Assembly (NCBI GenBank): GCA_947455145.1
Contig: CANGME010000002.1
Coordinates: 248,001-312,000 of the forward strand
From: Comamonadaceae bacterium
GTDB lineage: Bacteria > Pseudomonadota > Gammaproteobacteria > Burkholderiales > Burkholderiaceae_C
Length of the DNA stretch: 64,000 nucleotides
Direction of reading: 5' to 3'
Positions 1 to 64,000 of this stretch are shown here, one piece after another (the stretch's first letter is position 1; the number at the start of each line of letters is the position of its first letter). Under the pieces are notes generated by a model. That model was not told where the DNA came from. It did no database searches and saw nothing but the letters and a program-made list of their open reading frames with translations. Position numbers and translations under genes: made by a program.

Positions 1-3000
1 ATCAAAGATGCCGTGCCCGCGCTGATTTCCGGCACCACCACCACCTTGATGTCTTGCGTCTCCTTGGCTATGTCGGCGCGGCCTTCCATCAACACGGCGG
101 CATTCACGCCTTTCATTTGCAGGTTATGGGTCTCGGCCATACCTTGCTCAATGCGTACATCACCGCGCACCGAGTCAAAAGAAAACCCGTCACTGAACAC
201 ATCACGAAAATCCAGCACCAGACGGCGCGGCAGGGCTTGCAGACTCAGCACACCCAGCAGTTTGGCCATACCCGGATCGGCTTTGAGGAATTGCCCGTTT
301 TCTACATTCACGTTGAAGGCCCCGCCGAGCGTCGGGTAGTCTAGTGCCAGTGGCGATCCGACCCAGGCCACCTGCCCCGCCATTTTGCCCTGACCCTGGC
401 GGATTACACCCTGCATGCCCAGGCGCTCCAGCAACAGGCCCGCGTCTTGCAGGTCGAGCGTGAAGTCCATCACGGTGCGGCGTTTCTCCGGTGTTGCTCC
501 TGCGGCGCGTGGCCCGGCAGGTGCGGCGGCATTGAGCACCGTCCAGTTACCGGTGGCGGTGAAGCTGGCCTCAGGCATGCTGATGTTGAACTTGTTCAAA
601 CGCCACTCGCGCGCCACCGCATCTTGGCTGGCCGCTCCCCGGTTCACAGCCTCGATCTCCACCCGCCCGAGGCGCTTGCCGCGCAACTCCATGTCGTCCA
701 CGATGATGTCCAAGGCCGGGATGCTGACGGGCTGCTCGTCCAGCAAGGCTTCAACCTCTTTGGCGCTGGAGGGGGCCAGCGACAAGCGAGCCAAGCGGGC
801 ATAAAGCCGCCCTGCTCCAGCGCCAGAGGACTGGCGGTACTCCAGGTAACCATTGAGTTCTTTGGCATCCAGATTGGCGCGCCAAGTGAGCCCCTCGCGC
901 GAGCCGCCCACCACCAGTTGATGCAGGGTGCGACCACCCGCTGTCAATGCTTTGGCACGGATCGCCAGGCTGCTGGGCAAGTAGCCCGTCAAGCTGGGGT
1001 CTAGCGCGGGTGCATTGACCGATGCATTGGAGGCTTTGTTGGCCGGGGCCGAGGGTAGCAGGGCCGTCCAGGCATCGAGGTCCAGGGCTTCGGTGTTGAT
1101 GTTGGCCACCACGCCCACAGCGGGTAGGGGCACGGTGTCTGCGGGCTCCAGCCCCACGCTGATAGCTCCGCGCAAGACCTGAGCCTGTGTGCCCGAGACA
1201 TCGCGTACATAGGTGACTGAGGCCAGTTGTCCCAGGGCCAAAGACCATTGGTCTTGCAAGGCTTTGGCATGGCCTGCGCTGTCCGCACCATTGGGCGGTG
1301 ACGCCAGTGTGACAGCACTTTGTAGTCGTAGCTGCAGAGGTGTTTCGGCGGCTTTGCCCAAGGGCGCCGGCAGATTCAAGGCCAGTCCTTGCAGGTTGCT
1401 GGTGATCAAGAACTCGGGCTCGCCCCGGTTCAGGTTCAGCGTCATCGCGTATGCAGCCGAACCCGAGGTGTGAGCGGCTAGCGCGGGAACCAGCGCACCC
1501 CAGTCGCTGAGCTGGCGCAGGCCTTGCGCACTCAGACTGCCTTGGGCTTGCAGGGTGGGCTCGCCTGTCACGCGCGCGCCTGGTACGTGCATGGTGCCGC
1601 CCTCGGCACGCACTTCCCCGCCTAGAAAACGCGCTTGGCCAGCGCTGATGGCAAAGCCTTTTTCTGAGAAGTGCACTACGCCTCGCGCTGCGCTCAGGGG
1701 CGGCAAGGTTTTAAAGAGTTGCGCGTTGCTGTCGGTCAAGGTCAGCCTGCCCTGGACGCTGGTTTTGGCCAGCTCGGCCAGGGGAATGGCGAGCTTGAGC
1801 TGCACCTCGGCAGGGCCACTCACCACGGCCTGGTCCAGCAGGTGATCGGTCAGTGCGGTCACGGGGCTGTTTTGAACCGTTTTTTTCAACCAGTCACTCA
1901 AAGGGCCACGGGCGTCTAGATTGACCCGCACCACCGGAGTTTTTAAAAAGTCGGGGATTTGAACGTCGCCGCGCAAGATGCGCAAGTTATCGTCCCCGGC
2001 AACGCGTGCGCTCAGGCCCTTGAGTTGCAAGCTGGTGCGATTGATCAGCAACTCACCGCTCATTTGACTTAAGCCTGGCCAGGGCAGGTCGGTTGCGGCT
2101 TGCAGGCTGCGCGGCACGTAGGTGAGGTTGGTGTCGTTGAAGCGGGCGGAGACTTGAAAGTCGCCCTGCTTGGGGTCGGTAAAGGGCATGTCACGCAGGT
2201 TGCCTTTGACCTTGAACTTGACGTTGTTGGCCTTGCCTTGGGTCAGCGCCTCATGCAGGTACTCGCGCACGGGGCGGCGCATCAATTGTGGCAAGTAGCG
2301 GTACACGCGGGCCGTATCAGCGCGGCTTAAGCTGCCCTGCAAGTCCAGCACGCCTGGGAAGCGTGAGTTGCCATGGGCTGCCTCTGGCGCTGCGCTGTGC
2401 CACTTGGCTTGGGCCTCACCCTGCGTATCTGCATTGCTGAATTTCAGGTTGGGGAGCTGTACCTTCAGGTTCTCGCCTTCGATCTGCCATTGCACATCGG
2501 TGGAGAGCTGCGCCATGGGCACCAGCGGCTCCTCAAACAACCCAGGGAACACCAGGTGGCCGTCTTTCAACATCAGCTTGGCGCGCCCGCCGGCTTGGTT
2601 CAGATCAAAATCAAGGGAGACACCCCGAACACCCGGGCTGCCCAAGAGTGGTGGCTCGTCTTGATTGGCTTCAGATTTTTTCCCTGTGGGGATAGGGGCC
2701 GCTGCTGCTTGGAATTCAAGTTGCGCGACCCGCCCCTTCACGTCGTAGTGGTTAGGCTGACCCAGTGGGCCCTGCCAGCGGGCCTGAATTTTTTCTACCA
2801 AGCCTTGGGGCGCATACGACTCAAGCGCGGCCAGGGTGGGTGGGGGCAGCGGTAGGTGACGGGCCACTTGTGCCAAGGTGGCCAGATCGAGTTGCTCGGC
2901 CTGTAGCTCGCCATGCTCTGTGGCGGCGTCTTTACCGGTCGTTTGTGAGAACCGAACATTCCCGCCCGACCATTGCACGCCGTCGCCCGTGACGAACTGC

Positions 3001-3992
3001 AGGTGATCGGTAGAGAACTCAAACCCATTGGGAATACGTTTGCCACCCAGTCGCCCGGTAAGGGAGCTCAGAGAAAACGGCGGCAAGCTCGGTTTGGGTG
3101 TCAATATGACTTGCGACAGTGCGACATCGGCTGTAGCCGCCGTCATCTGGCCACGCTTGATGTCCACCCAGGCGCGCAGCGCGCCGCTGCCGCGACTTAC
3201 CTCTAAGCCCAGCGGCGCGTAGCGTGCAAGGTGGGCCACATCCACCCTTGAAAAGGCCGCGTGCAGCTCACCGTCCCATACGCGCCAGCGACCTTTGTGC
3301 AGTGATAGCAGGGGTTGGCGAAAGCGGCCCGTCAGGCTAAGGCGGTCGCCCCATTCCGCAGGTGGGGTGACGTCTAGGCGCAGATCATGGCGGCGCGATT
3401 GGTTGCGCACCACCAGATCAACCTGTTGCAAATCCAGGGTGGGTAGCTCGCGTTGTTCATCGGTCCACTGGACGCGGCCACCCAGAATAGCCACCTCAGA
3501 TTGTGAAAAAAACCAGTCGCTGGCGCTGTGGTCGTCGGCGCTGGAGGACGTGTCCAAACCCGCGACTTGAATGCGCCCGTCTTTCAAGCGGCGGATGTCC
3601 AGCTCCGGGCGCTCGATGTAGAGCTGCTGGAAACTGAAATTCCATAATGAGCGCGGGGACAAAGAAATTACCACGCGCGGGAGCTTCAAGGCCTCTTGAC
3701 CGGCGGCATTGAGCAGCCGCACATCGGACAGTTCAAAGGCAGGAATCAAGCCGTCAGAGTGCGCGCTGATGGCCCCGATTTGAACCTTCACCCCCAGGGT
3801 CTGGCTGGCCCGGGCTTCGAGTTGCGGGCGAAAGTCGCCGATACGCGGCACAATGAACAGGTGTAGTGAGCCCCAAGCAAACACCAGAAGCAGCCACGCG
3901 GCGAGCACCAGCCACAAGGCCAAGCGCACGCCGAAGGCCAGCGCTTTGAGCAAAGTGGCCCGGCGGCTGGGCAATTCATCCATTTTTAACAT
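1..3992 (-). CDS. yhdP: YhdP-family AsmA-like envelope protein (partial, C-terminus beyond window)
   Basis: About 1,330 codons are open on the minus strand up to the window edge. The protein starts with a basic stretch and one membrane segment (about residues 20-47, rich in Leu/Ala/Trp). A long periplasmic part follows with repeated beta-rich segments, ending near the edge in an AsmA-like region (GGAFNVNVENGQF, KLLGVLSLQALPRR). This layout and length fit the TIGR02099/YhdP family. E. coli YhdP is an inner-membrane-anchored bridge for phospholipid transport to the outer membrane; the role here is by family only. The start may be ATG at 3992 or the in-frame ATG at 3983; neither has a strong ribosome site. 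It is divergent from glnE with only about 20 bp between start codons, so their promoters must overlap the coding starts. Confidence 0.88.
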   Translation of the reverse strand, partial: MLKMDELPSRRATLLKALAFGVRLALWLVLAAWLLLVFAWGSLHLFIVPRIGDFRPQLEARASQTLGVKVQIGAISAHSDGLIPAFELSDVRLLNAAGQEALKLPRVVISLSPRSLWNFSFQQLYIERPELDIRRLKDGRIQVAGLDTSSSADDHSASDWFFSQSEVAILGGRVQWTDEQRELPTLDLQQVDLVVRNQSRRHDLRLDVTPPAEWGDRLSLTGRFRQPLLSLHKGRWRVWDGELHAAFSRVDVAHLARYAPLGLEVSRGSGALRAWVDIKRGQMTAATADVALSQVILTPKPSLPPFSLSSLTGRLGGKRIPNGFEFSTDHLQFVTGDGVQWSGGNVRFSQTTGKDAATEHGELQAEQLDLATLAQVARHLPLPPPTLAALESYAPQGLVEKIQARWQGPLGQPNHYDVKGRVAQLEFQAAAAPIPTGKKSEANQDEPPLLGSPGVRGVSLDFDLNQAGGRAKLMLKDGHLVFPGLFEEPLVPMAQLSTDVQWQIEGENLKVQLPNLKFSNADTQGEAQAKWHSAAPEAAHGNSRFPGVLDLQGSLSRADTARVYRYLPQLMRRPVREYLHEALTQGKANNVKFKVKGNLRDMPFTDPKQGDFQVSARFNDTNLTYVPRSLQAATDLPWPGLSQMSGELLINRTSLQLKGLSARVAGDDNLRILRGDVQIPDFLKTPVVRVNLDARGPLSDWLKKTVQNSPVTALTDHLLDQAVVSGPAEVQLKLAIPLAELAKTSVQGRLTLTDSNAQLFKTLPPLSAARGVVHFSEKGFAISAGQARFLGGEVRAEGGTMHVPGARVTGEPTLQAQGSLSAQGLRQLSDWGALVPALAAHTSGSAAYAMTLNLNRGEPEFLITSNLQGLALNLPAPLGKAAETPLQLRLQSAVTLASPPNGADSAGHAKALQDQWSLALGQLASVTYVRDVSGTQAQVLRGAISVGLEPADTVPLPAVGVVANINTEALDLDAWTALLPSAPANKASNASVNAPALDPSLTGYLPSSLAIRAKALTAGGRTLHQLVVGGSREGLTWRANLDAKELNGYLEYRQSSGAGAGRLYARLARLSLAPSSAKEVEALLDEQPVSIPALDIIVDDMELRGKRLGRVEIEAVNRGAASQDAVAREWRLNKFNISMPEASFTATGNWTVLNAAAPAGPRAAGATPEKRRTVMDFTLDLQDAGLLLERLGMQGVIRQGQGKMAGQVAWVGSPLALDYPTLGGAFNVNVENGQFLKADPGMAKLLGVLSLQALPRRLVLDFRDVFSDGFSFDSVRGDVRIEQGMAETHNLQMKGVNAAVLMEGRADIAKETQDIKVVVVPEISAGTASL

Positions 3993-4011
3993 CGAGCATG
4001 TGACAGGAATT

Positions 4012-6723
4012 ATGGCGCACTCATCTCACTCCCGATTCGCGCAACGGGTGCGCCGTCGGCATGCAGCCGACCTGCATTTGCTCCCCCCCGGGCCACCGGA
4101 TGCCGCCGCGATGGGCAGGGTTTACCAGACCTTGCAGCAAAGCGGCTTGCGCCCCGATCAGGCCCTGAGGGTATTGCGCCAACTGGTGCTGGAGCGCGTG
4201 CTCACCTTGGACTGTGACGAAGGCGCGCCGCTGAGTCTGATCACTGGCTGCATGACCACGCTGGCCGAGTTTGCTTTGGACGTGGCCTGTACCCAGGCCT
4301 TTCAAACACTGGACGCACAGCACGGCATGCCCACCACGTTGCAGGGACAGCGCGCCCGGCTTTGGATCGTGGGCATGGGCAAGCTGGGTGCACGCGAGCT
4401 CAATGTGTCCAGCGACATTGACCTGATCTATGTCTATGAGCAAGACGGCGACACCGCAGGTGATGGTCAGGGCTTGGGCCGCATTTCCAACCAGGAATAT
4501 TTCGCCAAGGTGGTGAGGGTCATTCATGGTTTGGTGGGCGAGGTGACCGACCATGGATTTGTGTTCCGCTTGGACTTGGCCCTGCGGCCCAACGGCAACG
4601 CCGGGCCAAGTGCGGTCTCTTTGAGCGCGCTGGAAGAGTATTTTCTTGTGCAGGGCCGTGAATGGGAGCGCTTCGCCTGGCTCAAAAGCCGTGTCGTGGC
4701 CCCGGTACAAAACATGCACGATGGCTCTGGTCAGGGTTTGCGCAGTCTGGTAATTCCTTTCGTGTTCAGGCGCTATCTGGACTACAGCGTGTTTGATGCC
4801 TTGCGGGTACTGCACCGGCAAATCAGGGATCATGCCAATCGACGCAGCGCGGGCCGACCCGAACGTCATAACGACGTCAAACTCTCTAGAGGGGGCATTC
4901 GGGAGATCGAGTTCACCGTGCAACTGCTTCAAGTGGTGCGCGGTGGCCAATACCCCGAGCTGCGCACCCGACCCACGCTGAGCGCTTTGCAGCGACTAGT
5001 CCATGCCGGTTTGATGCCCGGCCCCACGGCGCAAGCCTTGGAACAAGCCTACGTTTTTTTGCGTCAGGTGGAACACCGCATTCAGTACTTGGACGACCAG
5101 CAAACGCATGTGTTGCCGCATCAAGACGGGGACTTGGACTGGATCGCCCACAGCTTGGGCTTTGCCGCATCGGGGCCTTTTTTGACCCAGCTTGACATGC
5201 ACAGGGAGGTGGTGGCGCACGAGTTTGACCTGTTACTCGGCGCTGCGTCAACGCAGGATTGCAAAGGCTGTTCCGCAGGGGGCAATGGTGTCAATGGCGT
5301 GCCGTACACGCCGAATTTGGACGAGTTGTTGACCCAGCTACCGCCCCAGTTTGCCGAACGCGTGACCCTGTGGCGCGAGCACCCACGCGTGCTGGCTTTG
5401 AGCGATGCGTCCCGCGGGCGCTTGCTGCGCCTGCTGGCCCGCACCGCGCAGTGGTTGCGCGAAGGCCGCGTCAGCGAGACCTCGGCCGTGCGACTGGCCG
5501 ACTGGATGGAGCCCTTGCTACGGCGCGAGAACTACCTGGCCCTGCTGCTGGAGAGGCCCCAGGTGCATGAGCGACTGATGCGCCTGCTGGGTGCGGCGCG
5601 CTGGCCCGCGCGTTACCTGCAGCTGCACCCCGGCGTGATTGACGAGCTGGCCTCAGACACCATGGTGCACGAGCGCTTTGGGGCTGCTGAATTTGAGGTG
5701 GAGTTAGAGCACCGTCGCCTAGCCTTGCAGGCAGGGGGCGAAGACGACGACGAGACCTTGCTTAACTTGCTGCGCCGCGCCCACCATGCCGAGGTGTTTC
5801 GAACCCTTGCACGAGACTTGGAAGGCACGATCACCGTGGAGCAAGTGGCGGATGACCTGAGTGCGCTGGCCGAGGCCGTGCTGCGCGTAACCACGCACTG
5901 GTGTTGGGGTCGGCTCAAGAAAAAACACCGGGAAACCCCAGAGTTGGCCATCATGGCCTACGGTAAGTTGGGCGGCAAAGAGTTGGGTTATGGCAGTGAT
6001 TTGGACTTGGTTTTTGTGTTTGACGACGATGACGAGCAGGCCCCCGAGGTCTATGCCACCTTGGTGCGCAAACTCATTCACTGGTTGACGCTTAAAACCG
6101 GACAAGGCGATCTGTACGAAATTGACACCGCCTTGAGGCCCAATGGCAGTTCGGGCCTGCTCATCACATCATTCGCCTCATACGCCAACTACCAGCAGCA
6201 GCGCGGTTCCAACTCGGCCTGGACCTGGGAGCACCAGGCCATGACCCGTGCGCGCTGCGTGCTGGGCAGCGAATCATTGCGCCAACGTTTTGATGCGGTG
6301 CGACAAGCGGTTGTGACGGCCCGTCGCGAGCCGCTGGCTTTGCGCCAGGAAATCATGTCGATGCGCGATAAGGTGCGCGCCGCACACCCGGTGCGGGGCG
6401 AGGCCTTTGACGTCAAACACAGTGTTGGCGGCATGGTGGACGTGGAGTTTGCGGTTCAGTTTTTGGTGCTGTCACAAGCCGCCGACCACCCGGCGCTGAG
6501 CGTCAATGCGGGCAATATCGCGTTGCTGCAATTGGCCCAGGCCGAAGGTTTGTTGCCAGCGGGTGTGGGCGAAGCCGCTGCCGTTGCGTACCGGGAGTTG
6601 CGTCGGGTGCAACACCGGGCGCGTCTGGACGAGGTTCCCACCCAAGTTGAGCAACACACCGTGCAACCCGAGCGGCAGGCGGTATTGGCGCTGTGGGGCG
6701 CCGTATTCAATAAGGTCACATAG
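4012..6723 (+). CDS. glnE: Bifunctional glutamine synthetase adenylyltransferase/adenylyl-removing enzyme
   Basis: A 903-residue protein, slightly shorter than E. coli GlnE. It adenylylates and deadenylylates glutamine synthetase in response to PII, setting nitrogen assimilation. Two nucleotidyltransferase domains are visible: the N-terminal adenylyl-removing domain with GMGKLGARELN...SDIDL near residue 121, and the C-terminal adenylyltransferase domain with AYGKLGGKELGYGSDLDL near residue 650. Both keep the paired acidic metal ligands (SDxDL). The open frame extends upstream to 3853, but that part overlaps the divergent YhdP-like gene. ATG 4012 has an ACAGGA ribosome site about 5 nt upstream and gives the normal N-terminus, so it is preferred. 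Confidence 0.95.
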   Translation: MAHSSHSRFAQRVRRRHAADLHLLPPGPPDAAAMGRVYQTLQQSGLRPDQALRVLRQLVLERVLTLDCDEGAPLSLITGCMTTLAEFALDVACTQAFQTLDAQHGMPTTLQGQRARLWIVGMGKLGARELNVSSDIDLIYVYEQDGDTAGDGQGLGRISNQEYFAKVVRVIHGLVGEVTDHGFVFRLDLALRPNGNAGPSAVSLSALEEYFLVQGREWERFAWLKSRVVAPVQNMHDGSGQGLRSLVIPFVFRRYLDYSVFDALRVLHRQIRDHANRRSAGRPERHNDVKLSRGGIREIEFTVQLLQVVRGGQYPELRTRPTLSALQRLVHAGLMPGPTAQALEQAYVFLRQVEHRIQYLDDQQTHVLPHQDGDLDWIAHSLGFAASGPFLTQLDMHREVVAHEFDLLLGAASTQDCKGCSAGGNGVNGVPYTPNLDELLTQLPPQFAERVTLWREHPRVLALSDASRGRLLRLLARTAQWLREGRVSETSAVRLADWMEPLLRRENYLALLLERPQVHERLMRLLGAARWPARYLQLHPGVIDELASDTMVHERFGAAEFEVELEHRRLALQAGGEDDDETLLNLLRRAHHAEVFRTLARDLEGTITVEQVADDLSALAEAVLRVTTHWCWGRLKKKHRETPELAIMAYGKLGGKELGYGSDLDLVFVFDDDDEQAPEVYATLVRKLIHWLTLKTGQGDLYEIDTALRPNGSSGLLITSFASYANYQQQRGSNSAWTWEHQAMTRARCVLGSESLRQRFDAVRQAVVTARREPLALRQEIMSMRDKVRAAHPVRGEAFDVKHSVGGMVDVEFAVQFLVLSQAADHPALSVNAGNIALLQLAQAEGLLPAGVGEAAAVAYRELRRVQHRARLDEVPTQVEQHTVQPERQAVLALWGAVFNKVT

Positions 6724-6824
6724 CAAGGCTACAGCGCAAGGTGACAGCGGCGTCGTGAAATATGATCCGTTTACCCTGAGCGTTTTGATTTCTTTGGGTC
6801 GCATCCCATCATTTAGGACACCAC

Positions 6825-8126
6825 ATGCAAAAACCTCACGATGCGTACCAAGCCCGATGCGGCAGCGCCCTGGATGCGCTGACCCACTTGCGCGATGGCG
6901 ACATGATTATTGTGCCCACCGGGGTCGGTGAGCCACCGGCCCTGCTGACCGCACTCTCCGAGCAGCGCCGTCAGTTCAAGGACATCCGGGTTTCGCAGAT
7001 TCTCGCAATGCGTAAATACGCCTACTTCGACCCTGAGACCGCACATCACGTTCGCCACTCTGCCTTGTTTTTCGGCGGCGCGTCGCGAACCGCAGGTCAG
7101 GAAGGTTGGGCGGATTTCATCCCCTGTTATTTTTCTGAGATCCCCGCCTTGATTGAGCGCGGCGACATGCCGGCCAATGTTGTGTTCTCGATGGCATCGC
7201 CCATGAACGAACACGGGTACTTTGCCCTGAGTTTGGGGGCCGACTACACCATGGCGGCGATCAACAAAGCCCGCGCGGTGATTTTGGAAGTGAACCCCAA
7301 CGTGCCCTTCGCACACGGACAGTGTCATGTTCACATCTCTCAGGTGACTGCGCTGGTGGAAAGTCACGACCCCATCCTGGAAGTCGGTTTGCCCAAAATT
7401 GGGCCGGTCCAAGAAGCCATTGGCAAATACGTCGCCGACATGATTCCTGATGGATCTACTTTGCAAATCGGCTACGGCGGCATTCCCGACGCGGTGGTAC
7501 TTCAGCTGACCACCAAGCACGACCTCGGGATTCATTCCGAAATGATTGGCGATGGGATTTTGAAGCTGGTGGAATGCGGTTCAGTGAACAATCGGAAAAA
7601 GAATTTTTTACCTGGAAAAATGGTTGGCACGTTTGCACTCGGGTCGCAACGTTTGTACCAATTCATGCATCAGAACCCGATGCTGGAAATTCACCCTTCG
7701 AATTTCACCAACGACCCTTATATCGCCGGTCAGAACAATCAGCTTATGGCCATCAATGCCAGTTTGCAGGTGGATCTGCTCGGCCAGTGTGGCTCTGAAA
7801 GCATGGGGCCTAGCCCCTATTCCGGAACGGGTGGCCAGGCTGATTTTGTGCGTGCGGCGAACCGGTCGGTCGGCGGCAAGGCCTTCATCGTGTTGCCGTC
7901 AACGGCCAAAGACAACACCATCTCACGCATCGTCCCAATGCTGTCAGCGGGCACCCATGTCACCACCAGCAAGAATGATGTGAATTATGTGGTGACCGAA
8001 TACGGGGTGGCACAGCTGCGGGGGAAATCAGCGAAGCAACGCGCTGCTGCCCTGATTGCCATTGCCCATCCGGATTTTCGGGCTGAGCTGCGTGATGCCG
8101 CCAACAAGCTGGGCGCTTTTAGATAG
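6825..8126 (+). CDS. Acetyl-CoA hydrolase / 4-hydroxybutyrate CoA-transferase family protein
   Basis: A 433-residue family I-like CoA-transferase. The N-terminal half carries the SMASPMNEHGYFALS region. Glu239 in GIHSEM lies where 4-hydroxybutyrate CoA-transferases keep the glutamate that forms the acyl-CoA thioester. The C-terminal half carries GPSPYSGTGGQADFVRAA and EYGVAQLRGKSAKQRA. It probably moves CoA between acetate or propionate and a short acyl acid; the substrate cannot be read from sequence. The start has a TTAGGA site. Its 3' end overlaps the convergent rfaE2 by 8 bp. Confidence 0.88.
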   Translation: MQKPHDAYQARCGSALDALTHLRDGDMIIVPTGVGEPPALLTALSEQRRQFKDIRVSQILAMRKYAYFDPETAHHVRHSALFFGGASRTAGQEGWADFIPCYFSEIPALIERGDMPANVVFSMASPMNEHGYFALSLGADYTMAAINKARAVILEVNPNVPFAHGQCHVHISQVTALVESHDPILEVGLPKIGPVQEAIGKYVADMIPDGSTLQIGYGGIPDAVVLQLTTKHDLGIHSEMIGDGILKLVECGSVNNRKKNFLPGKMVGTFALGSQRLYQFMHQNPMLEIHPSNFTNDPYIAGQNNQLMAINASLQVDLLGQCGSESMGPSPYSGTGGQADFVRAANRSVGGKAFIVLPSTAKDNTISRIVPMLSAGTHVTTSKNDVNYVVTEYGVAQLRGKSAKQRAAALIAIAHPDFRAELRDAANKLGAFR

Positions 8127-8622
8127 TCGCGTCGCGAATTTTGCGCACCAGCGCGGTGGTGGAGTAGCCCGCCACAAACGGCAAGGCCAGCGCCGTGCCG
8201 CCCCAGGACGCCATCAGCGGCGTCTCGGGCAGCTTGGCCATGTCGTAGTCACCGCCTTTGACCAAGATGTCGGGGCGCACTTGCGCCAGCAGCGCCATCG
8301 GTGTGTCTTCATCAAACCAGGTCACCAAGTCCACCGCGCCCAAGGCGGCCATGAGGATGGCACGGTCTTCCTCGTTGTTGAGCGGTCGGTCTGGCCCCTT
8401 GCCCAGACGCCGGGCCGAGGCGTCGGTGTTAAGCGCCACCAGCAGACTGCCGCCCAGCGCACGCGCCTGCGCCAGGTACACAGCGTGGCCCCGGTGCATG
8501 ACATCAAATACGCCGTTAGTGAACACCAGGGGGCGCGGCAACTGGGCCAAGCGCGAAGCCAGGGCCTCGCGTGGGCAGAGTTTTTGCAGGAAATCCGGTA
8601 GCGGTGCGGGGTGAGGTGTCAT
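8119..8622 (-). CDS. rfaE2: D-glycero-beta-D-manno-heptose 1-phosphate adenylyltransferase
   Basis: A 167-residue stand-alone version of the C-terminal half of HldE. It would transfer AMP to heptose-1-phosphate to make the ADP-heptose precursor of the LPS inner core. Visible motifs are TNGVFDVMHRGH (the HxGH nucleotidyltransferase signature is HRGH), VALNTDAS, GGDYD and C-terminal YSTTALVRKIR. An upstream in-frame ATG at 8631 exists, but AGGA sits 8 nt before the ATG at 8622, so that start is chosen. The kinase half (rfaE1/hldA) is not in the window. Convergent with the CoA-transferase. Confidence 0.93.
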   Translation of the reverse strand: MTPHPAPLPDFLQKLCPREALASRLAQLPRPLVFTNGVFDVMHRGHAVYLAQARALGGSLLVALNTDASARRLGKGPDRPLNNEEDRAILMAALGAVDLVTWFDEDTPMALLAQVRPDILVKGGDYDMAKLPETPLMASWGGTALALPFVAGYSTTALVRKIRDATI

Positions 8623-8751
8623 GGCGCGCATCCTAGCAGGCGACGAGTGAGCGCTTGCTCGTCAACCCCCGTTTAAAGCCCCAAATCAAAGGGGAATGAC
8701 CCTTGACTCTTGCTTTAAAAAGAGGGTGATGGCGACATAATTTTCCTACTC

Positions 8752-9969
8752 ATGAACCTTGTCACCATTCCTACCGATGCCATTCTTGTCCTCATAGGGC
8801 AGCCTCTGCCATTTTCATTACGGGATGCTGAGGGAACCTTGCTGGCTAAAAAAGGCACGGTTTTTCAGACTCGGGCAGAAGTCAAAGCCCTGATGCTTCG
8901 TCGCGTTCAGCTCTACATTGACATGGCCGAATCAGAGCAGCACCAGCGCGCTTATGTGGGACGATTGCATGCGCTGATTAATGACGACACCCAACTGGGT
9001 CAAATCGCTGGCACACAGATGTCGATGGTCGATCGCAACCCTGTTGAAAATATCGACCTGTCGGATGCGCCCACAGATTGGTTGGACTTGCAGTCCCAGG
9101 CCCATAGTGTGTTGCGCGATGCCAGCTCCCCGCACTTTTTCAAGCGGCTGGAGCAATTGCAAAATCAGCTCTCGCAACTCGCCAAACGTAACCCGGATGG
9201 CTTGCTTTTGGCTTTGTTTCAACTCTCAGCCAGTGAAATCAAGCTCTATAGCGCAACCCACGCCATGTTGGTCAGTGTCATCTGCGGCATTGCTGTGCGT
9301 GATGTGCTTCGTTGGCCGTCTGCCTTGGAGAACTCGGTGTGCCAGGCCGCGCTGACCATGAACATCAGCATGACGGATTTGCAAGATAAGCTGGCCATCC
9401 AACTGGAGCCGCCAGCCCCTGAGCAGCGCTTGCAGATTGACCGACATGCCGAGCGCTCGGTGATTCTGCTGGACGGTGCCGGTGTGAATGACCCCCTTTG
9501 GCTGGAAGCCATCCACGCCCATCACCATGTGGCCGCAGGCGCTTTGGCCAAAAAACCGGAAGGGTTGCGCTTGGCGCGACTGATCCAGCGTGCCGACATG
9601 TTTGCCGCACGCTTGTCACCCCGCGCCACACGGATGCCGTCCACCTCAGCCGCCGCCATGCAGGCAAGCTACTTTGATGAGAATCGACAGGTGGATGAAG
9701 CCGGGGCAGCTTTAATCAAGGCCGTGGGCATTTACACGCCCGGCTCCTTTGTGCGCCTTGCTACTCAGGAAGTTGCTGTGGTGGTGCGACGGGGTCGCAA
9801 CACCACCACGCCCAAGGTGGCGGTGATCATTAACCGAGAGGGGATGCCCACAGTGGAGCCGTTGGTACGAGACACGGTGCAGCGGGAGTACGCCATTGTG
9901 GCCAGCGTGCCGCACCGGGAGGTGCGGGTGCAGCTGAATGTGCCGCGACTGCTGGAGCTGTGCCGCTGA
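8752..9969 (+). CDS. Degenerate HD-GYP-like domain protein
   Basis: A 405-residue cytosolic protein whose architecture resembles HD-GYP cyclic-di-GMP phosphodiesterases: an N-terminal PilZ- or DUF3391-like beta segment (about 1-60), then an all-helical core. The catalytic signatures are eroded. The first His is kept (YSATH, residue 170), but the HD pair is replaced by LTMNISM (about 202-208) and no GYP is seen in the loop; HAHHHVAAG (about 256-264) keeps later histidines. A C-terminal segment (about 340-405) reads like a small beta-barrel. I infer a binding or regulatory role rather than hydrolysis. It is a single gene. Confidence 0.6.
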   Translation: MNLVTIPTDAILVLIGQPLPFSLRDAEGTLLAKKGTVFQTRAEVKALMLRRVQLYIDMAESEQHQRAYVGRLHALINDDTQLGQIAGTQMSMVDRNPVENIDLSDAPTDWLDLQSQAHSVLRDASSPHFFKRLEQLQNQLSQLAKRNPDGLLLALFQLSASEIKLYSATHAMLVSVICGIAVRDVLRWPSALENSVCQAALTMNISMTDLQDKLAIQLEPPAPEQRLQIDRHAERSVILLDGAGVNDPLWLEAIHAHHHVAAGALAKKPEGLRLARLIQRADMFAARLSPRATRMPSTSAAAMQASYFDENRQVDEAGAALIKAVGIYTPGSFVRLATQEVAVVVRRGRNTTTPKVAVIINREGMPTVEPLVRDTVQREYAIVASVPHREVRVQLNVPRLLELCR

Positions 9970-9981
9970 GGCTGGTAGCGC

Positions 9982-10596
9982 TCAGTTGTGCGCTGTTTCA
10001 CTGAAGCTGGGGCGCTGCACCAGCTTGTCTTGCAAACGGGCCAGATTCAGGTGCTCGGCACGCCAATCCAGGTGCGCAAAGCGAAAATCCAAATACCCCA
10101 AGGCGCAGCCCACGGCAATATCCGCCAGACTCATGTGAATACCTGCGCAAAAGGGTTTGTCACCCAAGCCCTGGTTCATGGCCGTCAAGGCACCCTTTAC
10201 TTTGTCCAGTTGACGATCAATCCAAACTTGGCTGCGCTGGTCATCACGGCGACCGCTCCAGACCGCCTCAACACGGGCCAGTTGGGCCGCGTCCATCACG
10301 CCATCAGCCAAGGCCTCCCAGGTCTTGATTTCTATGCGTTCGCGACCGACTGGCGGAATCAGCTTGCCCACGGGAGAGAGGGTGTCCAGGTACTCCACGA
10401 TCACGCGCGAATCAAACATGGCGTCTCCGCCTTCCATGATGAGGCAGGGCACTTTCCCGAGGGGGTTGGACTCACGGACGGTGGACTCGACGGACCAAAC
10501 GTCGTCAACGACTAATTGGTAGTCCAGCTTTTTCTCTGCCATGACCACGCGCACTTTGCGCACATAGGGGCTGGCATGGTTTCCAATGAGTTTCAT
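9982..10596 (-). CDS. Glutathione S-transferase family protein
   Basis: A 204-residue GST. It has an N-terminal thioredoxin fold (MKLIGNHASPYVRKVRV with the catalytic-site Ser/Pro, then NPLGKVPCLI holding the cis-Pro, then FDSRVIVEYLD for the gamma-glutamyl site) and a helical C-terminal domain with ADIAVGCALGYLDFR. This fits the YibF-like subfamily. Its substrate is unknown. The start ATG has a good GGGAG site. It is convergent with the HD-GYP-like gene, 12 bp apart. Confidence 0.9.
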   Translation of the reverse strand: MKLIGNHASPYVRKVRVVMAEKKLDYQLVVDDVWSVESTVRESNPLGKVPCLIMEGGDAMFDSRVIVEYLDTLSPVGKLIPPVGRERIEIKTWEALADGVMDAAQLARVEAVWSGRRDDQRSQVWIDRQLDKVKGALTAMNQGLGDKPFCAGIHMSLADIAVGCALGYLDFRFAHLDWRAEHLNLARLQDKLVQRPSFSETAHN

Positions 10597-10696
10597 ACTT
10601 GTATCTCCCGTTCAACAAAGCAGATTCTATGTGACTAGGGTTATCCAGAACCCTACAATTCCAATCACCTTCAATCAATAGCCCCGAGGACACCCC

Positions 10697-11500
10697 ATGA
10701 GCACGGCACTTAAAGACATTCTGGTCAATCACGTCAAAGCCAAATTTGCCCGCAATGAAGTCGTGGCCTCCATGACGGTGCGCTTGGTGCGCGGCGTGGA
10801 GATCGCACGCATCGCCAAGACGGCGGGCTTTGACACGCTTTATGTTGATATGGAGCATTGCAGCTTCTCCATCGACACCACGGGCCAGATCTGCATGGCC
10901 GCGCTGGAGGCGGGCATCACGCCGCTAGTGCGTGTGCCGGCCAACACGCCCGAGTACATCTCGCGCGTGCTGGACGCCGGAGCCATGGGCGTGATCGCCC
11001 CCCACGTCAGATCAGCCGACGAGGCCCGCGCCGTGGTGCGTGCGGCCAAGTTCCCGCCCCTGGGCGACCGCTCGGCCAATGCTGGTTTGCCGCACTTGCA
11101 GTACCGCAGCTTCCCAGCAAGCGAGGCCAACCCGGCGCTCAACGAAGCCACGTTGGTGTGCGTGATGATGGAAGCCGTGGACGCGCTGGAGCACGTCGAA
11201 GAAATCGCTGCTGTCGAAGGTGTTGACATGATGCTGATCGGCACCAACGACCTCACCGCCGAATGGGGTATCCCCGGCAACTACGACGACCCGCGCGTGG
11301 CTGCGGCCTACGAGCGCACCATTGCGGCCTGTCGCCAGCATGGCAAGCACGTCGGCATCGGCGGCTTGTCCACACGGCCTGATTTGGTCGAGCGCTTTGT
11401 GCAGATGGGTGCGCGCTATGTTTCTACCGGCACTGACAGTGGCTTTCTGGTTGCGGCTTGTACGGCCAAGGCCAAGGCGGTGCAGGCCATCAAGGTCTAA
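10697..11500 (+). CDS. HpcH/HpaI aldolase family protein
   Basis: A 267-residue TIM-barrel class II pyruvate aldolase-type enzyme. Family motifs are seen in order: DTLYVDMEHCSFS (about 50-62), TPLVRVPAN, DAGAMGVIAPHV, then the metal-binding region VMMEAVDALEHVEEI and IGTNDLTAEWGIPG. Relatives cleave or form 4-hydroxy-2-oxo acids, using pyruvate or oxaloacetate. It has a GAGGA ribosome site and opens the catabolic region. The Bug gene that follows is on the other strand, 12 bp beyond its end. Confidence 0.88.
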   Translation: MSTALKDILVNHVKAKFARNEVVASMTVRLVRGVEIARIAKTAGFDTLYVDMEHCSFSIDTTGQICMAALEAGITPLVRVPANTPEYISRVLDAGAMGVIAPHVRSADEARAVVRAAKFPPLGDRSANAGLPHLQYRSFPASEANPALNEATLVCVMMEAVDALEHVEEIAAVEGVDMMLIGTNDLTAEWGIPGNYDDPRVAAAYERTIAACRQHGKHVGIGGLSTRPDLVERFVQMGARYVSTGTDSGFLVAACTAKAKAVQAIKV

Positions 11501-11512
11501 ACGGGTTGGATT

Positions 11513-12478
11513 TCAATCCGGCGTGATGTTGCCCTGCTTGATGATGCGGGCCCATTTGGCAGTCTCAGACTGGATGAACGCCCCAAAGGCTTCAGGCGTG
11601 CCGCCCACCGGGTCGGTGCCCTGAGCGATCAACTTCTCGCGCACCTCGGGCATGGCTAAAATCTTGGTGATCTCCGCGTTCAAGCGCGTGATCACATCGC
11701 GTGGTGTGCCTGCGGGCAAGACCATGCCAAACCAGTTCACCACCTCAAAGCCAGGTAGGGTCTCGGCCACGGTGGGCACGTTCGGCAAGAATGCGGGGCG
11801 CTTCAGGCCTGTGGTGGCCAGCGCACGCAGGCGGCCGGTTTTGAGGTGTTGCAGGCCAATTGCGGCGGACTCAAACGTGAACTGCACTTGCCCACCCATC
11901 ACGTCATTGATGCTGGGCGCACTGCCTTTGTAGGCCACGTGCGTCATTTTCACGCCCACCGCGCTGCTGAACAGCTCGCCTGCCAGATGCGGCAAGCCGC
12001 CTTTGCCGCTGGACGAGTAGTTCAACTTGTCCGGGTTGGCTTTGCCGTAAGCCACCAGCTCGGCCACCGAGTTCACGGGAAGCGCCGGGTTGGCATACAG
12101 CACGAACGACACCGAAGTCAGCAGCATCAACGGCGTGAACTGCTTGTCGATGTTGAGCTGCGGGTTGGGGTAGAGCGAGGGGTTGATGCTCAGGTTGCCC
12201 AGCGTGCCCAAGAAGATCGTGTGCCCATCGGGCGCGGCCTTGGCCACGGCGTCCAAGCCCAGCGCGCCATTGGCCCCGGGGCGGTTGTCCACCACCACCG
12301 GCTGGCCCAATGCGTCTGAGAGTTTGGGCGCGATGATGCGGCCCACCAGGTCAATCGCACCCCCAGCAGGAAAGCCGATGACGATGCGCACCGGTTTGCT
12401 CGGGAAGGCCTGTGCGAAGCTGCTTGCGCTGGCCACGGTGATTAGCAAGGCCGTCGTCAGCCTGTGAAGAAAACTCAT
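11513..12478 (-). CDS. Bug-family (tripartite tricarboxylate) substrate-binding protein 1
   Basis: A 321-residue periplasmic protein: signal peptide MSFLHRLTTALLITVASASSF cut after SFAQA, then the Bug hallmark AFPSKPVRIVIGFPAGGAID and the second-domain signatures VDNRPGANGALGLDAVAKAAPDGHT and HVAYKGSAPSINDVMGG. Bug proteins bind small carboxylates; the ligand here is unknown. The open frame continues upstream, but ATG 12478 has a GAGGAG site and begins the signal peptide. It is divergent from the racemase-family gene. Confidence 0.93.
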   Translation of the reverse strand: MSFLHRLTTALLITVASASSFAQAFPSKPVRIVIGFPAGGAIDLVGRIIAPKLSDALGQPVVVDNRPGANGALGLDAVAKAAPDGHTIFLGTLGNLSINPSLYPNPQLNIDKQFTPLMLLTSVSFVLYANPALPVNSVAELVAYGKANPDKLNYSSSGKGGLPHLAGELFSSAVGVKMTHVAYKGSAPSINDVMGGQVQFTFESAAIGLQHLKTGRLRALATTGLKRPAFLPNVPTVAETLPGFEVVNWFGMVLPAGTPRDVITRLNAEITKILAMPEVREKLIAQGTDPVGGTPEAFGAFIQSETAKWARIIKQGNITPD

Positions 12479-12524
12479 TATTTGCTCCTCTAAAATGAAT
12501 TTCCAAATATTAGACCCGAAACCC

Positions 12525-13223
12525 ATGACGAACCCTTGGCATGTCGCGCTCATGGTGCCCATCAACAACACCACGATGGAGGGCGAGCTGCGTGCGGGCT
12601 TGCCCAGCGGCACGCGGGTGACGACGCTCAAGATCCCACGCGGCCAGGGCTTGCTTACGCCAGAGACCATTCCGGCCTACAAAAAACAAGCGCTTGAATT
12701 GGCGTCCACTTTAGCGGGCCAGCCCATCGACATGCTGGCCTACGGCTGCACGGCGGCCAGCTTTCTCTCAGGCCCGGTGGGCGACGCTGAGCTGGCGCGT
12801 GAACTCGCGCAGGTGGTGGGCAAGCCGGTGATCACCACGGCCCAGGCCATGGTGCTCGCTTTGCAGGCGGCGCAGGCCAACAGAATCGCATTGGTCACGC
12901 CCTACCAAGACTTGGTGAACGACCAACTCAAATTGTTTTTGACTGCGAGCGGCATGAAAGTTGCCGCCTTTGACAGCCTGTACGCCGCCAATGTGGACGA
13001 GCTGGGCAAGATCACCTCCGATGCCGTCGCCCACATGGCGCGCGCGACCATGAATCAAAACTGCGACGCGCTGTTCATCGCCTGCTCGCAATTGCCTACC
13101 TTTGACATTCTGGATGCGCTGAGCACTGAGTTTTCGCGCCCCGTGTTGTCGTCCATCCAAGCCACCGCGTGGCGCGTGCGGCAAGTCCTCACCCCGCGTG
13201 CCTCGCCCGTTACTTCTGCCTAG
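12525..13223 (+). CDS. Asp/Glu racemase / maleate isomerase / arylmalonate decarboxylase family protein
   Basis: A 232-residue protein from ATG 12525; an in-frame ATG at 12495 would add ten residues but leaves only 16 bp to the divergent Bug gene. It has the two-cysteine plan of the maleate cis-trans isomerase family: YGCTAASF (Cys75) and ACSQLPT (Cys187), with IALVTPYQDLVN between. The reaction could be isomerisation of a cis-diacid or decarboxylation; sequence alone does not decide. The next gene, a Bug receptor, is 48 bp downstream, so co-transcription is likely. Confidence 0.78.
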   Translation: MTNPWHVALMVPINNTTMEGELRAGLPSGTRVTTLKIPRGQGLLTPETIPAYKKQALELASTLAGQPIDMLAYGCTAASFLSGPVGDAELARELAQVVGKPVITTAQAMVLALQAAQANRIALVTPYQDLVNDQLKLFLTASGMKVAAFDSLYAANVDELGKITSDAVAHMARATMNQNCDALFIACSQLPTFDILDALSTEFSRPVLSSIQATAWRVRQVLTPRASPVTSA

Positions 13224-13271
13224 TTGGACATCTGGGCGAATCCATCCACCCTGCTTGCGAAAGAAACACCC

Positions 13272-14243
13272 ATGAAATCAAACCTCCTTCGCTCGACCTT
13301 GCTGGCATTGGCGTGTGCCACGACGGTCTCCGTGCATGCTCAAGCACAATGGCCCAACAAACCCGTGCGCATCATCGTGCCCTTTGCCGCAGGCTCCTTC
13401 ACCGACACGGCTGCACGCGCCATCGCGCAAGAGCTGTCCAGCGAGCTGGGCCAGCCCTTTATCGTCGAGTCACGCGGCGGCGCGGGCAGCACCCTGGGCA
13501 CAGACCTCGTGGCCAAGGCCGCGCCCGATGGCTACACGCTGTTGGTCACCGACAACTCCTTCGCTATCTCCGCAGCGCTGTATAACAAGCTGCCCTATGA
13601 CCCGGTCAAAGACATCGTCAAAGTCAGCACCGTGGCAGATTCACCGGCGGTGCTCATGGTGCGGCAGGATCTACCCGCCAAAAGCTTGAAAGAGCTGGTG
13701 GACTTTGCTATTCCGCAGCCCAAGAAGTTGACCTACGGCTCCGGTGGTCAGGGCTCATCAGCCCACCTCGGCATGGAGCTGTTTTACGCAGGTGCGCAGG
13801 TGGAGGCGACCCATGTGCCCTACAAAGGCATAGCAGCAGCCTTCGTCGATTTGATTGCAGGTCATATTGACACGGTCATCGCCAGCGCGGGCTCATCCGC
13901 TGGCCACATTCGCGGTGGCAAGGTGCGTGGCCTGGCCGTGACGGGCAAGGCGCGACACCCCTTGTTGCCCGCCGTGCCCACCTTTGCCGAGGCGGGCTTC
14001 CCCGACTTCACCATGAGCTACTGGTTTGGTGTGATGGCTCCGGCCGGTGTCCCTGCGCCGGTGCTCAGCCGTTTGCAGCAAGGCGTGGCACGGGCTGTGC
14101 AGCAGCCCAAGGTCATCGACGCCTTCACCGCCGCCGGTGCGCGCGCCGTGGCCAGCACGCCCGCCGAGTTTGCCAAGCGGGTGGACGATGAAACCCGCGT
14201 CTGGAAGGGTGTCATCACCCGCGCTGGCGTCAAGTCTGAATAA
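13272..14243 (+). CDS. Bug-family substrate-binding protein 2
   Basis: A 323-residue periplasmic receptor. The signal peptide (MKSNLLRSTLLALACATTVS...) ends near HAQAQ, followed by QWPNKPVRIIVPFAAGSFTDTA. Later motifs are AKAAPDGYTLLV, HVPYKGIAAAFVDLIAGHID and PTFAEAGFPDF. GSFTD replaces the commoner GGxxD in the first loop, which contacts the ligand in solved Bug structures. ATG 13272 is chosen because it begins the signal peptide; the frame is open upstream to 13224. It lies 21 bp before the amidohydrolase gene. Confidence 0.93.
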   Translation: MKSNLLRSTLLALACATTVSVHAQAQWPNKPVRIIVPFAAGSFTDTAARAIAQELSSELGQPFIVESRGGAGSTLGTDLVAKAAPDGYTLLVTDNSFAISAALYNKLPYDPVKDIVKVSTVADSPAVLMVRQDLPAKSLKELVDFAIPQPKKLTYGSGGQGSSAHLGMELFYAGAQVEATHVPYKGIAAAFVDLIAGHIDTVIASAGSSAGHIRGGKVRGLAVTGKARHPLLPAVPTFAEAGFPDFTMSYWFGVMAPAGVPAPVLSRLQQGVARAVQQPKVIDAFTAAGARAVASTPAEFAKRVDDETRVWKGVITRAGVKSE

Positions 14244-14264
14244 AAACCAATCAAGGAAATCACC

Positions 14265-15131
14265 GTGTCCCTCGCTCACGAAGCCCCGCCCGCCTTCAAA
14301 TCCCCGCCTCTGGCCTGCGACGCGCACTTTCATGTGTTTGGCCCCGAGGGTGCTTACCCCTACGAAGCCAACCTGCGCTACAAGCCGCCGCACGCGCCGC
14401 TGACTGAGTACCTGGAGCTTGCCAAGCTCCTGGGCTTTGAGCGTTTCGTCTTTGTCCAGCCCTCGGCTTATGGCCGCGACAACACTTGCATGCTCGACGC
14501 CATGCGCGAGATCGGCCCCGCCCGTTGCCGGGGCATCGTGGATGTGCACGAAGACATTGCCGACGCTGAGCTGGACAAGCTTCATGCGCTGGGCGTGCGC
14601 GGAGTGCGCATCAACGTCTCGCCCATCCACCCGCGCGATGACGGTCTGTGCCAAGCCATGCAGCCCCGTATTCAAAAGCTGGACGCCCGCTGCGCCGAGC
14701 GCGGCTGGCACCTGGACTTTCTCTTGCCCGGTTGGCTCACGCACCAAATGATGCCCACCTTTGCCGCGCTCAAGGTCGATTACAGCTTGGCGCACATGGG
14801 CATGTTTTTGGCTGCACAAGGCCCGCAGCAAGAGGGCTTCTCTGCCCTGTTGAATTTGCTGCGCCACGGCAATGGGCGCTGCTGGGTCAAGTTCACCGGC
14901 ACTTACCGCATGGGCACGGCCCCCACGTTTGCCGATGTCACGCCCATGGCGCAAGCGCTGATCGCCGCCGCGCCGGACCGCCTGATCTGGGGCAGCGACT
15001 ACCCGCACCTCTCGTTTGCCGACAAAGTGGGCTCGGTGCAGCTCTTCAATCTGCTGGCCGACTGGGCCCCGGATGCGGCCACACGGCAGAAAATTTTGGC
15101 CGACAACCCTGCCGCCCTTTTTGGTTTTTGA
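14265..15131 (+). CDS. Amidohydrolase 2 family protein, LigI-like
   Basis: A 288-residue TIM-barrel hydrolase beginning at GTG 14265 with an AAGGAA site 8 nt upstream. The N-terminal metal-site motif is CDAHFHVFGP; later come QPSAYGRDNTCMLDAM, GVRGVRINV, VKFTGTYRM and the C-terminal metal Asp in LIWGSDYPHL. This is close in plan to 2-pyrone-4,6-dicarboxylate lactonase (LigI), which opens a lactone in the protocatechuate 4,5-cleavage route. That substrate is inference. It is in an apparent operon with the racemase-like gene, two Bug genes and the FAH gene. Confidence 0.85.
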   Translation: MSLAHEAPPAFKSPPLACDAHFHVFGPEGAYPYEANLRYKPPHAPLTEYLELAKLLGFERFVFVQPSAYGRDNTCMLDAMREIGPARCRGIVDVHEDIADAELDKLHALGVRGVRINVSPIHPRDDGLCQAMQPRIQKLDARCAERGWHLDFLLPGWLTHQMMPTFAALKVDYSLAHMGMFLAAQGPQQEGFSALLNLLRHGNGRCWVKFTGTYRMGTAPTFADVTPMAQALIAAAPDRLIWGSDYPHLSFADKVGSVQLFNLLADWAPDAATRQKILADNPAALFGF

Positions 15132-15158
15132 TCTGACTTAACCGCACTGGAAAACTTC

Positions 15159-16109
15159 ATGAGACTCGCTACTTTTTCAACTCCTTCCCAAGCTGGCCGC
15201 TCCATCGTCGGTGCGCAATGCGGTGAACGTCTGCTGGACCTGGCCCAAGCGGCCGCGCTGCTGGAGCCCAGCGCCCCCACCTTCCCGGCCACTATGAAGA
15301 TGCTGCTAGAGCAAGGCGCTGCGGGCTTGACGCGCACCAAAGGCCTGCTGCAAGCCGCGCAAGCCAACCCAGCCGCGCTGGCCCAGTGCAGCCACGCTTT
15401 GAGCGACATCCACTTTCTGCCGCCGATTCAAGACGCCAACAAGTTCCTCTGCGTCGGCAAAAACTACCGCGCGCACCTGGAAGAACTCAAGCGCACCGAC
15501 CTCATCAAAGAAATGCCCAATGAGCCCACCGGCTTCATCAAGCTCAACTCTTGTTTGACCGGTCACGACACGGCCGTGGAGCGCCCACCCACCGTGAGCC
15601 ATCTGGACTACGAGCCCGAGTTGGTCTTCGTCATCGGCAAGGCGGCTTACCAAGTGACAGCGGAAAACGCGTGGGAGCACGTGGCTGGCATCACCATCCT
15701 CAACGACCTGACCTGCCGTGACACGCAAAAGCGCGAAGTCGCCTCCGGCTCACGCTTCTGGACCGCTAAAAACGCGCCCGGCTTTGGCCCACTCGGCCCC
15801 TACATCATCACCATGGACGAAGTGCCTGACCCCTACAACATCTGGGTCACCTGCAGCGTGAACGGCGAGCAGCGCATGCGCGTCAACACCAGCGACCAAA
15901 TCTGGCAACTGCCGCGCATCATCGAACACTTCTCGCGTCTCGTGCCGCTGATGCCGGGCGACATGTTCTCCACCGGCGCCCCCGGCGGCGTGGCCGTGGG
16001 CAAGCCCAATGCGGCTGATCTGTATTTGAAGAACGGCGACAGCGTGGAGTGCGCATTTGAGAACCCGCCCATGGTGTTGCGCAACACCGTTGTGGCAGCG
16101 CGGTCTTGA
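15159..16109 (+). CDS. Fumarylacetoacetate hydrolase family protein
   Basis: A 316-residue FAH-fold enzyme. The C-terminal catalytic fold is clear: CVGKNYRAHLEEL (about 102-114), the metal-binding DYEPELVFVIGKAA (ExE, about 150-163), ILNDLTCRDTQKRE (Asp ligand), GFGPLGPYII and STGAPGGVAVG. Relatives hydrolyse acylpyruvates, decarboxylate oxaloacetate or hydrate 2-oxopent-4-enoate. Together with the LigI-like hydrolase it suggests breakdown of a ring-cleavage product. The next Bug gene starts 31 bp downstream. Confidence 0.9.
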   Translation: MRLATFSTPSQAGRSIVGAQCGERLLDLAQAAALLEPSAPTFPATMKMLLEQGAAGLTRTKGLLQAAQANPAALAQCSHALSDIHFLPPIQDANKFLCVGKNYRAHLEELKRTDLIKEMPNEPTGFIKLNSCLTGHDTAVERPPTVSHLDYEPELVFVIGKAAYQVTAENAWEHVAGITILNDLTCRDTQKREVASGSRFWTAKNAPGFGPLGPYIITMDEVPDPYNIWVTCSVNGEQRMRVNTSDQIWQLPRIIEHFSRLVPLMPGDMFSTGAPGGVAVGKPNAADLYLKNGDSVECAFENPPMVLRNTVVAARS

Positions 16110-16140
16110 CGGCACAGCCACTGATCGCAAAGGAACCTCC

Positions 16141-17121
16141 ATGCGCCAGCACCCCACACGCCGATACATGATTCGATTGACCTGCGCCCTCACGGGTGTC
16201 GCGGCATTAGGACTAGGCTTGAGCATCAGCCCTGCGGCGCTGGCGCAAACCTTCCCCGCCAAACCCATCACCATCGTCGTCCCCTTCCCACCAGCAGGTG
16301 GCGCAGACACCCTGGCCCGCATCCTGGCCACGCATCTTGGTGCGACTTGGAAGCAACAGGTCATCGTCGAAAACCGCCCCGGTGCCAGCGGTCACATTGG
16401 CGCTGCCTTCGTCGCCAAATCAGCACCCGACGGCTACACGCTGATGATGAGCTCCACCGCCTCGCTGGACGCCGACAATGTCAAGCAGTTCGCCCCCATC
16501 GCGCTGGTGTCGGCCTCGCCCTATGTGGTGGCCGTCAACCCCAAGCTCGGCGTGAAAAACATGTCCGAACTCATTGCGCTGGCCAAGGCGCAGCCGGGCA
16601 AACTCAGCTTCGGCTCGTCGGGCGAAGGCTCGGCCTCGCACCTCACGGTAGAGCTGTTCAAGCAGATGTCGGGCGTGAACATGCTGCACGTGCCCTACAA
16701 AGGCACGGGCCAAGCGGTGAGCGATTTGCTGGGCGGCACCATCGACCTGATGTTCGCCCCCGGCCAGACCGTCTTGCCCCACGCCAAAACTGGCAAGGTG
16801 CTTGCCCTGGCCGTCACCAGCGCCACCCGCGCCAAGGCCGCACCCGAGCTGCCCACCGTGGCCGAGTCCGGCTTGCCCGGCTATGCAGCAGTCGGTTGGT
16901 TCGGCCTGCTCGCCCCGGCTGCCACGCCCAAGGCCGTGTTGGCCAAATTGAGCGCCGATGTAGGCGCTGCCTTGCGCGACCCCGCGATTGAGAAAACCAT
17001 GCTGGCCAGCGGTGCTGAGCCTGCCAACGTCAACGGCGAAGCCTTTGGCCGATTCATCCAGACCGAGCTGGACAAGTGGACGCAGCTGGAAAAACAGATG
17101 GGTAAAAAACCGGCCCAATAA
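16141..17121 (+). CDS. Bug-family substrate-binding protein 3
   Basis: A 326-residue receptor with a signal peptide ending in AALAQ, then TFPAKPITIVVPFPPAGGAD, SAPDGYTLMMS, HVPYKGTGQAVSDLLGG and PTVAESGLPGY. ATG 16141 has an AAAGGAA site; upstream open frame overlaps the FAH gene and is discarded. After SAPDGYTL the domain is shorter than in the neighbouring Bug proteins: the usual A-x-x-x-LPYDP-x-KD stretch is replaced by SLDADNVKQFAP, so part of one lobe's loop is missing. Confidence 0.92.
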   Translation: MRQHPTRRYMIRLTCALTGVAALGLGLSISPAALAQTFPAKPITIVVPFPPAGGADTLARILATHLGATWKQQVIVENRPGASGHIGAAFVAKSAPDGYTLMMSSTASLDADNVKQFAPIALVSASPYVVAVNPKLGVKNMSELIALAKAQPGKLSFGSSGEGSASHLTVELFKQMSGVNMLHVPYKGTGQAVSDLLGGTIDLMFAPGQTVLPHAKTGKVLALAVTSATRAKAAPELPTVAESGLPGYAAVGWFGLLAPAATPKAVLAKLSADVGAALRDPAIEKTMLASGAEPANVNGEAFGRFIQTELDKWTQLEKQMGKKPAQ

Positions 17122-17142
17122 GGTGTGAATGAGCGCTGCCCG

Positions 17143-18306
17143 CTAGAGCGCGAAGTCTGCCAGCTCGCGCCAGCCGACAACCCGACAACCCTGCCGCTCA
17201 TGGCTGCCACTGCCGCCGTACACAATCACCGGCGGCAGTGTTTCTTCAGCCGCAAACTTCTGCCATTGCCGCAGCGCATCAGGCCAGTCGGACGCAAAGG
17301 TGCTGCCCGATTTGATTTCTACTGCCTGCAAGCCCGCAGGGGTTTCAACCAACACATCCACCTCATGCCCCACGTTGTCGCGCCAAAAATAGAGCTCATG
17401 TGCCTGCCCCGCGTTGTAGCGCTGTTTGATGAATTCGCTGACCACATAGGTTTCGAACAGCGCGCCACGTGCCGCGTGGGTTTGAATGCTGGTCGCATCG
17501 CGAATGCCCAGCAGCCAGGCCATGAGGCCCACATCCAAGAAATACAGCTTGGGTGTTTTGACCAGTCGCTTGCCAAAATTGCGGTGGTAGGGGTTCAGGC
17601 GTACCACCAGGTAGCTGGCCTCCAGAACCGACAACCATTCACGCGCGGTGACAGCGGAGATGCCGCAATCCGCCCCTAGTGCGGCCAGGTTGAGAAGTTG
17701 GCCTGATCGTGCAGCACACATGCGCACAAAGCGCTGAAACAGCGACAGGTCACGCACCTTGATGAGCTGACGCACGTCGCGCTCCAGGTAGGTGGCGACA
17801 TAGTTGGCAAACCAGTCATAGGGCGCTAATGGCCGGTCATACAGGGCTGGATAGGCACCGCGCAGCAGCATGTCTTCCAGTGTCTTGGGGCTTTGCCCGG
17901 ACGCGGCGAGCTCTGCGGCTGACAAGGGCAGCAATTCAATGCGGCCCACGCGACCCGCCAGTGACTGGGTAACGCCCGCGATCAGCTCAAACTGGGCCGA
18001 ACCTGTCAACACAAAGTCACCCATGCGGCCTCGCTCATCCACCAGGCCTTGCAGCCAAGACAGCAGGCGCGGGCAACGCTGCACCTCATCCAGAATGGCA
18101 CCGTCCGTGAATCGATTTAAAAAAGCACGCGGGTCGCGCTCAGCAAACTCGTTCTCGTCCGGGTTTTCCAGCGACACGTAAGCCTTGTCGGCAAACACGG
18201 CCTTGGCCAGCGTGGTTTTGCCGGATTGGCGCGGCCCGGTCAGGGCAAGAATAGGGAAGCCTTGGGCCAAGCGGTGCAAGGCTTGGGTGGCGGTGCGAGG
18301 GATCAT
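17143..18306 (-). CDS. AAA ATPase with DUF4143 C-terminal domain
   Basis: A 387-residue protein. Walker A is GPRQSGKTT (residues 24-32), Walker B ILDEVQRCP (about 70-78), and a sensor-like VLTGSAQFEL follows. A winged-helix part (about 200-240) and the DUF4143 region with YFLDVGLMAWLLG come next, then ARGALFETYVVSEF and EVDVLVETPAGLQAVEIKSG, which carries the D...ExK residues of a restriction-like fold. Such proteins are common, of unclear function, and often found in accessory DNA. It sits alone on the minus strand and breaks up the catabolic operon. Confidence 0.9.
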   Translation of the reverse strand: MIPRTATQALHRLAQGFPILALTGPRQSGKTTLAKAVFADKAYVSLENPDENEFAERDPRAFLNRFTDGAILDEVQRCPRLLSWLQGLVDERGRMGDFVLTGSAQFELIAGVTQSLAGRVGRIELLPLSAAELAASGQSPKTLEDMLLRGAYPALYDRPLAPYDWFANYVATYLERDVRQLIKVRDLSLFQRFVRMCAARSGQLLNLAALGADCGISAVTAREWLSVLEASYLVVRLNPYHRNFGKRLVKTPKLYFLDVGLMAWLLGIRDATSIQTHAARGALFETYVVSEFIKQRYNAGQAHELYFWRDNVGHEVDVLVETPAGLQAVEIKSGSTFASDWPDALRQWQKFAAEETLPPVIVYGGSGSHERQGCRVVGWRELADFAL

Positions 18307-18449
18307 GGTTTACAAATCTGAGTTTATTTATTCGATTTGTAATTTTAAGACAAGCGGCGGATATTGACCATAGCGCAGCGAGACCAGGGTCAACGGGAAT
18401 ACCAAGGCAACCTCGTTTACAGTGCGCACTTCATCCCCAGAAGGACACC

Positions 18450-19436
18450 ATGAACTCCCCCGTCACCCGTCGCACCACTTTATCCATAGCCGCCGGTGCC
18501 CTCTGTGCCCTGGCGGCCCCGGCCATTCGCGCGCAAAGCTGGCCCACCAAACCGATCCGCTTCGTCGTCCCCTTCGCCCCCGGCGGCACCAGCGAGATCG
18601 TGGCGCGCAGCGTGGCTTCAGAGCTGGGCAAGCAGCTGGGTCAGACGGTGTATGTGGAGAACAAACCCGGTGGTGCAGGCGTGCCCGCCATGCAAGAGGT
18701 GGCCAAGGCCGCGCCCGATGGTCACACCCTCATCCTCGGCCATGTGGGCACGCTGGCGGTCAACCCCTACATGCTCAAGAACCAGCCCTATGACGTGAAC
18801 CGGGACTTCATCCCCGTCACGCTCTTGGCCAAGGTGCCCAATGTGTTCGTCATCCACCCGGATGTGCCCGCCAAGAACTTCCGCGAGTTTGTGGATTACG
18901 TGAAGAAGCACCCCGGCCAGCTCAACTACGGCTCAGCCGGTAACGCCAGCGCCGGGCACTTGGCCATGGAGTACCTCAAACTGGTGACGGGCATGTACAT
19001 CACCCACATTCCCTACCGGGGCACCGGCCCGCAACTCACCGACCTGTTGGCAGGTCGCACCCAGGCCAGTTCGGCGGGAATGCCAGCCCTGGGTGCGCAC
19101 ATCCGCAGTGGCAAACTGCGCGCCATTGCGGTGGGAACGCAACACCGCATTGCCGCATTGCCGGATGTGCCCACAGTGGCTGAGTTAGGGTTCAAAGATT
19201 TTGAGACTTCGCAGTGGTACGGCATGCTCGTGCCTGCGGGCACGCCGCCCGATGTGGTCAAGCGGCTGCAAGAAGAGTCCTACAAGGCCTTGCGCTCTAG
19301 CGCCGTGACTGAGCGCTTTGCCACCGACAATGCGGTGGGCGGCGGAGGGCCATCAGCCGACTTTGTGGCCTTTATCCGGCGCGAGCAAAAGATCTGGAGC
19401 GATATCGTTAACCGTGCAGGCATCAAGCCCGATTGA
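18450..19436 (+). CDS. Bug-family substrate-binding protein 4 with Tat-like signal
   Basis: A 328-residue receptor. Its N-terminus MNSPVTRRTTLSIAAG has a twin-arginine followed by a hydrophobic stretch and an AIRAQ cleavage site, so export by Tat is plausible, unlike the Sec-type signals of its paralogues. The mature part has SWPTKPIRFVVPFAPGGTSE, AAPDGHTLILG, LKNQPYDVNRDFIPV, HIPYRGTGPQLTDLLAG and PTVAELGFKDF. An AAGGA site precedes ATG 18450. It lies upstream of tcuA, separated by a palindromic repeat. Confidence 0.93.
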   Translation: MNSPVTRRTTLSIAAGALCALAAPAIRAQSWPTKPIRFVVPFAPGGTSEIVARSVASELGKQLGQTVYVENKPGGAGVPAMQEVAKAAPDGHTLILGHVGTLAVNPYMLKNQPYDVNRDFIPVTLLAKVPNVFVIHPDVPAKNFREFVDYVKKHPGQLNYGSAGNASAGHLAMEYLKLVTGMYITHIPYRGTGPQLTDLLAGRTQASSAGMPALGAHIRSGKLRAIAVGTQHRIAALPDVPTVAELGFKDFETSQWYGMLVPAGTPPDVVKRLQEESYKALRSSAVTERFATDNAVGGGGPSADFVAFIRREQKIWSDIVNRAGIKPD

Positions 19437-19470
19437 TACTTGATTGATCCGGCTGATGAAGATTAAATTT

Positions 19471-19520
19471 CCGTTCGGGCTGAGCTTGTCGAAGCCCTTC
19501 GACAAGCTCAGGGTGAACGG
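19471..19520. repeat. Dispersed palindromic repeat, full copy
   Basis: Two 24-bp arms flank CC. The left arm runs CCGTTCGGGCTGAGC... to ...TTGTCGAAG and the right arm is its complement except for three positions. It can form a long cruciform or hairpin. It lies between the fourth Bug gene and tcuA, where it could attenuate or stabilise mRNA. Related copies are at 20036, 20981, 22992, 25664 and 54853. Confidence 0.9.
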
Positions 19521-19560
19521 TTCATATTTCACAAAGCAAGTGCAATAGAAAGAGGAAACA

Positions 19561-21054
19561 ATGACAGTGGACGTTTTAGTGATCGGCGGCGGCAACGCCG
19601 CCCTGTGCGCTGCGCTGATGGCGCGTGAAGCGGGGGCCAGTGTGCTGCTGCTCGAATCGGCCCCCAAGGAATGGCGCGGGGGCAACTCCAGCCACACGCG
19701 CAACATCCGTTGCATGCACGACGCGCCGCAAGATGTGTTGACCGAGGCCTACCCGGAAGAAGAGTTCTGGCAAGACCTGCTCAAGGTCACTGCGGGCAAG
19801 ACCAATGAGTCGCTCGGGCGCTTGGCGATTCGTGCCTCCAGTTCTTGCCGCGACTGGATGCGCAAGCACGGCGTGAAGTTTCAACCGGCGCTGTCAGGCA
19901 CGCTGCATTTGAGCCGCACCAACGCCACCTTCATGGGCGGTGGCAAGGCGCTGGTCAACGCTTACTTTCGAAGTGCTGAAAAGATCGGCGTGCAGATTCG
20001 CTATGACAGCCCGGTGGATCGGCTGGAGTTGAACCCTTCGACAAGCTCAGGGCGAACGGAATTTGTGGCGGCGTATGTCGGTAACGAACGCATCGAAGCC
20101 AAAGCCTGCGTGATGGCCGCTGGCGGCTTCGAGTCCAACCTGGCCTGGGTGCGCGAAGCCTGGGGCCAAAACGCGCTGGGTGAATGGACGGCAGACAACT
20201 TTTTGGTGCGTGGCACGCGCTACAACCAGGGCGTATTGCTCAAGAATTTGCTGGACCAAGGTGCGGATGCCATTGGCGACCCCACGCAAGCCCACATGGT
20301 GGCGATTGACGCGCGTTCGCCGCTGTACGACGGTGGCATTTGCACCCGGCTGGACTGCGTGTCGCTGGGTGTGGTGGTCAATAAACATGCTGCGCGTTTT
20401 TACGACGAAGGCGAAGACTTTTGGCCCAAGCGTTACGCCATCTGGGGCCGCTTGGTGGCGCACCAGCCGGGGCAGATTGGTTACTCCATCATCGATGCCA
20501 AAGCCGTGGGCCGCTTCATGCCGCCGGTGTTTGAAGGCGTCAAGGCCGACAGCCTGCCCGAGCTGGCGCAAAAATTGGGACTGGACGTGGCTACCTTCAT
20601 GCAGACCATGACCGAGTACAACGCCGCCTGCCGCGAGGGCACGTTTGACCACACCGTGCTGGACGACTGCCACACCGAAGGGCTGACACCCGCCAAGACC
20701 CATTGGGCACGCCCCATCGACACCGCACCGTTTTACGGCTACGCGGTGCGCCCTGGCATCACTTTCACCTACCTCGGGCTCAAGGTCAACGAGCAAGCCG
20801 CCGTGCACTTCAAAGACCAGCCCAGCGAGAACTTGTTTGTCGCGGGCGAGATGATGGCCGGCAACGTGCTGGGCCAGGGTTATATGGCCGGGGTCGGCAT
20901 CACGATTGGCATGGCTTTTGGCCGCATCGCCGGTACACAAGCTGCGCAAGCGGCGTTGAAATCAGGAACAACAAAAACCGCCGTTCGGTCTGAGCTTGTC
21001 GAAGACCTCGCGAGCACTTCGACAGGTTCAGTGCGAACGGGAGATCAGTCATGA
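19561..21054 (+). CDS. tcuA: FAD-dependent tricarballylate dehydrogenase
   Basis: A 497-residue flavoprotein of the fumarate reductase/succinate dehydrogenase type. The N-terminal dinucleotide fold is [33 protein letters not shown] is typical of TcuA; the C-terminal FAD-binding part is [20 protein letters not shown]. TcuA oxidises tricarballylate to cis-aconitate and passes electrons to TcuB. The start has an AGAGGAAA site. Two parts of the protein are encoded by the dispersed palindrome: residues about 159-167 (NPSTSSGRT) and the last ~24 residues. The stop overlaps the tcuB start (ATGA), so translation is coupled. TcuC, the usual transporter, is absent. Confidence 0.92.
20036..20059. repeat. 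Half copy of the dispersed palindrome inside tcuA
   Basis: This 24-bp arm matches the right arm of the copy at 19471 except at one position (GGGCGAACGG against GGGTGAACGG). It is in frame and encodes the odd segment PSTSSGRT between two conserved parts of TcuA. Confidence 0.85.
20981..21040. repeat. Dispersed palindromic repeat at the 3' end of tcuA
   Basis: A 60-bp copy starting CCGTTCGGTCTGAGCTTGTC and ending with a partly diverged right arm (CTTCGACAGGTTCAGTGCGAACGG). It encodes the tcuA C-terminal tail (AVRSELVED...), and the following GGGAGA, at its right edge, serves as the tcuB ribosome site. Confidence 0.88.
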
Positions 21055-22178
21055 GCACCATCATTCTCAATCAGTTGATCTCGGAGGCCGAATCCGAAGT
21101 CGCCCGCCAACTCCAGATCTGCAACGCCTGCCGCTACTGCGAAGGCTTTTGCGCCGTCTTCCCGGCCATGACGCGCCGCCTGTCCTTTGGCAAGGCCGAC
21201 ATTCACTACCTGGCCAATCTGTGCCACAGCTGCGGCGCTTGCCTGCACGCCTGTCAGTACGCGCCGCCGCATGAGTTTGCGGTGAACGTGCCCCAAAGCA
21301 TGGCCAAGGTGCGCGTGCAAACCTATGCCGATTACGCTTGGCCGCCAGCACTGGGCTCGATGTACCAGCGTCATGGTTTGAAGCTGTCACTGGTGGTGGC
21401 GGGGGCGCTTGTGTTCTTTTTGCTGCTGACGCTGTTCCTCAAAGACGCCTTGTTCCGCGTGCCGTCAACGGTGAATTTCTACACCATCTTCCCGCACAAC
21501 TTGTTGGTCTCCTTGTTCTTGCCGGTGTTCGCGTTTGCCGTGCTGGCCTTGACCTTGGGCGTGCGGCGTTTCTGGCGTGAAGTGTCGCCGGGCGATGTCA
21601 TCCACCCCGCTGCTGTGTCAGAGGCTACCGGTAGCGCCTTGACGCTCAAATACCTGGACGGCGGCCACGGTGAAGGCTGCAACAACGAAGACGACGCCTG
21701 GACGCTGTGGCGTCGCCGCTTCCACCACGCCACCTTCTACGGCTTCATGCTGTGCTTTGCCGCCACCAGCTTGGCCACGGTGTACCACTACGTTTTCGGC
21801 TGGGTCGCACCCTACGCTTTGCCCAGCTTGCCTAAGCTGCTGGGTGTGGTGGGTGGCATCAGCCTGTGCATCGGCGCAGCGGGCCTGTTGTGGCTCAACT
21901 TGCGGCGCAACGCGATGCACGGTGACGCTGAGCAAAAGCCCATGGACCGTGGCTTCATCGCGCTGCTGTTCCTCGTCAGCGCCAGCGGCCTGGGCCTGTG
22001 GCTGGCCGGTGGTACAGCCGCCCTGCCCGCCATGCTGGCCCTGCACCTGGGCGTGGTGATGGCTCTGTTCCTCACCCTGCCTTACGGCAAGTTTGCGCAC
22101 GGTATTTTCCGCAGTGCAGCGCTGCTCAAATGGGCGATTGAAAAGCGGATGCCAAGTCAATTGAAACTAGGAGACTGA
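21051..22178 (+). CDS. tcuB: Tricarballylate utilisation iron-sulfur membrane protein TcuB
   Basis: A 375-residue protein. It has two N-terminal 4Fe-4S motifs, [15 protein letters not shown] (about 24-38) and [16 protein letters not shown] (about 59-74), followed by about six hydrophobic segments with histidines suited to haem or quinone binding. In Salmonella TcuB reoxidises the TcuA FAD and passes electrons on to the respiratory chain. It starts within the tcuA stop codon and is followed 2 bp later by the class II aldolase gene, so the three form one operon. Confidence 0.92.
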
Positions 22179-22180
22179 TC

Positions 22181-22969
22181 ATGGTCAAAGACGGATATTT
22201 ACAAATCGAATCCATGCAGGGCCGTTGCACCCCTGCCGAGTGGCAGGCGCGTGTGGACCTGGCAGCATGCTATCGGCTCGTGGCCATCTACGGCATGTCC
22301 GACATGATGGCCAACCACGTCTCGGCCCATGTGCCGGGCGAGCCGGGGGCGTTTCTCATCAACGCCTACGGCATGATGTACGAGGAAATCACCGCCTCCA
22401 GCCTCATCAAGATTGACCTGGCGGGCAACATCTTGAGCAAGCCTGATTTTGGTGACCTCAACTACGGCATCAACAAGGCCGGCTACGTGATCCACAGTGC
22501 CATTCACGAAGCGCGGCCCGAGGTGGCTTGCGTCATCCACACGCACAGTTGGGCGTCGATGGCGGTGTCGGCCTTGGAGTGCGGATTGCTGCCACTCACG
22601 CAAACGGCTATGCGCTTTCTCAAGATCGCGTACCACGACTACCAAGGCGTGGTGCTGGACTCGAAAGAGAAAGCCTCGCTCCTCGCTGACCTAGGCCAGG
22701 GCGAAGCCTTGATGTTGCGCAACCACGGCGCACTCACCGTGGGCCGCTCCATTGGCGAGGCCTTCAACTGGATGCACCGGGTTGAGCTGGCCTGCCACTC
22801 GCAACTCGCCGCCATGGCCTGCAACACGCCGTTCGCCAAAGTACCTGCGCCGATTCTGGAAGAAACCTGGAACAACTACCAACCCAGCACGCGCCGCCCC
22901 TACGGCCTGATGGAATGGCCCGCGCTGCTGCGCAAGCTGGACCGCACAGACCCGAGCTACAAGACTTGA
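22181..22969 (+). CDS. Class II aldolase/adducin family protein
   Basis: A 262-residue protein with the class II aldolase fold: GMSDMMANHVSAHVP, MMYEEITASSLIKID, the metal site VIHTHSWASMAVSAL (HxH) and LMLRNHGALTVG, which carries the third His. The family includes fuculose-phosphate aldolase and decarboxylases acting on hydroxy or oxo diacids. The specific substrate is unknown; position after tcuB points to a downstream step in tricarboxylate use. ATG 22181 has an AGGAG site. Confidence 0.88.
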   Translation: MVKDGYLQIESMQGRCTPAEWQARVDLAACYRLVAIYGMSDMMANHVSAHVPGEPGAFLINAYGMMYEEITASSLIKIDLAGNILSKPDFGDLNYGINKAGYVIHSAIHEARPEVACVIHTHSWASMAVSALECGLLPLTQTAMRFLKIAYHDYQGVVLDSKEKASLLADLGQGEALMLRNHGALTVGRSIGEAFNWMHRVELACHSQLAAMACNTPFAKVPAPILEETWNNYQPSTRRPYGLMEWPALLRKLDRTDPSYKT

Positions 22970-22991
22970 CGCAATGCTGTTCACTTAGCTC

Positions 22992-23051
22992 CGTTCACCC
23001 TGAGCTTGTCGAAGGGTTCGCGAAGGCTTCGACAAGCTCAGCCCGAACGGA
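22992..23051. repeat. Dispersed palindromic repeat between the aldolase and Bug 5 genes
   Basis: A 60-bp copy. Left arm CCGTTCACCCTGAGCTTGTC..., a short spacer, then a right arm ending CTCAGCCCGAACGG. It fills most of the 120-bp intergenic gap and could form a strong hairpin in the transcript, acting as an RNA-stability or termination-like element. Confidence 0.88.
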
Positions 23052-23089
23052 ATTGATCAGTATTGAGACCTGACATCAAAGGAGATGCC

Positions 23090-24061
23090 ATGAACCGCAG
23101 AAATTGGGTTACCCGCGCCTTGAGCTGCATCTTGGTCGCATCGGCCACCGTGGCCAGCGCGCAAAGCTTCCCCAGCAAACCCATCACGCTGATCGTCCCC
23201 TTCGCCCCCGGCGGCAACTTGGACGTGGTGGCGCGTACCCTGGCCCCAGCCATGGAGCGGGCCTTGGGCCAGACCGTGGTGGTGGACAATAAAGCCGGTG
23301 CCGGTGGTGCGCTGGGTGCGGCGCTGGTGGCACGCGCCCCGGCGGATGGCCACACGCTGCTGGTGAGCACACCCAACGCGCTGGTGGTGCTGCCGCAGAT
23401 GACCAAAACCAGCTACAAGCTGGATAATTTTCAGCCGGTGGGCTTGGCTGCCACCACGGCATTGGTGATTGTGGTGAAAGGCAGTGACAACCGCTTCAAA
23501 GACATCACCGCGCTGATGGACTACATGCGCGCCAACCCAGGTAAAACCAGCATGGGCCACGCGGGTCTGGGCACGACCAACCACGTGGCATTGATGCAGT
23601 TTGAAGAAGCGGCGCGCGTCAAACTCAACATCATTCCCTACAAAGGTGGCGCACCGGCGCTGGTGGATTTGATCGGCGGGCAAGTGGATGCGGTGCTCGA
23701 TCAGCTCAGCAGTTCGGCTCCGCACATCCAGAGCGGCGCGCTGCGCGCACTGGCCGTGCTGTCTCGTGACCGTGACCCGGCCTTGCCCAACGTGCCGACT
23801 TTGCGTGAAGCGGGGTTGGTTGACTTTGAGGCCACCACCGCAGCAGGCCTGCTGGCCCCGGCGGGAACGCCTACGGCGGTGATTGAGACTTTGAATGCTG
23901 CCCTGCGCAAAGCGCTGGTCGAGGACGCGGTGCGCACACGCTTGGCAGGCGTAGGCAGCGTGGCACGCCCCTCATCGGCCCTGGAGTTTGGCCAATTGTT
24001 GACGCAAGAAGACACCCGCGCGCAGGCCTTGGCTAAGGCCGGCAAATTGAAAGCTGACTAA
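23090..24061 (+). CDS. Bug-family substrate-binding protein 5
   Basis: A 323-residue receptor. The signal peptide MNRRNWVTRALSCILVASAT ends at ASAQ, then SFPSKPITLIVPFAPGGNLD, RAPADGHTLLVST, IPYKGGAPALVDLIGGQVD and PTLREAGLVDF. The start at 23090 is set by an AAAGGAG site. The sequence around YKLDNFQPVGLA replaces the usual LPYDP segment. It probably belongs to a unit with the amidohydrolase and D-2-hydroxyacid dehydrogenase genes that follow. Confidence 0.93.
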   Translation: MNRRNWVTRALSCILVASATVASAQSFPSKPITLIVPFAPGGNLDVVARTLAPAMERALGQTVVVDNKAGAGGALGAALVARAPADGHTLLVSTPNALVVLPQMTKTSYKLDNFQPVGLAATTALVIVVKGSDNRFKDITALMDYMRANPGKTSMGHAGLGTTNHVALMQFEEAARVKLNIIPYKGGAPALVDLIGGQVDAVLDQLSSSAPHIQSGALRALAVLSRDRDPALPNVPTLREAGLVDFEATTAAGLLAPAGTPTAVIETLNAALRKALVEDAVRTRLAGVGSVARPSSALEFGQLLTQEDTRAQALAKAGKLKAD

Positions 24062-24093
24062 CCCCGATATCTATCACCAATCTAAGTTTTGTC

Positions 24094-24113
24094 ATTCCCG
24101 CGCAGGCGGGAAT
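24094..24113. repeat. Short ATTCCC...GGGAAT palindrome
   Basis: Eight-bp perfect arms (ATTCCCGC and GCGGGAAT) around GCAG, in the context GTCATTCCCG...GGAATCCAG. It resembles the dRS3-type repeat known in Neisseria and similar elements widespread in proteobacteria. It lies just upstream of the amidohydrolase ribosome site. Confidence 0.8.
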
Positions 24114-24136
24114 CCAGTGACTTCAGGAAACTAGCC

Positions 24137-25048
24137 ATGACCCGTCCCTGCCTACCCCCACTGCCCCATCGCACCGCACTGCAATTCCAGCCACCCCAAG
24201 GTGCCTGCGACAGCCACGCCCACGTCTTCGGCCCCTTCGCCCGCCACCCGCTGGCGGACGACCGCAGCTACACCCCGGCCGAGTTTGACGGTGCATCTTT
24301 CATTGCGCACCTAGACCAACTCGGCCTGACACGCGGCGTGCTGGTCACCGGCAGCGCCAGCGGCACGGACAACGGCTCGGTGCTGGAGGCGCTTGAGCGC
24401 TACCCAGATCGGCTGCGCGGCGTAGCCGTGGCAACAGCAGAAGTCACAGATGCCGAACTCGACCGCTGGCACGCCGCAGGTGTGCGCGGTGTGCGCGCCA
24501 ACCTCTACCAACTCAACGGCCACGCGGTGTACCGCAACGGCGTTGGGTTGGAGGTGTTGGAGGCCCTGGCCCCGCGCCTTAAAGCACGCGGCTGGCACGC
24601 GCAAATCTGGGTGCATGCGCCCGACCTGCCCACCTTGAGCCCGCGCCTGCGCCAACTCGGCGTGCCCTTGGTGATTGACCACATGGGCCGCATGGCCACC
24701 GCACGCGGCGTGCAAGACCCTGGCTTTCAGCACCTGTGCGCCCTGCTGGCGGACGGCGTCGCCTGGACCAAAATCTCAGGCGCGGATCGCAACACCGGGC
24801 AAAGCAGCACGGCAAACGAGCCACCCTATACCGACGTCAACCCCTTCGCCACCGCACTGCTGGCCGCCAACCCCGAGCACATCGTCTGGGGCACAGACTG
24901 GCCGCACATCAATTACTTTGACGCCGCGCGCGTGCCCGATGACGGCGTGTTGATGAACCTCTTGGCGCGCTGGCTGCCCGACCCAGCACAGCGCCAACGC
25001 GTGCTGGTGGACAACCCGGCGCGCCTGTATGACTTTGCGGCGCCGTGA
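24137..25048 (+). CDS. Amidohydrolase 2 family protein, second LigI-like copy
   Basis: A 303-residue TIM-barrel hydrolase with CDSHAHVFGPFARHP (metal His pair), VLVTGSASGTDNGSVLEAL, GVRGVRANLYQ, VIDHMGRM, AWTKISGADR and the metal Asp in IVWGTDWPHINYF. It is a paralogue of the hydrolase at 14265 but differs in the substrate loops. An upstream in-frame start at 24089 would translate the ATTCCC repeat, so ATG 24137 with an AGGAAA site is chosen. Its stop overlaps the next gene's GTG start (GTGA). Confidence 0.87.
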   Translation: MTRPCLPPLPHRTALQFQPPQGACDSHAHVFGPFARHPLADDRSYTPAEFDGASFIAHLDQLGLTRGVLVTGSASGTDNGSVLEALERYPDRLRGVAVATAEVTDAELDRWHAAGVRGVRANLYQLNGHAVYRNGVGLEVLEALAPRLKARGWHAQIWVHAPDLPTLSPRLRQLGVPLVIDHMGRMATARGVQDPGFQHLCALLADGVAWTKISGADRNTGQSSTANEPPYTDVNPFATALLAANPEHIVWGTDWPHINYFDAARVPDDGVLMNLLARWLPDPAQRQRVLVDNPARLYDFAAP

Positions 25049-26103
25049 CAAATCCAGAGCAGCACCCCGTGCGCATCTTGCTGTCCGCCCAGGCGCTGGG
25101 CCAGCACCAAGCCGCCATTGCCGAGGTGATGGGCAAGCAGCCCTTTGAGCTGGTCAGCATCGAGTCCGCCGTGGCCAGCGGCCGCAGAGACGTTGACATC
25201 GCCTTCATCTCCCGCGACGTGACGGGCCGCTCCACCAAGCACGAGCTGGCTCCCGCGCTGCAAGCCTGCTACACCGTGCTGCGCGAGTCGCTCAACTTGC
25301 AATGGGTGCACATCCACTCCGCCGGGGCAGATCGACAGGTGTACCTGGACTTGCGCGAGCGTGGCGTGCAGATCCACACCTCCTCCGGGGCGAATGCGGA
25401 GGTGGTGGCGCAAATGGCGCTGGCAGGCTTGCTGGCCCTGGCGCGCCAATTTCCCCAACTCATGGCCGCGCAACGCGAGCGCCGTTGGGCCCCACGGCTC
25501 GGCCGTGATGCACCACGCGACCTGGCCGGGCAAACGGTGGTGCTGATCGGCTGGGGGCCGATTGGCCAGCGCATCGCCGACTTCTTGCGCCTGCTGGGCA
25601 TGAAGCTGATCGTCGTGCGGCACTCATGGCCAACTGCACCTGTGGCACAAGCGAGTTCATACACCGTTCGGGTTGAGCCTGTCGAAACCCTTGCCTCTGT
25701 TCAAGCTGAGCGCTTCGAAGGTGTCCGCATGGTGAGCTTCGCCGAACTGCACCAAGTGCTACCCCAAGCCGATTGGCTGCTCCTGGCCTGCCCACTCACA
25801 GACCAAACCCGCCGCTTGGTCGATGCAAAAGCGCTGGCCTTGATGCCCCAAGGCGCAGGCCTCATCAACGTGGCACGTGGTGAAGTGGCGGTGGAGCAAG
25901 ACGTGATTGACGCCCTGCGCTCAGGCCAACTCGGCAGCGCCTATTTGGATGTGTTTGAGCATGAACCCTTGTCCGCTGAATCACCGCTGTGGGCGATGGA
26001 CAACGTCATCGTCACCCCGCACACCGCCGGGCATTCGGATGGCAACGCGGGGCGTGTGGTGGGGATGTTTTTGGAGAATTTGCGGCGTTGGGTTGCCAGA
26101 TGA
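25045..26103 (+). CDS. D-2-hydroxyacid dehydrogenase (NAD-binding)
   Basis: A 352-residue enzyme of the D-isomer-specific 2-hydroxyacid dehydrogenase family. The nucleotide-binding loop is GWGPIGQRIADFLR; substrate and catalytic signatures include VNARG-type INVARGEVAVEQDVIDALR, AYLDVFEHEPL and VTPHTAGHSDGN. It probably reduces a 2-oxo acid or oxidises a D-2-hydroxy acid from the preceding hydrolase. GTG start, translation-coupled. Residues about 207-225 (TVRVEPVET...) come from a copy of the dispersed palindrome placed after the first part of the NAD domain. Confidence 0.88.
   Translation: MTNPEQHPVRILLSAQALGQHQAAIAEVMGKQPFELVSIESAVASGRRDVDIAFISRDVTGRSTKHELAPALQACYTVLRESLNLQWVHIHSAGADRQVYLDLRERGVQIHTSSGANAEVVAQMALAGLLALARQFPQLMAAQRERRWAPRLGRDAPRDLAGQTVVLIGWGPIGQRIADFLRLLGMKLIVVRHSWPTAPVAQASSYTVRVEPVETLASVQAERFEGVRMVSFAELHQVLPQADWLLLACPLTDQTRRLVDAKALALMPQGAGLINVARGEVAVEQDVIDALRSGQLGSAYLDVFEHEPLSAESPLWAMDNVIVTPHTAGHSDGNAGRVVGMFLENLRRWVAR
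25664..25720. repeat. Degenerate dispersed palindrome inside the hydroxyacid dehydrogenase gene
   Basis: The left arm CCGTTCGGGTTGAGCCTGTC is well kept; the right arm (TTCAAGCTGAGCGCTTCGAAG) has diverged. It is in frame and adds roughly 19 residues, which suggests an old, tolerated insertion in a surface loop. Confidence 0.7.
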
Positions 26104-26163
26104 TGAAAGCTTGATTAGCGCCGCCATAATGAACAACAAATCATCTCAGGGACGGGATACTCA

Positions 26164-27975
26164 TTGGCAACACTCATACCCGCGTTAGGCAGCTGCACCT
26201 CACGCATGACCAGCGGCGAACGGCGCTTGGCTGAACGGCTGGAGCAAAAGCTCGACGACGACTACCTACTCTGGTACGACGTGCCCATGGGGCCGCGCAA
26301 CACCCACCCCGACTTTTGCGTGATGCACCCAAGTCGCGGCATTCTGGTGCTGGAGGTGAAAGACTGGAAGCTCAGCACCATCTTGCAAGCCAACAAACAA
26401 GACTGGGAAATTTTGGGAGACACCGGCCCCAAGACCGTTATCAACCCACTGGAGCAAGCGCGTCAGTACGCGCACCAAGTCGTCAATGCGCTGGAGCGCG
26501 ACCCGCAACTGGTGCGGTCTGATGGCCCGCACGCAGGCAAGCTGGCTTTCCCCTGGAGCTACGGCGTGGTGTTGACCCACATCACCCGCAAGCAATTTGA
26601 AGCGGCAGAGCTACAGCACGCCATAGAACCGCATCGCGTGCTGTGCCAAGACGAAATGCTGGAAAGCGTAGGCGCTGAAGACTTGCAAAGCCGCCTGTGG
26701 GACATGTTCCCCTACGGCATGCGCGGCGCCATCAGCTTGCCGCAGATAGACCGCGTGCGCTGGATCATGTTCCCCCAAGTGCGTGTGCAGACCCAGGGCG
26801 CGCTGTTTGACGACAGCAACGAAGAAGCCGAAATGCCCAGCATCATGCGCGTGATGGACATCCAGCAAGAGCAACTGGCCCGCAGCTTGGGCGACGGCCA
26901 CCGTGTCATCCACGGTGTGGCGGGCTCGGGCAAGACCATGATCCTGGGCTACCGCGCCGAGTACCTTGCACAGGCCAGCACCGCCAGCAGCAAGCCCATC
27001 CTCATCCTGTGCTTTAACGAGCCGCTGGGCGTGAAGCTGCACAGCGTGATGGAAGCCAAGGGTTTGAGCGACAAGGTGCATGTGCGGCATTTTCATAAAT
27101 GGTGCTACGACCAACTTAAATACTCGGGGCAGGCTATGCCATCCCAAGGCCTCAAGTTCTCTGAAGAACTGGTTGACCGTGTCATCCGCGCCGTAGACCG
27201 CAAGCAAATCCCCAGCGGCCAGTACCAAGCCGTGCTCATCGACGAAGGCCACGACTTTGCCCCCGAGTGGCTCAAGCTGGTCACCCAAATGGTGGACCCC
27301 ACAACCAACAGCCTGCTGCTCCTGTTTGATGATGCACAAAGCATTTATGAACGTGCGCGCACCAAACAGTTCAGCTTCAAAAGCGTAGGCGTGCAGGCGC
27401 AGGGCCGCACCACCATTCTGAAAATCAACTACCGCAACACCAAGCAAATACTGCAAACCGCCAACCTCATCGCCGCCGACCTGCTGACTGCCGACGACAA
27501 AGACGACGACGGCATCCCCCTGGTCAAACCCATCAGCTGCGGGCGCGAAGGCCAAGCGCCCATCATCATCAAACTACCCAGCCTGCGCGAAGAAGCATTC
27601 GCCATTGCCGACCAGTTGAACCAAGCCCACAAAGAAGGCCACGCCTGGGGCGATATGGCCATTTTGTGCCCCGACTACAGCACCCGCGACCTGTGCGCCC
27701 AGGTGCTGCACCAACGCCAGATGCCCGTAGAAATGCGCCGCAGCCCCGGCGACTTTGACCCCACCAGCAACACCATCAAGGTAATGACCATGAAGGTCAG
27801 CAAAGGCCTGGAGTTCCCCGTGGTGGCCCTGCCCGGCGTCGGGCACATGCCCGCCAAGGGCAAAGACGAGCAAGAAGCCGCGCGGATGTTCTATGTGGCG
27901 GCGACGCGGGCGACACAGAGGCTGGTGATTGGGGTGGGTGGGGATGGGGGATTTGGAAGCAGGCTCGGATCATGA
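26164..27975 (+). CDS. NERD-domain superfamily I helicase-like protein
   Basis: A 603-residue protein starting at TTG 26164. The N-terminal NERD nuclease-related domain has D50 and E64xK66 (LVLEVKDWK). A UvrD/Rep-type ATPase follows: Walker A GVAGSGKT (251-258), Walker B VLIDEGHD (357-364), a motif III-like LLLFDDAQSIY, and C-terminal helicase motifs MKVSKGLEFPVV and FYVAATRATQRL. Such proteins are usually linked to DNA repair, plasmid or phage interference. It is the first gene of the accessory island. Its last 160 bp before the tail occur again at 30158. Confidence 0.9.
   Translation: MATLIPALGSCTSRMTSGERRLAERLEQKLDDDYLLWYDVPMGPRNTHPDFCVMHPSRGILVLEVKDWKLSTILQANKQDWEILGDTGPKTVINPLEQARQYAHQVVNALERDPQLVRSDGPHAGKLAFPWSYGVVLTHITRKQFEAAELQHAIEPHRVLCQDEMLESVGAEDLQSRLWDMFPYGMRGAISLPQIDRVRWIMFPQVRVQTQGALFDDSNEEAEMPSIMRVMDIQQEQLARSLGDGHRVIHGVAGSGKTMILGYRAEYLAQASTASSKPILILCFNEPLGVKLHSVMEAKGLSDKVHVRHFHKWCYDQLKYSGQAMPSQGLKFSEELVDRVIRAVDRKQIPSGQYQAVLIDEGHDFAPEWLKLVTQMVDPTTNSLLLLFDDAQSIYERARTKQFSFKSVGVQAQGRTTILKINYRNTKQILQTANLIAADLLTADDKDDDGIPLVKPISCGREGQAPIIIKLPSLREEAFAIADQLNQAHKEGHAWGDMAILCPDYSTRDLCAQVLHQRQMPVEMRRSPGDFDPTSNTIKVMTMKVSKGLEFPVVALPGVGHMPAKGKDEQEAARMFYVAATRATQRLVIGVGGDGGFGSRLGS
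27784..27943 (+). repeat. Direct repeat, copy 1 (inside helicase gene)
   Basis: 160 bp encoding the helicase C-terminal motifs from MTMKVSKGLEF to the GVGG stretch. The second copy starts at 30158. I count 11 differences over the 160 positions. The two copies lie in the same orientation, about 2.4 kb apart, and bracket the fic and ORF6N genes. Confidence 0.92.
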
Positions 27976-28067
27976 CAAGCAAATCGCGCCACCTGTGTGT
28001 CGCAATACTCCTTGCGCGCCACACCGAGTGGCGCGATACTGGCAGCCTTTGACTAAAACCTGAGAAC

Positions 28068-29495
28068 ATGCCAAGCATCACCCCCCCGACAGAGCCAGAC
28101 CAACTGGTGGCGCTGATTACTGCGCAACCCGATGGTTTGGGAATAGAGGCCATTACCCAGGCGTTGGGCGATAGCCTGAAGCGGCGCACTTTGCAGCGTC
28201 GGCTGGCCACTTTGGTGGCGCAGGGGCGGATTCAGATGCAGGGCGAGGCGCGGGCGGTGCGCTATGTGCGCAACCCACAAAGCGTTACCGGATTCCTTTC
28301 GGCACATGAAGCGGCGGACACGGTGCAGGCTGTTGCCGAGGTTTACGTGCCTACCTCACCGGAAGGCGAAGCGATCAAAGCCTACGTACGCCAGCCCCGT
28401 GCCATGCGCGCGCCGGTGGGCTACCAGTTGGCGTTTCTGGAGCAATACCAGCCCAATCACACCGCCTATCTGCCGCCCGCTTTGCGAGACCAGTTGCACA
28501 CCATGGGCAGAGCGCGCACTGAGCAAACACCGGCGGGCACCTTTGCGCGTGACATTCTGAACCGCTTGCTGATTGACCTGTCGTGGGCCTCCTCCATGCT
28601 GGAGGGCAACACCTACAGCCGGCTCGATACCGAGCGACTCATCGAATTCGGCCAAGCCACTGAGGGCAAAACCGCGCTGGAAACCCAGATGATCCTGAAC
28701 CACAAACAGGCCATTGAATACCTGGTGCTCGATCCAAACCACGCCCAAGTCACGCCCGATTGCATCATCGCGTTGCATGCATTTTTGTCAGATGGCCTGA
28801 TGGCCGACCCCACAGCGGTGGGCCGCCTTCGTCGGCGGGCGGTAGAAATTGGCGGCAGCGTGTATTTGCCGGTGGCCTTGCCGCAGCGGCTGGAGGAACT
28901 GTTTGGCATCGTCATACAGATGGCTGCAGAAATTGACGACCCCTTCGAGCAGGCATTTTTTCTGATGGTGCATTTGCCCTACCTGCAGCCGTTTGAGGAT
29001 GTGAACAAGCGCACCTCAAGACTGGCGGCCAACATACCGCTCATTCGCCACAATCTGTGCCCCCTGTCCTTCATCGACGTGCCTCAGGCAGCCTATGTGG
29101 ACGCGATGATGGGTGTGTACGAACTCAATCGCGTCGAGCTGCTGCGTGACGTGTTTGTGTGGGCCTACGAGCGCTCATGCCAGCAATACGTGGCCGTCAA
29201 GCAGAACCTGGTGCCGCCCGATATTTTTCGTCTGCGCTATCGCCAGGCCTTGAGCGACGTGGTGGCAGCCATTATTCAAAACGACGAGGCCGTGACCCTT
29301 GCCACCGTGAGCGCCAGGCTGCCACCAACGGTTGCCGCTGCTGATGCGGCCCACTTCACCCAGCTGGTACTGCAAGAGTTTGCTGCCTTGCACCCCGGGA
29401 ATGTAGTGCGGTTTGGTATCAGGCCTTTGGTGTTTGCAGCCTGGAAAGAAAGGCATGGCGGGGACAGCGGATTGGGGGCAAGGCTAGGAACATGA
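28068..29495 (+). CDS. Fic-domain protein with Gln in place of the catalytic His
   Basis: A 475-residue protein with an N-terminal winged-helix part (about 10-70) and a Fic core. The alpha-helical inhibitory motif is present (SSMLEGN, 175-181). The Fic loop reads QPFEDVNKRTSR (307-318), where canonical AMP-transferring enzymes have HPFx(D/E)GN(G/K)RxxR. The catalytic His and the Gly before Asn are thus replaced by Gln and Val. A third domain (about 380-475) looks like a further winged helix. AMP transfer is therefore doubtful; other catalysis or a scaffold role is possible. It lies in the island between the two helicase repeats. Confidence 0.85.
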   Translation: MPSITPPTEPDQLVALITAQPDGLGIEAITQALGDSLKRRTLQRRLATLVAQGRIQMQGEARAVRYVRNPQSVTGFLSAHEAADTVQAVAEVYVPTSPEGEAIKAYVRQPRAMRAPVGYQLAFLEQYQPNHTAYLPPALRDQLHTMGRARTEQTPAGTFARDILNRLLIDLSWASSMLEGNTYSRLDTERLIEFGQATEGKTALETQMILNHKQAIEYLVLDPNHAQVTPDCIIALHAFLSDGLMADPTAVGRLRRRAVEIGGSVYLPVALPQRLEELFGIVIQMAAEIDDPFEQAFFLMVHLPYLQPFEDVNKRTSRLAANIPLIRHNLCPLSFIDVPQAAYVDAMMGVYELNRVELLRDVFVWAYERSCQQYVAVKQNLVPPDIFRLRYRQALSDVVAAIIQNDEAVTLATVSARLPPTVAAADAAHFTQLVLQEFAALHPGNVVRFGIRPLVFAAWKERHGGDSGLGARLGT

Positions 29496-29508
29496 AAAGG
29501 CCACGACC

Positions 29509-29973
29509 ATGATTACGAGCAACACACTACTGGTACCGCGTATTGAAAGCCGTATCCAAGTGATTCGCGGCCTGCGGGTCTTGCTTGATGTGGACTTGGC
29601 TGCGCTGTACGGGGTACAGACCAAGCGGCTTAATGAGCAGGTCAAACGCAACCGGGACCGCTTTCCAAAAACCGAGGTGGTCGCAAATTGCGACCACCTC
29701 CAAAATCTGAAATTTTCCAAGGCGTTGCCTTTTGCGTTTACCGAGCACGGAGCAATTCAGGCGGCCAATGTGCTGGCATCAAGCCAAGCGGTTGAGATGC
29801 CGCACGACAACTTCAGCCGAAACACCCGGCTGCAATTGCGCCAACTGCTGGACGCGGTGCGTGAGCTGACTGCGCCACCGGAGCCGCCCAAACGGCCCAT
29901 TGGGTTTCTGACGCATGAGGATAAAAAGACACCCAAGGCCAGCACGTTGACCAAAGGACGGAAGGCACCGTGA
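29509..29973 (+). CDS. ORF6N-domain DNA-binding-like protein
   Basis: A 154-residue protein. The N-terminal half matches the ORF6N domain: IESRIQVIRGLRVLLDVDLAALYGV, then RLNEQVKRNRDRFP, and FAFTEHGAIQAANVL. The middle segment after QAVEMPH departs from the family pattern, and the usual helical stretch is shortened before the C-terminal PPEPPKRPIGF tail. This may reflect an internal deletion. ORF6N proteins are phage- or plasmid-borne and often act as antirepressors. It follows the fic gene by 13 bp and probably shares its transcript. Confidence 0.75.
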   Translation: MITSNTLLVPRIESRIQVIRGLRVLLDVDLAALYGVQTKRLNEQVKRNRDRFPKTEVVANCDHLQNLKFSKALPFAFTEHGAIQAANVLASSQAVEMPHDNFSRNTRLQLRQLLDAVRELTAPPEPPKRPIGFLTHEDKKTPKASTLTKGRKAP

Positions 29974-30158
29974 GCGTCCAACCAAAGACATTAATCCGCC
30001 CGCCAGTCATGACAATGGCAACCAACAGGAGTCACGTGGTGCAGCTTGCCGACGCATTCCCAATTGAGCTGGAGCAAAGGCTGCATGCAGCATTGCTTGA
30101 ATCGCGTGAGCGGGTGGCGCGGCGCGGGGTGCTGTTGGGGGACTTGGATGACGAGTGA
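29970..30158 (+). CDS. Small hypothetical protein, translationally coupled to the ORF6N gene
   Basis: A 62-residue frame whose GTG start overlaps the preceding TGA stop (GTGA). The second half, FPIELEQRLHAALLESRERVARRG, is predicted helical and charged, ending GDLDDE. It resembles no family I can name. Its stop lies at the junction with the second helicase repeat, so the reading frame may have been cut there. It may be a remnant rather than a gene. Confidence 0.3.
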   Translation: MSVQPKTLIRPPVMTMATNRSHVVQLADAFPIELEQRLHAALLESRERVARRGVLLGDLDDE

Positions 30159-30355
30159 TGACCATGAAGGTCAGCAACGGCCTGGAGTTCCCCGTGGTGG
30201 CCCTGCCCGGCGTGGGGCACATGCCCGCCAAGGGCGAAGACGAGCAAGAGGCCGCGCGGGTGTTTTATGTGGCGGCGACACGGGCTACGCAGAGGTTGGT
30301 GACTGGGGTGGGTGGGGGGTGGAAGAAAACTGAAGAAATAAAACTGAATTTTTAA
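30158..30355 (+). pseudogene. Second copy of the helicase C-terminal end (fragment)
   Basis: From 30158 to about 30317 the DNA repeats 27784-27943 with 11 mismatches; translation gives MTMKVSNGLEFPVV and FYVAATRATQRLV. Then the sequence diverges and the frame ends at 30355 with GGGWKKTEEIKLNF. No helicase N-terminal part precedes it. Four of the changes alter residues (K to N, K to E, M to V, I to T). It is probably a remnant of a duplication or of a former second helicase gene. Confidence 0.88.
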
Positions 30356-30370
30356 GAAGAAGGAGATTGC

Positions 30371-33010
30371 ATGATTGTTCAATCAATTCCGGCAAAAGCC
30401 AATGCCGCAGAAAAAGTTGACGACTTTGAGGAATGGTTGGGACAGCGGCACAAATGGCTGCAAACCGCGGCACATCAAATTATTGAACGCAAAGCGGTTG
30501 CTTCAGGTCCTGAACTAATAGAGCTGACCCAGCTCTGCATTGGTGAGGCCAGCGAAACTGGAAGCCACGCATTTACCAAGCTAGTTCCGGGTTCGTTAAT
30601 TCATGGTGCAGGGCGTCCAACGCTCCACATTGAAAAGTTAAGCGCAGTCCGTGGTGTCAACAAAATTAGGGATGACGCGTCGCTGAATTTTGGAACAAAG
30701 AACCTCGCCGTGGTCTATGGGGCCAATGGATCTGGCAAGACAGGGTTTTCTCGTCTTCTCAAGCAAATTTGCGGCAGCCGCGCGCGAGAAGAAATTTACC
30801 CCAATGTTTTCAATAAACCAGTCACAGGATGCGAAGCCAAGATTTTAGTTTCGATTGGTGGGGCTGCAAGTGAGCTAGGGTGGACCCTCAACGGCGGTCC
30901 GTTGTCGCCGCTGCGCGATGTACATGTATTCGACTCAAGAACTGCCTCAAATTATTTGGCTCAGCAGAACGAAGCTAGGTATGAACCAAGTCGAATGCGC
31001 TTTGTTTCTGCACTCATTAAAACGAGTGACGGGGTAGCTGCCCAGCTTCTTGCACAGAAGAACGCCCTCCTCAGTAAGTTGCCGCTATTTCCGACCACTT
31101 TGGCTCAAGCTACGAATGCAAAGTGGCTTTCATCACTGCGGCCAACAACAAGCCAAGCAGATATCGATAAGGCCTGTGACTACTCAAATGAGTTAGATAT
31201 CGAGAGAGTCGCGTCAGAGGGCGCGTTGGCTCAGAAAGACATTGCGGGAAGACTCAGCGCTATCGGCCGAGAGCAGGTTTTCCTTGCGCAAATCCGTACA
31301 TCCCTTACTGCCTTGCAGGATGATATTTCTGATTTGCAGTTAGGCGCGCTGATCACCGCACGCACTGAAGCAGTAGCGAAGCGAAAGACCGCGAGTGAAG
31401 CTGCCGAGGCGGTCTTTGCGACTGCACCCCTGGAGGGGGTTGGTCAAAAAACTTGGCTCGCGCTCTGGGAGCACGCAAAAGCGTTCTCCCAACTACACGC
31501 TTATCCTGGCCATACATTTCCAAATACAGATGCGGGCGCACATTGTGTTCTCTGTCAACAAACGCTCAATGACGGTGCAAAAACACGCTTTGGCCACTTT
31601 GAGGCTTTTGTGACAGGTGGATTGGAGGATGCTGCAAAAGCGGCAGAGAAGACGCATACCGATTTGCTGAAAAAGTTGCCCACGATTCCTCAAGAACATG
31701 ATTGGGCGCTACAGACAAGCAGTCTAAAACTTGATGAAGCAGTTTCCAGCGAAATTTATTCGGGACTTGGAACAAGATGCGCGGCGGTATTGACCGCAAA
31801 TCAGGTCAAGGAACTACCGGCGATCAACTGGATGGCAGTCGATAAAGCTCACACAGACGTATCAGAAGCCCTAACCGCCGAAACGAAGGCGCTCAAGGAG
31901 TTGCAAGGCGACGTAAAGCGCAAACAATTGGAAGCGAGAGTGTTGGAACTACTTACTATTCAATGGCTGAGTCAAAACAAGGCGGCGATTTGCGAAGAAG
32001 CGCAGCGTCTAAAAGACATTGCCCTTATCGACAAGGCCATTGGCCTAACCAATATGAACGTATTGACTCGAAAACACACGGAGTTGGCCAAGGACGATCT
32101 GCATAAGGGCTACCAAAGGCGGTTTGCAACTGAACTAAAACTGTTAGGAGGAAACCGGCTACCAGTTAAGCCTGAAAGCAAACAAGCTGGCAAAGGGAAG
32201 ATGACATTTGGTCTCCAGCTCCAAGGGGTCGAGCGTGCACTTGCCGCTGAACTCGTACTCAGTGAAGGCGAAACGCGAATCGTCGCACTGTCCGCATTTC
32301 TCGCAGACATTACAGGATTGGAGCACCGCTCACCATTCATCTTTGATGACCCTATCTCATCTTTAGATCAGGACTTTGAAGAGAAGGTCGTTAGAAGACT
32401 TGTTGATCTGTCAAAAACTAGACAAGTCATAGTCTTTACCCATCGATTGTCTTTGCTGGCACTATTGGAAAGTGAAGTCAAAAAGCTAAAGGAAGAAGCC
32501 GACTTGACCAAGCAGCCGCCAGTCGTAGAACTCCAAATTCAATCGGTCTGCAGCTTTGGAAAAAGTGCCGGCGTCGTACAAGACATAAGCATCCGAGAAT
32601 TGAAACCCAAGCCAGCAATCAATCGAATGCGGGATCAACAATTGCCGCAGCTAAGAAATCTGATTGATGCTGGTGATGTGATGGGATACAACGAACGGGC
32701 GAACGGTCTCTGCGGTGACTTCCGAATTCTTGTGGAGCGTTGCGTTGAAAGCATTCTTCTGAACGAAGTATTGATTCGATTTAGGCGTCAACTGCAAACG
32801 CAAGGCAAATTAGGCGCATTGGCCAAAATTTCATCGGAGGATTGCGCGTTGATTGACGACTTGATGACTCGATATTCGGTGTATGAGCATTCGCAGTCTG
32901 ATGAACTACCAGCCGCGCCCCCTGACTTTGCCGACATAGAAGCAGACGTCGTCAAGTTGGCGATTTGGATTGACGAGTTCCAAAAACGGCCGGTTGCAGC
33001 ATCAGCCTAA
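30371..33010 (+). CDS. Rad50/RloC-like AAA ATPase with zinc-hook CxxC and HEPN-like C-terminus
   Basis: An 879-residue protein preceded by a strong AAGGAG site. ABC/SMC-type ATPase motifs are split by a coiled-coil insert: Walker A GANGSGKT (117-124), a CVLC zinc-hook-like pair (392-395) in the middle, signature LSEGE (630-634), Walker B FIFDDP (656-661), D-loop SSLD (663-666) and switch His in TH (691). This matches the AAA_13/COG4694 group that includes the anticodon nuclease RloC. Near the C-terminus R834 and H840 form Rx5H, a HEPN-RNase-like spacing, in TRYSVYEHSQ. I infer a nucleic-acid sensor that triggers RNA cleavage; this is not proven. Base composition is visibly richer in A+T than the flanking catabolic genes. 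The DUF3883 gene follows by 70 bp. Confidence 0.88.
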   Translation: MIVQSIPAKANAAEKVDDFEEWLGQRHKWLQTAAHQIIERKAVASGPELIELTQLCIGEASETGSHAFTKLVPGSLIHGAGRPTLHIEKLSAVRGVNKIRDDASLNFGTKNLAVVYGANGSGKTGFSRLLKQICGSRAREEIYPNVFNKPVTGCEAKILVSIGGAASELGWTLNGGPLSPLRDVHVFDSRTASNYLAQQNEARYEPSRMRFVSALIKTSDGVAAQLLAQKNALLSKLPLFPTTLAQATNAKWLSSLRPTTSQADIDKACDYSNELDIERVASEGALAQKDIAGRLSAIGREQVFLAQIRTSLTALQDDISDLQLGALITARTEAVAKRKTASEAAEAVFATAPLEGVGQKTWLALWEHAKAFSQLHAYPGHTFPNTDAGAHCVLCQQTLNDGAKTRFGHFEAFVTGGLEDAAKAAEKTHTDLLKKLPTIPQEHDWALQTSSLKLDEAVSSEIYSGLGTRCAAVLTANQVKELPAINWMAVDKAHTDVSEALTAETKALKELQGDVKRKQLEARVLELLTIQWLSQNKAAICEEAQRLKDIALIDKAIGLTNMNVLTRKHTELAKDDLHKGYQRRFATELKLLGGNRLPVKPESKQAGKGKMTFGLQLQGVERALAAELVLSEGETRIVALSAFLADITGLEHRSPFIFDDPISSLDQDFEEKVVRRLVDLSKTRQVIVFTHRLSLLALLESEVKKLKEEADLTKQPPVVELQIQSVCSFGKSAGVVQDISIRELKPKPAINRMRDQQLPQLRNLIDAGDVMGYNERANGLCGDFRILVERCVESILLNEVLIRFRRQLQTQGKLGALAKISSEDCALIDDLMTRYSVYEHSQSDELPAAPPDFADIEADVVKLAIWIDEFQKRPVAASA

Positions 33011-33080
33011 ACTTTCGAAGTAGGCCTCACCGGTTTGCGGTGGTGGGTGCCGAAACATTCAAGCACCACCAAGGAGCGAC

Positions 33081-34229
33081 ATGACCACTCAAGTGAAATT
33101 TCAAGCTAGCAAACTCCAAGCGTTTGATGTTACTTACGACACGAAGCATGAAGATATTGCTGCCCAAGTGCGCGGTGAATTTTTGCAAAGATTTCCAATC
33201 ATTAGTCTTCCGCGTATGAAACGAGATGACTATGTGATTGGTCTTCAAAGTCCAACTTTTTGCGCCCATGTCGAGGCAAAGACACGGCCATGGGCCAACA
33301 TTCAAGGGGCCACTTCGAACAAGTTCGGAATCTATTTTGGAAAGACCAAAACCGATCCGAAGAAAATCTACCGTTTCACCCACAAGTTCGGTGAAACATC
33401 GGATGAAGCATTTCGTTCGGTGAAGGCTGCGTTGTTGGCGCTAGTTCGTCTTGGCGAAGCGTCAGTTTTGGACTTTTCGAAGATCGATGACAACCCGCTC
33501 TCTCAGATGTTCAAAGCGAAGATTCTGAGTCTCTATTTTCCCGATAAATTTCTGAATGTCTGCAGTGCCGAGCATTTGGAAATGCTCGGCGGCGAGCTTG
33601 GGTACGCCGATGGCCGACCGATTAGCGAGTATCAACATCTATTGCTAGAGGCCAAACTTTCAAACGCTATTACACGTAAGTGGAGCAATCCAAAATTCAT
33701 GAAATTCCTGTACGACGTATACGTTCGTGCGGAGAGTACGGCGGCAAACATTGTGCAAAAGCCACGGAAGAAGATCCCTCAAAAAGTAAATTTTGAAGAC
33801 ATTTCAGGGCAACGGGATGCTATCGGAAAGGCCGCAGAGGAGTTTGCAGTCGAATGGGAAAAGCAACGACTTGCAGGTGCCGAACTTTCTCACCTGATTT
33901 CGAAGATTGACGATCGTCGCGATCGACCCGGATATGGGTATGACTTCCTTTCACACACGTCCCAGACACAACAACGATACATCGAAGTCAAATCCGTCGG
34001 AAAACTGCCTGGCGGACAAGGCCATCGTTTCTTTCTTTCCGAAAACGAACATACGGTTTCGAAATCTGCTGACCATCGTGGCGCATATTTCTTTTACTTG
34101 GTGTTCTTCAACGGCAACGGACAGCCCTTTGAACTACAGCCAATTCGCGCCGACGAGCTTTATGAACTGGGTGAAATGTCACCTGCGTCATATGTAGTTC
34201 GTTTTGACTTTGGACGCGCGGGAAAGTAG
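33081..34229 (+). CDS. DUF3883 (NO VEIN C-terminal) restriction-nuclease-like protein
   Basis: A 382-residue protein with an AAGGAG ribosome site. The C-terminal DUF3883 domain (about 245-382) has a PD-(D/E)xK-like core: helix IGKAAEEFAVEWEKQRL, then D288 in GYGYDF and E302xK304 in YIEVKSVG, then FFLSENEHTVSK and YFFYLVF. The N-terminal 220 residues have NPLSQMFKAKILSLYFPDKFL and CSAEHLEML, a pattern I recall from McrB-type and other modification-dependent restriction proteins. Together with the upstream ATPase this looks like an effector or target-recognition subunit. Base composition matches the ATPase gene. Confidence 0.82.
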   Translation: MTTQVKFQASKLQAFDVTYDTKHEDIAAQVRGEFLQRFPIISLPRMKRDDYVIGLQSPTFCAHVEAKTRPWANIQGATSNKFGIYFGKTKTDPKKIYRFTHKFGETSDEAFRSVKAALLALVRLGEASVLDFSKIDDNPLSQMFKAKILSLYFPDKFLNVCSAEHLEMLGGELGYADGRPISEYQHLLLEAKLSNAITRKWSNPKFMKFLYDVYVRAESTAANIVQKPRKKIPQKVNFEDISGQRDAIGKAAEEFAVEWEKQRLAGAELSHLISKIDDRRDRPGYGYDFLSHTSQTQQRYIEVKSVGKLPGGQGHRFFLSENEHTVSKSADHRGAYFFYLVFFNGNGQPFELQPIRADELYELGEMSPASYVVRFDFGRAGK

Positions 34230-34241
34230 CGCTTAAGCGCT
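34228..34241. repeat. Perfect 14-bp palindrome at the DUF3883 stop
   Basis: AGCGCTTAAGCGCT overlaps the TAG stop of the DUF3883 gene. It could be a weak hairpin or a protein-binding site; no T-run follows, so a classical terminator is unlikely. The rest of the 130-bp gap to the next gene shows nothing I recognise apart from its ribosome site. Confidence 0.5.
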
Positions 34242-34359
34242 GTCACCATGTAGCTGCAAATGCAGGCAGAGAAGAAGTGGCCAGGCTCGATGTACCAAGC
34301 GAGCTCGTTTAACTAGATGGCCGATTGGGCGACAACTTATAAGAAGAGGAAGCACCACA

Positions 34360-35769
34360 ATGCATGAAATCATCTGCCCCCACTGCAGCAAAGCATTCAA
34401 AATCGACGAGGCGGGGTACGCAGATATCCTGAAGCAAGTTCGCGACGGTGCGTTCGAGCAGCAGTTGCATGAGCGACTTGAATTGGCCGAGCAAGACAAG
34501 CGCAATGCCGTCGAGCTTGCCCAGGCCCAGGTCGCCAGCGCAATGCAGAAGACTGCTGTAGCCAAGGATTCCGAAATCCAGGCACTCAAGGCTAAGCTGG
34601 ATGCGGGTGAAGTTGCGCGCAAGCTCGCCGTGACCGAGGCCCTGAGTGCGGTGCAAAAAGAGCGTGACGCGCTGGCGAACGAACTTGATCAGGCAAAGCG
34701 TGAAAAGCTAGCGGCTTCTGAGCTGGCCGAAGCCAAGCTGGCGAACGGGCTACAGAATGCCACCGCCACCAAAGACGCGGAGATTCAAGGCCTGAGAGCA
34801 AAGCTCGATGCCGCCGAGGTCATACAAAAGTTGGCGATCACCGAGGCTGTGAATGTCGTCGCGCGGGAACGCGACGAGTTGAAGAACGGCCTGGCGCGGG
34901 CTGAGCTTGAAAAGCAGCTCGCCGAAAAATCGCTCAAAGACAAGTACGAGACGCAGATCAAAGACCGCGATGACGCCATAGAGCGCCTGCGCGACATGAA
35001 GGCGCGCCTGTCCACCAAGATGGTGGGCGAGACGCTGGAGCAGCACTGCGAGACGGAGTTCAACCGCATTCGCGCGACAGCGTTTCCACGGGCCTATTTC
35101 GAGAAAGACAACGACGCGCGCACCGGCAGCAAGGGCGACTACATTTTTCGCGACCTGGACGAGTCTGGCACCGAGATCGTGTCAATCATGTTTGAAATGA
35201 AGAATGAGAACGACCGCACCAGCACGAAGAACAAGAACGAAGACTTTTTGAAGGAGCTGGACAAAGACCGCACTGAGAAGGGCTGCGAATACGCCGTGCT
35301 GGTCTCCCTGCTGGAGCCAGACAGCGAGCTGTACAACACCGGCATCGTGGATGTGTTCCACCGCTTCCCCAAGATGTACATCGTGCGCCCCCAGTTCTTT
35401 CTGCCCATCATCACGCTGCTGCGCAACGCAGCGATGAACTCGCTCAAGTACAAGTCGGAGCTGGCGCTGGTGAAGGCGCAGAACATTGACATCACGAATT
35501 TTGAGGCCAGCCTCGATACCTTCAAGACCGCATTCGCGCGCAACTACGACCTTGCATCCAACAGCTTTAAAAAGGCAATCGATGAGATCGACAAATCCAT
35601 CGACCACCTGCAGAAAACCAAAGACGCTCTGCTTGGCACTGATCGGAATCTACGTCTTGCAAACGACAAGGCGCAAGACGTGACGATCAAGAAGCTGACG
35701 CGGGGCAACCCGACGATGGCAGCCAAGTTTGCGGAGCTCAAGAGTTCTGGTTCTGCCGATGCTGAGTAA
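34360..35769 (+). CDS. DUF2130 coiled-coil protein with nuclease-like fold
   Basis: A 469-residue protein. An N-terminal CPHC zinc-ribbon half (residues 6-9) is followed by a long coiled coil (about 30-215), then the DUF2130 domain with [10 protein letters not shown] (about 256-265) and IMFEMKNEN (about 276-284), a D...ExK arrangement typical of restriction-like folds. The coiled coil holds two copies of a 69-residue unit, starting [14 protein letters not shown] (69) and [14 protein letters not shown] (138), each followed by KLAxTEA and RERDEL-like segments. Function is unknown. The start has an AGAGGAAG site. Confidence 0.87.
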
Positions 35770-35832
35770 GTCAAGTCATAGAATGCTACGCATTTGATAG
35801 CTGCTTACGCAGGTTTTACTAGGCATAGAACC

Positions 35833-36963
35833 CTATTTGGCTTGTAACTCATACCCCGTACTGCGCCCCCCACCCTCCAACCTGCGCAGCACGCCGTGCG
35901 CCAGCAGGTCGTTGATGTCGCGCAGCGCGGTGTCGGCAGAGCACTTGCCTAACGCCGCCCACTTGGCGTTGGTGAGCTTGCCTTCCAGGCCATCCAGCAC
36001 GCGGTTGAGCACCTGGGTTTGCCGCGCGTTCATGGGCATGCCTGCCCAGCGCTGCCAGAACTGGGCCTTGTCCAGCACGCCCGCCAGCGTGGCGTCTGCG
36101 CCCTGCACGGCGCGCAGCAGGCAGCCCAAAAACCAGTTGAGCCAGGGCGTCACGTCTAGCGGGCCTTTTTGGGTGGCCTCCAATTTATCGTAGTAGTCCT
36201 TGCGTTCGCGCTGTATCTGGGCGCTGAAGCTGTAAAAGCGTTGGCTGGTACCTTCGGCGCGGGCCAGCGCCATGTCGCCCACGGCACGGCTGATGCGGCC
36301 ATTGCCGTCGTCAAAGGGGTGCAGGGTCACCAGCCACAGGTGGGCCAGCCCGGCTTTGATGAGGGCGTCGCCCAGCGGGGCGGCCTCGAACCATTTAAAG
36401 AAGGCATCTGTTTGTGCAGGCAGTGTGCTGGCGGGCGGAGCGATGAAGTGCACTGTCTCGCGGCCCACTGCACCCGACACCACTTGCATGGGGCCGCTGG
36501 CATCCGTGCGCCACGCGGCCACGGTGATGCGCACCCGTCCGCTGTAGCCGGTGGGGAACAGGGCAGCGTGCCAGCCAAACAGGCGCTCTGGCGTCAGGGG
36601 CTGCTCAAAGCTGCGGGTAGCGTCCAGCACCACATCCACCATGCCGTCCACATGCCGGTCGCTGGGGGCCAGGGCTCCTATGTCCAGCCCCAGCCTGCGG
36701 GCGATGGACGAGCGCACGGCGTCCAGGTTGAGGTGCTCGCCTTCGATCTCGCTGGTTTTGATGACTTCTTGGGTGAGTACCTGCAAGGTGGCTTGCTCGC
36801 GCTGGGCCAGGCCCAGATCGGCCATGCGCCCCATGAGCTGGCCCTGCGCGCGGTGCACCTGGGCGAGCGGCGCAGCCAGTGCAGCAGCGTCATAGCTGAG
36901 GTTTGGCCAGTCGGGCAGTTGCCAGATGTAGCGGGGAGTGCGGGTGGGGCGGTGTGGGCGCAT
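35833..36963 (-). CDS. Fic family protein (canonical)
   Basis: A 376-residue protein with the DUF4172-like N-terminal region (YIWQLPDWPNLSYD), an inhibitory helix TSEIEGE (70-76), the complete Fic motif HPFDDGNGRISR (215-226) and a C-terminal winged helix (about 320-376). It should be able to transfer AMP or another nucleotide moiety to a protein hydroxyl, and to be autoinhibited by E74. It contrasts with the Gln-variant Fic at 28068. It faces the plus-strand DUF2130 gene and converges with it, 63 bp apart. Confidence 0.9.
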   Translation of the reverse strand: MRPHRPTRTPRYIWQLPDWPNLSYDAAALAAPLAQVHRAQGQLMGRMADLGLAQREQATLQVLTQEVIKTSEIEGEHLNLDAVRSSIARRLGLDIGALAPSDRHVDGMVDVVLDATRSFEQPLTPERLFGWHAALFPTGYSGRVRITVAAWRTDASGPMQVVSGAVGRETVHFIAPPASTLPAQTDAFFKWFEAAPLGDALIKAGLAHLWLVTLHPFDDGNGRISRAVGDMALARAEGTSQRFYSFSAQIQRERKDYYDKLEATQKGPLDVTPWLNWFLGCLLRAVQGADATLAGVLDKAQFWQRWAGMPMNARQTQVLNRVLDGLEGKLTNAKWAALGKCSADTALRDINDLLAHGVLRRLEGGGRSTGYELQAK

Positions 36964-37089
36964 GCGGCGATTATGCGGCTTATTCTACGCAAATTGTGCG
37001 GTGAATAGGGCCGAAATACGGCGCATGGTGATACCGTTGGATTATTTTTGCTATCTATTTAATAGCTGCTTGCGCAAATTGCACGTGGT

Positions 37090-37332
37090 CTACACACTGC
37101 TTTCATCATCAATCTGCGCCCATTCGGCAAGCTTCATCTGCAGATCTTCTTTGCTCGGTAAATAAAGCTGGTATTTCCGGGCGTGGATGTTTGCGTCTTT
37201 ACGCAGAGCGATTTCTACCAGTGCCTCGTGTTTCCTCTTGCACAGCAAGATGCCGACAGTGACCACCGAAAAGTACGCCAAGATCACCGGCACCTCCAAG
37301 GCCACGCGCCCCACGGTCATCTGTCGCAGCAT
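37090..37332 (-). pseudogene. C-terminal remnant of a DUF1016 (YhcG-type) nuclease
   Basis: Residues VGILLCKRKHEALVEIAL and KYQLYLPSKEDLQMKL match the end of DUF1016 proteins, which are PD-(D/E)xK-type nucleases of about 350 residues. Only about 55 family-like residues remain; the part before YFSVV does not fit the family. The catalytic core is gone. It lies in the only sizeable gene-poor stretch (36964-37473), which otherwise holds AT-rich sequence and the operator described next. Confidence 0.72.
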
Positions 37333-37415
37333 CTTTCAGATGATTTCTGCCAAGCAATTGTGTGATATTGATCTAGACGGCCATCGCTACAACTTGCCAC
37401 CACAAAGAGAATCTA

Positions 37416-37457
37416 TTGACTTTTATTGTTAATTTGATAAATTACCTATTATCAAAT
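37416..37457 (+). promoter_or_regulatory. Promoter-like sequence with 9-bp inverted repeat upstream of AAA ATPase gene
   Basis: TTGACT (37416-37421) could be a -35 box with TAAATT (37438-37443) as -10, spacer 16 bp. Overlapping the -10 is a perfect inverted repeat, ATTTGATAA (37432-37440) and TTATCAAAT (37449-37457), 8 bp apart. This is the layout of a repressor operator. No dedicated regulator gene is adjacent, so autoregulation by the ATPase is possible. Confidence 0.5.
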
Positions 37458-37473
37458 AATCACAAATAAAGCC

Positions 37474-38676
37474 ATGATCCACTTCCCACGAACAGCCTTG
37501 GCGCAAACGCTGGTGACCGCCCTCCAGGGTAAGGCGGTCTTTGGTGACGCTCATAACGGGCTCTTTCTCGCAGCCCCACGGCGCACCGGAAAATCCACAT
37601 TTTTGCAAGCTGATCTGAAGCCCGCGCTGGAGCAGCAAGGCGTGGTGGTGGTTTATGTCGATCTGTGGGCGGATCAGCGGCGAGACCCCGGCACCTTGAT
37701 TGCCGAAGCCATTGGCCGGGCTTTGCAGCCCCGTTTGGGGCTGGTGAGTAAAGCGGCCAGGGCTGTGGGTGTGGAGAAGGTGACGATTGCAGGTGCGCTC
37801 ACGATTGACACCAGCAAAATCGGCAAGTTGGATGGTGTCACGCTGCCCGAAGCACTGCGCGTGCTGCGAGAGGCGGCCAAGGCCCCGGTGGCTTTGATCA
37901 TTGACGAGGCGCAACACGCCTTGACCAGCGAGGCGGGCGAAGCGGCCATGGCCGCGCTGAAGTCAGCGCGCGATCAGCTCAACCGCCCTGGCGAGGTGAA
38001 CCTGATGCTGGTGATGTCCGGCTCTGACCGTGACAAGCTCTTGCGTTTGGTGAACACCAACGGCGCGCCGTTTTACGGCTCTCAGATTCAGCGTATGCCA
38101 GAGTTGGATCAAGACTTCTTGGCCCATATCGTGCAGTTGATTGAAGTCCAGCGGCCCGATGTGAAGCCGGTGGATGCCGACATGCTGTTGGGCGCATTCC
38201 GAGGGTTTGGTTCTCGCCCGCAGTTTTTTATGGAAGCCCTGGGTCAGGCGCTGAGCCCGCTGGCCAACTTGAGCACCCGGTTTGAGGTGGCCATGCTGGA
38301 GTCGGCCCGCCAACGCCAAGCAGATGACGAGGCGCAAATGGAGTCGGACTATCTGGGGCTGAGGGCCATAGAGCAAGCCGTGCTGTGGCGCTTGCTGGAG
38401 CAAGGGCAGCGTTTTCGGCCCTATGACGCAGAGGCGCTGCGCTTTTACCGGGATAAGACGGGCCAGCCCGTCACAGCGCAAAAGGCCCAGAACGCGCTAG
38501 AAGCTTTACGCCAGCACGCACCCGCCATGGTGTGGAAGTCTGCACGCGGTGAGTACGCGGTGGATGACGCCGCCATGCACCGCTGGTTTGAACGGCGTGT
38601 AGAAGGGGCCACTTGGCCACCTGCCGATACGCAGTTGAAGTTGGATTTGGAAAAGTCGCCGCACAAAGGCGTGTGA
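37474..38676 (+). CDS. AAA+/STAND-like ATPase of unknown function
   Basis: A 400-residue protein. Walker A is APRRTGKST (34-42), Walker B LIIDEAQH (141-148), and a sensor-1-like VMSGSDRDKL follows. The C-terminal half is helical with FRDKTGQPVTAQKAQNALEAL, a winged-helix-like part (about 300-375). It resembles single-gene ATPases found in accessory islands and prophages. No effector domain is visible. It is the last gene of the island. Confidence 0.78.
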   Translation: MIHFPRTALAQTLVTALQGKAVFGDAHNGLFLAAPRRTGKSTFLQADLKPALEQQGVVVVYVDLWADQRRDPGTLIAEAIGRALQPRLGLVSKAARAVGVEKVTIAGALTIDTSKIGKLDGVTLPEALRVLREAAKAPVALIIDEAQHALTSEAGEAAMAALKSARDQLNRPGEVNLMLVMSGSDRDKLLRLVNTNGAPFYGSQIQRMPELDQDFLAHIVQLIEVQRPDVKPVDADMLLGAFRGFGSRPQFFMEALGQALSPLANLSTRFEVAMLESARQRQADDEAQMESDYLGLRAIEQAVLWRLLEQGQRFRPYDAEALRFYRDKTGQPVTAQKAQNALEALRQHAPAMVWKSARGEYAVDDAAMHRWFERRVEGATWPPADTQLKLDLEKSPHKGV

Positions 38677-38689
38677 CGCAAACTCAAGC

Positions 38690-39796
38690 TCACCCCCACG
38701 GATCCACACAACAATGCATCGCGCTCGCATCCCCCTCGCGCCCAACCGTTAGCAGCGCCTCTCTGACCGCATTCAAACCAAAGCTGTGGGTGCACATTTT
38801 CTCGAACGGGTACTTGCCTGAGGCGATCAGCGCGATGCCCAGCTCCACCGCCTGATGGCTGTGGCCGCGCACGCCTTTAACGGTGAGGTTTTTCTTGAAC
38901 AGCAAGTCGCTGTCGAACTGCGGGATCGGCACGCCTTTGCGGCCACACAGCAAAACCCGACCGCCTTTGCGCACCAGTTGTAGCGCCGACAGAATCGTGC
39001 CGGGGCCGCCGGAGGCACAGTCGATCACCAAGTCGGCCATCAGCCCACCGGTGTGGTCGGCCACGGTCTCAAGTAAATCCTCACTCTCAATGTTGATGGT
39101 GTGGTGCGCGCCCATTTCTCGGGCCAAGGCCAGCCGGGGGCCATCAGCGGCCAGCCCGGTCACGATGATGCAACTGGCACCCGCCTCACGTGCGGCCACC
39201 ACGCAGGCCAAGCCTTGTTGACCTGGCCCTTGCACCACCACCGCCATGCCCAACGTAGCTCCGCCTTGAAAAATGGCCCACTCCACGCCGTTGCCCAAGG
39301 GCAGCGCCAAGGTGGCCAGGGCAGCAGGCACGGACGAGGGCACGGCGTGAAACACGGTGTTGGGGTGCAGGTACTGGTACTGCGCAAAGCCACCCCACAA
39401 GGACGGTTGCACGCTAATGGACGTGGAGCCGTAGCGCACACCGTTGCCCACCAGCGTGTCGGTGGCGTCGCACAGGCGGTAGTCGCCGGTGCGGCAGAAG
39501 TGGCAATGGCCGCAGGGCAGGTACTCTTCCAGAGCCACGCGGTCGCCCTCTTTCACACCCCAACGCTTGGCGGCAGAGGCACCCAGCTCGGTCACAAAGC
39601 CGACGGTTTCATGACCCAGAATCAGCGCCCCTTTGCTCTGGGGGTAGTTCAGGAAGTAAGGCCAGTCGCTACCGCAAACGCCGGTTTTTTCGACCTTGAG
39701 CAGGCCAGCGTCGTGCGCGATGGCGGGGCGGTCGAAGGAGCGCACTTCCACCTGCTTGTCAGGCAGGGCGACGGCGGCGAGGATGGTGTGGGTCAT
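38690..39796 (-). CDS. Zinc-dependent alcohol dehydrogenase family protein
   Basis: A 368-residue medium-chain dehydrogenase. The catalytic zinc site is GVCGSDWPYF and GHETVGFV; the structural zinc cysteines are in CGHCHFCRTGDYRLC. The nucleotide-binding loop is VVQGPGQQGLA, slightly off the GxGxxG pattern. It probably oxidises a hydroxylated ring product or side-chain alcohol. Third gene of the Bug-Rieske-dehydrogenase operon; its ATG overlaps the Rieske stop by one base (TGATG). Confidence 0.9.
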   Translation of the reverse strand: MTHTILAAVALPDKQVEVRSFDRPAIAHDAGLLKVEKTGVCGSDWPYFLNYPQSKGALILGHETVGFVTELGASAAKRWGVKEGDRVALEEYLPCGHCHFCRTGDYRLCDATDTLVGNGVRYGSTSISVQPSLWGGFAQYQYLHPNTVFHAVPSSVPAALATLALPLGNGVEWAIFQGGATLGMAVVVQGPGQQGLACVVAAREAGASCIIVTGLAADGPRLALAREMGAHHTINIESEDLLETVADHTGGLMADLVIDCASGGPGTILSALQLVRKGGRVLLCGRKGVPIPQFDSDLLFKKNLTVKGVRGHSHQAVELGIALIASGKYPFEKMCTHSFGLNAVREALLTVGREGDASAMHCCVDPWG

Positions 39797-41073
39797 CAGA
39801 TGGACTTGATGCCTGTGCCCGCTCTCGCAGCCAGTTCTGCTTTCAGCTCCGGGTAAGCCAAGTTCACTGGGCCGACGAAGGACGCTGAGCGCACGTGCTG
39901 CGACTCGGTGGTCAGGCCGGGGGGCGTTTCACCGTCAGGCAAGTCGGTGGCGGCCTGGATCAGGCGGCGGCGCGCCTGCACGATGGCCAGGTCGGTGGAA
40001 ACCAAGCGTTCTTTAGAGCGGTCAACAATCGGCCCCATGCTCTCTTGCAGTGAGGCGTCTTGCATCGCAATGCCTTTAACGCCACTGAAGTAGCGCCCGG
40101 TCTTTTGCCCTTCGCGGTCGATCAAGTAATCGTTGCCCTTGTTGGCCACGGGGATGAAGGTGCCGGGAATCAGCGCCGCAAACGCGCCGTCTTCATGCTT
40201 CATGGCGTGCAGCTCGGCCTCGCCCAAGGGGCGCGTGGGGTGGTGCGCCCACGTCCAGACCAGGCAGTGCTCGTCATCAATCGGCACCCAGCCGTGGCCG
40301 CGCAGGGCGTTTTCGCCATAGGGCGGGATGATGGTGTACCAGGGCATGATCCACTGCGTCACGCGCCAGTAGCAGGTCTCGGCGTCAATGGGGCGCTTCA
40401 CGGCAATCAGCAAACCCGCGTCGGATTTGTTGACCTCAAACACGGGCCGTTTGTTGGCAATGAATTTCGCGCCCGAAGTGCCCACATGCAGTGGGTCGGT
40501 GGCCAGCTCGCCGCTGTGTAGCCAAGCGACGTGGCTGGAGTCAATGCCGCCTTCCATCGCTTGCAAGTAGTTGCTCTCTTGAATGCGCTTGGACGCGTAG
40601 CGGTGAGTGTCCGGCACCATGGCCCACTCGTACTCGGGTAGTGGGGGTTGCTGCTCGGGCGGGCCCATGTAAGTCCACACCACGCCGCCGCGCACCTCGC
40701 ACGGGTAGGCATTGAGCTTGACTTTCTCGCACAGCTTGCTGGTTTCGGGCTCGGAGGGGATGTCGGTGCACTGGCCGTTGGCGTCGTACTTCCAGCCGTG
40801 GTAGGGGCAGCGCAGGCCGTCGCCCTCGTTGCGGCCAAACCAGAGAGAGACCCGGCGGTGCGCGCAAAACTCGTCCATCAGCGCGATCTTGCCCGTGGCA
40901 TCGCGAAACGCCACCAGCGACTCGGACAACAGCTTCACCCGCACCGGCGGGCAGCCGGGCTCAGGCAACTCACGCGCCAGCAGCGCGGGAATCCAGTAGC
41001 GGCGAAACAGCGTGCCCATGGCAGAGCCGGGGCCGGTTTGGGTGAGGACTTCGTTTTGTTCAGTGGGGTTCAT
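39796..41073 (-). CDS. Rieske non-haem iron oxygenase, catalytic subunit
   Basis: A 425-residue protein. The Rieske cluster ligands are C70xH72 and C89xxH92 (EFCAHRRV and LRCPYHGW). The mononuclear iron site is visible as GGIDSSHVAWLHSG (H181 and H186). It resembles the phthalate 4,5-dioxygenase and phenoxybenzoate dioxygenase alpha subunits, which hydroxylate carboxylated aromatics. No ferredoxin reductase gene is adjacent, so electrons must come from a partner encoded elsewhere. Located 13 bp after the Bug gene. Confidence 0.92.
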   Translation of the reverse strand: MNPTEQNEVLTQTGPGSAMGTLFRRYWIPALLARELPEPGCPPVRVKLLSESLVAFRDATGKIALMDEFCAHRRVSLWFGRNEGDGLRCPYHGWKYDANGQCTDIPSEPETSKLCEKVKLNAYPCEVRGGVVWTYMGPPEQQPPLPEYEWAMVPDTHRYASKRIQESNYLQAMEGGIDSSHVAWLHSGELATDPLHVGTSGAKFIANKRPVFEVNKSDAGLLIAVKRPIDAETCYWRVTQWIMPWYTIIPPYGENALRGHGWVPIDDEHCLVWTWAHHPTRPLGEAELHAMKHEDGAFAALIPGTFIPVANKGNDYLIDREGQKTGRYFSGVKGIAMQDASLQESMGPIVDRSKERLVSTDLAIVQARRRLIQAATDLPDGETPPGLTTESQHVRSASFVGPVNLAYPELKAELAARAGTGIKSI

Positions 41074-41086
41074 GTTTGTTCCTTGC

Positions 41087-42052
41087 TTACTCTTGCGCGA
41101 TGTTGGCTTTCTTCACCACCTGCGCCCACATTTTTAGATCGCTGGTCACCAAAGCTTCCAGCCGTTCAGGCTTGCCGCCCGCCGTGTCCACGCCGACTTT
41201 GTCCAGCGCTTCTTTTACATCGGGCAAGACCAGCAGCTGGTTGATTTCAGTGTTCATTTTTTGCACCACGCTTGCAGGTGTACCGGTGGGGGCCATCACG
41301 CCAAACCAGGCCTCGCTCACCACCTTGGGCACGCCAGCCTCCGCCATGGTGGGCAGGTTGGGCAGCGGGGCCACGCGCTCGGGGCTCAGCACGGCCAGCG
41401 CCCGCATCTTGCCGCTCTGCACCAGCGGCAAAGCGGTTTGCAGCACCACCACACCCGCTTGCACATGACCCGCCGCCAAGTCATTCAAAGCGCCCGCCAT
41501 GCTCTTGTAGGGCACATGCAGCAGCTTGATGCCCGCCTCTTGCATGAACAGCTCCATCGTCAGGTGCTGCACGCCGCCCAGGCCGGGTGAGGCGTAATTC
41601 AAGCTGCCTGCGGGCTGCTTTTTGGCGTAGTCCACAAACTCGCGCACGGTCTTGGCGGGCACTTTATTGGCCACGATCAGCACCAAGGGGCTGGCGCCCA
41701 GCATCACGACGGGTACAAAACTTTTGACGGGGTCGTAAGGCAGTTTGGTTCGCAGTGCGGGCAGGGTGCTGAAGGACGTCGCCGCAAATAGAAAGCTGTA
41801 GCCATCTGGGTTGGCCCGCGCCCCGGCTTCAATGCCGATGCTGCCACCCGCGCCGACCTTGTTCTCCACCACGATCGGCACGTTCCAGCGCTGCGTGAGC
41901 TTGGGGCCGAGCAGGCGCGCTAGCTGGTCGCCGGTGGTGCCTGCCGAGGTTGGGACGATGAATTGAATGCTGCGGTTGGGGTAGTCCTGCGCGTGGGTAA
42001 GCGCAGTCCAGCAAATCAGTGTGACCCAGACTATTCCACTAGTTATTCGCAT
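41087..42052 (-). CDS. Bug-family substrate-binding protein 6
   Basis: A 321-residue receptor: short signal MRITSGIVWVTLICWTALTHAQ, then DYPNRSIQFIVPTSAGTTGD, ARANPDGYSFLFA, LPYDPVKSFVPVV, HVPYKSMAGALNDLAAGHVQ and PTMAEAGVPKV. Its loop SAGTTGD differs from the PGGxxD of most paralogues. It opens the operon with the Rieske oxygenase, which suggests an aromatic acid ligand (inference). It is divergent from Bug 7, with 93 bp between starts. Confidence 0.92.
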   Translation of the reverse strand: MRITSGIVWVTLICWTALTHAQDYPNRSIQFIVPTSAGTTGDQLARLLGPKLTQRWNVPIVVENKVGAGGSIGIEAGARANPDGYSFLFAATSFSTLPALRTKLPYDPVKSFVPVVMLGASPLVLIVANKVPAKTVREFVDYAKKQPAGSLNYASPGLGGVQHLTMELFMQEAGIKLLHVPYKSMAGALNDLAAGHVQAGVVVLQTALPLVQSGKMRALAVLSPERVAPLPNLPTMAEAGVPKVVSEAWFGVMAPTGTPASVVQKMNTEINQLLVLPDVKEALDKVGVDTAGGKPERLEALVTSDLKMWAQVVKKANIAQE

Positions 42053-42145
42053 AAGTTGCTTTCGTCAAAATTGAAATTCTCTGGTCGATTATTCGGGCCA
42101 CCCAGTCCGTGTGCAATACTTGATTTCCCTACTCAGGAGACACAC

Positions 42146-43156
42146 ATGGTTATCAAAATCAGCGGTGTATTCAAGCCGCGGGCCGCTCTGCTCGGTCTGT
42201 TACTCGCCACCAGCGTAAGTGCCTGCATCGCCCAATTGGCATCCACAGATTCTTACCCTACAAAACCCGTTCGCATCCTCGTCGGCTTCACGCCCGGCGG
42301 TGGGCCTGACATTACCGCGCGCCTACTCGCACAAAAACTCACAGAGAGCTGGAAGCAACCCGTGATTGTGGAAAACCGCCCCGGCGCGGGCAGCAACATC
42401 GCAGCGGGGGCGCTGGCCACGGCCCCTGCTGATGGCTACACGCTGTTGTCGGTGTCGTCGGCCCACGCCGTGTCACCGGCCATTTACGCCAAGTTGCCGT
42501 ATGACGTGGCCAAAGACTTCGCGGGCATTAGCCTCACGGCCACGGGCCCGGCGCTGCTCATCGTCTCCCCGCAATTGGGTGTGAAGAACGTGGCTGAGTT
42601 GGTGGCGCTGGCCAAGGCCAAACCCGGCCAGCTCAACTACTCATCGGCCGGCGTGGGCAGCGGTGCGCACTTTGCGGTGGAGTTGCTCAAGGCGCAAGCC
42701 GGTATCGACCTGGCGCACATCCCCTTCAAAGGCATCCCCGAGGCGCTGACCGAGACCATGGCGGGCCGCACGCAAGTCTTCATCGCACCCTTTGCCAGTG
42801 CCATCAATTTGGTTAAAGACGGCAAGGCCATCGCCATCGCCGTCACTGGACCTAAGCGCATGGCCGAGCTGCCCGCGTTGCCCACGGTGGCCGAGTCGGG
42901 CGTGGCGGGCTTGTCCAACTACGAGTGGGTTTTTTGGTATGGCTTGCTGGCCCCGGCGAAGACGCCGCGCAACATCATCGCCAAGCTCAATGCCGAGGTG
43001 AGTGCGATCTTGAAACAACCCGAAGTGCGCCAACGCTTTGCCCCGCTGGGCATTGACCCGGTGACCAGCACGCCCGAGGAATTTGACAAACTGATTGCCG
43101 CTGAGGTGGCCAGCTTTACTCGCCTGGCCAAGGCCGCCAATATCAAACTCGACTAA
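42146..43156 (+). CDS. Bug-family substrate-binding protein 7, possible lipoprotein
   Basis: A 336-residue receptor starting at ATG 42146 with an AGGAG site. The signal region MVIKISGVFKPRAALLGLLL ends in TSVSAC, which fits a lipobox (VSAC), so membrane anchoring after lipidation is possible. The mature part has SYPTKPVRILVGFTPGGGPD, TAPADGYTLLSVS, LPYDVAKDFAGI, HIPFKGIPEALTETMAGR and PTVAESGVAGL. It lies 25 bp before the enol-lactonase-like gene. Confidence 0.9.
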   Translation: MVIKISGVFKPRAALLGLLLATSVSACIAQLASTDSYPTKPVRILVGFTPGGGPDITARLLAQKLTESWKQPVIVENRPGAGSNIAAGALATAPADGYTLLSVSSAHAVSPAIYAKLPYDVAKDFAGISLTATGPALLIVSPQLGVKNVAELVALAKAKPGQLNYSSAGVGSGAHFAVELLKAQAGIDLAHIPFKGIPEALTETMAGRTQVFIAPFASAINLVKDGKAIAIAVTGPKRMAELPALPTVAESGVAGLSNYEWVFWYGLLAPAKTPRNIIAKLNAEVSAILKQPEVRQRFAPLGIDPVTSTPEEFDKLIAAEVASFTRLAKAANIKLD

Positions 43157-43181
43157 CCCTATTCAACGCAAAAGTAACCCC

Positions 43182-43970
43182 ATGAAAACACGCATCGGCG
43201 ACATCGACATTCACTACACCATCGAGGGCAGCGGGCCCTGGATCACGCTGTCCCACTCGCTGGGCTGCGACATCTCCTCGTGGGACGAGCAAGCTGCACT
43301 GCTGGCGCCCAACTACACCGTGCTGCGCTTTGACACGCGCGGCCACGGCCAGACCAGCGCGCCGCCCGGCCCCTACACCCTGGAGCAATTGGCCGACGAT
43401 GTGCACGGCCTGTTCCAGCATCTGGGCATCACGCGCACGCACTGGCTGGGCATCTCCATGGGCGGCATGATCGGCCAGACCTATGCCCTCAAATACCCCG
43501 GCGTGTTCAGCAGCATGGTGTTGCTTGACACCACCAGCCGCCGCCCGCCCAACGCGCAAGCCATGTGGGGCGAGCGCATCGCCATGGCACAAGCTGGGGG
43601 CATGGCCGGGCTGATCGACAGCACACTGGCGCGCTGGTTCACTACGCCTTTTCGTGCGGCGCATCCTGAGATCATGGCGCGCATCGAAGCGGGTCTGTTG
43701 GCCACGCCGGTGGCGGGCTTTTGCGGCTGCTGTGAAGCCATTGCCAAAGTCGATGTGTTTGACCGCCTGCCCGAGATCGACTGCCCCGCCCTGGTGATGG
43801 TGGGCGACCAAGACCACGGCACCCCGCCTGAGATGGCGCGCCTGATTCACCAAAACCTGCGCGGCTCGCAGTTCATCGTCATCCCCGATGCGGCGCACAT
43901 TTCCAACATCGAGCAGCCCGAATTCTTCAACCGTGAGTTGTTGAAATTTTTGGCCCAGCAACCCGCCTGA
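43182..43970 (+). CDS. Alpha/beta hydrolase, 3-oxoadipate enol-lactonase-like
   Basis: A 263-residue alpha/beta hydrolase. The oxyanion region is LSHSLGCDISSWDEQ; the nucleophile Ser92 is in LGISMGGMIGQ; the acid is likely in VMVGDQDHGTPPE and the His in PDAAHISNIEQP. This is the PcaD/CatD pattern, which hydrolyses the beta-ketoadipate enol-lactone. No other beta-ketoadipate genes are near, so another lactone or ester may be the substrate. The frame is open upstream to 43095, but ATG 43182 starts the usual N-terminus. Confidence 0.87.
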   Translation: MKTRIGDIDIHYTIEGSGPWITLSHSLGCDISSWDEQAALLAPNYTVLRFDTRGHGQTSAPPGPYTLEQLADDVHGLFQHLGITRTHWLGISMGGMIGQTYALKYPGVFSSMVLLDTTSRRPPNAQAMWGERIAMAQAGGMAGLIDSTLARWFTTPFRAAHPEIMARIEAGLLATPVAGFCGCCEAIAKVDVFDRLPEIDCPALVMVGDQDHGTPPEMARLIHQNLRGSQFIVIPDAAHISNIEQPEFFNRELLKFLAQQPA

Positions 43971-43990
43971 GTCCACCCCGGAGAACGCGC

Positions 43991-44881
43991 ATGACCTTCG
44001 CTAAAAACTCTGCCCCGAGCCTGAAAGAACGCCTGCAACAACCCGGCCTCTTGGTCGCCCCCGGCGTCTATGACATGGTGTCGCTGCGCCTGGCCGACAG
44101 TTTTGGTTTTGGCGCGCTCTACATGACGGGCTACGGCACCGTGGCCTCGCACCTGGGCCTGCCGGACGCGGGCATCGCCACCTACAGCGACATGGTGGGC
44201 CGTGTCACCGCCATGGCGGGCATGGCGCGCACGCCGTTGATTGCGGATGCGGATACCGGCTACGGCGGGCTGCTGAATCTTCGCCACACCGTGCGTGGTT
44301 ATGAGGCGGCAGGTGCGGCTGCGCTGCAAATTGAAGACCAAGAGTTTCCTAAGAAATGCGGCCACACACCGGGCCGCCGCGTCATCTCCCTGGACGACAT
44401 GGTGCAAAAAATTCGTGTGGCGGTGGAGTCCCGCACGTCCCCTGACTTTTTAATCATCGCCCGCACCGATGCCCGCACGTCCTTGGGCCTGGACGAAGCC
44501 CTGCGCCGAGGCGAAGCCTATGCCCGTGCCGGGGCCGACATCCTCTTTGTCGAGTCCCCAGAGTCCGAGGACGAAATGCGCGCCATCGGCAAATTGGGCC
44601 GCGAGTTGGGCCTGCCCATGGTGGCCAATATGGTGGAGCGTGGCCGCACGCCGGTACTGAGCCAGGCCGAGCTCGAAGCATTAGGCTACAAGATCGCCAT
44701 CTTCCCCGTCACCGCCTTGTTAGCGTCCGTACAAGCCATGGCCAACGTGTACCAGCAGTTCAAGCAAACCGGCTCATCTGCCGGTGGCACGCAGCCGCTC
44801 TACGACTTTGGCGAACTCACCAAGCTGATGGGTTTTGAAGACGTGTGGGAATTTGATAAACGCTACGCCACGGGCGAGTAA
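43991..44881 (+). CDS. Isocitrate lyase/PEP mutase family protein
   Basis: A 296-residue TIM-barrel lyase. The metal-binding pair is in IADADTGYGG (D86, D88), QIEDQEFPKKCGH holds the catalytic KKCGH loop with Cys123, and later IARTDAR and FVESPESEDEM follow. Relatives include methylisocitrate lyase, 2,3-dimethylmalate lyase and oxaloacetate decarboxylase. Which one applies is unclear. It is in a tight plus-strand operon with Bug 7, the hydrolase and Bug 8. Confidence 0.9.
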   Translation: MTFAKNSAPSLKERLQQPGLLVAPGVYDMVSLRLADSFGFGALYMTGYGTVASHLGLPDAGIATYSDMVGRVTAMAGMARTPLIADADTGYGGLLNLRHTVRGYEAAGAAALQIEDQEFPKKCGHTPGRRVISLDDMVQKIRVAVESRTSPDFLIIARTDARTSLGLDEALRRGEAYARAGADILFVESPESEDEMRAIGKLGRELGLPMVANMVERGRTPVLSQAELEALGYKIAIFPVTALLASVQAMANVYQQFKQTGSSAGGTQPLYDFGELTKLMGFEDVWEFDKRYATGE

Positions 44882-44899
44882 CACTTGAAGGAGAACTTG

Positions 44900-45883
44900 A
44901 TGAATCAATTGCGTCGCCTCATTACCACCGCACTGTGCCTCTGCGCCACTGCGGCCCCCGCTTTCGCCCAAAGCGCCTACCCCGCCAAACCCATACGCCT
45001 CATCGTCCCCTTCACCCCCGGCGGCGTCACCGACACCAGCGGGCGCTTGATCGCCGAGCAGTTGAGCAAACGCCTGGGCCAGCAAGTCGTGGTGGACAAC
45101 CGCCCCGGCGCGTCAGGCAACATCGGCACCGCGCTGGTGGCCACCGCCGAGCCCGACGGTTACACCCTGGTGTTGGGCTTTGACGGTACGCTGGTCATCA
45201 ACCCCCATGTGTTTGAGAAAACTCCTTTCAACACCACGCGTGACCTGGCTCCCATCGGCAAGATTGGCGATGCAATTTTGATTTTGGTCGCGCATCCGGC
45301 TGTGGCGGCGACCAGCTTGAAAGACGTGATCGCCCTGTCCAAAACGCAAACGGGTGGCCTGTCCTACGGCACCTCCGGCACAGGGGGCACGCCGCACATT
45401 GCCGGTGAGCTGCTCAAGCAGCGCACCGGGGCCAACCTCACCCACATCCCCTACAAAGGCGGCGGCCAAGCCATGACGGACGTGTTGGGCGGCAACATTC
45501 CGCTGGTGTACACGGCGGTAGCGGGCGCGCAAAGCCACGTCAAATCCGGCAAGCTGCGTGCCATTGCCGTGTCCAGCGCGCAGCGCTCCAAATCACTGCC
45601 CGACGTGCCCACCTTCATCGAGAGCGGCGTGCCGGGTTTGGCTGATTTTGAGATCAACTCCTGGGTCGGCCTGCTGGCCCCGGCCAAAACCCCTGCCGCC
45701 ATCATCGAGCGCCTGAACACCGAACTCAATGCCGTGCTGAACGACCCCGAGGTGCGTGAGCGCTTGAACGTCATGGGCATCAGTGCCGCACCCGGCACGG
45801 CGCAGAAATTTGGCGACGAGATTGCGCGGGATTTGGCCCGCTATGGCGCGGTGGTGAAGAGCGCGAACATTCGCGCGGAATAG
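44900..45883 (+). CDS. Bug-family substrate-binding protein 8
   Basis: A 327-residue receptor with signal MNQLRRLITTALCLCATAAP ending AFAQ, then AYPAKPIRLIVPFTPGGVTD, ATAEPDGYTLVLG, HIPYKGGGQAMTDVLGGNI and PTFIESGVPGL. ATG 44900 has an AAGGAG site. The segment after FEKTPFNTTRDLAPI is family-typical. It ends the catabolic operon; the next small gene begins 9 bp later. Confidence 0.93.
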   Translation: MNQLRRLITTALCLCATAAPAFAQSAYPAKPIRLIVPFTPGGVTDTSGRLIAEQLSKRLGQQVVVDNRPGASGNIGTALVATAEPDGYTLVLGFDGTLVINPHVFEKTPFNTTRDLAPIGKIGDAILILVAHPAVAATSLKDVIALSKTQTGGLSYGTSGTGGTPHIAGELLKQRTGANLTHIPYKGGGQAMTDVLGGNIPLVYTAVAGAQSHVKSGKLRAIAVSSAQRSKSLPDVPTFIESGVPGLADFEINSWVGLLAPAKTPAAIIERLNTELNAVLNDPEVRERLNVMGISAAPGTAQKFGDEIARDLARYGAVVKSANIRAE

Positions 45884-45892
45884 GAATTACTT

Positions 45893-46378
45893 TTGACCCT
45901 CGATACCCTTGACACCCTCGAACCCCTCCAGCAAGCCCGCTTGTGGAGCGACGAGCAATGGACGGCTCGCGTCATCAAAAACGAAGACGATGACGGCTGG
46001 GCCGTGGCCATGTACCTCGCAGGCCAATCGGAGCCCGCCTTGGTGGGCCCGTGGACGATGGGACGCGACAAAAAGAACCCCAAGCCACTGGACACGGCGG
46101 CCTTCCACACCCTGGTCAAAACGGCTAAAGAATTCATCCGCCGCTCAGAGCAACAACGACATGCCGAGCTCAATAAAAACCTGACTGTCACGGTGGGTGG
46201 CAAGCGCATCCGAGTCGAACTCGCCATCGTGCCAGACGACGAAGGCGCCACCGCCACACTGCGTGCGCAGACCGAGCTGGGCGAAGAGCTCGCCCAGGTT
46301 CGCGTTGCGCCTACGTTCAAGTTGACGCTTGGCAGCGCGCAGGCCTGGATTGAGTCGGGGTATGCGCGGCCCCGGTGA
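45893..46378 (+). CDS. Conserved hypothetical protein
   Basis: A 161-residue protein without signal or membrane segment, from TTG 45893 with AGGAAT overlapping the upstream stop. The N-terminus has a threefold TLDTLDTLEPL pattern. The rest is a mix of acidic and basic stretches, including AKEFIRRSEQQRHAELNKN and a beta-rich region LTVTVGGKRIRVELAIV. I do not recognise a domain. Its spacing suggests co-transcription with Bug 8, but it may be unrelated to transport. Confidence 0.6.
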   Translation: MTLDTLDTLEPLQQARLWSDEQWTARVIKNEDDDGWAVAMYLAGQSEPALVGPWTMGRDKKNPKPLDTAAFHTLVKTAKEFIRRSEQQRHAELNKNLTVTVGGKRIRVELAIVPDDEGATATLRAQTELGEELAQVRVAPTFKLTLGSAQAWIESGYARPR

Positions 46379-46401
46379 CGGGCTTCAGCGGATTAGCGAG
46401 A

Positions 46402-47340
46402 TCATTGCGCCTTATTCGACGCACAAAACGCGACTTGTTTCGGCATCGAAAACGCTGTCAGAAAGTCTATGAATGCCCTCGTTCGTGTCGGCATAAATTT
46501 ACGTGCAGGCAAGGCGATGTAAATAGTAGAACTCCCCAAAGTCCAATCAGGCAATACATGAACCAGTGAGCCCCGCCCCAAGTGCATGTCGAGTTGCAAT
46601 CGTGAAAAAAATGCGATGCCAGCACCTGCCAGAGTGGCACTGAGGAGAACCTCAAAACTGGTTGTTTGCATTGTGGGTGTCAATTCCACATCGATCGCCT
46701 CAGCACTGTTGAGCGACTGGAAGTGCACTTTTTTCCTGAATTGCTCGGAATTTTGCGGCCACTGAAATTTAAGATGCGCATGCTGACGTAGTTGCTCGGG
46801 TGATTTGGGCATACCTGCCAATTTCAGGTACGCAGGCGAAGCGCATGCAATCCACTCGGTCGTGGTCAGAGGCCGCGCCACCAAGTTCCCATTGAAGTTC
46901 TCATCGAGCAAGAGCAGGGCGACGTCATAGTCGCCAACCCGCTTGATCGGGAAGGCATCGATCGTCAAGTCCAGCAACACCTTGGGGTAGTGAGCATGCC
47001 ATTGGGCCACAATGGGAGACAGAAAAATCGAGGCCAGTACGGGTGTGGCCAGAACATGAAGAACGCCCTGAAGTTGATGGGTTTGTTCACTCGCGACTGC
47101 TTCCGCTTCCTCAATTTCGCTCAGGATATGGCGTACCCTTTGCAAGTAGGTCTCGCCAGCATCGGTTAAGGACAGCTTGCGGGTGTTGCGTTGCATCAGC
47201 CGGACACCCAGGTGGGTTTCGAGTGAAGCCACCATGCGTGTCACCTTGGCGGGCGACGTTGTTAGTGCGCGACTAGCCGCCGCAAAGCTGCCTTGCTCTA
47301 ACACCGTCTGAAATACTTTCATGGCGTAAAGACGATCCAT
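46402..47340 (-). CDS. LysR-family transcriptional regulator
   Basis: A 312-residue regulator. The N-terminal winged helix is MDRLYAMKVFQTVLEQGSFA with AASRALTTSPAKVTRMVASL as the recognition part; the C-terminal effector domain is FLSPIVAQWHAHYPKVLLDL and so on. The CrgA-like subgroup fits best. It is the only regulator at the edge of the catabolic region and is divergent from the DUF4148 gene, with a palindromic site in between. Its targets cannot be told from sequence. Confidence 0.9.
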   Translation of the reverse strand: MDRLYAMKVFQTVLEQGSFAAASRALTTSPAKVTRMVASLETHLGVRLMQRNTRKLSLTDAGETYLQRVRHILSEIEEAEAVASEQTHQLQGVLHVLATPVLASIFLSPIVAQWHAHYPKVLLDLTIDAFPIKRVGDYDVALLLLDENFNGNLVARPLTTTEWIACASPAYLKLAGMPKSPEQLRQHAHLKFQWPQNSEQFRKKVHFQSLNSAEAIDVELTPTMQTTSFEVLLSATLAGAGIAFFSRLQLDMHLGRGSLVHVLPDWTLGSSTIYIALPARKFMPTRTRAFIDFLTAFSMPKQVAFCASNKAQ

Positions 47341-47400
47341 AGTCTTGCAACTTTAGGAACTATTTCATTTTTTGCAATGAGTTCATGTCATTAATGTGCT

Positions 47401-47432
47401 TTTAACTCGATAGCTATCGACCTAGAGTTAAA
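47401..47432. promoter_or_regulatory. Nested palindromes between lysR and DUF4148 gene
   Basis: A perfect 14-bp palindrome TCGATAGCTATCGA (47407-47420) lies inside an imperfectly centred outer repeat, TTTAACTC (47401-47408) and GAGTTAAA (47425-47432). It sits about 60 bp upstream of the lysR start and about 80 bp upstream of the DUF4148 start, a usual place for a LysR-type operator. Confidence 0.55.
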
Positions 47433-47510
47433 CCCATTGAATGTCGGGGTTCAAAACCTTCGGCGTTCAGGGGTTGGGATTTATGTTTTAGGTCTTAAAA
47501 GGAGATCGTC

Positions 47511-47939
47511 ATGAAAAGCAAATTGTTAGTCGGAGCCTTGGTCGTCGCCAGCGGCTTGGTTAGCCTTAGTAGCGTGGCAGACGAGATGAGTGGCAAGACA
47601 CGTGCGCAAGTTCGAGCTGAATTGGCTGCGGCCCAAAAAGATGGCAGCTACCCAATGTATGTTGGGGAAGAGCCGGTTGGAGTGAAAAACACCACCGAAA
47701 AGACGCGTCAGCAGGTGAAGGATGAATGGATCAAAGCTCAAAAAGATGGAACTTCCCCTAGTTACCACGGTGAAGAGCCGAGTGACGATGCCAAGTTCAA
47801 TGCAGCCCTCATTAGAGGGGGTGAAATTAACCTTCCCCCAACGGCTGCGGGAATAAGGACACGCCAAAGTGTCAAGGATGAGTTGTTGCGGTCTTATCGT
47901 GATGGAAGTTATCCGAAACAGCCCGACACGGGTCAGTAA
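47511..47939 (+). CDS. DUF4148 periplasmic protein with three short repeats
   Basis: A 142-residue secreted protein: signal peptide MKSKLLVGALVVASGLVSLS cut near SVADE. It then has three copies of a TR-x-QV-x-x-EL/W...DGSYP unit: TRAQVRAELAAAQKDGSYP, TRQQVKDEWIKAQKDGTSP and TRQSVKDELLRSYRDGSYP. DUF4148 proteins are common in Burkholderiales, and their role is unknown. It has an AAGGAG site and is probably controlled with or by the divergent LysR. Confidence 0.87.
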   Translation: MKSKLLVGALVVASGLVSLSSVADEMSGKTRAQVRAELAAAQKDGSYPMYVGEEPVGVKNTTEKTRQQVKDEWIKAQKDGTSPSYHGEEPSDDAKFNAALIRGGEINLPPTAAGIRTRQSVKDELLRSYRDGSYPKQPDTGQ

Positions 47940-48030
47940 GCCAGTAGATGCAAGGAGGGTGGAGCCGAATTTGCGCATCTTGGGAGCGGCGTCAACGAGC
48001 GCTTGAACCGTTCCTGAGATGAATTGCGTT

Positions 48031-48660
48031 TCATGATGGCGAACCTTCGGGGCTCTTCTCCATTGACGCCACAAACAAGTCACTCCCCAACCATGCTGCC
48101 AACCAAGCCTGCACCCCAGTCAGCGGGGCCGAGTCGAACCACGCCCTATCAACCCCAGCAAACTGGCGAACAAAAGGGAACAGGGCAACGTCGGCCAGCG
48201 AGGGTCTGGGGCCGAACAGATAAGGCGTTTGCAACAGGCGCTCGTTCAGTGGTGCGATGAAGGCGGTAATGGCTGCGGCGCGGTGGGCGCTTGGGGTCAG
48301 ATTGGGATGCCGAGTGGCATATTTGTAGCGGTCTAGAAGGGGCTTGAAGACCTCGTCGTTCTGAGTGATCCAGTGCGTGGTTTCGTCTGCGGGGCCAGTG
48401 CGCAACCAACCTTGCGGGTCGCTTCGCGCCAGCGCCCATTGCATGATGGCCAGGCTTTGGTCGATCACTTCACCGCTGGGCAGATGCAGCACGGGCACGG
48501 TGGCTTTGGCGGACAGGGTCACGAAGTCGGCGGGTTTGTCGCCCAGCTTTACCTCTCGCACTGTGACTTCAACGCCCGCATAGCGCAGGGCCATGCGGGC
48601 GCGAATGGCGTAGGGACAGCGGCGGAATGAGTAGAGCACGGGCAGCGCGGGGGCGGTCAT
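48031..48660 (-). CDS. Glutathione S-transferase family protein
   Basis: A 209-residue protein. The thioredoxin-fold part begins VLYSFRRCPYAIRARMALRY, with a glutaredoxin-like CPY active site at Cys15. SAKATVPVLHLPSGEVIDQSLAIMQ gives the cis-Pro and glutathione site. The C-terminal helices include SLADVALFPFVRQF. The Cys active site suggests glutathionylation/deglutathionylation rather than conjugation (family-based inference). Confidence 0.9.
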   Translation of the reverse strand: MTAPALPVLYSFRRCPYAIRARMALRYAGVEVTVREVKLGDKPADFVTLSAKATVPVLHLPSGEVIDQSLAIMQWALARSDPQGWLRTGPADETTHWITQNDEVFKPLLDRYKYATRHPNLTPSAHRAAAITAFIAPLNERLLQTPYLFGPRPSLADVALFPFVRQFAGVDRAWFDSAPLTGVQAWLAAWLGSDLFVASMEKSPEGSPS

Positions 48661-48701
48661 TTGGCCATGATAGCCAGCACACAGCGGCTACCATCCCCTC
48701 C

Positions 48702-49109
48702 ATGAAAAAATCTAGCCTCTCCGCCCGCGCGCCCTGCCCTTGCGACAGCGATCAGCCCTATGCCGACTGCTGCGGCCCATGGCACTCATGCTTAACGCTG
48801 GGCGCGCACGCCCCCACACCCGAGGCTTTGATGCGCTCGCGCTACAGCGCTTATGTGCTGGGCTTGATCGACTACCTACTGGCCACCTGGCACGCGTCCA
48901 CGTCGCCGGGCGATCTCGAGTTATCGCCGGTGAAATGGTTGGGGCTGGAGGTGCGCCACGCGCAGAGCACGGGGGACGCGGGCGTGGTGGAGTTTGTGGC
49001 GCGCTGCCGCACATCTGCCGGGGCCGAACGCCTGCATGAGACCAGCCGCTTTGTGCGCACGGACGGGCGTTGGTACTACATCGACGGGCAAATGGATGCG
49101 CCTGATTAA
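48702..49109 (+). CDS. ychJ: YchJ-family SEC-C motif protein
   Basis: A 135-residue UPF0225 protein. Near the N-terminus it has CPCDSDQPYADCCGP, the zinc-binding SEC-C-like motif. MRSRYSAYVLGLIDYLLATWH and the C-terminal NTF2-like beta region RFVRTDGRWYYIDGQ follow. The function in E. coli is unknown. The frame is open upstream to 48627, but ATG 48702 gives the family's normal start. Confidence 0.88.
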   Translation: MKKSSLSARAPCPCDSDQPYADCCGPWHSCLTLGAHAPTPEALMRSRYSAYVLGLIDYLLATWHASTSPGDLELSPVKWLGLEVRHAQSTGDAGVVEFVARCRTSAGAERLHETSRFVRTDGRWYYIDGQMDAPD

Positions 49110-49223
49110 TGCAGGGGCTTGCGCGGGGCGTGGAGAAAGCGCAAACGGACAAGCAGAAAAAAATCGGCAAAATGAAACTATGATGTTGTTCCAGTTGGTT
49201 ACAAACTGCACACTGAGGTACTT

Positions 49224-50357
49224 ATGAAATTCATCAAAACCCTGACTTCTTTGGCCTTGATCCTTACCAGTGCCGGTGCATTCGCACAGTCACCGGGTGT
49301 GTCTGACAAGGAAATTTTGGTCGGCCAGTTTGCCGCCTTTAGCGGCCCAGCGGCCCAGCTTGGCGAGCGCCTGAAAGTCGGGATTGAAGCCTATTTCAAA
49401 GCCACTAACGCTGCTGGTGGCGTGAACGGCCGAACGCTCAAGCTCGTGACGCGCGACGATGGCTATGAGCCTGAAAAAGCGGTCACTGCGGTCAAAGCGC
49501 TGGTGTATGAGGACAAGGTATTTGCCTTGGTAGGTGCGGTGGGCACGCCCACAGGGTTGGCTGCGCTGCCCACCATCACGAATGAAAAAGTGCCAATGGT
49601 GGGTATGTTTACCGGTGCCCAAGGCTTGCGCGAGCCCTTTAATCGGCAAATTTTCCATGTGCGTGCTAGCTACTTTGACGAGACTGAGCGCATCGTGCAG
49701 CACTTAACGACAACGGGTGCCAAAAAGATCGCGGTGTTTTATCAGAATGATGCTTATGGCAAAGCGGGGTTAGAAGGCGTGAACCGGGCCTTGGCCAAGC
49801 GCGACCTGAAACCTGTGGTCACGGAGGCGTTTGAGCGCAATACTGTGGAGGTGGGCGCGGCACTGACGACCATTTTGCCAACCCAGCCAGACGCTGTGAT
49901 TCAGATCGGGGCCTACAAATCGTGCGCAGCGTTCATCAAGGAGTCTCGGAAAAAAGGCTACGGTGGTCAATTCTTTAACGTGAGTTTTGTGGGCTCCAAG
50001 GCGCTGGCTAATGAGCTTGGCCCAGTGGGGCCGGGGGTGGTGATTTCTCAAGTAGTGCCCTTCCCCTTTGGGCAAGCGCTCCCAATCGTGCGCGAGTACC
50101 AGCAGCGCATGACCGAGGCCGGTCAAACAGAGTTCGATTTCTCAAGCATGGAAGGCTTTCTCATGGCCAAGGTGTTCGTGGAAGGGGTCAAACGCGCGGG
50201 CAACAAACTTACCCGTGATAGCTTGATTACCGGTCTTGAGTCCATGAATGCCGTGAACATGGGTGGCTTCAACATCAACTACAGCGCCAAGAACCACGAA
50301 GGCTCCAAGTACACCGACCTCAGCATCATTGGGCGCGATAGCAAGTTCGTCCATTAA
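49224..50357 (+). CDS. Branched-chain amino-acid-type ABC transporter substrate-binding protein
   Basis: A 377-residue periplasmic protein of the Peripla_BP_6 family. The signal MKFIKTLTSLALILTSAGAF ends AFAQ, then ILVGQFAAFSGPAAQLGERL, NAAGGVNGRTLKLVTRDDGY and IAVFYQNDAYGKAGLEGV. It is not a Bug protein. No permease or ATPase genes are adjacent, so it is an orphan receptor or works with a distant LIV system. Confidence 0.92.
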   Translation: MKFIKTLTSLALILTSAGAFAQSPGVSDKEILVGQFAAFSGPAAQLGERLKVGIEAYFKATNAAGGVNGRTLKLVTRDDGYEPEKAVTAVKALVYEDKVFALVGAVGTPTGLAALPTITNEKVPMVGMFTGAQGLREPFNRQIFHVRASYFDETERIVQHLTTTGAKKIAVFYQNDAYGKAGLEGVNRALAKRDLKPVVTEAFERNTVEVGAALTTILPTQPDAVIQIGAYKSCAAFIKESRKKGYGGQFFNVSFVGSKALANELGPVGPGVVISQVVPFPFGQALPIVREYQQRMTEAGQTEFDFSSMEGFLMAKVFVEGVKRAGNKLTRDSLITGLESMNAVNMGGFNINYSAKNHEGSKYTDLSIIGRDSKFVH

Positions 50358-50371
50358 GCCGCTCCGGGCCG

Positions 50372-51199
50372 TCACTTGGGTGAATTGCGTCCGAGGCTGG
50401 CCTGGACCACGAGCCGGGCAAGCGCCGTCAGGCCCCACAGCAGCAAGAGCGGAATGACCAGGGTCTGTAGCAGAAAAATCACGATCAGTTTGATGATGTG
50501 CTCGGTGGCCTGCTCTGCGGCTTGCTTCAGGCGCTCAAAACGGGCTTTGATGTCACCGTTTTTTGAGACCCAGCCCTTCATGGCGTCAAGCCAACCGGGC
50601 TGATTGGCTGCCTCAGGTTCGGGTGGATTCAGCTTGGCCACCGTACCGGTGGCGTTATCGATGATTTGCTGACTGGTCGCATAGTCTGCCGCCAAAAATT
50701 TCTGCCAAAGCAGGTCGCTGCCCAGCGTTACCACGGGAATGGCAAAGCGCAGCATCACGGCCACCACCAGTGTGCCGGACAGCCAGGAGGGAGCAGGTTG
50801 ATGGCGCAGGGTGAACACGGCCCAGCCGAGCGCTGCCAGACTCAGCGCCAGAGAAATCAGCCAGTAGCTGCCGATGCCGATCAGGATTTTTTGTACGCCA
50901 AACGCCACGCTGGCCATGAGCATCAGGTTGGAAAATTGCTCCACCAAGTCATTCACCGGGTCCAGCAGTTGGCCGGGTGCCAGCGTAACGCCGATGCCCA
51001 GGGGTTGCAGAGAGACCTCGGTGCCCTGCGCGACCGAGATGACCCCGTTCAGGGCGCGAGCGGTCGCAAAGCTGACCAGCGCCCGCTTCAGGCCCGCATC
51101 CACCTGCGCTTGCGCTGGCGCATCCAGCGGGGCCAGCCACGCGCCCAGCACCAAGGCTGACAAGGACAGCAGTGCAATGACGCGGGCAGTGAGTGACAT
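50372..51199 (-). CDS. Conserved inner-membrane protein of unknown function
   Basis: A 275-residue protein with an N-terminal hydrophobic segment (about 5-25), central membrane segments (about 90-135 and 140-165) and a C-terminal one (about 238-262). A periplasmic-type stretch follows the first segment and a helical charged region (DIKARFERLKQAAEQATEHI) precedes the last. No domain recognised. An AGGAGG site lies in the 24-bp gap after topB, so it is the second gene of the topB operon. Confidence 0.75.
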   Translation of the reverse strand: MSLTARVIALLSLSALVLGAWLAPLDAPAQAQVDAGLKRALVSFATARALNGVISVAQGTEVSLQPLGIGVTLAPGQLLDPVNDLVEQFSNLMLMASVAFGVQKILIGIGSYWLISLALSLAALGWAVFTLRHQPAPSWLSGTLVVAVMLRFAIPVVTLGSDLLWQKFLAADYATSQQIIDNATGTVAKLNPPEPEAANQPGWLDAMKGWVSKNGDIKARFERLKQAAEQATEHIIKLIVIFLLQTLVIPLLLLWGLTALARLVVQASLGRNSPK

Positions 51200-51223
51200 G
51201 ACGAGCCCCTCCTGAGGTGGATC

Positions 51224-54200
51224 TCAATTCAGATGTTTACCCACAATGCCGGCCAATTCAAACATTGTTACCTGCGGTTTCCCGAACACGGCCAGCAGCT
51301 TGGCGTCCGCATTGATCGCACGCTTGTTGGCCGCGTCTTGCAGGCCGTTGGCCTTGATGTAGTCCCACAGTTTTTTGATGACTTCGGTGCGCGCGACCGG
51401 ATCCGCGCCGATGACGGCGGCGAGTTCTGCGCTGGGCAACTTGCCGCTGGCGGCGGTGGTTTTGCGCGGGGCTTTGGGCTTGGCGACTTTGGCTGCGGCC
51501 TTGGCCGATGTTTTGGGCGCCGCTTTTTTGGCGGGTGTTTTCTTTGCAGCAGGGCTTGTTTTGGTGGCCGCCGCAGTCTTGGCCGTCGTTTTGCGCGGTG
51601 GAAATTTGCTGGGGGCAAATTCAAAACTCACCTTGCCTGCTTCGGGGTCCCAGGCCAGCATGGCCTTGAAAGCGCGGCGTGTGCGCATGGAGACAAACTT
51701 GTCGAGCAAATCGGTCTTGCCGGTCGCCAGCAGTTTTTGCATCTGCGCCCGCTCAATTGGCTGCTGCAAGATGATCTGACCGGTTTTGAAGTCACAGCTC
51801 GGTGTGGGTTGGGCCAAGGTGGGCACGGATTTATCGCAGACATAGTTTTTGCCATGCTCAAACACCGTGCCGCCGGTAGCGTTGCCTGTACCTGCGCCGC
51901 ACTTCGGGCAGGGGCCGAGGGCCTCTTGGGCCGAAAAGTCGATCAGCTCGCCGCTTTCCTCACCTTTCTTGTCGTCGCCAAAGTCAAATTCGAGTTTGTA
52001 GTTTTTGGTTTCTTCGTCAAACTTGATGACCATTTCAGCCGTGAAAGGCCAGCCCGCTTTCGAGCGGAATCCTTCCAGTGGGCCGATCTTGCGGTCACGC
52101 AGGAACTGCTCCACCTCGGCCACTTCAAAGGTACGCCCGGCTGGCGTCTTGCCGAAGGAGAAGCCGCAACCCTCGGAGTTGCCGCTTTTGCCAGTGCAGG
52201 TGTAGCGGCGGTAGTTTTCTTTCACGATGCCGCCGCAGTTGGGGCAGGGCGCGGCCAGCGTGGCGTAGTCGCCGGGGATGGTGTCGCGGTCGTACTCTTT
52301 GGCCTTCTTCACCATGCGCTCGGTCATGGCGGCAATCTCGGCCATGAAGGATTCACGGCTTAACTTGCCTTGCTCCATCAGCGCGAGTTTGTACTCCCAC
52401 TCGCCGGTGAGTGCGGCTTTGGAAAGCTCCTCCACGCCCAAGCCGCGCAGCAGCGTCATGAGCTGGAAGGCCTTGGCCGTGGGGATCAGCTCGCGGCCTT
52501 CGCGCAGCATGTATTTCTCGGCGATCAGGCCCTCAATGATGCTGGAACGGGTGGCAGGCGTGCCCAGGCCTTTTTCCTGCATGGCTTCGCGCAGTTCGTC
52601 GTCTTCCACGGTCTTGCCTGCGCCTTCCATGGCACCGAGCAGCGTGGCCTCCGAATAACGGGCAGGCGGGCGGGTTTTCAGGCCCTTGGGGTCAACGGCG
52701 TCGGTCTTGACCTTCTCGCCAGGGGCCACGGGCACCAAACTCTGGCCTTTGTCGCCGTCCTTGGCATCGGCCACTTCTTCAGCGGCTTCCTTGCCGTAGA
52801 TGGCCAGCCAGCCCGGCTTGACCAGTACCTTGCCTTCGGTCTTGAAGGCGTGCTGGGCAGCCGTGGTGATACGCGTTGTCACCTGGTATTCAGCACTCGG
52901 GAAAAACACCGCCATGAAGCGGCGCACCACCAAGTCGTACACCTTTTGCTCGGCCTCGCTCAGGCCGCTGGGCGCTTGCAGCGTGGGGATGATGGCAAAG
53001 TGGTCGCTGACCTTGGCGTTGTCAAAAATGCGTTTGCTGGGGCGCACGTAGCCGCCCTTGATGGCGGTGGCCGCAAAGGGGGCCAGGTGCCGCATGCCGC
53101 TGTCGGCCAGCATGGCAAAGGTGTCTTTCACTACCGGCACGTAGTCCTCGGGCAGGTTGCGTGAATCGGTACGCGGGTAGGTCAGGGCCTTGTGGCGCTC
53201 GTACAGGCTTTGCGCGATGGACAACGTGGTCTTGGCCGAGTAGCCAAACTTGCCGTTGGCCTCGCGTTGCAAACTGGTCAGGTCAAACAGCAGGGGCGAG
53301 GCTTGGGTGGTGGGTTTGCTTTCCTCGGTGACCGTGGCGCTTTGGCCACGCACGGCGTCGGCAATGGCCTGGGCTTCGCGCTCGGTCCAGACGCGGTCGG
53401 CCTTGAGTTCGGCGTCCGGCTCGTCGGTGTTGCCCGCAGCCGCATTGGCGGCAGCTTTTTTCCAGCTCGGGTCAAACCATTTGGCGTTGTACTCACCGGC
53501 TTGCGCGCCAAAGGTGGCGTGAACTTCCCAGTAGTTGCGGCTGACGAATTTGCGGATTTGCTCCTCGCGCTCCACCACCACCGACAAGGTGGGGGTCTGT
53601 ACGCGGCCCACGGTGGTCAAAAAGAAGCCGCCGTCACGTGAGTTGAACGCGGTCATGGCGCGCGTGCCGTTGATGCCGACCAGCCAATCGGCCTCAGAGC
53701 GGCAGCGTGCGGCGTCAGCCAGGGGTTGCATCTGCTTGTCGCTGCGCAGGGCCCCAAAGCCGTCGCGGATGGCCTGTGGTGTCATGGATTGCAGCCACAG
53801 GCGGCTGACGGGCTTGCCAAGCGGTTTGGCCCCACCGGCGTACTGCTCGATCAGACGAAAGATCAGCTCACCCTCGCGGCCCGCGTCGCAGGCGTTGATG
53901 ATCTTGTCAACGTCTTTGCGCTTGGCCTGCTTGATGACGGCGTTCAAACGCGTCTTGGTCTTGTCCACCGGCTTCAAGTCAAAGTGCGGCGGGATCACGG
54001 GCAGGTGGGCGAAGCTCCACTTGCCGCGTTTGACGTCGTAGGCCTCGGGTGCCTGGATCTCCACCAGGTGGCCGACGGCGCTGGTGACGACGTAGGTGTC
54101 GCTCTCAAAGTACTCGTCGTGCTTGTCGAACTTGCCCGCCAGCGGCGTGAGGGCGCGCACGATGTCTTGGGCGACCGAGGGTTTTTCTGCAATGACCAAT

Positions 54201-54226
54201 GTTTTACCGACAGTGATATTTTTCAT
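51224..54226 (-). CDS. topB: DNA topoisomerase III with C-terminal SWIB domain
   Basis: A 1000-residue type IA topoisomerase. The Toprim domain has E14 and DAGREGE (114-120); the catalytic Tyr350 is in ALTYPRTDSR. C-terminal zinc-ribbon segments CPNCGG and CPKCGAGTG follow. A long Lys/Ala/Pro-rich linker leads to a SWIB/MDM2-like domain at the end (LPSAELAAVIG to FELAGIVGKHL), a fusion seen in some bacteria. The enzyme decatenates DNA and resolves recombination intermediates. ATG 54226 is chosen because the next 25 or so upstream codons come from the GC-rich promoter region. Confidence 0.94.
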   Translation of the reverse strand: MKNITVGKTLVIAEKPSVAQDIVRALTPLAGKFDKHDEYFESDTYVVTSAVGHLVEIQAPEAYDVKRGKWSFAHLPVIPPHFDLKPVDKTKTRLNAVIKQAKRKDVDKIINACDAGREGELIFRLIEQYAGGAKPLGKPVSRLWLQSMTPQAIRDGFGALRSDKQMQPLADAARCRSEADWLVGINGTRAMTAFNSRDGGFFLTTVGRVQTPTLSVVVEREEQIRKFVSRNYWEVHATFGAQAGEYNAKWFDPSWKKAAANAAAGNTDEPDAELKADRVWTEREAQAIADAVRGQSATVTEESKPTTQASPLLFDLTSLQREANGKFGYSAKTTLSIAQSLYERHKALTYPRTDSRNLPEDYVPVVKDTFAMLADSGMRHLAPFAATAIKGGYVRPSKRIFDNAKVSDHFAIIPTLQAPSGLSEAEQKVYDLVVRRFMAVFFPSAEYQVTTRITTAAQHAFKTEGKVLVKPGWLAIYGKEAAEEVADAKDGDKGQSLVPVAPGEKVKTDAVDPKGLKTRPPARYSEATLLGAMEGAGKTVEDDELREAMQEKGLGTPATRSSIIEGLIAEKYMLREGRELIPTAKAFQLMTLLRGLGVEELSKAALTGEWEYKLALMEQGKLSRESFMAEIAAMTERMVKKAKEYDRDTIPGDYATLAAPCPNCGGIVKENYRRYTCTGKSGNSEGCGFSFGKTPAGRTFEVAEVEQFLRDRKIGPLEGFRSKAGWPFTAEMVIKFDEETKNYKLEFDFGDDKKGEESGELIDFSAQEALGPCPKCGAGTGNATGGTVFEHGKNYVCDKSVPTLAQPTPSCDFKTGQIILQQPIERAQMQKLLATGKTDLLDKFVSMRTRRAFKAMLAWDPEAGKVSFEFAPSKFPPRKTTAKTAAATKTSPAAKKTPAKKAAPKTSAKAAAKVAKPKAPRKTTAASGKLPSAELAAVIGADPVARTEVIKKLWDYIKANGLQDAANKRAINADAKLLAVFGKPQVTMFELAGIVGKHLN

Positions 54227-54246
54227 CTGACTACAATCCAGTTTCT

Positions 54247-54267
54247 CGCGCACGCATGTGTGCGCGC
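54247..54267. other. 21-bp alternating purine-pyrimidine tract (Z-DNA-prone) upstream of topB
   Basis: From 54247 every base alternates pyrimidine and purine for 21 positions (CGCGCACGCATGTGTGCGCG and C). The tract is also almost its own reverse complement. It is followed by further CG/CA-rich sequence to about 54297. Such tracts flip to Z-form under negative supercoiling. It lies about 20 bp upstream of the topB start and 60 bp from the divergent SET gene. Confidence 0.85.
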
Positions 54268-54328
54268 CAGCACGCGGGCACGCACCTGCGCGCACCCATA
54301 CGAGTTCACCTTACCAAATTTTTCAAAC

Positions 54329-54805
54329 GTGTCCAAAAAATCAGCCCCCGCATCTGGTCGCCGCATTCAAATCCGCCGCTCCGGCGTGCATGGCAAGGGC
54401 GTGTTTGCCGTGCAGAATTTGGCCGAGGGTGAAACCCTGATTGAGTACACGGGTGAGGTGGTGACCTGGGCGCAAGCGCAAGCGCGCCACCCGCATGACC
54501 CGAGCGATCCGAACCACACGTTTTATTTTCACATCGACGAAGAGCATGTGATTGACGGCAAGGTGGGCGGCAACTCCTCACGCTGGATCAACCACAGCTG
54601 CGCACCCAACTGCGAGGCCGATGAGGACGAGGGCCGGGTGTTCATCAAAGCCCTGCGCAACATCTTGGCCGGTGAAGAGCTCAACTACGACTACGGCCTG
54701 ATGATTGACGAGCGCTACACGCCCAAGCTCAAGGCCGAATACCCCTGCTGGTGTGGCGCTAAGACCTGCCGGGGCACGTTGCTGGCGCCTAAGCGCAAGC
54801 GCTGA
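54329..54805 (+). CDS. SET-domain protein (lysine methyltransferase-like)
   Basis: A 158-residue protein from GTG 54329; the frame is open further upstream but inside topB. It carries the SET signatures in order: SGVHGKGVFAVQNLAEGE, LIEYTGEVV, SSRWINHSCAPNCEAD (NHSCxPNC cofactor and substrate knot), GEELNYDYG and the post-SET zinc knot PCWCGAKTCRGT. It should bind SAM and methylate lysines, perhaps on a histone-like or ribosomal protein. It is divergent from topB. Confidence 0.88.
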   Translation: MSKKSAPASGRRIQIRRSGVHGKGVFAVQNLAEGETLIEYTGEVVTWAQAQARHPHDPSDPNHTFYFHIDEEHVIDGKVGGNSSRWINHSCAPNCEADEDEGRVFIKALRNILAGEELNYDYGLMIDERYTPKLKAEYPCWCGAKTCRGTLLAPKRKR

Positions 54806-54852
54806 ATCAGCTTCGTACTCGCCCAAGAGCCTGCATCGCACCCACCCAAATA

Positions 54853-54876
54853 CCGTTCGGACTGAGCTTGTCGAAG
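54853..54876. repeat. Half copy of the dispersed palindrome at the birA start
   Basis: The 24-bp arm starts CCGTTCGGACTGAGC and ends TTGTCGAAG. It differs from the left arm at 19471 at one position. No matching right arm follows. Its TTG (54868) is the first usable start codon of the birA reading frame. Confidence 0.85.
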
Positions 54877-55647
54877 TCACTACCCATCCAGTGGCCTGCG
54901 GAGGCAATTTGGGAGGCGGTGTCGCCCTCTTTCCCGACCTTCAGCGTTGAGATCCTCCCGCAGATAGATTCCACCAACTCCGAGCTGATGCGCCGCGCCC
55001 GTGACGGGCAGACCGAGCCCATTCTGTTGGTGGCCGAGTCCCAAACCGCAGGCCGTGGCCGCTTGGGGCGAGACTGGTTGAGCCAAGGGGCGAGTACACC
55101 CGCGTTGACTTTCTCTATCGGCCTCCCATTGAACATGGCCGATTGGTCTGGCCTGTCACTGGCCGTGGGGGTCAGCGTGGCCCGCAGCTTGCACCCATCG
55201 CTTCAACTCAAATGGCCCAACGATGTGTGGTTTGAAGGGCGCAAGCTGGCAGGCATCTTGATTGAAACCGTCAACATCGGCAGCACCCGCTACGCCGTGA
55301 TCGGCGTGGGCCTCAACATTGGCCCACGTGATGCGGCAGGCCTGAGCACGCCCCCGGCCTGCTTGCAGGAGTTGCTGCCCGGCATTGACGCCCCACAAGC
55401 CCTGCTGCGCATTGCCGCACCACTGGTGCAAGCCGTACAAAGTTTTGAAGTGCAAGGGCTGGCCCCATTTTTGAAAACCTTCGCAGAGCGTGATGTGCTG
55501 GCAGGACGAGCCGTGACTTTGAGCGACGGAACACACGGGCACGCACAGGGCGTGGACGCCAGCGGCGCTTTGCTGGTGCATACTGACGCGGGTTTGAAAA
55601 AGGTCAGCAGCGCTGAAGTCAGCGTGCGTCCGGCTTCGCCTTGTTGA
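54868..55647 (+). CDS. birA: Biotin-[acetyl-CoA-carboxylase] ligase
   Basis: A 259-residue enzyme that joins biotin to the biotin carboxyl carrier protein. It has IDSTNSELMRRA, the biotin/ATP site GRGRLGRDW, KWPNDV and KLAGILIE, and a C-terminal beta-barrel. It lacks the N-terminal DNA-binding domain of E. coli BirA, so it is a ligase only. The apparent start is TTG 54868, inside the dispersed repeat. The family-like N-terminus IQWPAEAIWEAV begins a few codons later; GTG 54919 is a less likely alternative. Confidence 0.88.
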   Translation: MSKSLPIQWPAEAIWEAVSPSFPTFSVEILPQIDSTNSELMRRARDGQTEPILLVAESQTAGRGRLGRDWLSQGASTPALTFSIGLPLNMADWSGLSLAVGVSVARSLHPSLQLKWPNDVWFEGRKLAGILIETVNIGSTRYAVIGVGLNIGPRDAAGLSTPPACLQELLPGIDAPQALLRIAAPLVQAVQSFEVQGLAPFLKTFAERDVLAGRAVTLSDGTHGHAQGVDASGALLVHTDAGLKKVSSAEVSVRPASPC

Positions 55648-55701
55648 GTGCCCTTTTTGCTAACGTTCTTACACATGTCAATAGCCCGCCATTAACCTGT
55701 C

Positions 55702-56361
55702 ATGTTGCGTTTTTTTGTTTTGTTGCTCCTCTTGCTCAACGGCCTGTACTTCGCCTGGTCGCAGGAGTATCTGCGCGGCTATGGTTTTGGTCCCGAGAAG
55801 ACGGGGGAGCCGCAGCGCTTGAGTAGACAAATTCACCCCGAGGCCATTCGTATTCTGTCGGTCAAAGAGGCGCAAGATGAAGCGGCGACTGCACAAGCCC
55901 CGGCTAAGCCCGCCGAATGCCTACAGGCAGGCCTGTTTGATGAGCGCCAGGCCGAAGCTATAAGGCAGGCGTTGCGTGACGCTTTGCCGCCCGAGGCGTG
56001 GAGCCTGAACCCTGTTACTGAACCCGCGCGCTGGATTGTTTACATGGGCCCGTACCCCAACGCGGAGGCGCTGGTGAAAAAGCGTAAAGAGTTGGCCGTC
56101 TTGAAAATTAACCCTGAGAACGTGGGTAATCCGAAGCTGGTGCCTGGTTTGACTTTGGGCGGTTTTGACAGCAAGGCGGCGGCTGACACGGCCCTGGCAA
56201 CTTTCAAGCAACGTGGCGTCCAAACCGCACGGACGGTTCAGGAGCGCGTCGAGGTGACGGGCGCTTTGCTCAAGTTGCCCGCCGTTGATGAGGCCTTGCG
56301 CGCCCGCTTGAAAACCTTGAGCCCCGCGCCCATCAGCAAGCCCTTGCAAAACTGCGTTTAA
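55702..56361 (+). CDS. SPOR-like single-membrane-span protein
   Basis: A 219-residue protein with one N-terminal membrane segment (about 3-20, very Leu-rich) and a periplasmic region. Residues about 105-190, RWIVYMGPYPNAEALVKKR and LGGFDSKAAADTAL, show the alternating beta-alpha pattern of SPOR domains, which bind denuded septal peptidoglycan. It follows birA by 54 bp and is likely co-transcribed. Its end overlaps the convergent tctE gene by 4 bp. Confidence 0.78.
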   Translation: MLRFFVLLLLLLNGLYFAWSQEYLRGYGFGPEKTGEPQRLSRQIHPEAIRILSVKEAQDEAATAQAPAKPAECLQAGLFDERQAEAIRQALRDALPPEAWSLNPVTEPARWIVYMGPYPNAEALVKKRKELAVLKINPENVGNPKLVPGLTLGGFDSKAAADTALATFKQRGVQTARTVQERVEVTGALLKLPAVDEALRARLKTLSPAPISKPLQNCV

Positions 56362-57782
56362 AAACGGATGGTAAAACGCGCCCCGGGGGGGACTTGCCCT
56401 TCGCGGGTGTCCGCCACGCTGACGCTTGCTTGGTGCTGGCGGGCAATCTCTTTCACGATGGACAGGCCCAGCCCAGAGCCATCGGCCTCCACCCCGAGCG
56501 CGCGGTAAAACGGCTCAAACACCCGCTCCCGCTCTGCGCTCGGGATGCCCGGCCCCGAGTCTTCGACCTGAAGCAAGGCGACGTGACCAAAGGGGTCCAC
56601 CAGCACGCGAGCTGTGATGATGGCGGGTTGCGACGCACTAGACGGCGTGTAGTTGAGGGCGTTGTCCAGCAGATTGCGCACCATTTCTTTGAGCAGGATC
56701 GGGTTACCTTGTAGCGTGACGCCAGGGGTTCCGGGTTCAGCGCCCTCATAGCCCAGATCAATGTGCTTGTCCATGGCGCGCGGGACGCAGTCGCGGACTA
56801 CGTCCATAGTCAGACCGGCCAAGTCACAGGGCTGGCGGCTCAAAGGGGCTCCGCCGCCCTCAGCGCGTGCCAGAGCCAGCAATTGGTTGACGGTGTGGGT
56901 GGCTCGAATACTGGCATAACCAATCTGACGAAGAGACTGTTTCAGTTCCTCGGTGCTGGTGCCTTCGCGTTGCGCCAGATCGGCTTGCATGCGCAGGCCA
57001 GCCAAGGGTGTTTTGAGCTGGTGCGCAGCATCGGCTAAAAACCGCTTTTGAGTCGCCATTGAGTCTTGCAGGCGCAAAAGCAAATCATTGACAGACTCCA
57101 CCAAAGGAGCGACTTCAATGGGTACGGCTTGTGTGTCCAAGGGGCTCAAGTCATCGGGTTTACGTGCACGGATGCGCGACTCCAACCGACTCAATGGCTT
57201 TATGGCCTGCACCAAGGCCAGCCACACCAGCAGCACTGCTATCGGCAAGGTAACGAACTGAGGCAGCATTACGCCCTTGATGATCTCGGCGGCCAGCACT
57301 GAGCGCTTGTCCAGCGTTTCTGCCACCTGCACCAGCGCCATTTTGTTGTCGGGCAAGGCTAGAGGAACCCACATGTAGGCGACTCGAATTGCAGTGTCGT
57401 GAAATTCGTCATCGCGTAGTTGAACTTGTCCGGGAGACACTGTTTCCACGTCCGCTGGAAACGGGAAATCACGCTCACCGCTCAAGTAGGCTCCATTGGG
57501 ACCCACAACTTGGTAGTACACCGTGTCGGCGTCATCGGCGCGCAACATTTCGCGTGCGGGTATCGGCAGGTTGAAATGCACCCGTTGATTTTTGACCGTG
57601 ACCAGTTGTGCAAGCGCACTCACGTTGTATTCCAGCGCACGGTCAAAAGGCTTGCCCGCAATGCCCTGTGCCACCAGCCAGGTCAGTACCAGGCTGATGG
57701 GCCACAGCAGTAGCAGTGGCGTGAGCATCCAGTCCAGGATTTCACCGAACAGCGAACGCTGCTCGCGCTGGAAAATTTTCAT
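56358..57782 (-). CDS. Two-component sensor histidine kinase, TctE-like
   Basis: A 474-residue kinase. It has an N-terminal membrane segment (about 18-40), a periplasmic 2CSK_N-type domain (about 45-160), a second membrane segment (about 165-190) and a HAMP-like part. The H-box is RFLADAAHQLKTPLAGLRMQ, then N-box RNLLDNALNYTP and G-boxes DSGPGIP and GSGLGLSIV. The plan matches TctE, which senses tricarboxylates and controls Tct transporters. The start at 57782 is set by the normal N-terminus; upstream open frame is repeat DNA. Confidence 0.9.
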   Translation of the reverse strand: MKIFQREQRSLFGEILDWMLTPLLLLWPISLVLTWLVAQGIAGKPFDRALEYNVSALAQLVTVKNQRVHFNLPIPAREMLRADDADTVYYQVVGPNGAYLSGERDFPFPADVETVSPGQVQLRDDEFHDTAIRVAYMWVPLALPDNKMALVQVAETLDKRSVLAAEIIKGVMLPQFVTLPIAVLLVWLALVQAIKPLSRLESRIRARKPDDLSPLDTQAVPIEVAPLVESVNDLLLRLQDSMATQKRFLADAAHQLKTPLAGLRMQADLAQREGTSTEELKQSLRQIGYASIRATHTVNQLLALARAEGGGAPLSRQPCDLAGLTMDVVRDCVPRAMDKHIDLGYEGAEPGTPGVTLQGNPILLKEMVRNLLDNALNYTPSSASQPAIITARVLVDPFGHVALLQVEDSGPGIPSAERERVFEPFYRALGVEADGSGLGLSIVKEIARQHQASVSVADTREGQVPPGARFTIRF

Positions 57783-57890
57783 GCCGCCGCGCCGAACACA
57801 GGGGGCATGCCGCCGCGCCGGGCCGCCCCAAGCAAGGCACGGCCCCCTAGGGGGGCAGGAAGCCACACGAAGTGGGCGACCGTGGGGGCC
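57783..57890. repeat. GC-rich repeat between the response regulator and sensor kinase genes
   Basis: The 112-bp gap is filled by GC-rich sequence with a 14-bp direct repeat, ATGCCGCCGCGCCG (57781-57794, touching the kinase start, and 57807-57820), and a strong palindrome, CCCCCTAGGGGG (57843-57854). It resembles an element I recall from intergenic gaps of many Comamonadaceae. It likely forms an RNA hairpin that could lower kinase expression relative to the regulator. Confidence 0.72.
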
Positions 57891-57894
57891 ATAT

Positions 57895-58569
57895 TCATGC
57901 GTTGATTTTTTCTAAGCAATAGCCCAAGCCACGAACGGTGGCAATGCGGATCGGGCCTTTTTCGATTTTTTTGCGCAGGCGGTGGATGTACACCTCAATG
58001 GCGTTGTTGCTGACCTCTTCGCCCCATTCACATAAGCGCTCCACCAACTGGTCTTTGCTGACCAGTCGGCCCGTGCGTTGCAGCAACACCTCCAGAAGCC
58101 CCAGTTCGCGCGCCGACAGCTCGACCATTTTGCCGTCAATGGTGGCCACACGCCCAGTTTGGTCATAGGTCAGCGGGCCGTGTTTGATTTGGCTGCTGGT
58201 GCCGCCTGCGCCTCGGCGCACCAAAGCGCGCACACGGGCTTCAAGCTCTTGCAAACTGAAGGGCTTGGCCATGTAATCGTCTGCGCCATAGTCCAGACCC
58301 TTGACGCGTTCTTCCACGCTGTCGGCGGCTGTGAGGATCAACACAGGGAGCGAAGAGCCGCGTGAGCGCAATCGTTTTAAGACCTCCAGACCGTGCATGG
58401 CGGGCAGGCCCAGATCCAAAATCAGAAGGTCAAATTCGGTGTTGGTCATGAGCGCGGCGTCGGCTTGTGTGCCGCTGGCCACGTGATCCACTGCCGCACC
58501 GGAGCCGCGCAGGGTGCGCAGCAGTCCGTCAGCCAGTATCTGGTCATCTTCGGCAATCAGAATTCGCAT
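57895..58569 (-). CDS. OmpR-family response regulator, TctD-like
   Basis: A 224-residue regulator with receiver residues E8/D9/D10 (AEDD), phospho-acceptor Asp in LLILDLGLP (about 51), Thr in ILTAADS and Lys in AKPFSLQE. The C-terminal winged helix has VSNNAIEVYIHRLRKKIE. It pairs with the downstream kinase. ATG 58569 has an AGGAGA site; the longer upstream frame is discarded. It may control tricarboxylate or other carboxylate uptake. Confidence 0.92.
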   Translation of the reverse strand: MRILIAEDDQILADGLLRTLRGSGAAVDHVASGTQADAALMTNTEFDLLILDLGLPAMHGLEVLKRLRSRGSSLPVLILTAADSVEERVKGLDYGADDYMAKPFSLQELEARVRALVRRGAGGTSSQIKHGPLTYDQTGRVATIDGKMVELSARELGLLEVLLQRTGRLVSKDQLVERLCEWGEEVSNNAIEVYIHRLRKKIEKGPIRIATVRGLGYCLEKINA

Positions 58570-58665
58570 GGAGGTCTCCTGGGGTGGGCGGCGTTGCGGT
58601 AATTTTAGGCCTCTGACCTGATGCGAGCCTTGCAAGCGGCTAGCAGCCTTGTTGGCTGATCTGTT

Positions 58666-59148
58666 TCAAGCGGCATAGGCCTCTAGACCAATGGCGATCA
58701 CGGTGGCAATCTCGTCCCCCACCGCTTGGCGTAACTCGGCCTCGGCCTGGCCTACGGCCTGCTCGAAGGCTTGGAGCCATGCCAGCCCATCGGGGGTGAA
58801 GCGCACCAGACGAGCACGGGCGTCGCGCGCATCGGGTGTGCGCTTCACCAGGCCCCAGGCATCGCACTGGTCCACCAGCTTGCCCATAGCCTGCTTGCTC
58901 ATGCCCGCTTGTACGGCGAGCTCGGTTAGGCGCGAGCCCTCCAGCGCCAAGTGGCGCGTGATGTGGATGTGGGCCGCACTCACCTGGCCGCGCGCCGCTA
59001 GGTTGGACAGGGCCAACGGCACGTCCGGGTTGCTGGCCATCAACTGAAAAACACGTGCGTCAAAGCGGCGCATGGCGTGGCCCAGCAAACGCCCCAGGTG
59101 GGTTTGCCGCCAGCCGACGGTGGGTGCTGAAGGGTTCGGATTTGTCAC
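58666..59148 (-). CDS. MarR-family transcriptional regulator
   Basis: A 160-residue protein from GTG 59148 (an upstream TTG at 59166 is possible). It has the MarR winged helix: LSNLAARGQVSAAHIHIT, EGSRLTELAVQAGMSKQAMG (recognition helix) and DARDARARLVRFTPDG (wing). It probably controls its own gene and unknown targets. It is divergent from recA, separated by about 140 bp containing an SOS-box-like site. Confidence 0.85.
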   Translation of the reverse strand: MTNPNPSAPTVGWRQTHLGRLLGHAMRRFDARVFQLMASNPDVPLALSNLAARGQVSAAHIHITRHLALEGSRLTELAVQAGMSKQAMGKLVDQCDAWGLVKRTPDARDARARLVRFTPDGLAWLQAFEQAVGQAEAELRQAVGDEIATVIAIGLEAYAA

Positions 59149-59212
59149 TCGTAGATAGTAAATCAAACTGACTAAAAATAATCTTTACTCATTTCAATAA
59201 GCTGATTTAAAC

Positions 59213-59230
59213 TACTGTTCAAGCATCCAG
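59213..59230 (+). promoter_or_regulatory. LexA (SOS) box candidate upstream of recA
   Basis: TACTGTTCAAGCATCCAG matches the CTGT-N8-ACAG plan of the proteobacterial LexA box with one change (CCAG instead of ACAG). It lies about 60 bp upstream of the recA start, as expected for SOS control. Confidence 0.55.
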
Positions 59231-59291
59231 CCTGTTGTTAAAAGCAGCGGATGAATGGAATCCCCCTCAACGTTAAATCAAGGAGCCCCCC

Positions 59292-60392
<1,101 letters not shown>

Positions 60393-60410
60393 ACTTAACG
60401 CTGTTTCAAC

Positions 60411-60872
60411 GTGAGCACCGCCCCCATCTCCCTCAAAGGCCGTGCCTTGCGCCTGCTCAGCGGGCGGGAATATTCGCGATTGGAGCTGGAGCGCAAGCTG
60501 GCCCGCTTTGAAGAGGTGCCGGGCTCGTTGGCGCAGGCACTTGACGAGCTGCAAGCCAAGAACTTTATCGATGAGAAGCGGGTGGTGGATTCGGTCGTTC
60601 ACCGCCGCTCTGCCAAGCTGGGTACGGCGCGCATCCAGCAGGAGTTGCAGGGCAAGGGGCTAGACCCGCAAGCCGTTGCTGAGGCGGTGAGCAACTTGCG
60701 AGCGACTGAGTTAACGCGGGCCCGCGAGGTCTGGCGCAAAAAGTTTGGCGAACCTGCCCTTGACGCCAAGGGGCGGGCCAGTCAGATGCGGTTTTTGGCC
60801 GGTCGGGGCTTTGGCGGCGATGTGATTCGGCGGGTGGTGGTAGATGCGCCAGATGAAATGTTTGAGGATTAA
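60411..60872 (+). CDS. recX: Regulatory protein RecX
   Basis: A 153-residue helical protein from GTG 60411, with [49 protein letters not shown] and [16 protein letters not shown], the three-helix repeats of RecX. It caps RecA filaments. Its end overlaps the convergent argC by 4 bp. Confidence 0.93.
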
Positions 60873-61804
60873 AGTCCCAACATCAGCTTCAAGTTCTGCA
60901 CCGCAGCGCCACTGGCCCCTTTACCCAGGTTGTCCAGCCGCGCCACCAGCACGGCGTGGGCAAAGCCGTCGGCTGCGGCATCGTTGGAGAAGACACGCAA
61001 TTCCATGCGATTGGTGTCGGCCAGCGCCAGCGCGTCAAGTTTGCCGTCGGCGGTGGCAGGCTCCACGGTTACCCATTCGCTGCCCGCGTAGTGACGGGCC
61101 AGCGCGGCGTGCAAATCTTGTGCTGTGGGTTGACCGGGCAACAAATCCAGGTGCAAGGGCAGTTGCACCAGCATGCCTTGTTTGAAGTTGCCGACCGACG
61201 GCGTGAACACCGGGCGGCGCGTCAGGCCGGTATAGGCCATGATTTCAGGCAGGTGCTTGTGCTTGAGACCTAGGGCGTAGAGCTCATAGGCCGGAGCCTG
61301 TCCAGCCTCATAGGCTTCGATCATGCTGCGCCCGCCACCGGAGTAGCCGCTGACCGAGGGTAAGGCGAGCGGAAAATCACGCGGCAGCAAGCCTGCATCT
61401 ACCAAAGGCCGAATCAGTGCAATCGCGCCAGTGGCATAGCAGCCGGGGTTGGCCACGCGACGGGACTGGGCCACGGCTTGCTTTTGTCCCGCCACCAGTT
61501 CAGGAAAACCAAACACCCAGCCGGGGGCCGTGCGGTGCGCGGTAGAGGCGTCGATGATTTTTGGGCCGATGCCGTGGTTGGTAGCAGTCAAGGCGTCGAT
61601 CATGGCGACTGACTCAATGGCCGCATCGTCGTGCAGGCACAGCACCACCAGATCAGCCTGGGCCATCAGGGCGCGCTTTGCGCTGGCGTCTTTGCGCTGT
61701 TCGGGGGCGATGCTGAGCAGCTCAATGGCGGGCATGGCGTGCAGCCGTTCGCGGATTTGCAGACCAGTCGTGCCAGCTTCGCCATCAATGAAAATTTTAT
61801 GCAT
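60869..61804 (-). CDS. argC: N-acetyl-gamma-glutamyl-phosphate reductase (type 2)
   Basis: A 311-residue enzyme for the third step of arginine synthesis. It has the N-terminal nucleotide loop [16 protein letters not shown], catalytic Cys in [26 protein letters not shown] and [10 protein letters not shown]. Its length fits the shorter type 2 ArgC rather than the ~340-residue type 1. It is a lone arginine gene set between recX and sucC, on the opposite strand. Confidence 0.93.
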
Positions 61805-61940
61805 AAGGTGATTTTAATAAGTCGAGTACGGAGCCGTCAGTTTCATCAAAGAATTACGCTCGAAAATGGTGCGCTGCAACAATGCTACATTGTCGGCCTG
61901 CATCCGTAGATTCAATTTACCCACTCTTGAGAGCGCCCCC

Positions 61941-63101
<1,161 letters not shown>

Positions 63102-63117
63102 TTGATCAGGAATCAGC

Positions 63118-64000
63118 ATGTCCATCTACATCAATAAAAACACCAAAGTCATCACCCAAGGCATCACGGGCAAGACCGGCCAATTCCACACTGAAAAGTG
63201 CCAGGAATACGCGAACGGCAAAAACTGCTTTGTCGCGGGCGTGAACCCCAAGAAGGCCGGTGAGTCGATCTTCAACATCCCAATTTTTGGTTCCGTGAAA
63301 GAGGCTGCCGCTCAAACCGGTGCCACCGTGTCGGTGATTTATGTGCCGCCCGCCGGTGCAGCTGCCGCCATCTGGGAAGCCGTTGAGGCCGATCTGGATC
63401 TGGCGATCTGCATCACCGAAGGCATCCCGGTTCGTGACATGCTCGAAGTGCGCAACCGCATGCGCGCCAAAGAAGCCGCTGGTGGCAAGAAGACCTTGCT
63501 GCTGGGCCCCAACTGCCCTGGCCTCATCACCCCGGATGAAATCAAAATCGGCATCATGCCCGGCCACATCCACCGCAAGGGTCGCATTGGCGTGGTCAGC
63601 CGCTCAGGAACTTTGACCTATGAAGCCGTGGCCATGTTGACCGAAGTCGGCCTGGGCCAGTCCAGCGCCGTGGGCATTGGTGGCGACCCCATCAACGGCC
63701 TCAAGCACATCGACGTGATGAAGGCTTTCAACGACGACCCGGATACCGACGCTGTCATCATGATTGGTGAAATCGGTGGCCCCGACGAAGCTGAAGCTGC
63801 GCTCTGGTGCAAGGCCAATATGAAGAAACCCATCGTCGGCTTCATTGCGGGCGTTACCGCTCCTCCTGGCAAACGCATGGGCCATGCCGGTGCGCTGATC
63901 TCGGGCGGTGCTGACACGGCCGATGCCAAACTCGCCATCATGGAAGAGAGTGGGTTTATCGTGACGCGCAACCCCTCAGAGCTGGGCAAGTTGCTCAAAG
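63118..64000 (+). CDS. sucD: Succinyl-CoA synthetase alpha subunit (partial, C-terminus beyond window)
   Basis: 294 codons are visible before the window ends. It shows the CoA-binding N-terminal fold MSIYINKNTKVITQGITGKT, GPNCPGLITPDE, GRIGVVSRSGTLTYEA and the phospho-His loop GKRMGHAGALISGG. The gene should end only a few codons beyond the edge. It forms the heterotetramer with SucC. Confidence 0.97.
   Translation, partial: MSIYINKNTKVITQGITGKTGQFHTEKCQEYANGKNCFVAGVNPKKAGESIFNIPIFGSVKEAAAQTGATVSVIYVPPAGAAAAIWEAVEADLDLAICITEGIPVRDMLEVRNRMRAKEAAGGKKTLLLGPNCPGLITPDEIKIGIMPGHIHRKGRIGVVSRSGTLTYEAVAMLTEVGLGQSSAVGIGGDPINGLKHIDVMKAFNDDPDTDAVIMIGEIGGPDEAEAALWCKANMKKPIVGFIAGVTAPPGKRMGHAGALISGGADTADAKLAIMEESGFIVTRNPSELGKLLK

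Follow-up and report, generated by a model that had tools for sequence, protein, structure and literature searches.

The window, as we call the whole 64,000-nt stretch of Comamonadaceae DNA analysed here, contains a row of genes headed by a full-length NERD-UvrD helicase and followed by a DUF2130 gene (Table 1). Exactly as the earlier note had claimed, positions 27784-27943 and 30158-30317 form a direct repeat with 149 of 160 positions identical, and lengthening it by 3 nt upstream (to 27781 and 30155) gives 151 of 163. Chance similarity is excluded for this pair because the best of the other 160-mers in the window reach only 70 matches on the + strand and 71 on the - strand. Searching the organism's own genome (97% complete, 28 contigs) with the 163-mer at E <= 0.001 recovers these two copies and nothing else. 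The right copy codes only for the C-terminal motifs of the helicase (motif numbers were assigned by eye), sits just upstream of the PDC-S06 ATPase gene and matches UvrD-type helicase models only, in both Pfam and PADLOC, without a toxin domain. Third codon positions hold 7 of the 11 differences between the copies and four amino acids are altered; at two of these four residues (E and V) the second copy carries the residue common among relatives, and the full helicase is the odd one.

Table 1. Genes and repeat copies of the helicase locus, in window positions
Feature	Position	Strand	Basis
Full-length NERD-UvrD helicase, array head, 603 aa	26164..27975	+	Pfam NERD + UvrD_C; PADLOC C3a187 (NERD+UvrD) 6.6e-168
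Left repeat copy	27781..27943	+	within helicase gene, ends 32 bp short of gene end
Fic gene, 475 aa, first cassette	28068..29495	+	Pfam Fic; 86% identical relative behind helicase 3' stub in L094
Probable short helicase-tail scar, the last Fic codons and stop	29457..29495	+	alignment to L103 helicase end
Shortened ORF6N gene, second cassette	29509..29973	+	Pfam ORF6N, PADLOC PDC-S05
YhcG (DUF1016) nuclease C-terminal remnant, the earlier note's small coupled frame	30036..30158	+	similarity to L052
Right repeat copy, helicase 3'-end stub	30155..30317	+	Pfam UvrD_C 2.9e-08
PDC-S06 AAA ATPase gene, third cassette, directly behind stub	30371..33010	+	PADLOC PDC-S06, 1035 bits
PD-T4-1 defence gene (NOV_C)	33081..34229	+	PADLOC PD-T4-1 6.7e-172
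DUF2130 gene, recurrent downstream neighbour of the array	34360..35769	+	Pfam DUF2130

The helicase could be taken for the GajB of a Gabija system beside a GajA, but it does not fit: its best PADLOC model is C3a187 with 558 bits against 77 bits for the best GajB, and a PADLOC search of nine further window sequences found no GajA match at E <= 0.001. The genes between the copies are those listed before (Fic, ORF6N and a small coupled frame), to which we add that the small frame is a YhcG remnant, that the ORF6N gene is shortened and that a second and shorter helicase scar, from about 29457, probably forms the end of the Fic gene. For this scar, the segment 29457-29560 aligns to positions -38 to +65 of the helicase end in locus L103 with a score of 113, most of which comes from beyond the Fic stop. 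Taken by themselves, the final 56 nt of Fic reach a score of 33, where the highest of 200 shuffles was 30. The ORF6N protein has 154 aa; in L052, reading from the same start gives about 201 aa, and this longer version lies directly behind the helicase there. Window positions 30066-30316 align at 83% with the end of the L052 YhcG gene (Pfam YhcG_C, 2.1e-48) and the helicase stub that follows it.

The genes behind the right copy have helicase-linked relatives elsewhere. The nearest S06 relative found (51%) is in L029, where a helicase derivative immediately precedes it, and close S06 relatives occur in 3 of 399 genomes: the organism's own, G029, where the gene follows a helicase derivative, and G135, where the 5.5 kb examined contain no helicase match. 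In L081 a PD-T4-1 gene comes first among the called genes behind the helicase. DUF2130 is found downstream on the same strand in 14 of the 58 loci with at least 8 kb of downstream sequence, window included, and upstream in none of them.

Among 94 helicase loci, counting the window, 12 have same-strand partial copies of the helicase 3' end downstream, with 15 matches representing 14 copies. The repeat is, as the earlier note had it, a leftover piece of the helicase 3' end. The set of 94 loci leaves out L045-L051 and earlier short loci, as well as L080, L147 and L086, removed as duplicates of L030, L052 and L032; it includes L093, whose frameshifted helicase was entered by hand as full-length, and no two of its helicase genes are at least 98% identical over 1.5 kb. 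Six of the 94 loci have less than 1 kb of downstream sequence and could hardly show an array. Within this set there is a bias towards the 3' end: all 14 array stubs fall in the last ~350 nt of about 1,810, and no stray helicase 5' end (5' 600 nt) was found downstream in the 94 loci, except for the second whole helicase of L145. L043 and L044, which lack a complete helicase, have pieces holding only the 5' end, and in L133 the stubs are upstream of the complete helicase, not downstream. As a control, such 3'-end copies were found for 10 of 67 helicases versus 6 of 594 other ORFs (Fisher p 2.9e-7).

The helicase-end copies separate unrelated cassettes, and similar helicase leftovers lie between different antiviral and toxin-antitoxin genes in related bacteria. 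Behind the YhcG stub, depending on the locus, we found PDC-S06, an HD-CE ATPase, a C5 methylase, a 2139-aa gene and others, and the AbiE and PDC-M05 cassettes behind or between stubs are on the opposite strand. Intervals without a recognised defence gene also exist (L088, L126). By eye, a gene in L132 was labelled thymidylate-synthase-like, one in L028 VapC-like, and genes behind the L130 stub pirin and GAPDH-like. Heads free of an array have a PADLOC match at 1e-25 in the first downstream ORF in 11 of 30 cases versus 2 of 30 for the first upstream ORF (one-sided p 0.005). A scan of viral contigs that reaches close relatives only gave two pattern matches to the helicase, neither of them a relative; plasmids yielded 24 records, all below 60% identity.

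Several loci allow a filled and an unfilled state to be compared. L028 is collinear with L102 both upstream and downstream and contains, as extras, AbiE and another copy of the final ~345 bp of the helicase; the PDC-M05 pair follows this second helicase end as it follows the L102 helicase, and L101 agrees. L094 carries an extra unit ahead of the segment of helicase 3' end plus Fic that is found in the window. In L052 and L103 the helicase tail is joined straight to ORF6N, where the window has Fic. Both the insertion and the recurrence of stubs are shown by the loci.

Most stubs are closer to other alleles than to the helicase they follow. Twelve of 15 fragments are more similar to another sequence, head or fragment, than to their own head, as in L132 (76% to its own head, 89% to L077) and L110 (73% versus 85% to L144); the own head is the sole best match for two (L088, L103) and ties in one (L133). 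The window stub differs from its own head at 12 positions and from L079 at 7, which is not decisive. In favour of stacking there is also DUF2130, at the right border: it is more diverged than the head at silent sites in 11 of 21 pairs (p < 0.05, uncorrected), so head and right border differ in history.

From these observations, we consider it rather probable that the repeat is the scar of defence genes stacking behind a NERD-UvrD helicase that serves as a docking gene, through recombination of an incoming helicase allele together with its cassette. Cassettes would pile up behind the 3' end of this helicase as follows. The incoming DNA would carry another allele with its own downstream defence genes. 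Its left side would pair with the resident helicase by homology, and its right side would need little or no homology to be joined to that resident gene within the final 40-350 bp. The product would start with a complete helicase and the new cassette, after which would come the stub left from the 3' end of the old helicase and then the old cassette. The window would probably have seen two such events, a first one placing ORF6N-YhcG ahead of S06-PD-T4-1 and leaving the 163-bp stub, and a second one placing Fic ahead of ORF6N-YhcG and leaving a stub of about 39 bp. The two-sided mechanism, the order of events and the transfer between cells are what we infer from the arrangement. A comparable process is homology-facilitated illegitimate recombination, described in competent bacteria and in E. 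coli conjugation (PMC3240628), in which one end of the incoming linear DNA pairs by homology and the other is joined illegitimately. By analogy, it would yield a full gene, an insert and a stub.

The three origins offered in the earlier note fare differently. Cassette insertion by recombination through the helicase end is the best fit, given scars between unrelated cassettes in the 12 loci and the existence of filled and unfilled loci. A second helicase mostly lost overlaps with this reading, but no complete helicase was seen at the second position in the loci examined and the 14 stubs are confined to the helicase end. Duplication fits poorly, given how few fragments match their own head best, the difference in the window itself being too small to decide.

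Some results do not favour stacking. Recombination homogenising the helicase 3' end was rejected, since four-fold-site divergence is not reduced there (0.44-0.50 over residues 521-600 versus 0.415 overall, 84 helicases). Helicase heads are mosaic in general, and the 13 array heads (including L133) show no extra mosaicism compared with the 71 others (p 0.84). Nor are cassettes detectably younger than heads at silent sites: among 10 YhcG pairs, one Fic pair and one ORF6N pair none falls below p 0.07, the YhcG part being weak for L103 and L082, whose frames contain wrong-frame stretches. These pairs give no support to cassettes moving independently of heads. For AbiEii, one of three pairs reaches p 0.039, uncorrected, and for PDC-M05A none of three is below 0.06. 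With the idea that the newest insert adjoins the head, L028 agrees (85% falling to 74% along the array) and L094 does not (83% rising to 87%); there is no consistent age gradient. The upstream stubs of L133, the 5'-only pieces of L043 and L044, the intervals of L088 and L126 and the undecided ancestry of the window stub also count against stacking.

Another origin, which we regard as unlikely yet worth keeping in view, is a tandem arrangement of two complete helicase-defence loci in which a later deletion removed the 5' part of the second helicase. L145 has two full-length helicases on one strand, their starts about 8 kb apart and the downstream gene interrupted by an internal stop, but it is a single and distant case (58.6% to the window helicase). 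Large internal deletions within one open frame are found in the helicase genes of L030, L090 and L136 and, from reading translations, also in those of L029, L135 and L140, and a PDC-S06 type gene still stands behind a frameshifted helicase (L093) and behind one broken into several frames (L134). Random deletion should, however, leave longer pieces too, whereas all array stubs lie near the gene end.

Some phages and islands integrate at the 3' ends of genes and restore them. A site-specific element of this type, with the copies as attL and attR, would account for the 3'-end bias and the intact head, and the left junctions of several different units lie either near -345 or in the range from -213 to -166, counted from the helicase stop. 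Overall these junctions range from about -38 (the Fic end in the window) to about -349, with variable stub lengths and no common core boundary. On the + strand, the window copies enclose Fic, ORF6N and the YhcG remnant, none of them a recombinase, and no recombinase was found among 20 annotated cassette or neighbour proteins, the other ORFs of the intervals having been read by eye only. We therefore judge this origin improbable.

It is slightly harder still to credit that the stub is retained for a function, whether it encodes a small protein with UvrD motifs or serves as an expression signal for the gene behind it. The window stub does lie in an open frame (30158-30355, 65 aa) whose start overlaps the stop of the YhcG remnant in a TGATG and whose own stop is 15 nt ahead of the S06 start codon, and the L029 helicase derivative overlaps the S06 start. 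No stop codons were found in the 14 fragments tested (L101 and the first piece of L102 are left out), yet 7 of these 14 are frameshifted and their pN/pS is 0.37 versus a mean of 0.32 between heads, so that a selected protein is not supported overall; such coupling is also not general, given the opposite-strand AbiE and PDC-M05 cassettes. Finally, it is highly implausible that the helicase 3' end was simply duplicated in place, with a later insertion separating the two copies: L088, L103 and the tie in L133 agree with it, but the 12 fragments closer to something else do not (although head replacement by recombination could also yield these), and it leaves unexplained why other genes rarely show such copies.

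The arrangement can be compared with known systems. In an integron a single constant head gene is accompanied by cassettes in a row, with a recurring element between them, and the helicase array has the same layout, with the stub as separator; unlike integrons, it has no integrase among the genes between the window copies. At silent sites, the YhcG, Fic and ORF6N pairs show no difference from their heads that would point to cassettes moving apart from the head. In Rhs/CDI orphan modules (PMC3967940), a complete main gene is followed by displaced fragments of itself, each with cargo, and in a Salmonella example evidence was reported for recombination between copies sharing 522 bp at 95% identity. 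The helicase loci resemble these arrays in their downstream same-strand 3' fragments and differ in that the Rhs fragment is fused to a toxin tip, the cargo being within the protein, whereas here a stub stands beside unrelated genes (PMC3967940). Likewise, Pseudomonas aeruginosa has core defence hotspots, fixed places at which the defence systems differ, and the authors suggest that homologous recombination via conserved flanks could move systems without mobile-element scars (PMC10250203). The fixed place is common to both, but the hotspots are described as flanked by core genes near RNA genes, while the anchor here is an accessory, defence-type helicase and stubs are left (PMC10250203).

The locus bears on how defence islands grow without an integrase or transposase in sight. 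The pattern looks as if new defence genes keep stacking behind the same helicase gene in related bacteria. Tentatively, the NERD-UvrD helicase may be a general docking gene for integrase-free acquisition of defence genes in Burkholderiales and relatives: its 3' end would be the homology platform, each arrival would leave a stub, the stubs would act as direct repeats for exchange or shedding of single cassettes, and layered islands would grow from one head gene. In the window, recombination between the two copies, as proposed before, could plausibly delete fic-ORF6N. The locus offers a concrete anchor gene, a recognisable scar and loci with and without the insert, so that the process can be tested in the laboratory and looked for in genomes. 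New defence genes, too, can be sought by means of the scar, behind 3' stubs of the NERD-UvrD helicase.

The two copies of the helicase 3′ end described in the earlier note are indeed identical at 149 of 160 positions, and at 151 of 163 after extension. Any other 160-mer of the window is identical to the repeat at 71 of 160 positions at most, and a search of the organism's own genome assembly with the 163-mer returned two matches, which are the two copies themselves. The frame holding the right copy encodes the final portion of the UvrD C-terminal domain, which we take to be motifs V-VI; a PDC-S06 ATPase gene begins 15 nt past its stop.

Features of the window at and around the helicase repeat
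Feature	Position	Remarks
NERD-UvrD helicase gene	26164-27975	holds left copy (27784-27943); PADLOC C3a187
Fic gene	28068-29495	between the copies
ORF6N gene	29509-29973	between the copies
Small frame	30036-30158	between the copies
Frame holding right copy (30158-30317)	30158-30355	65 aa, open
DUF2130 gene	34360-35769	
Second Fic gene	35833-36963	SoFic-like, - strand; past the island
AAA_22 ATPase gene	37474-38676	past the island

Next we examined whether such partial copies (stubs) recur. A helicase match at 1e-20 was found in 19 of 100 genomes (own included), and partial copies were already visible there. The survey set comprised 111 loci including the window, with three duplicates dropped, and 94 of them hold a full-length helicase, the frameshifted L093 counted among these. 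Each of the 94 was searched with the first, middle and last 600 nt of its own helicase (the last with 60 nt of flank). We found 15 downstream same-strand matches to the 3′ end, corresponding to 14 copies, one split in two pieces. They lie in 12 loci (the window, L028, L052, L088, L094, L101, L102, L103, L110, L126, L130 and L132); because the loci were collected by similarity to the window helicase, many come from metagenome assemblies and six have less than 1 kb of downstream sequence, 12/94 is not a population frequency. A further locus, L133, carries two 3′ stubs upstream of a complete helicase gene. The only 5′-end match, in L145, is part of a second full helicase; the two full-length genes there lie on one strand, about 8 kb start to start, with an internal stop in the downstream one. 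The middle segment gave two short matches in L041 and a 23-bp match on the opposite strand in L124, and L035 and L131 matched only the flank past the helicase stop. L043 and L044, two of the 17 loci lacking a full helicase, have N-terminal pieces only (residues 1-86 and 1-217) with no helicase 3′ end nearby, indicating that 5′ remnants do exist; L137 and L060, from the same group, hold both ends.

As a control, we took all called ORFs of 250 aa or more that have 3 kb of sequence behind them and searched the following 6 kb for copies of 60 bp or longer (E 1e-8). Copies of the 3′ end were found for 10 of 67 helicases versus 6 of 594 other ORFs (Fisher p 2.9e-7), one of these six overlapping a helicase stub, and copies of the 5′ end for 0 of 67 versus 5 of 594.

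The stubs delimit cassettes of defence or toxin-antitoxin genes: AbiE (L028, L133), the PDC-M05 pair (L028, L101, L102), ORF6N-YhcG, YhcG alone or a YhcG remnant (window, L052, L094, L103, L130, L132), Fic (window, L094), an AbiEii-like gene (L110) and, in L094, a remnant of a Schlafen AlbA_2 gene that is whole in L060. L126 has a cold-shock/Excalibur gene, which is not a known defence gene, and the 175-bp interval of L088 contains no recognised gene. Defence-type genes likewise follow stubs that have no complete helicase with them, namely a dCTP deaminase (L031) and a PDC-S06 relative (L138), and internally deleted helicases precede an S06 relative (L029), HEC-01 genes (L030) and a NACHT gene (L140). 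Large internal deletions were seen in L030, L090 and L136, and by translation in L029, L135 and L140; in each, the N-terminal start and the C-terminal end remain joined in a single frame, and another gene follows directly, unassigned in L090, L135 and L136. This in-frame retention may reflect selection for read-through or coupling. In L060 the first 32 codons of the helicase and its C-terminal part flank the AlbA_2 gene, as if it had replaced the middle.

Filled and unfilled loci can be compared directly. L028 and L102 are collinear both upstream and downstream. Of the two, only L028 carries AbiE, together with a second copy of the final ~345 bp of the helicase; a further stretch ahead of the shared right flank is found in L028 only. 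Past the second copy, L028 runs into the PDC-M05 genes, as L102 and L101 do past the helicase end. L094 has an extra unit before a segment equal to the window's helicase end and Fic, and in L052 and L103 the helicase tail is joined to ORF6N at the position of the window's Fic, the L052 helicase itself being cut short at the tail. The helicase, ORF6N, the YhcG end plus stub, and DUF2130 are common to L052 and the window, but the 8.7 kb upstream have nothing in common, indicating that the island sits in different places.

Between the window copies, the Fic gene, ORF6N gene and small frame are present as previously described, and the small frame can now be named a C-terminal YhcG remnant, because window 30066-30316 aligns (83%) with the L052 stub and the end of the YhcG/DUF1016 nuclease gene in front of it. 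L052 has a complete YhcG behind a longer ORF6N; compared with that gene, the window ORF6N is missing two in-frame stretches, by eye of about 11 and about 37 codons, and this cassette is thus decaying along with YhcG. Judged from alignment, a helicase tail probably also forms the end of the window Fic gene. Positions 29457-29560 align first with the final 38 bp of the L103 helicase and then on into ORF6N (score 113; 20 shuffles gave 31 at most), and 29481-29560 align in the same way with L052. Both scores come mostly from beyond the Fic stop. Taken by themselves, the final 56 nt of Fic reach 33 against the end of the L103 helicase, where 200 shuffles gave 30 at most, which makes the coding part of this scar only moderately supported. 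The L094 Fic, 86% identical, has no such tail. A palindromic stretch (27976-28050; GCGCCAC...GTGGCGC, by eye) separates the window helicase from Fic, and recurs in L098 behind the helicase end and in L094 before Fic.

We then compared 15 fragments, L133 included, with the full-length helicases (heads) and with one another. Only two (L088, L103) match their own head best, and for one (L133) it ties; the other 12 match another head or fragment better, with a wide gap in L132 (76% vs 89%) and a narrow one for the window stub (92.6% own, 95.6% L079). Frameshifts in 7 of 14 stubs and ordinary pN/pS suggest leftovers rather than working genes.

Array-free heads point to the 3′ side of the gene as the docking side. 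In 30 drawn from the 64 heads with both neighbours, the first downstream gene varies, and a PADLOC match at 1e-25 was found for 11 first downstream ORFs (GajA, SIR2 twice, PD-T4-1, PDC-S01, PDC-S18, PDC-S06, DUF4297, MkoA, a type II methylase, and Ppl over its C-terminus only) versus 2 upstream (PDC-S52, DpdF; one-sided p 0.005), neighbours being picked automatically, so that some may be miscalled. In 14 of 58 loci DUF2130 lies downstream of the helicase, in none upstream. At silent sites 11 of 21 pairs show greater divergence in DUF2130 than in the heads (p < 0.05, uncorrected), indicating different histories for the two island borders.

Some results speak against stacking by recombination at the helicase end. 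Silent divergence shows no drop at the helicase 3′ end, and array heads are no more mosaic than other heads. Nor are the YhcG, Fic and ORF6N cassettes younger than the heads they follow, which lends no support to free cassette movement and fits joint transfer of the helicase with its first cassette. Among the papers listed on defence hotspots, on direct repeats and helicases or partial duplication within defence islands, and on NERD-UvrD proteins in phage defence, no title or abstract opening describes helicase 3′ stubs between defence genes, subscription papers being mostly outside this set. In architecture the closest parallel found is the Rhs orphan array (PMC3967940), in mechanism homology-facilitated illegitimate recombination (PMC3240628).

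Taken together, among a duplication, a second helicase mostly lost and cassette insertion through the helicase end, as proposed earlier, the last is best supported. The window repeat is very probably the scar of defence-gene stacking; the exact route, in which incoming DNA with another helicase allele and defence genes would recombine at the resident helicase and leave its 3′ end behind, is somewhat favoured.
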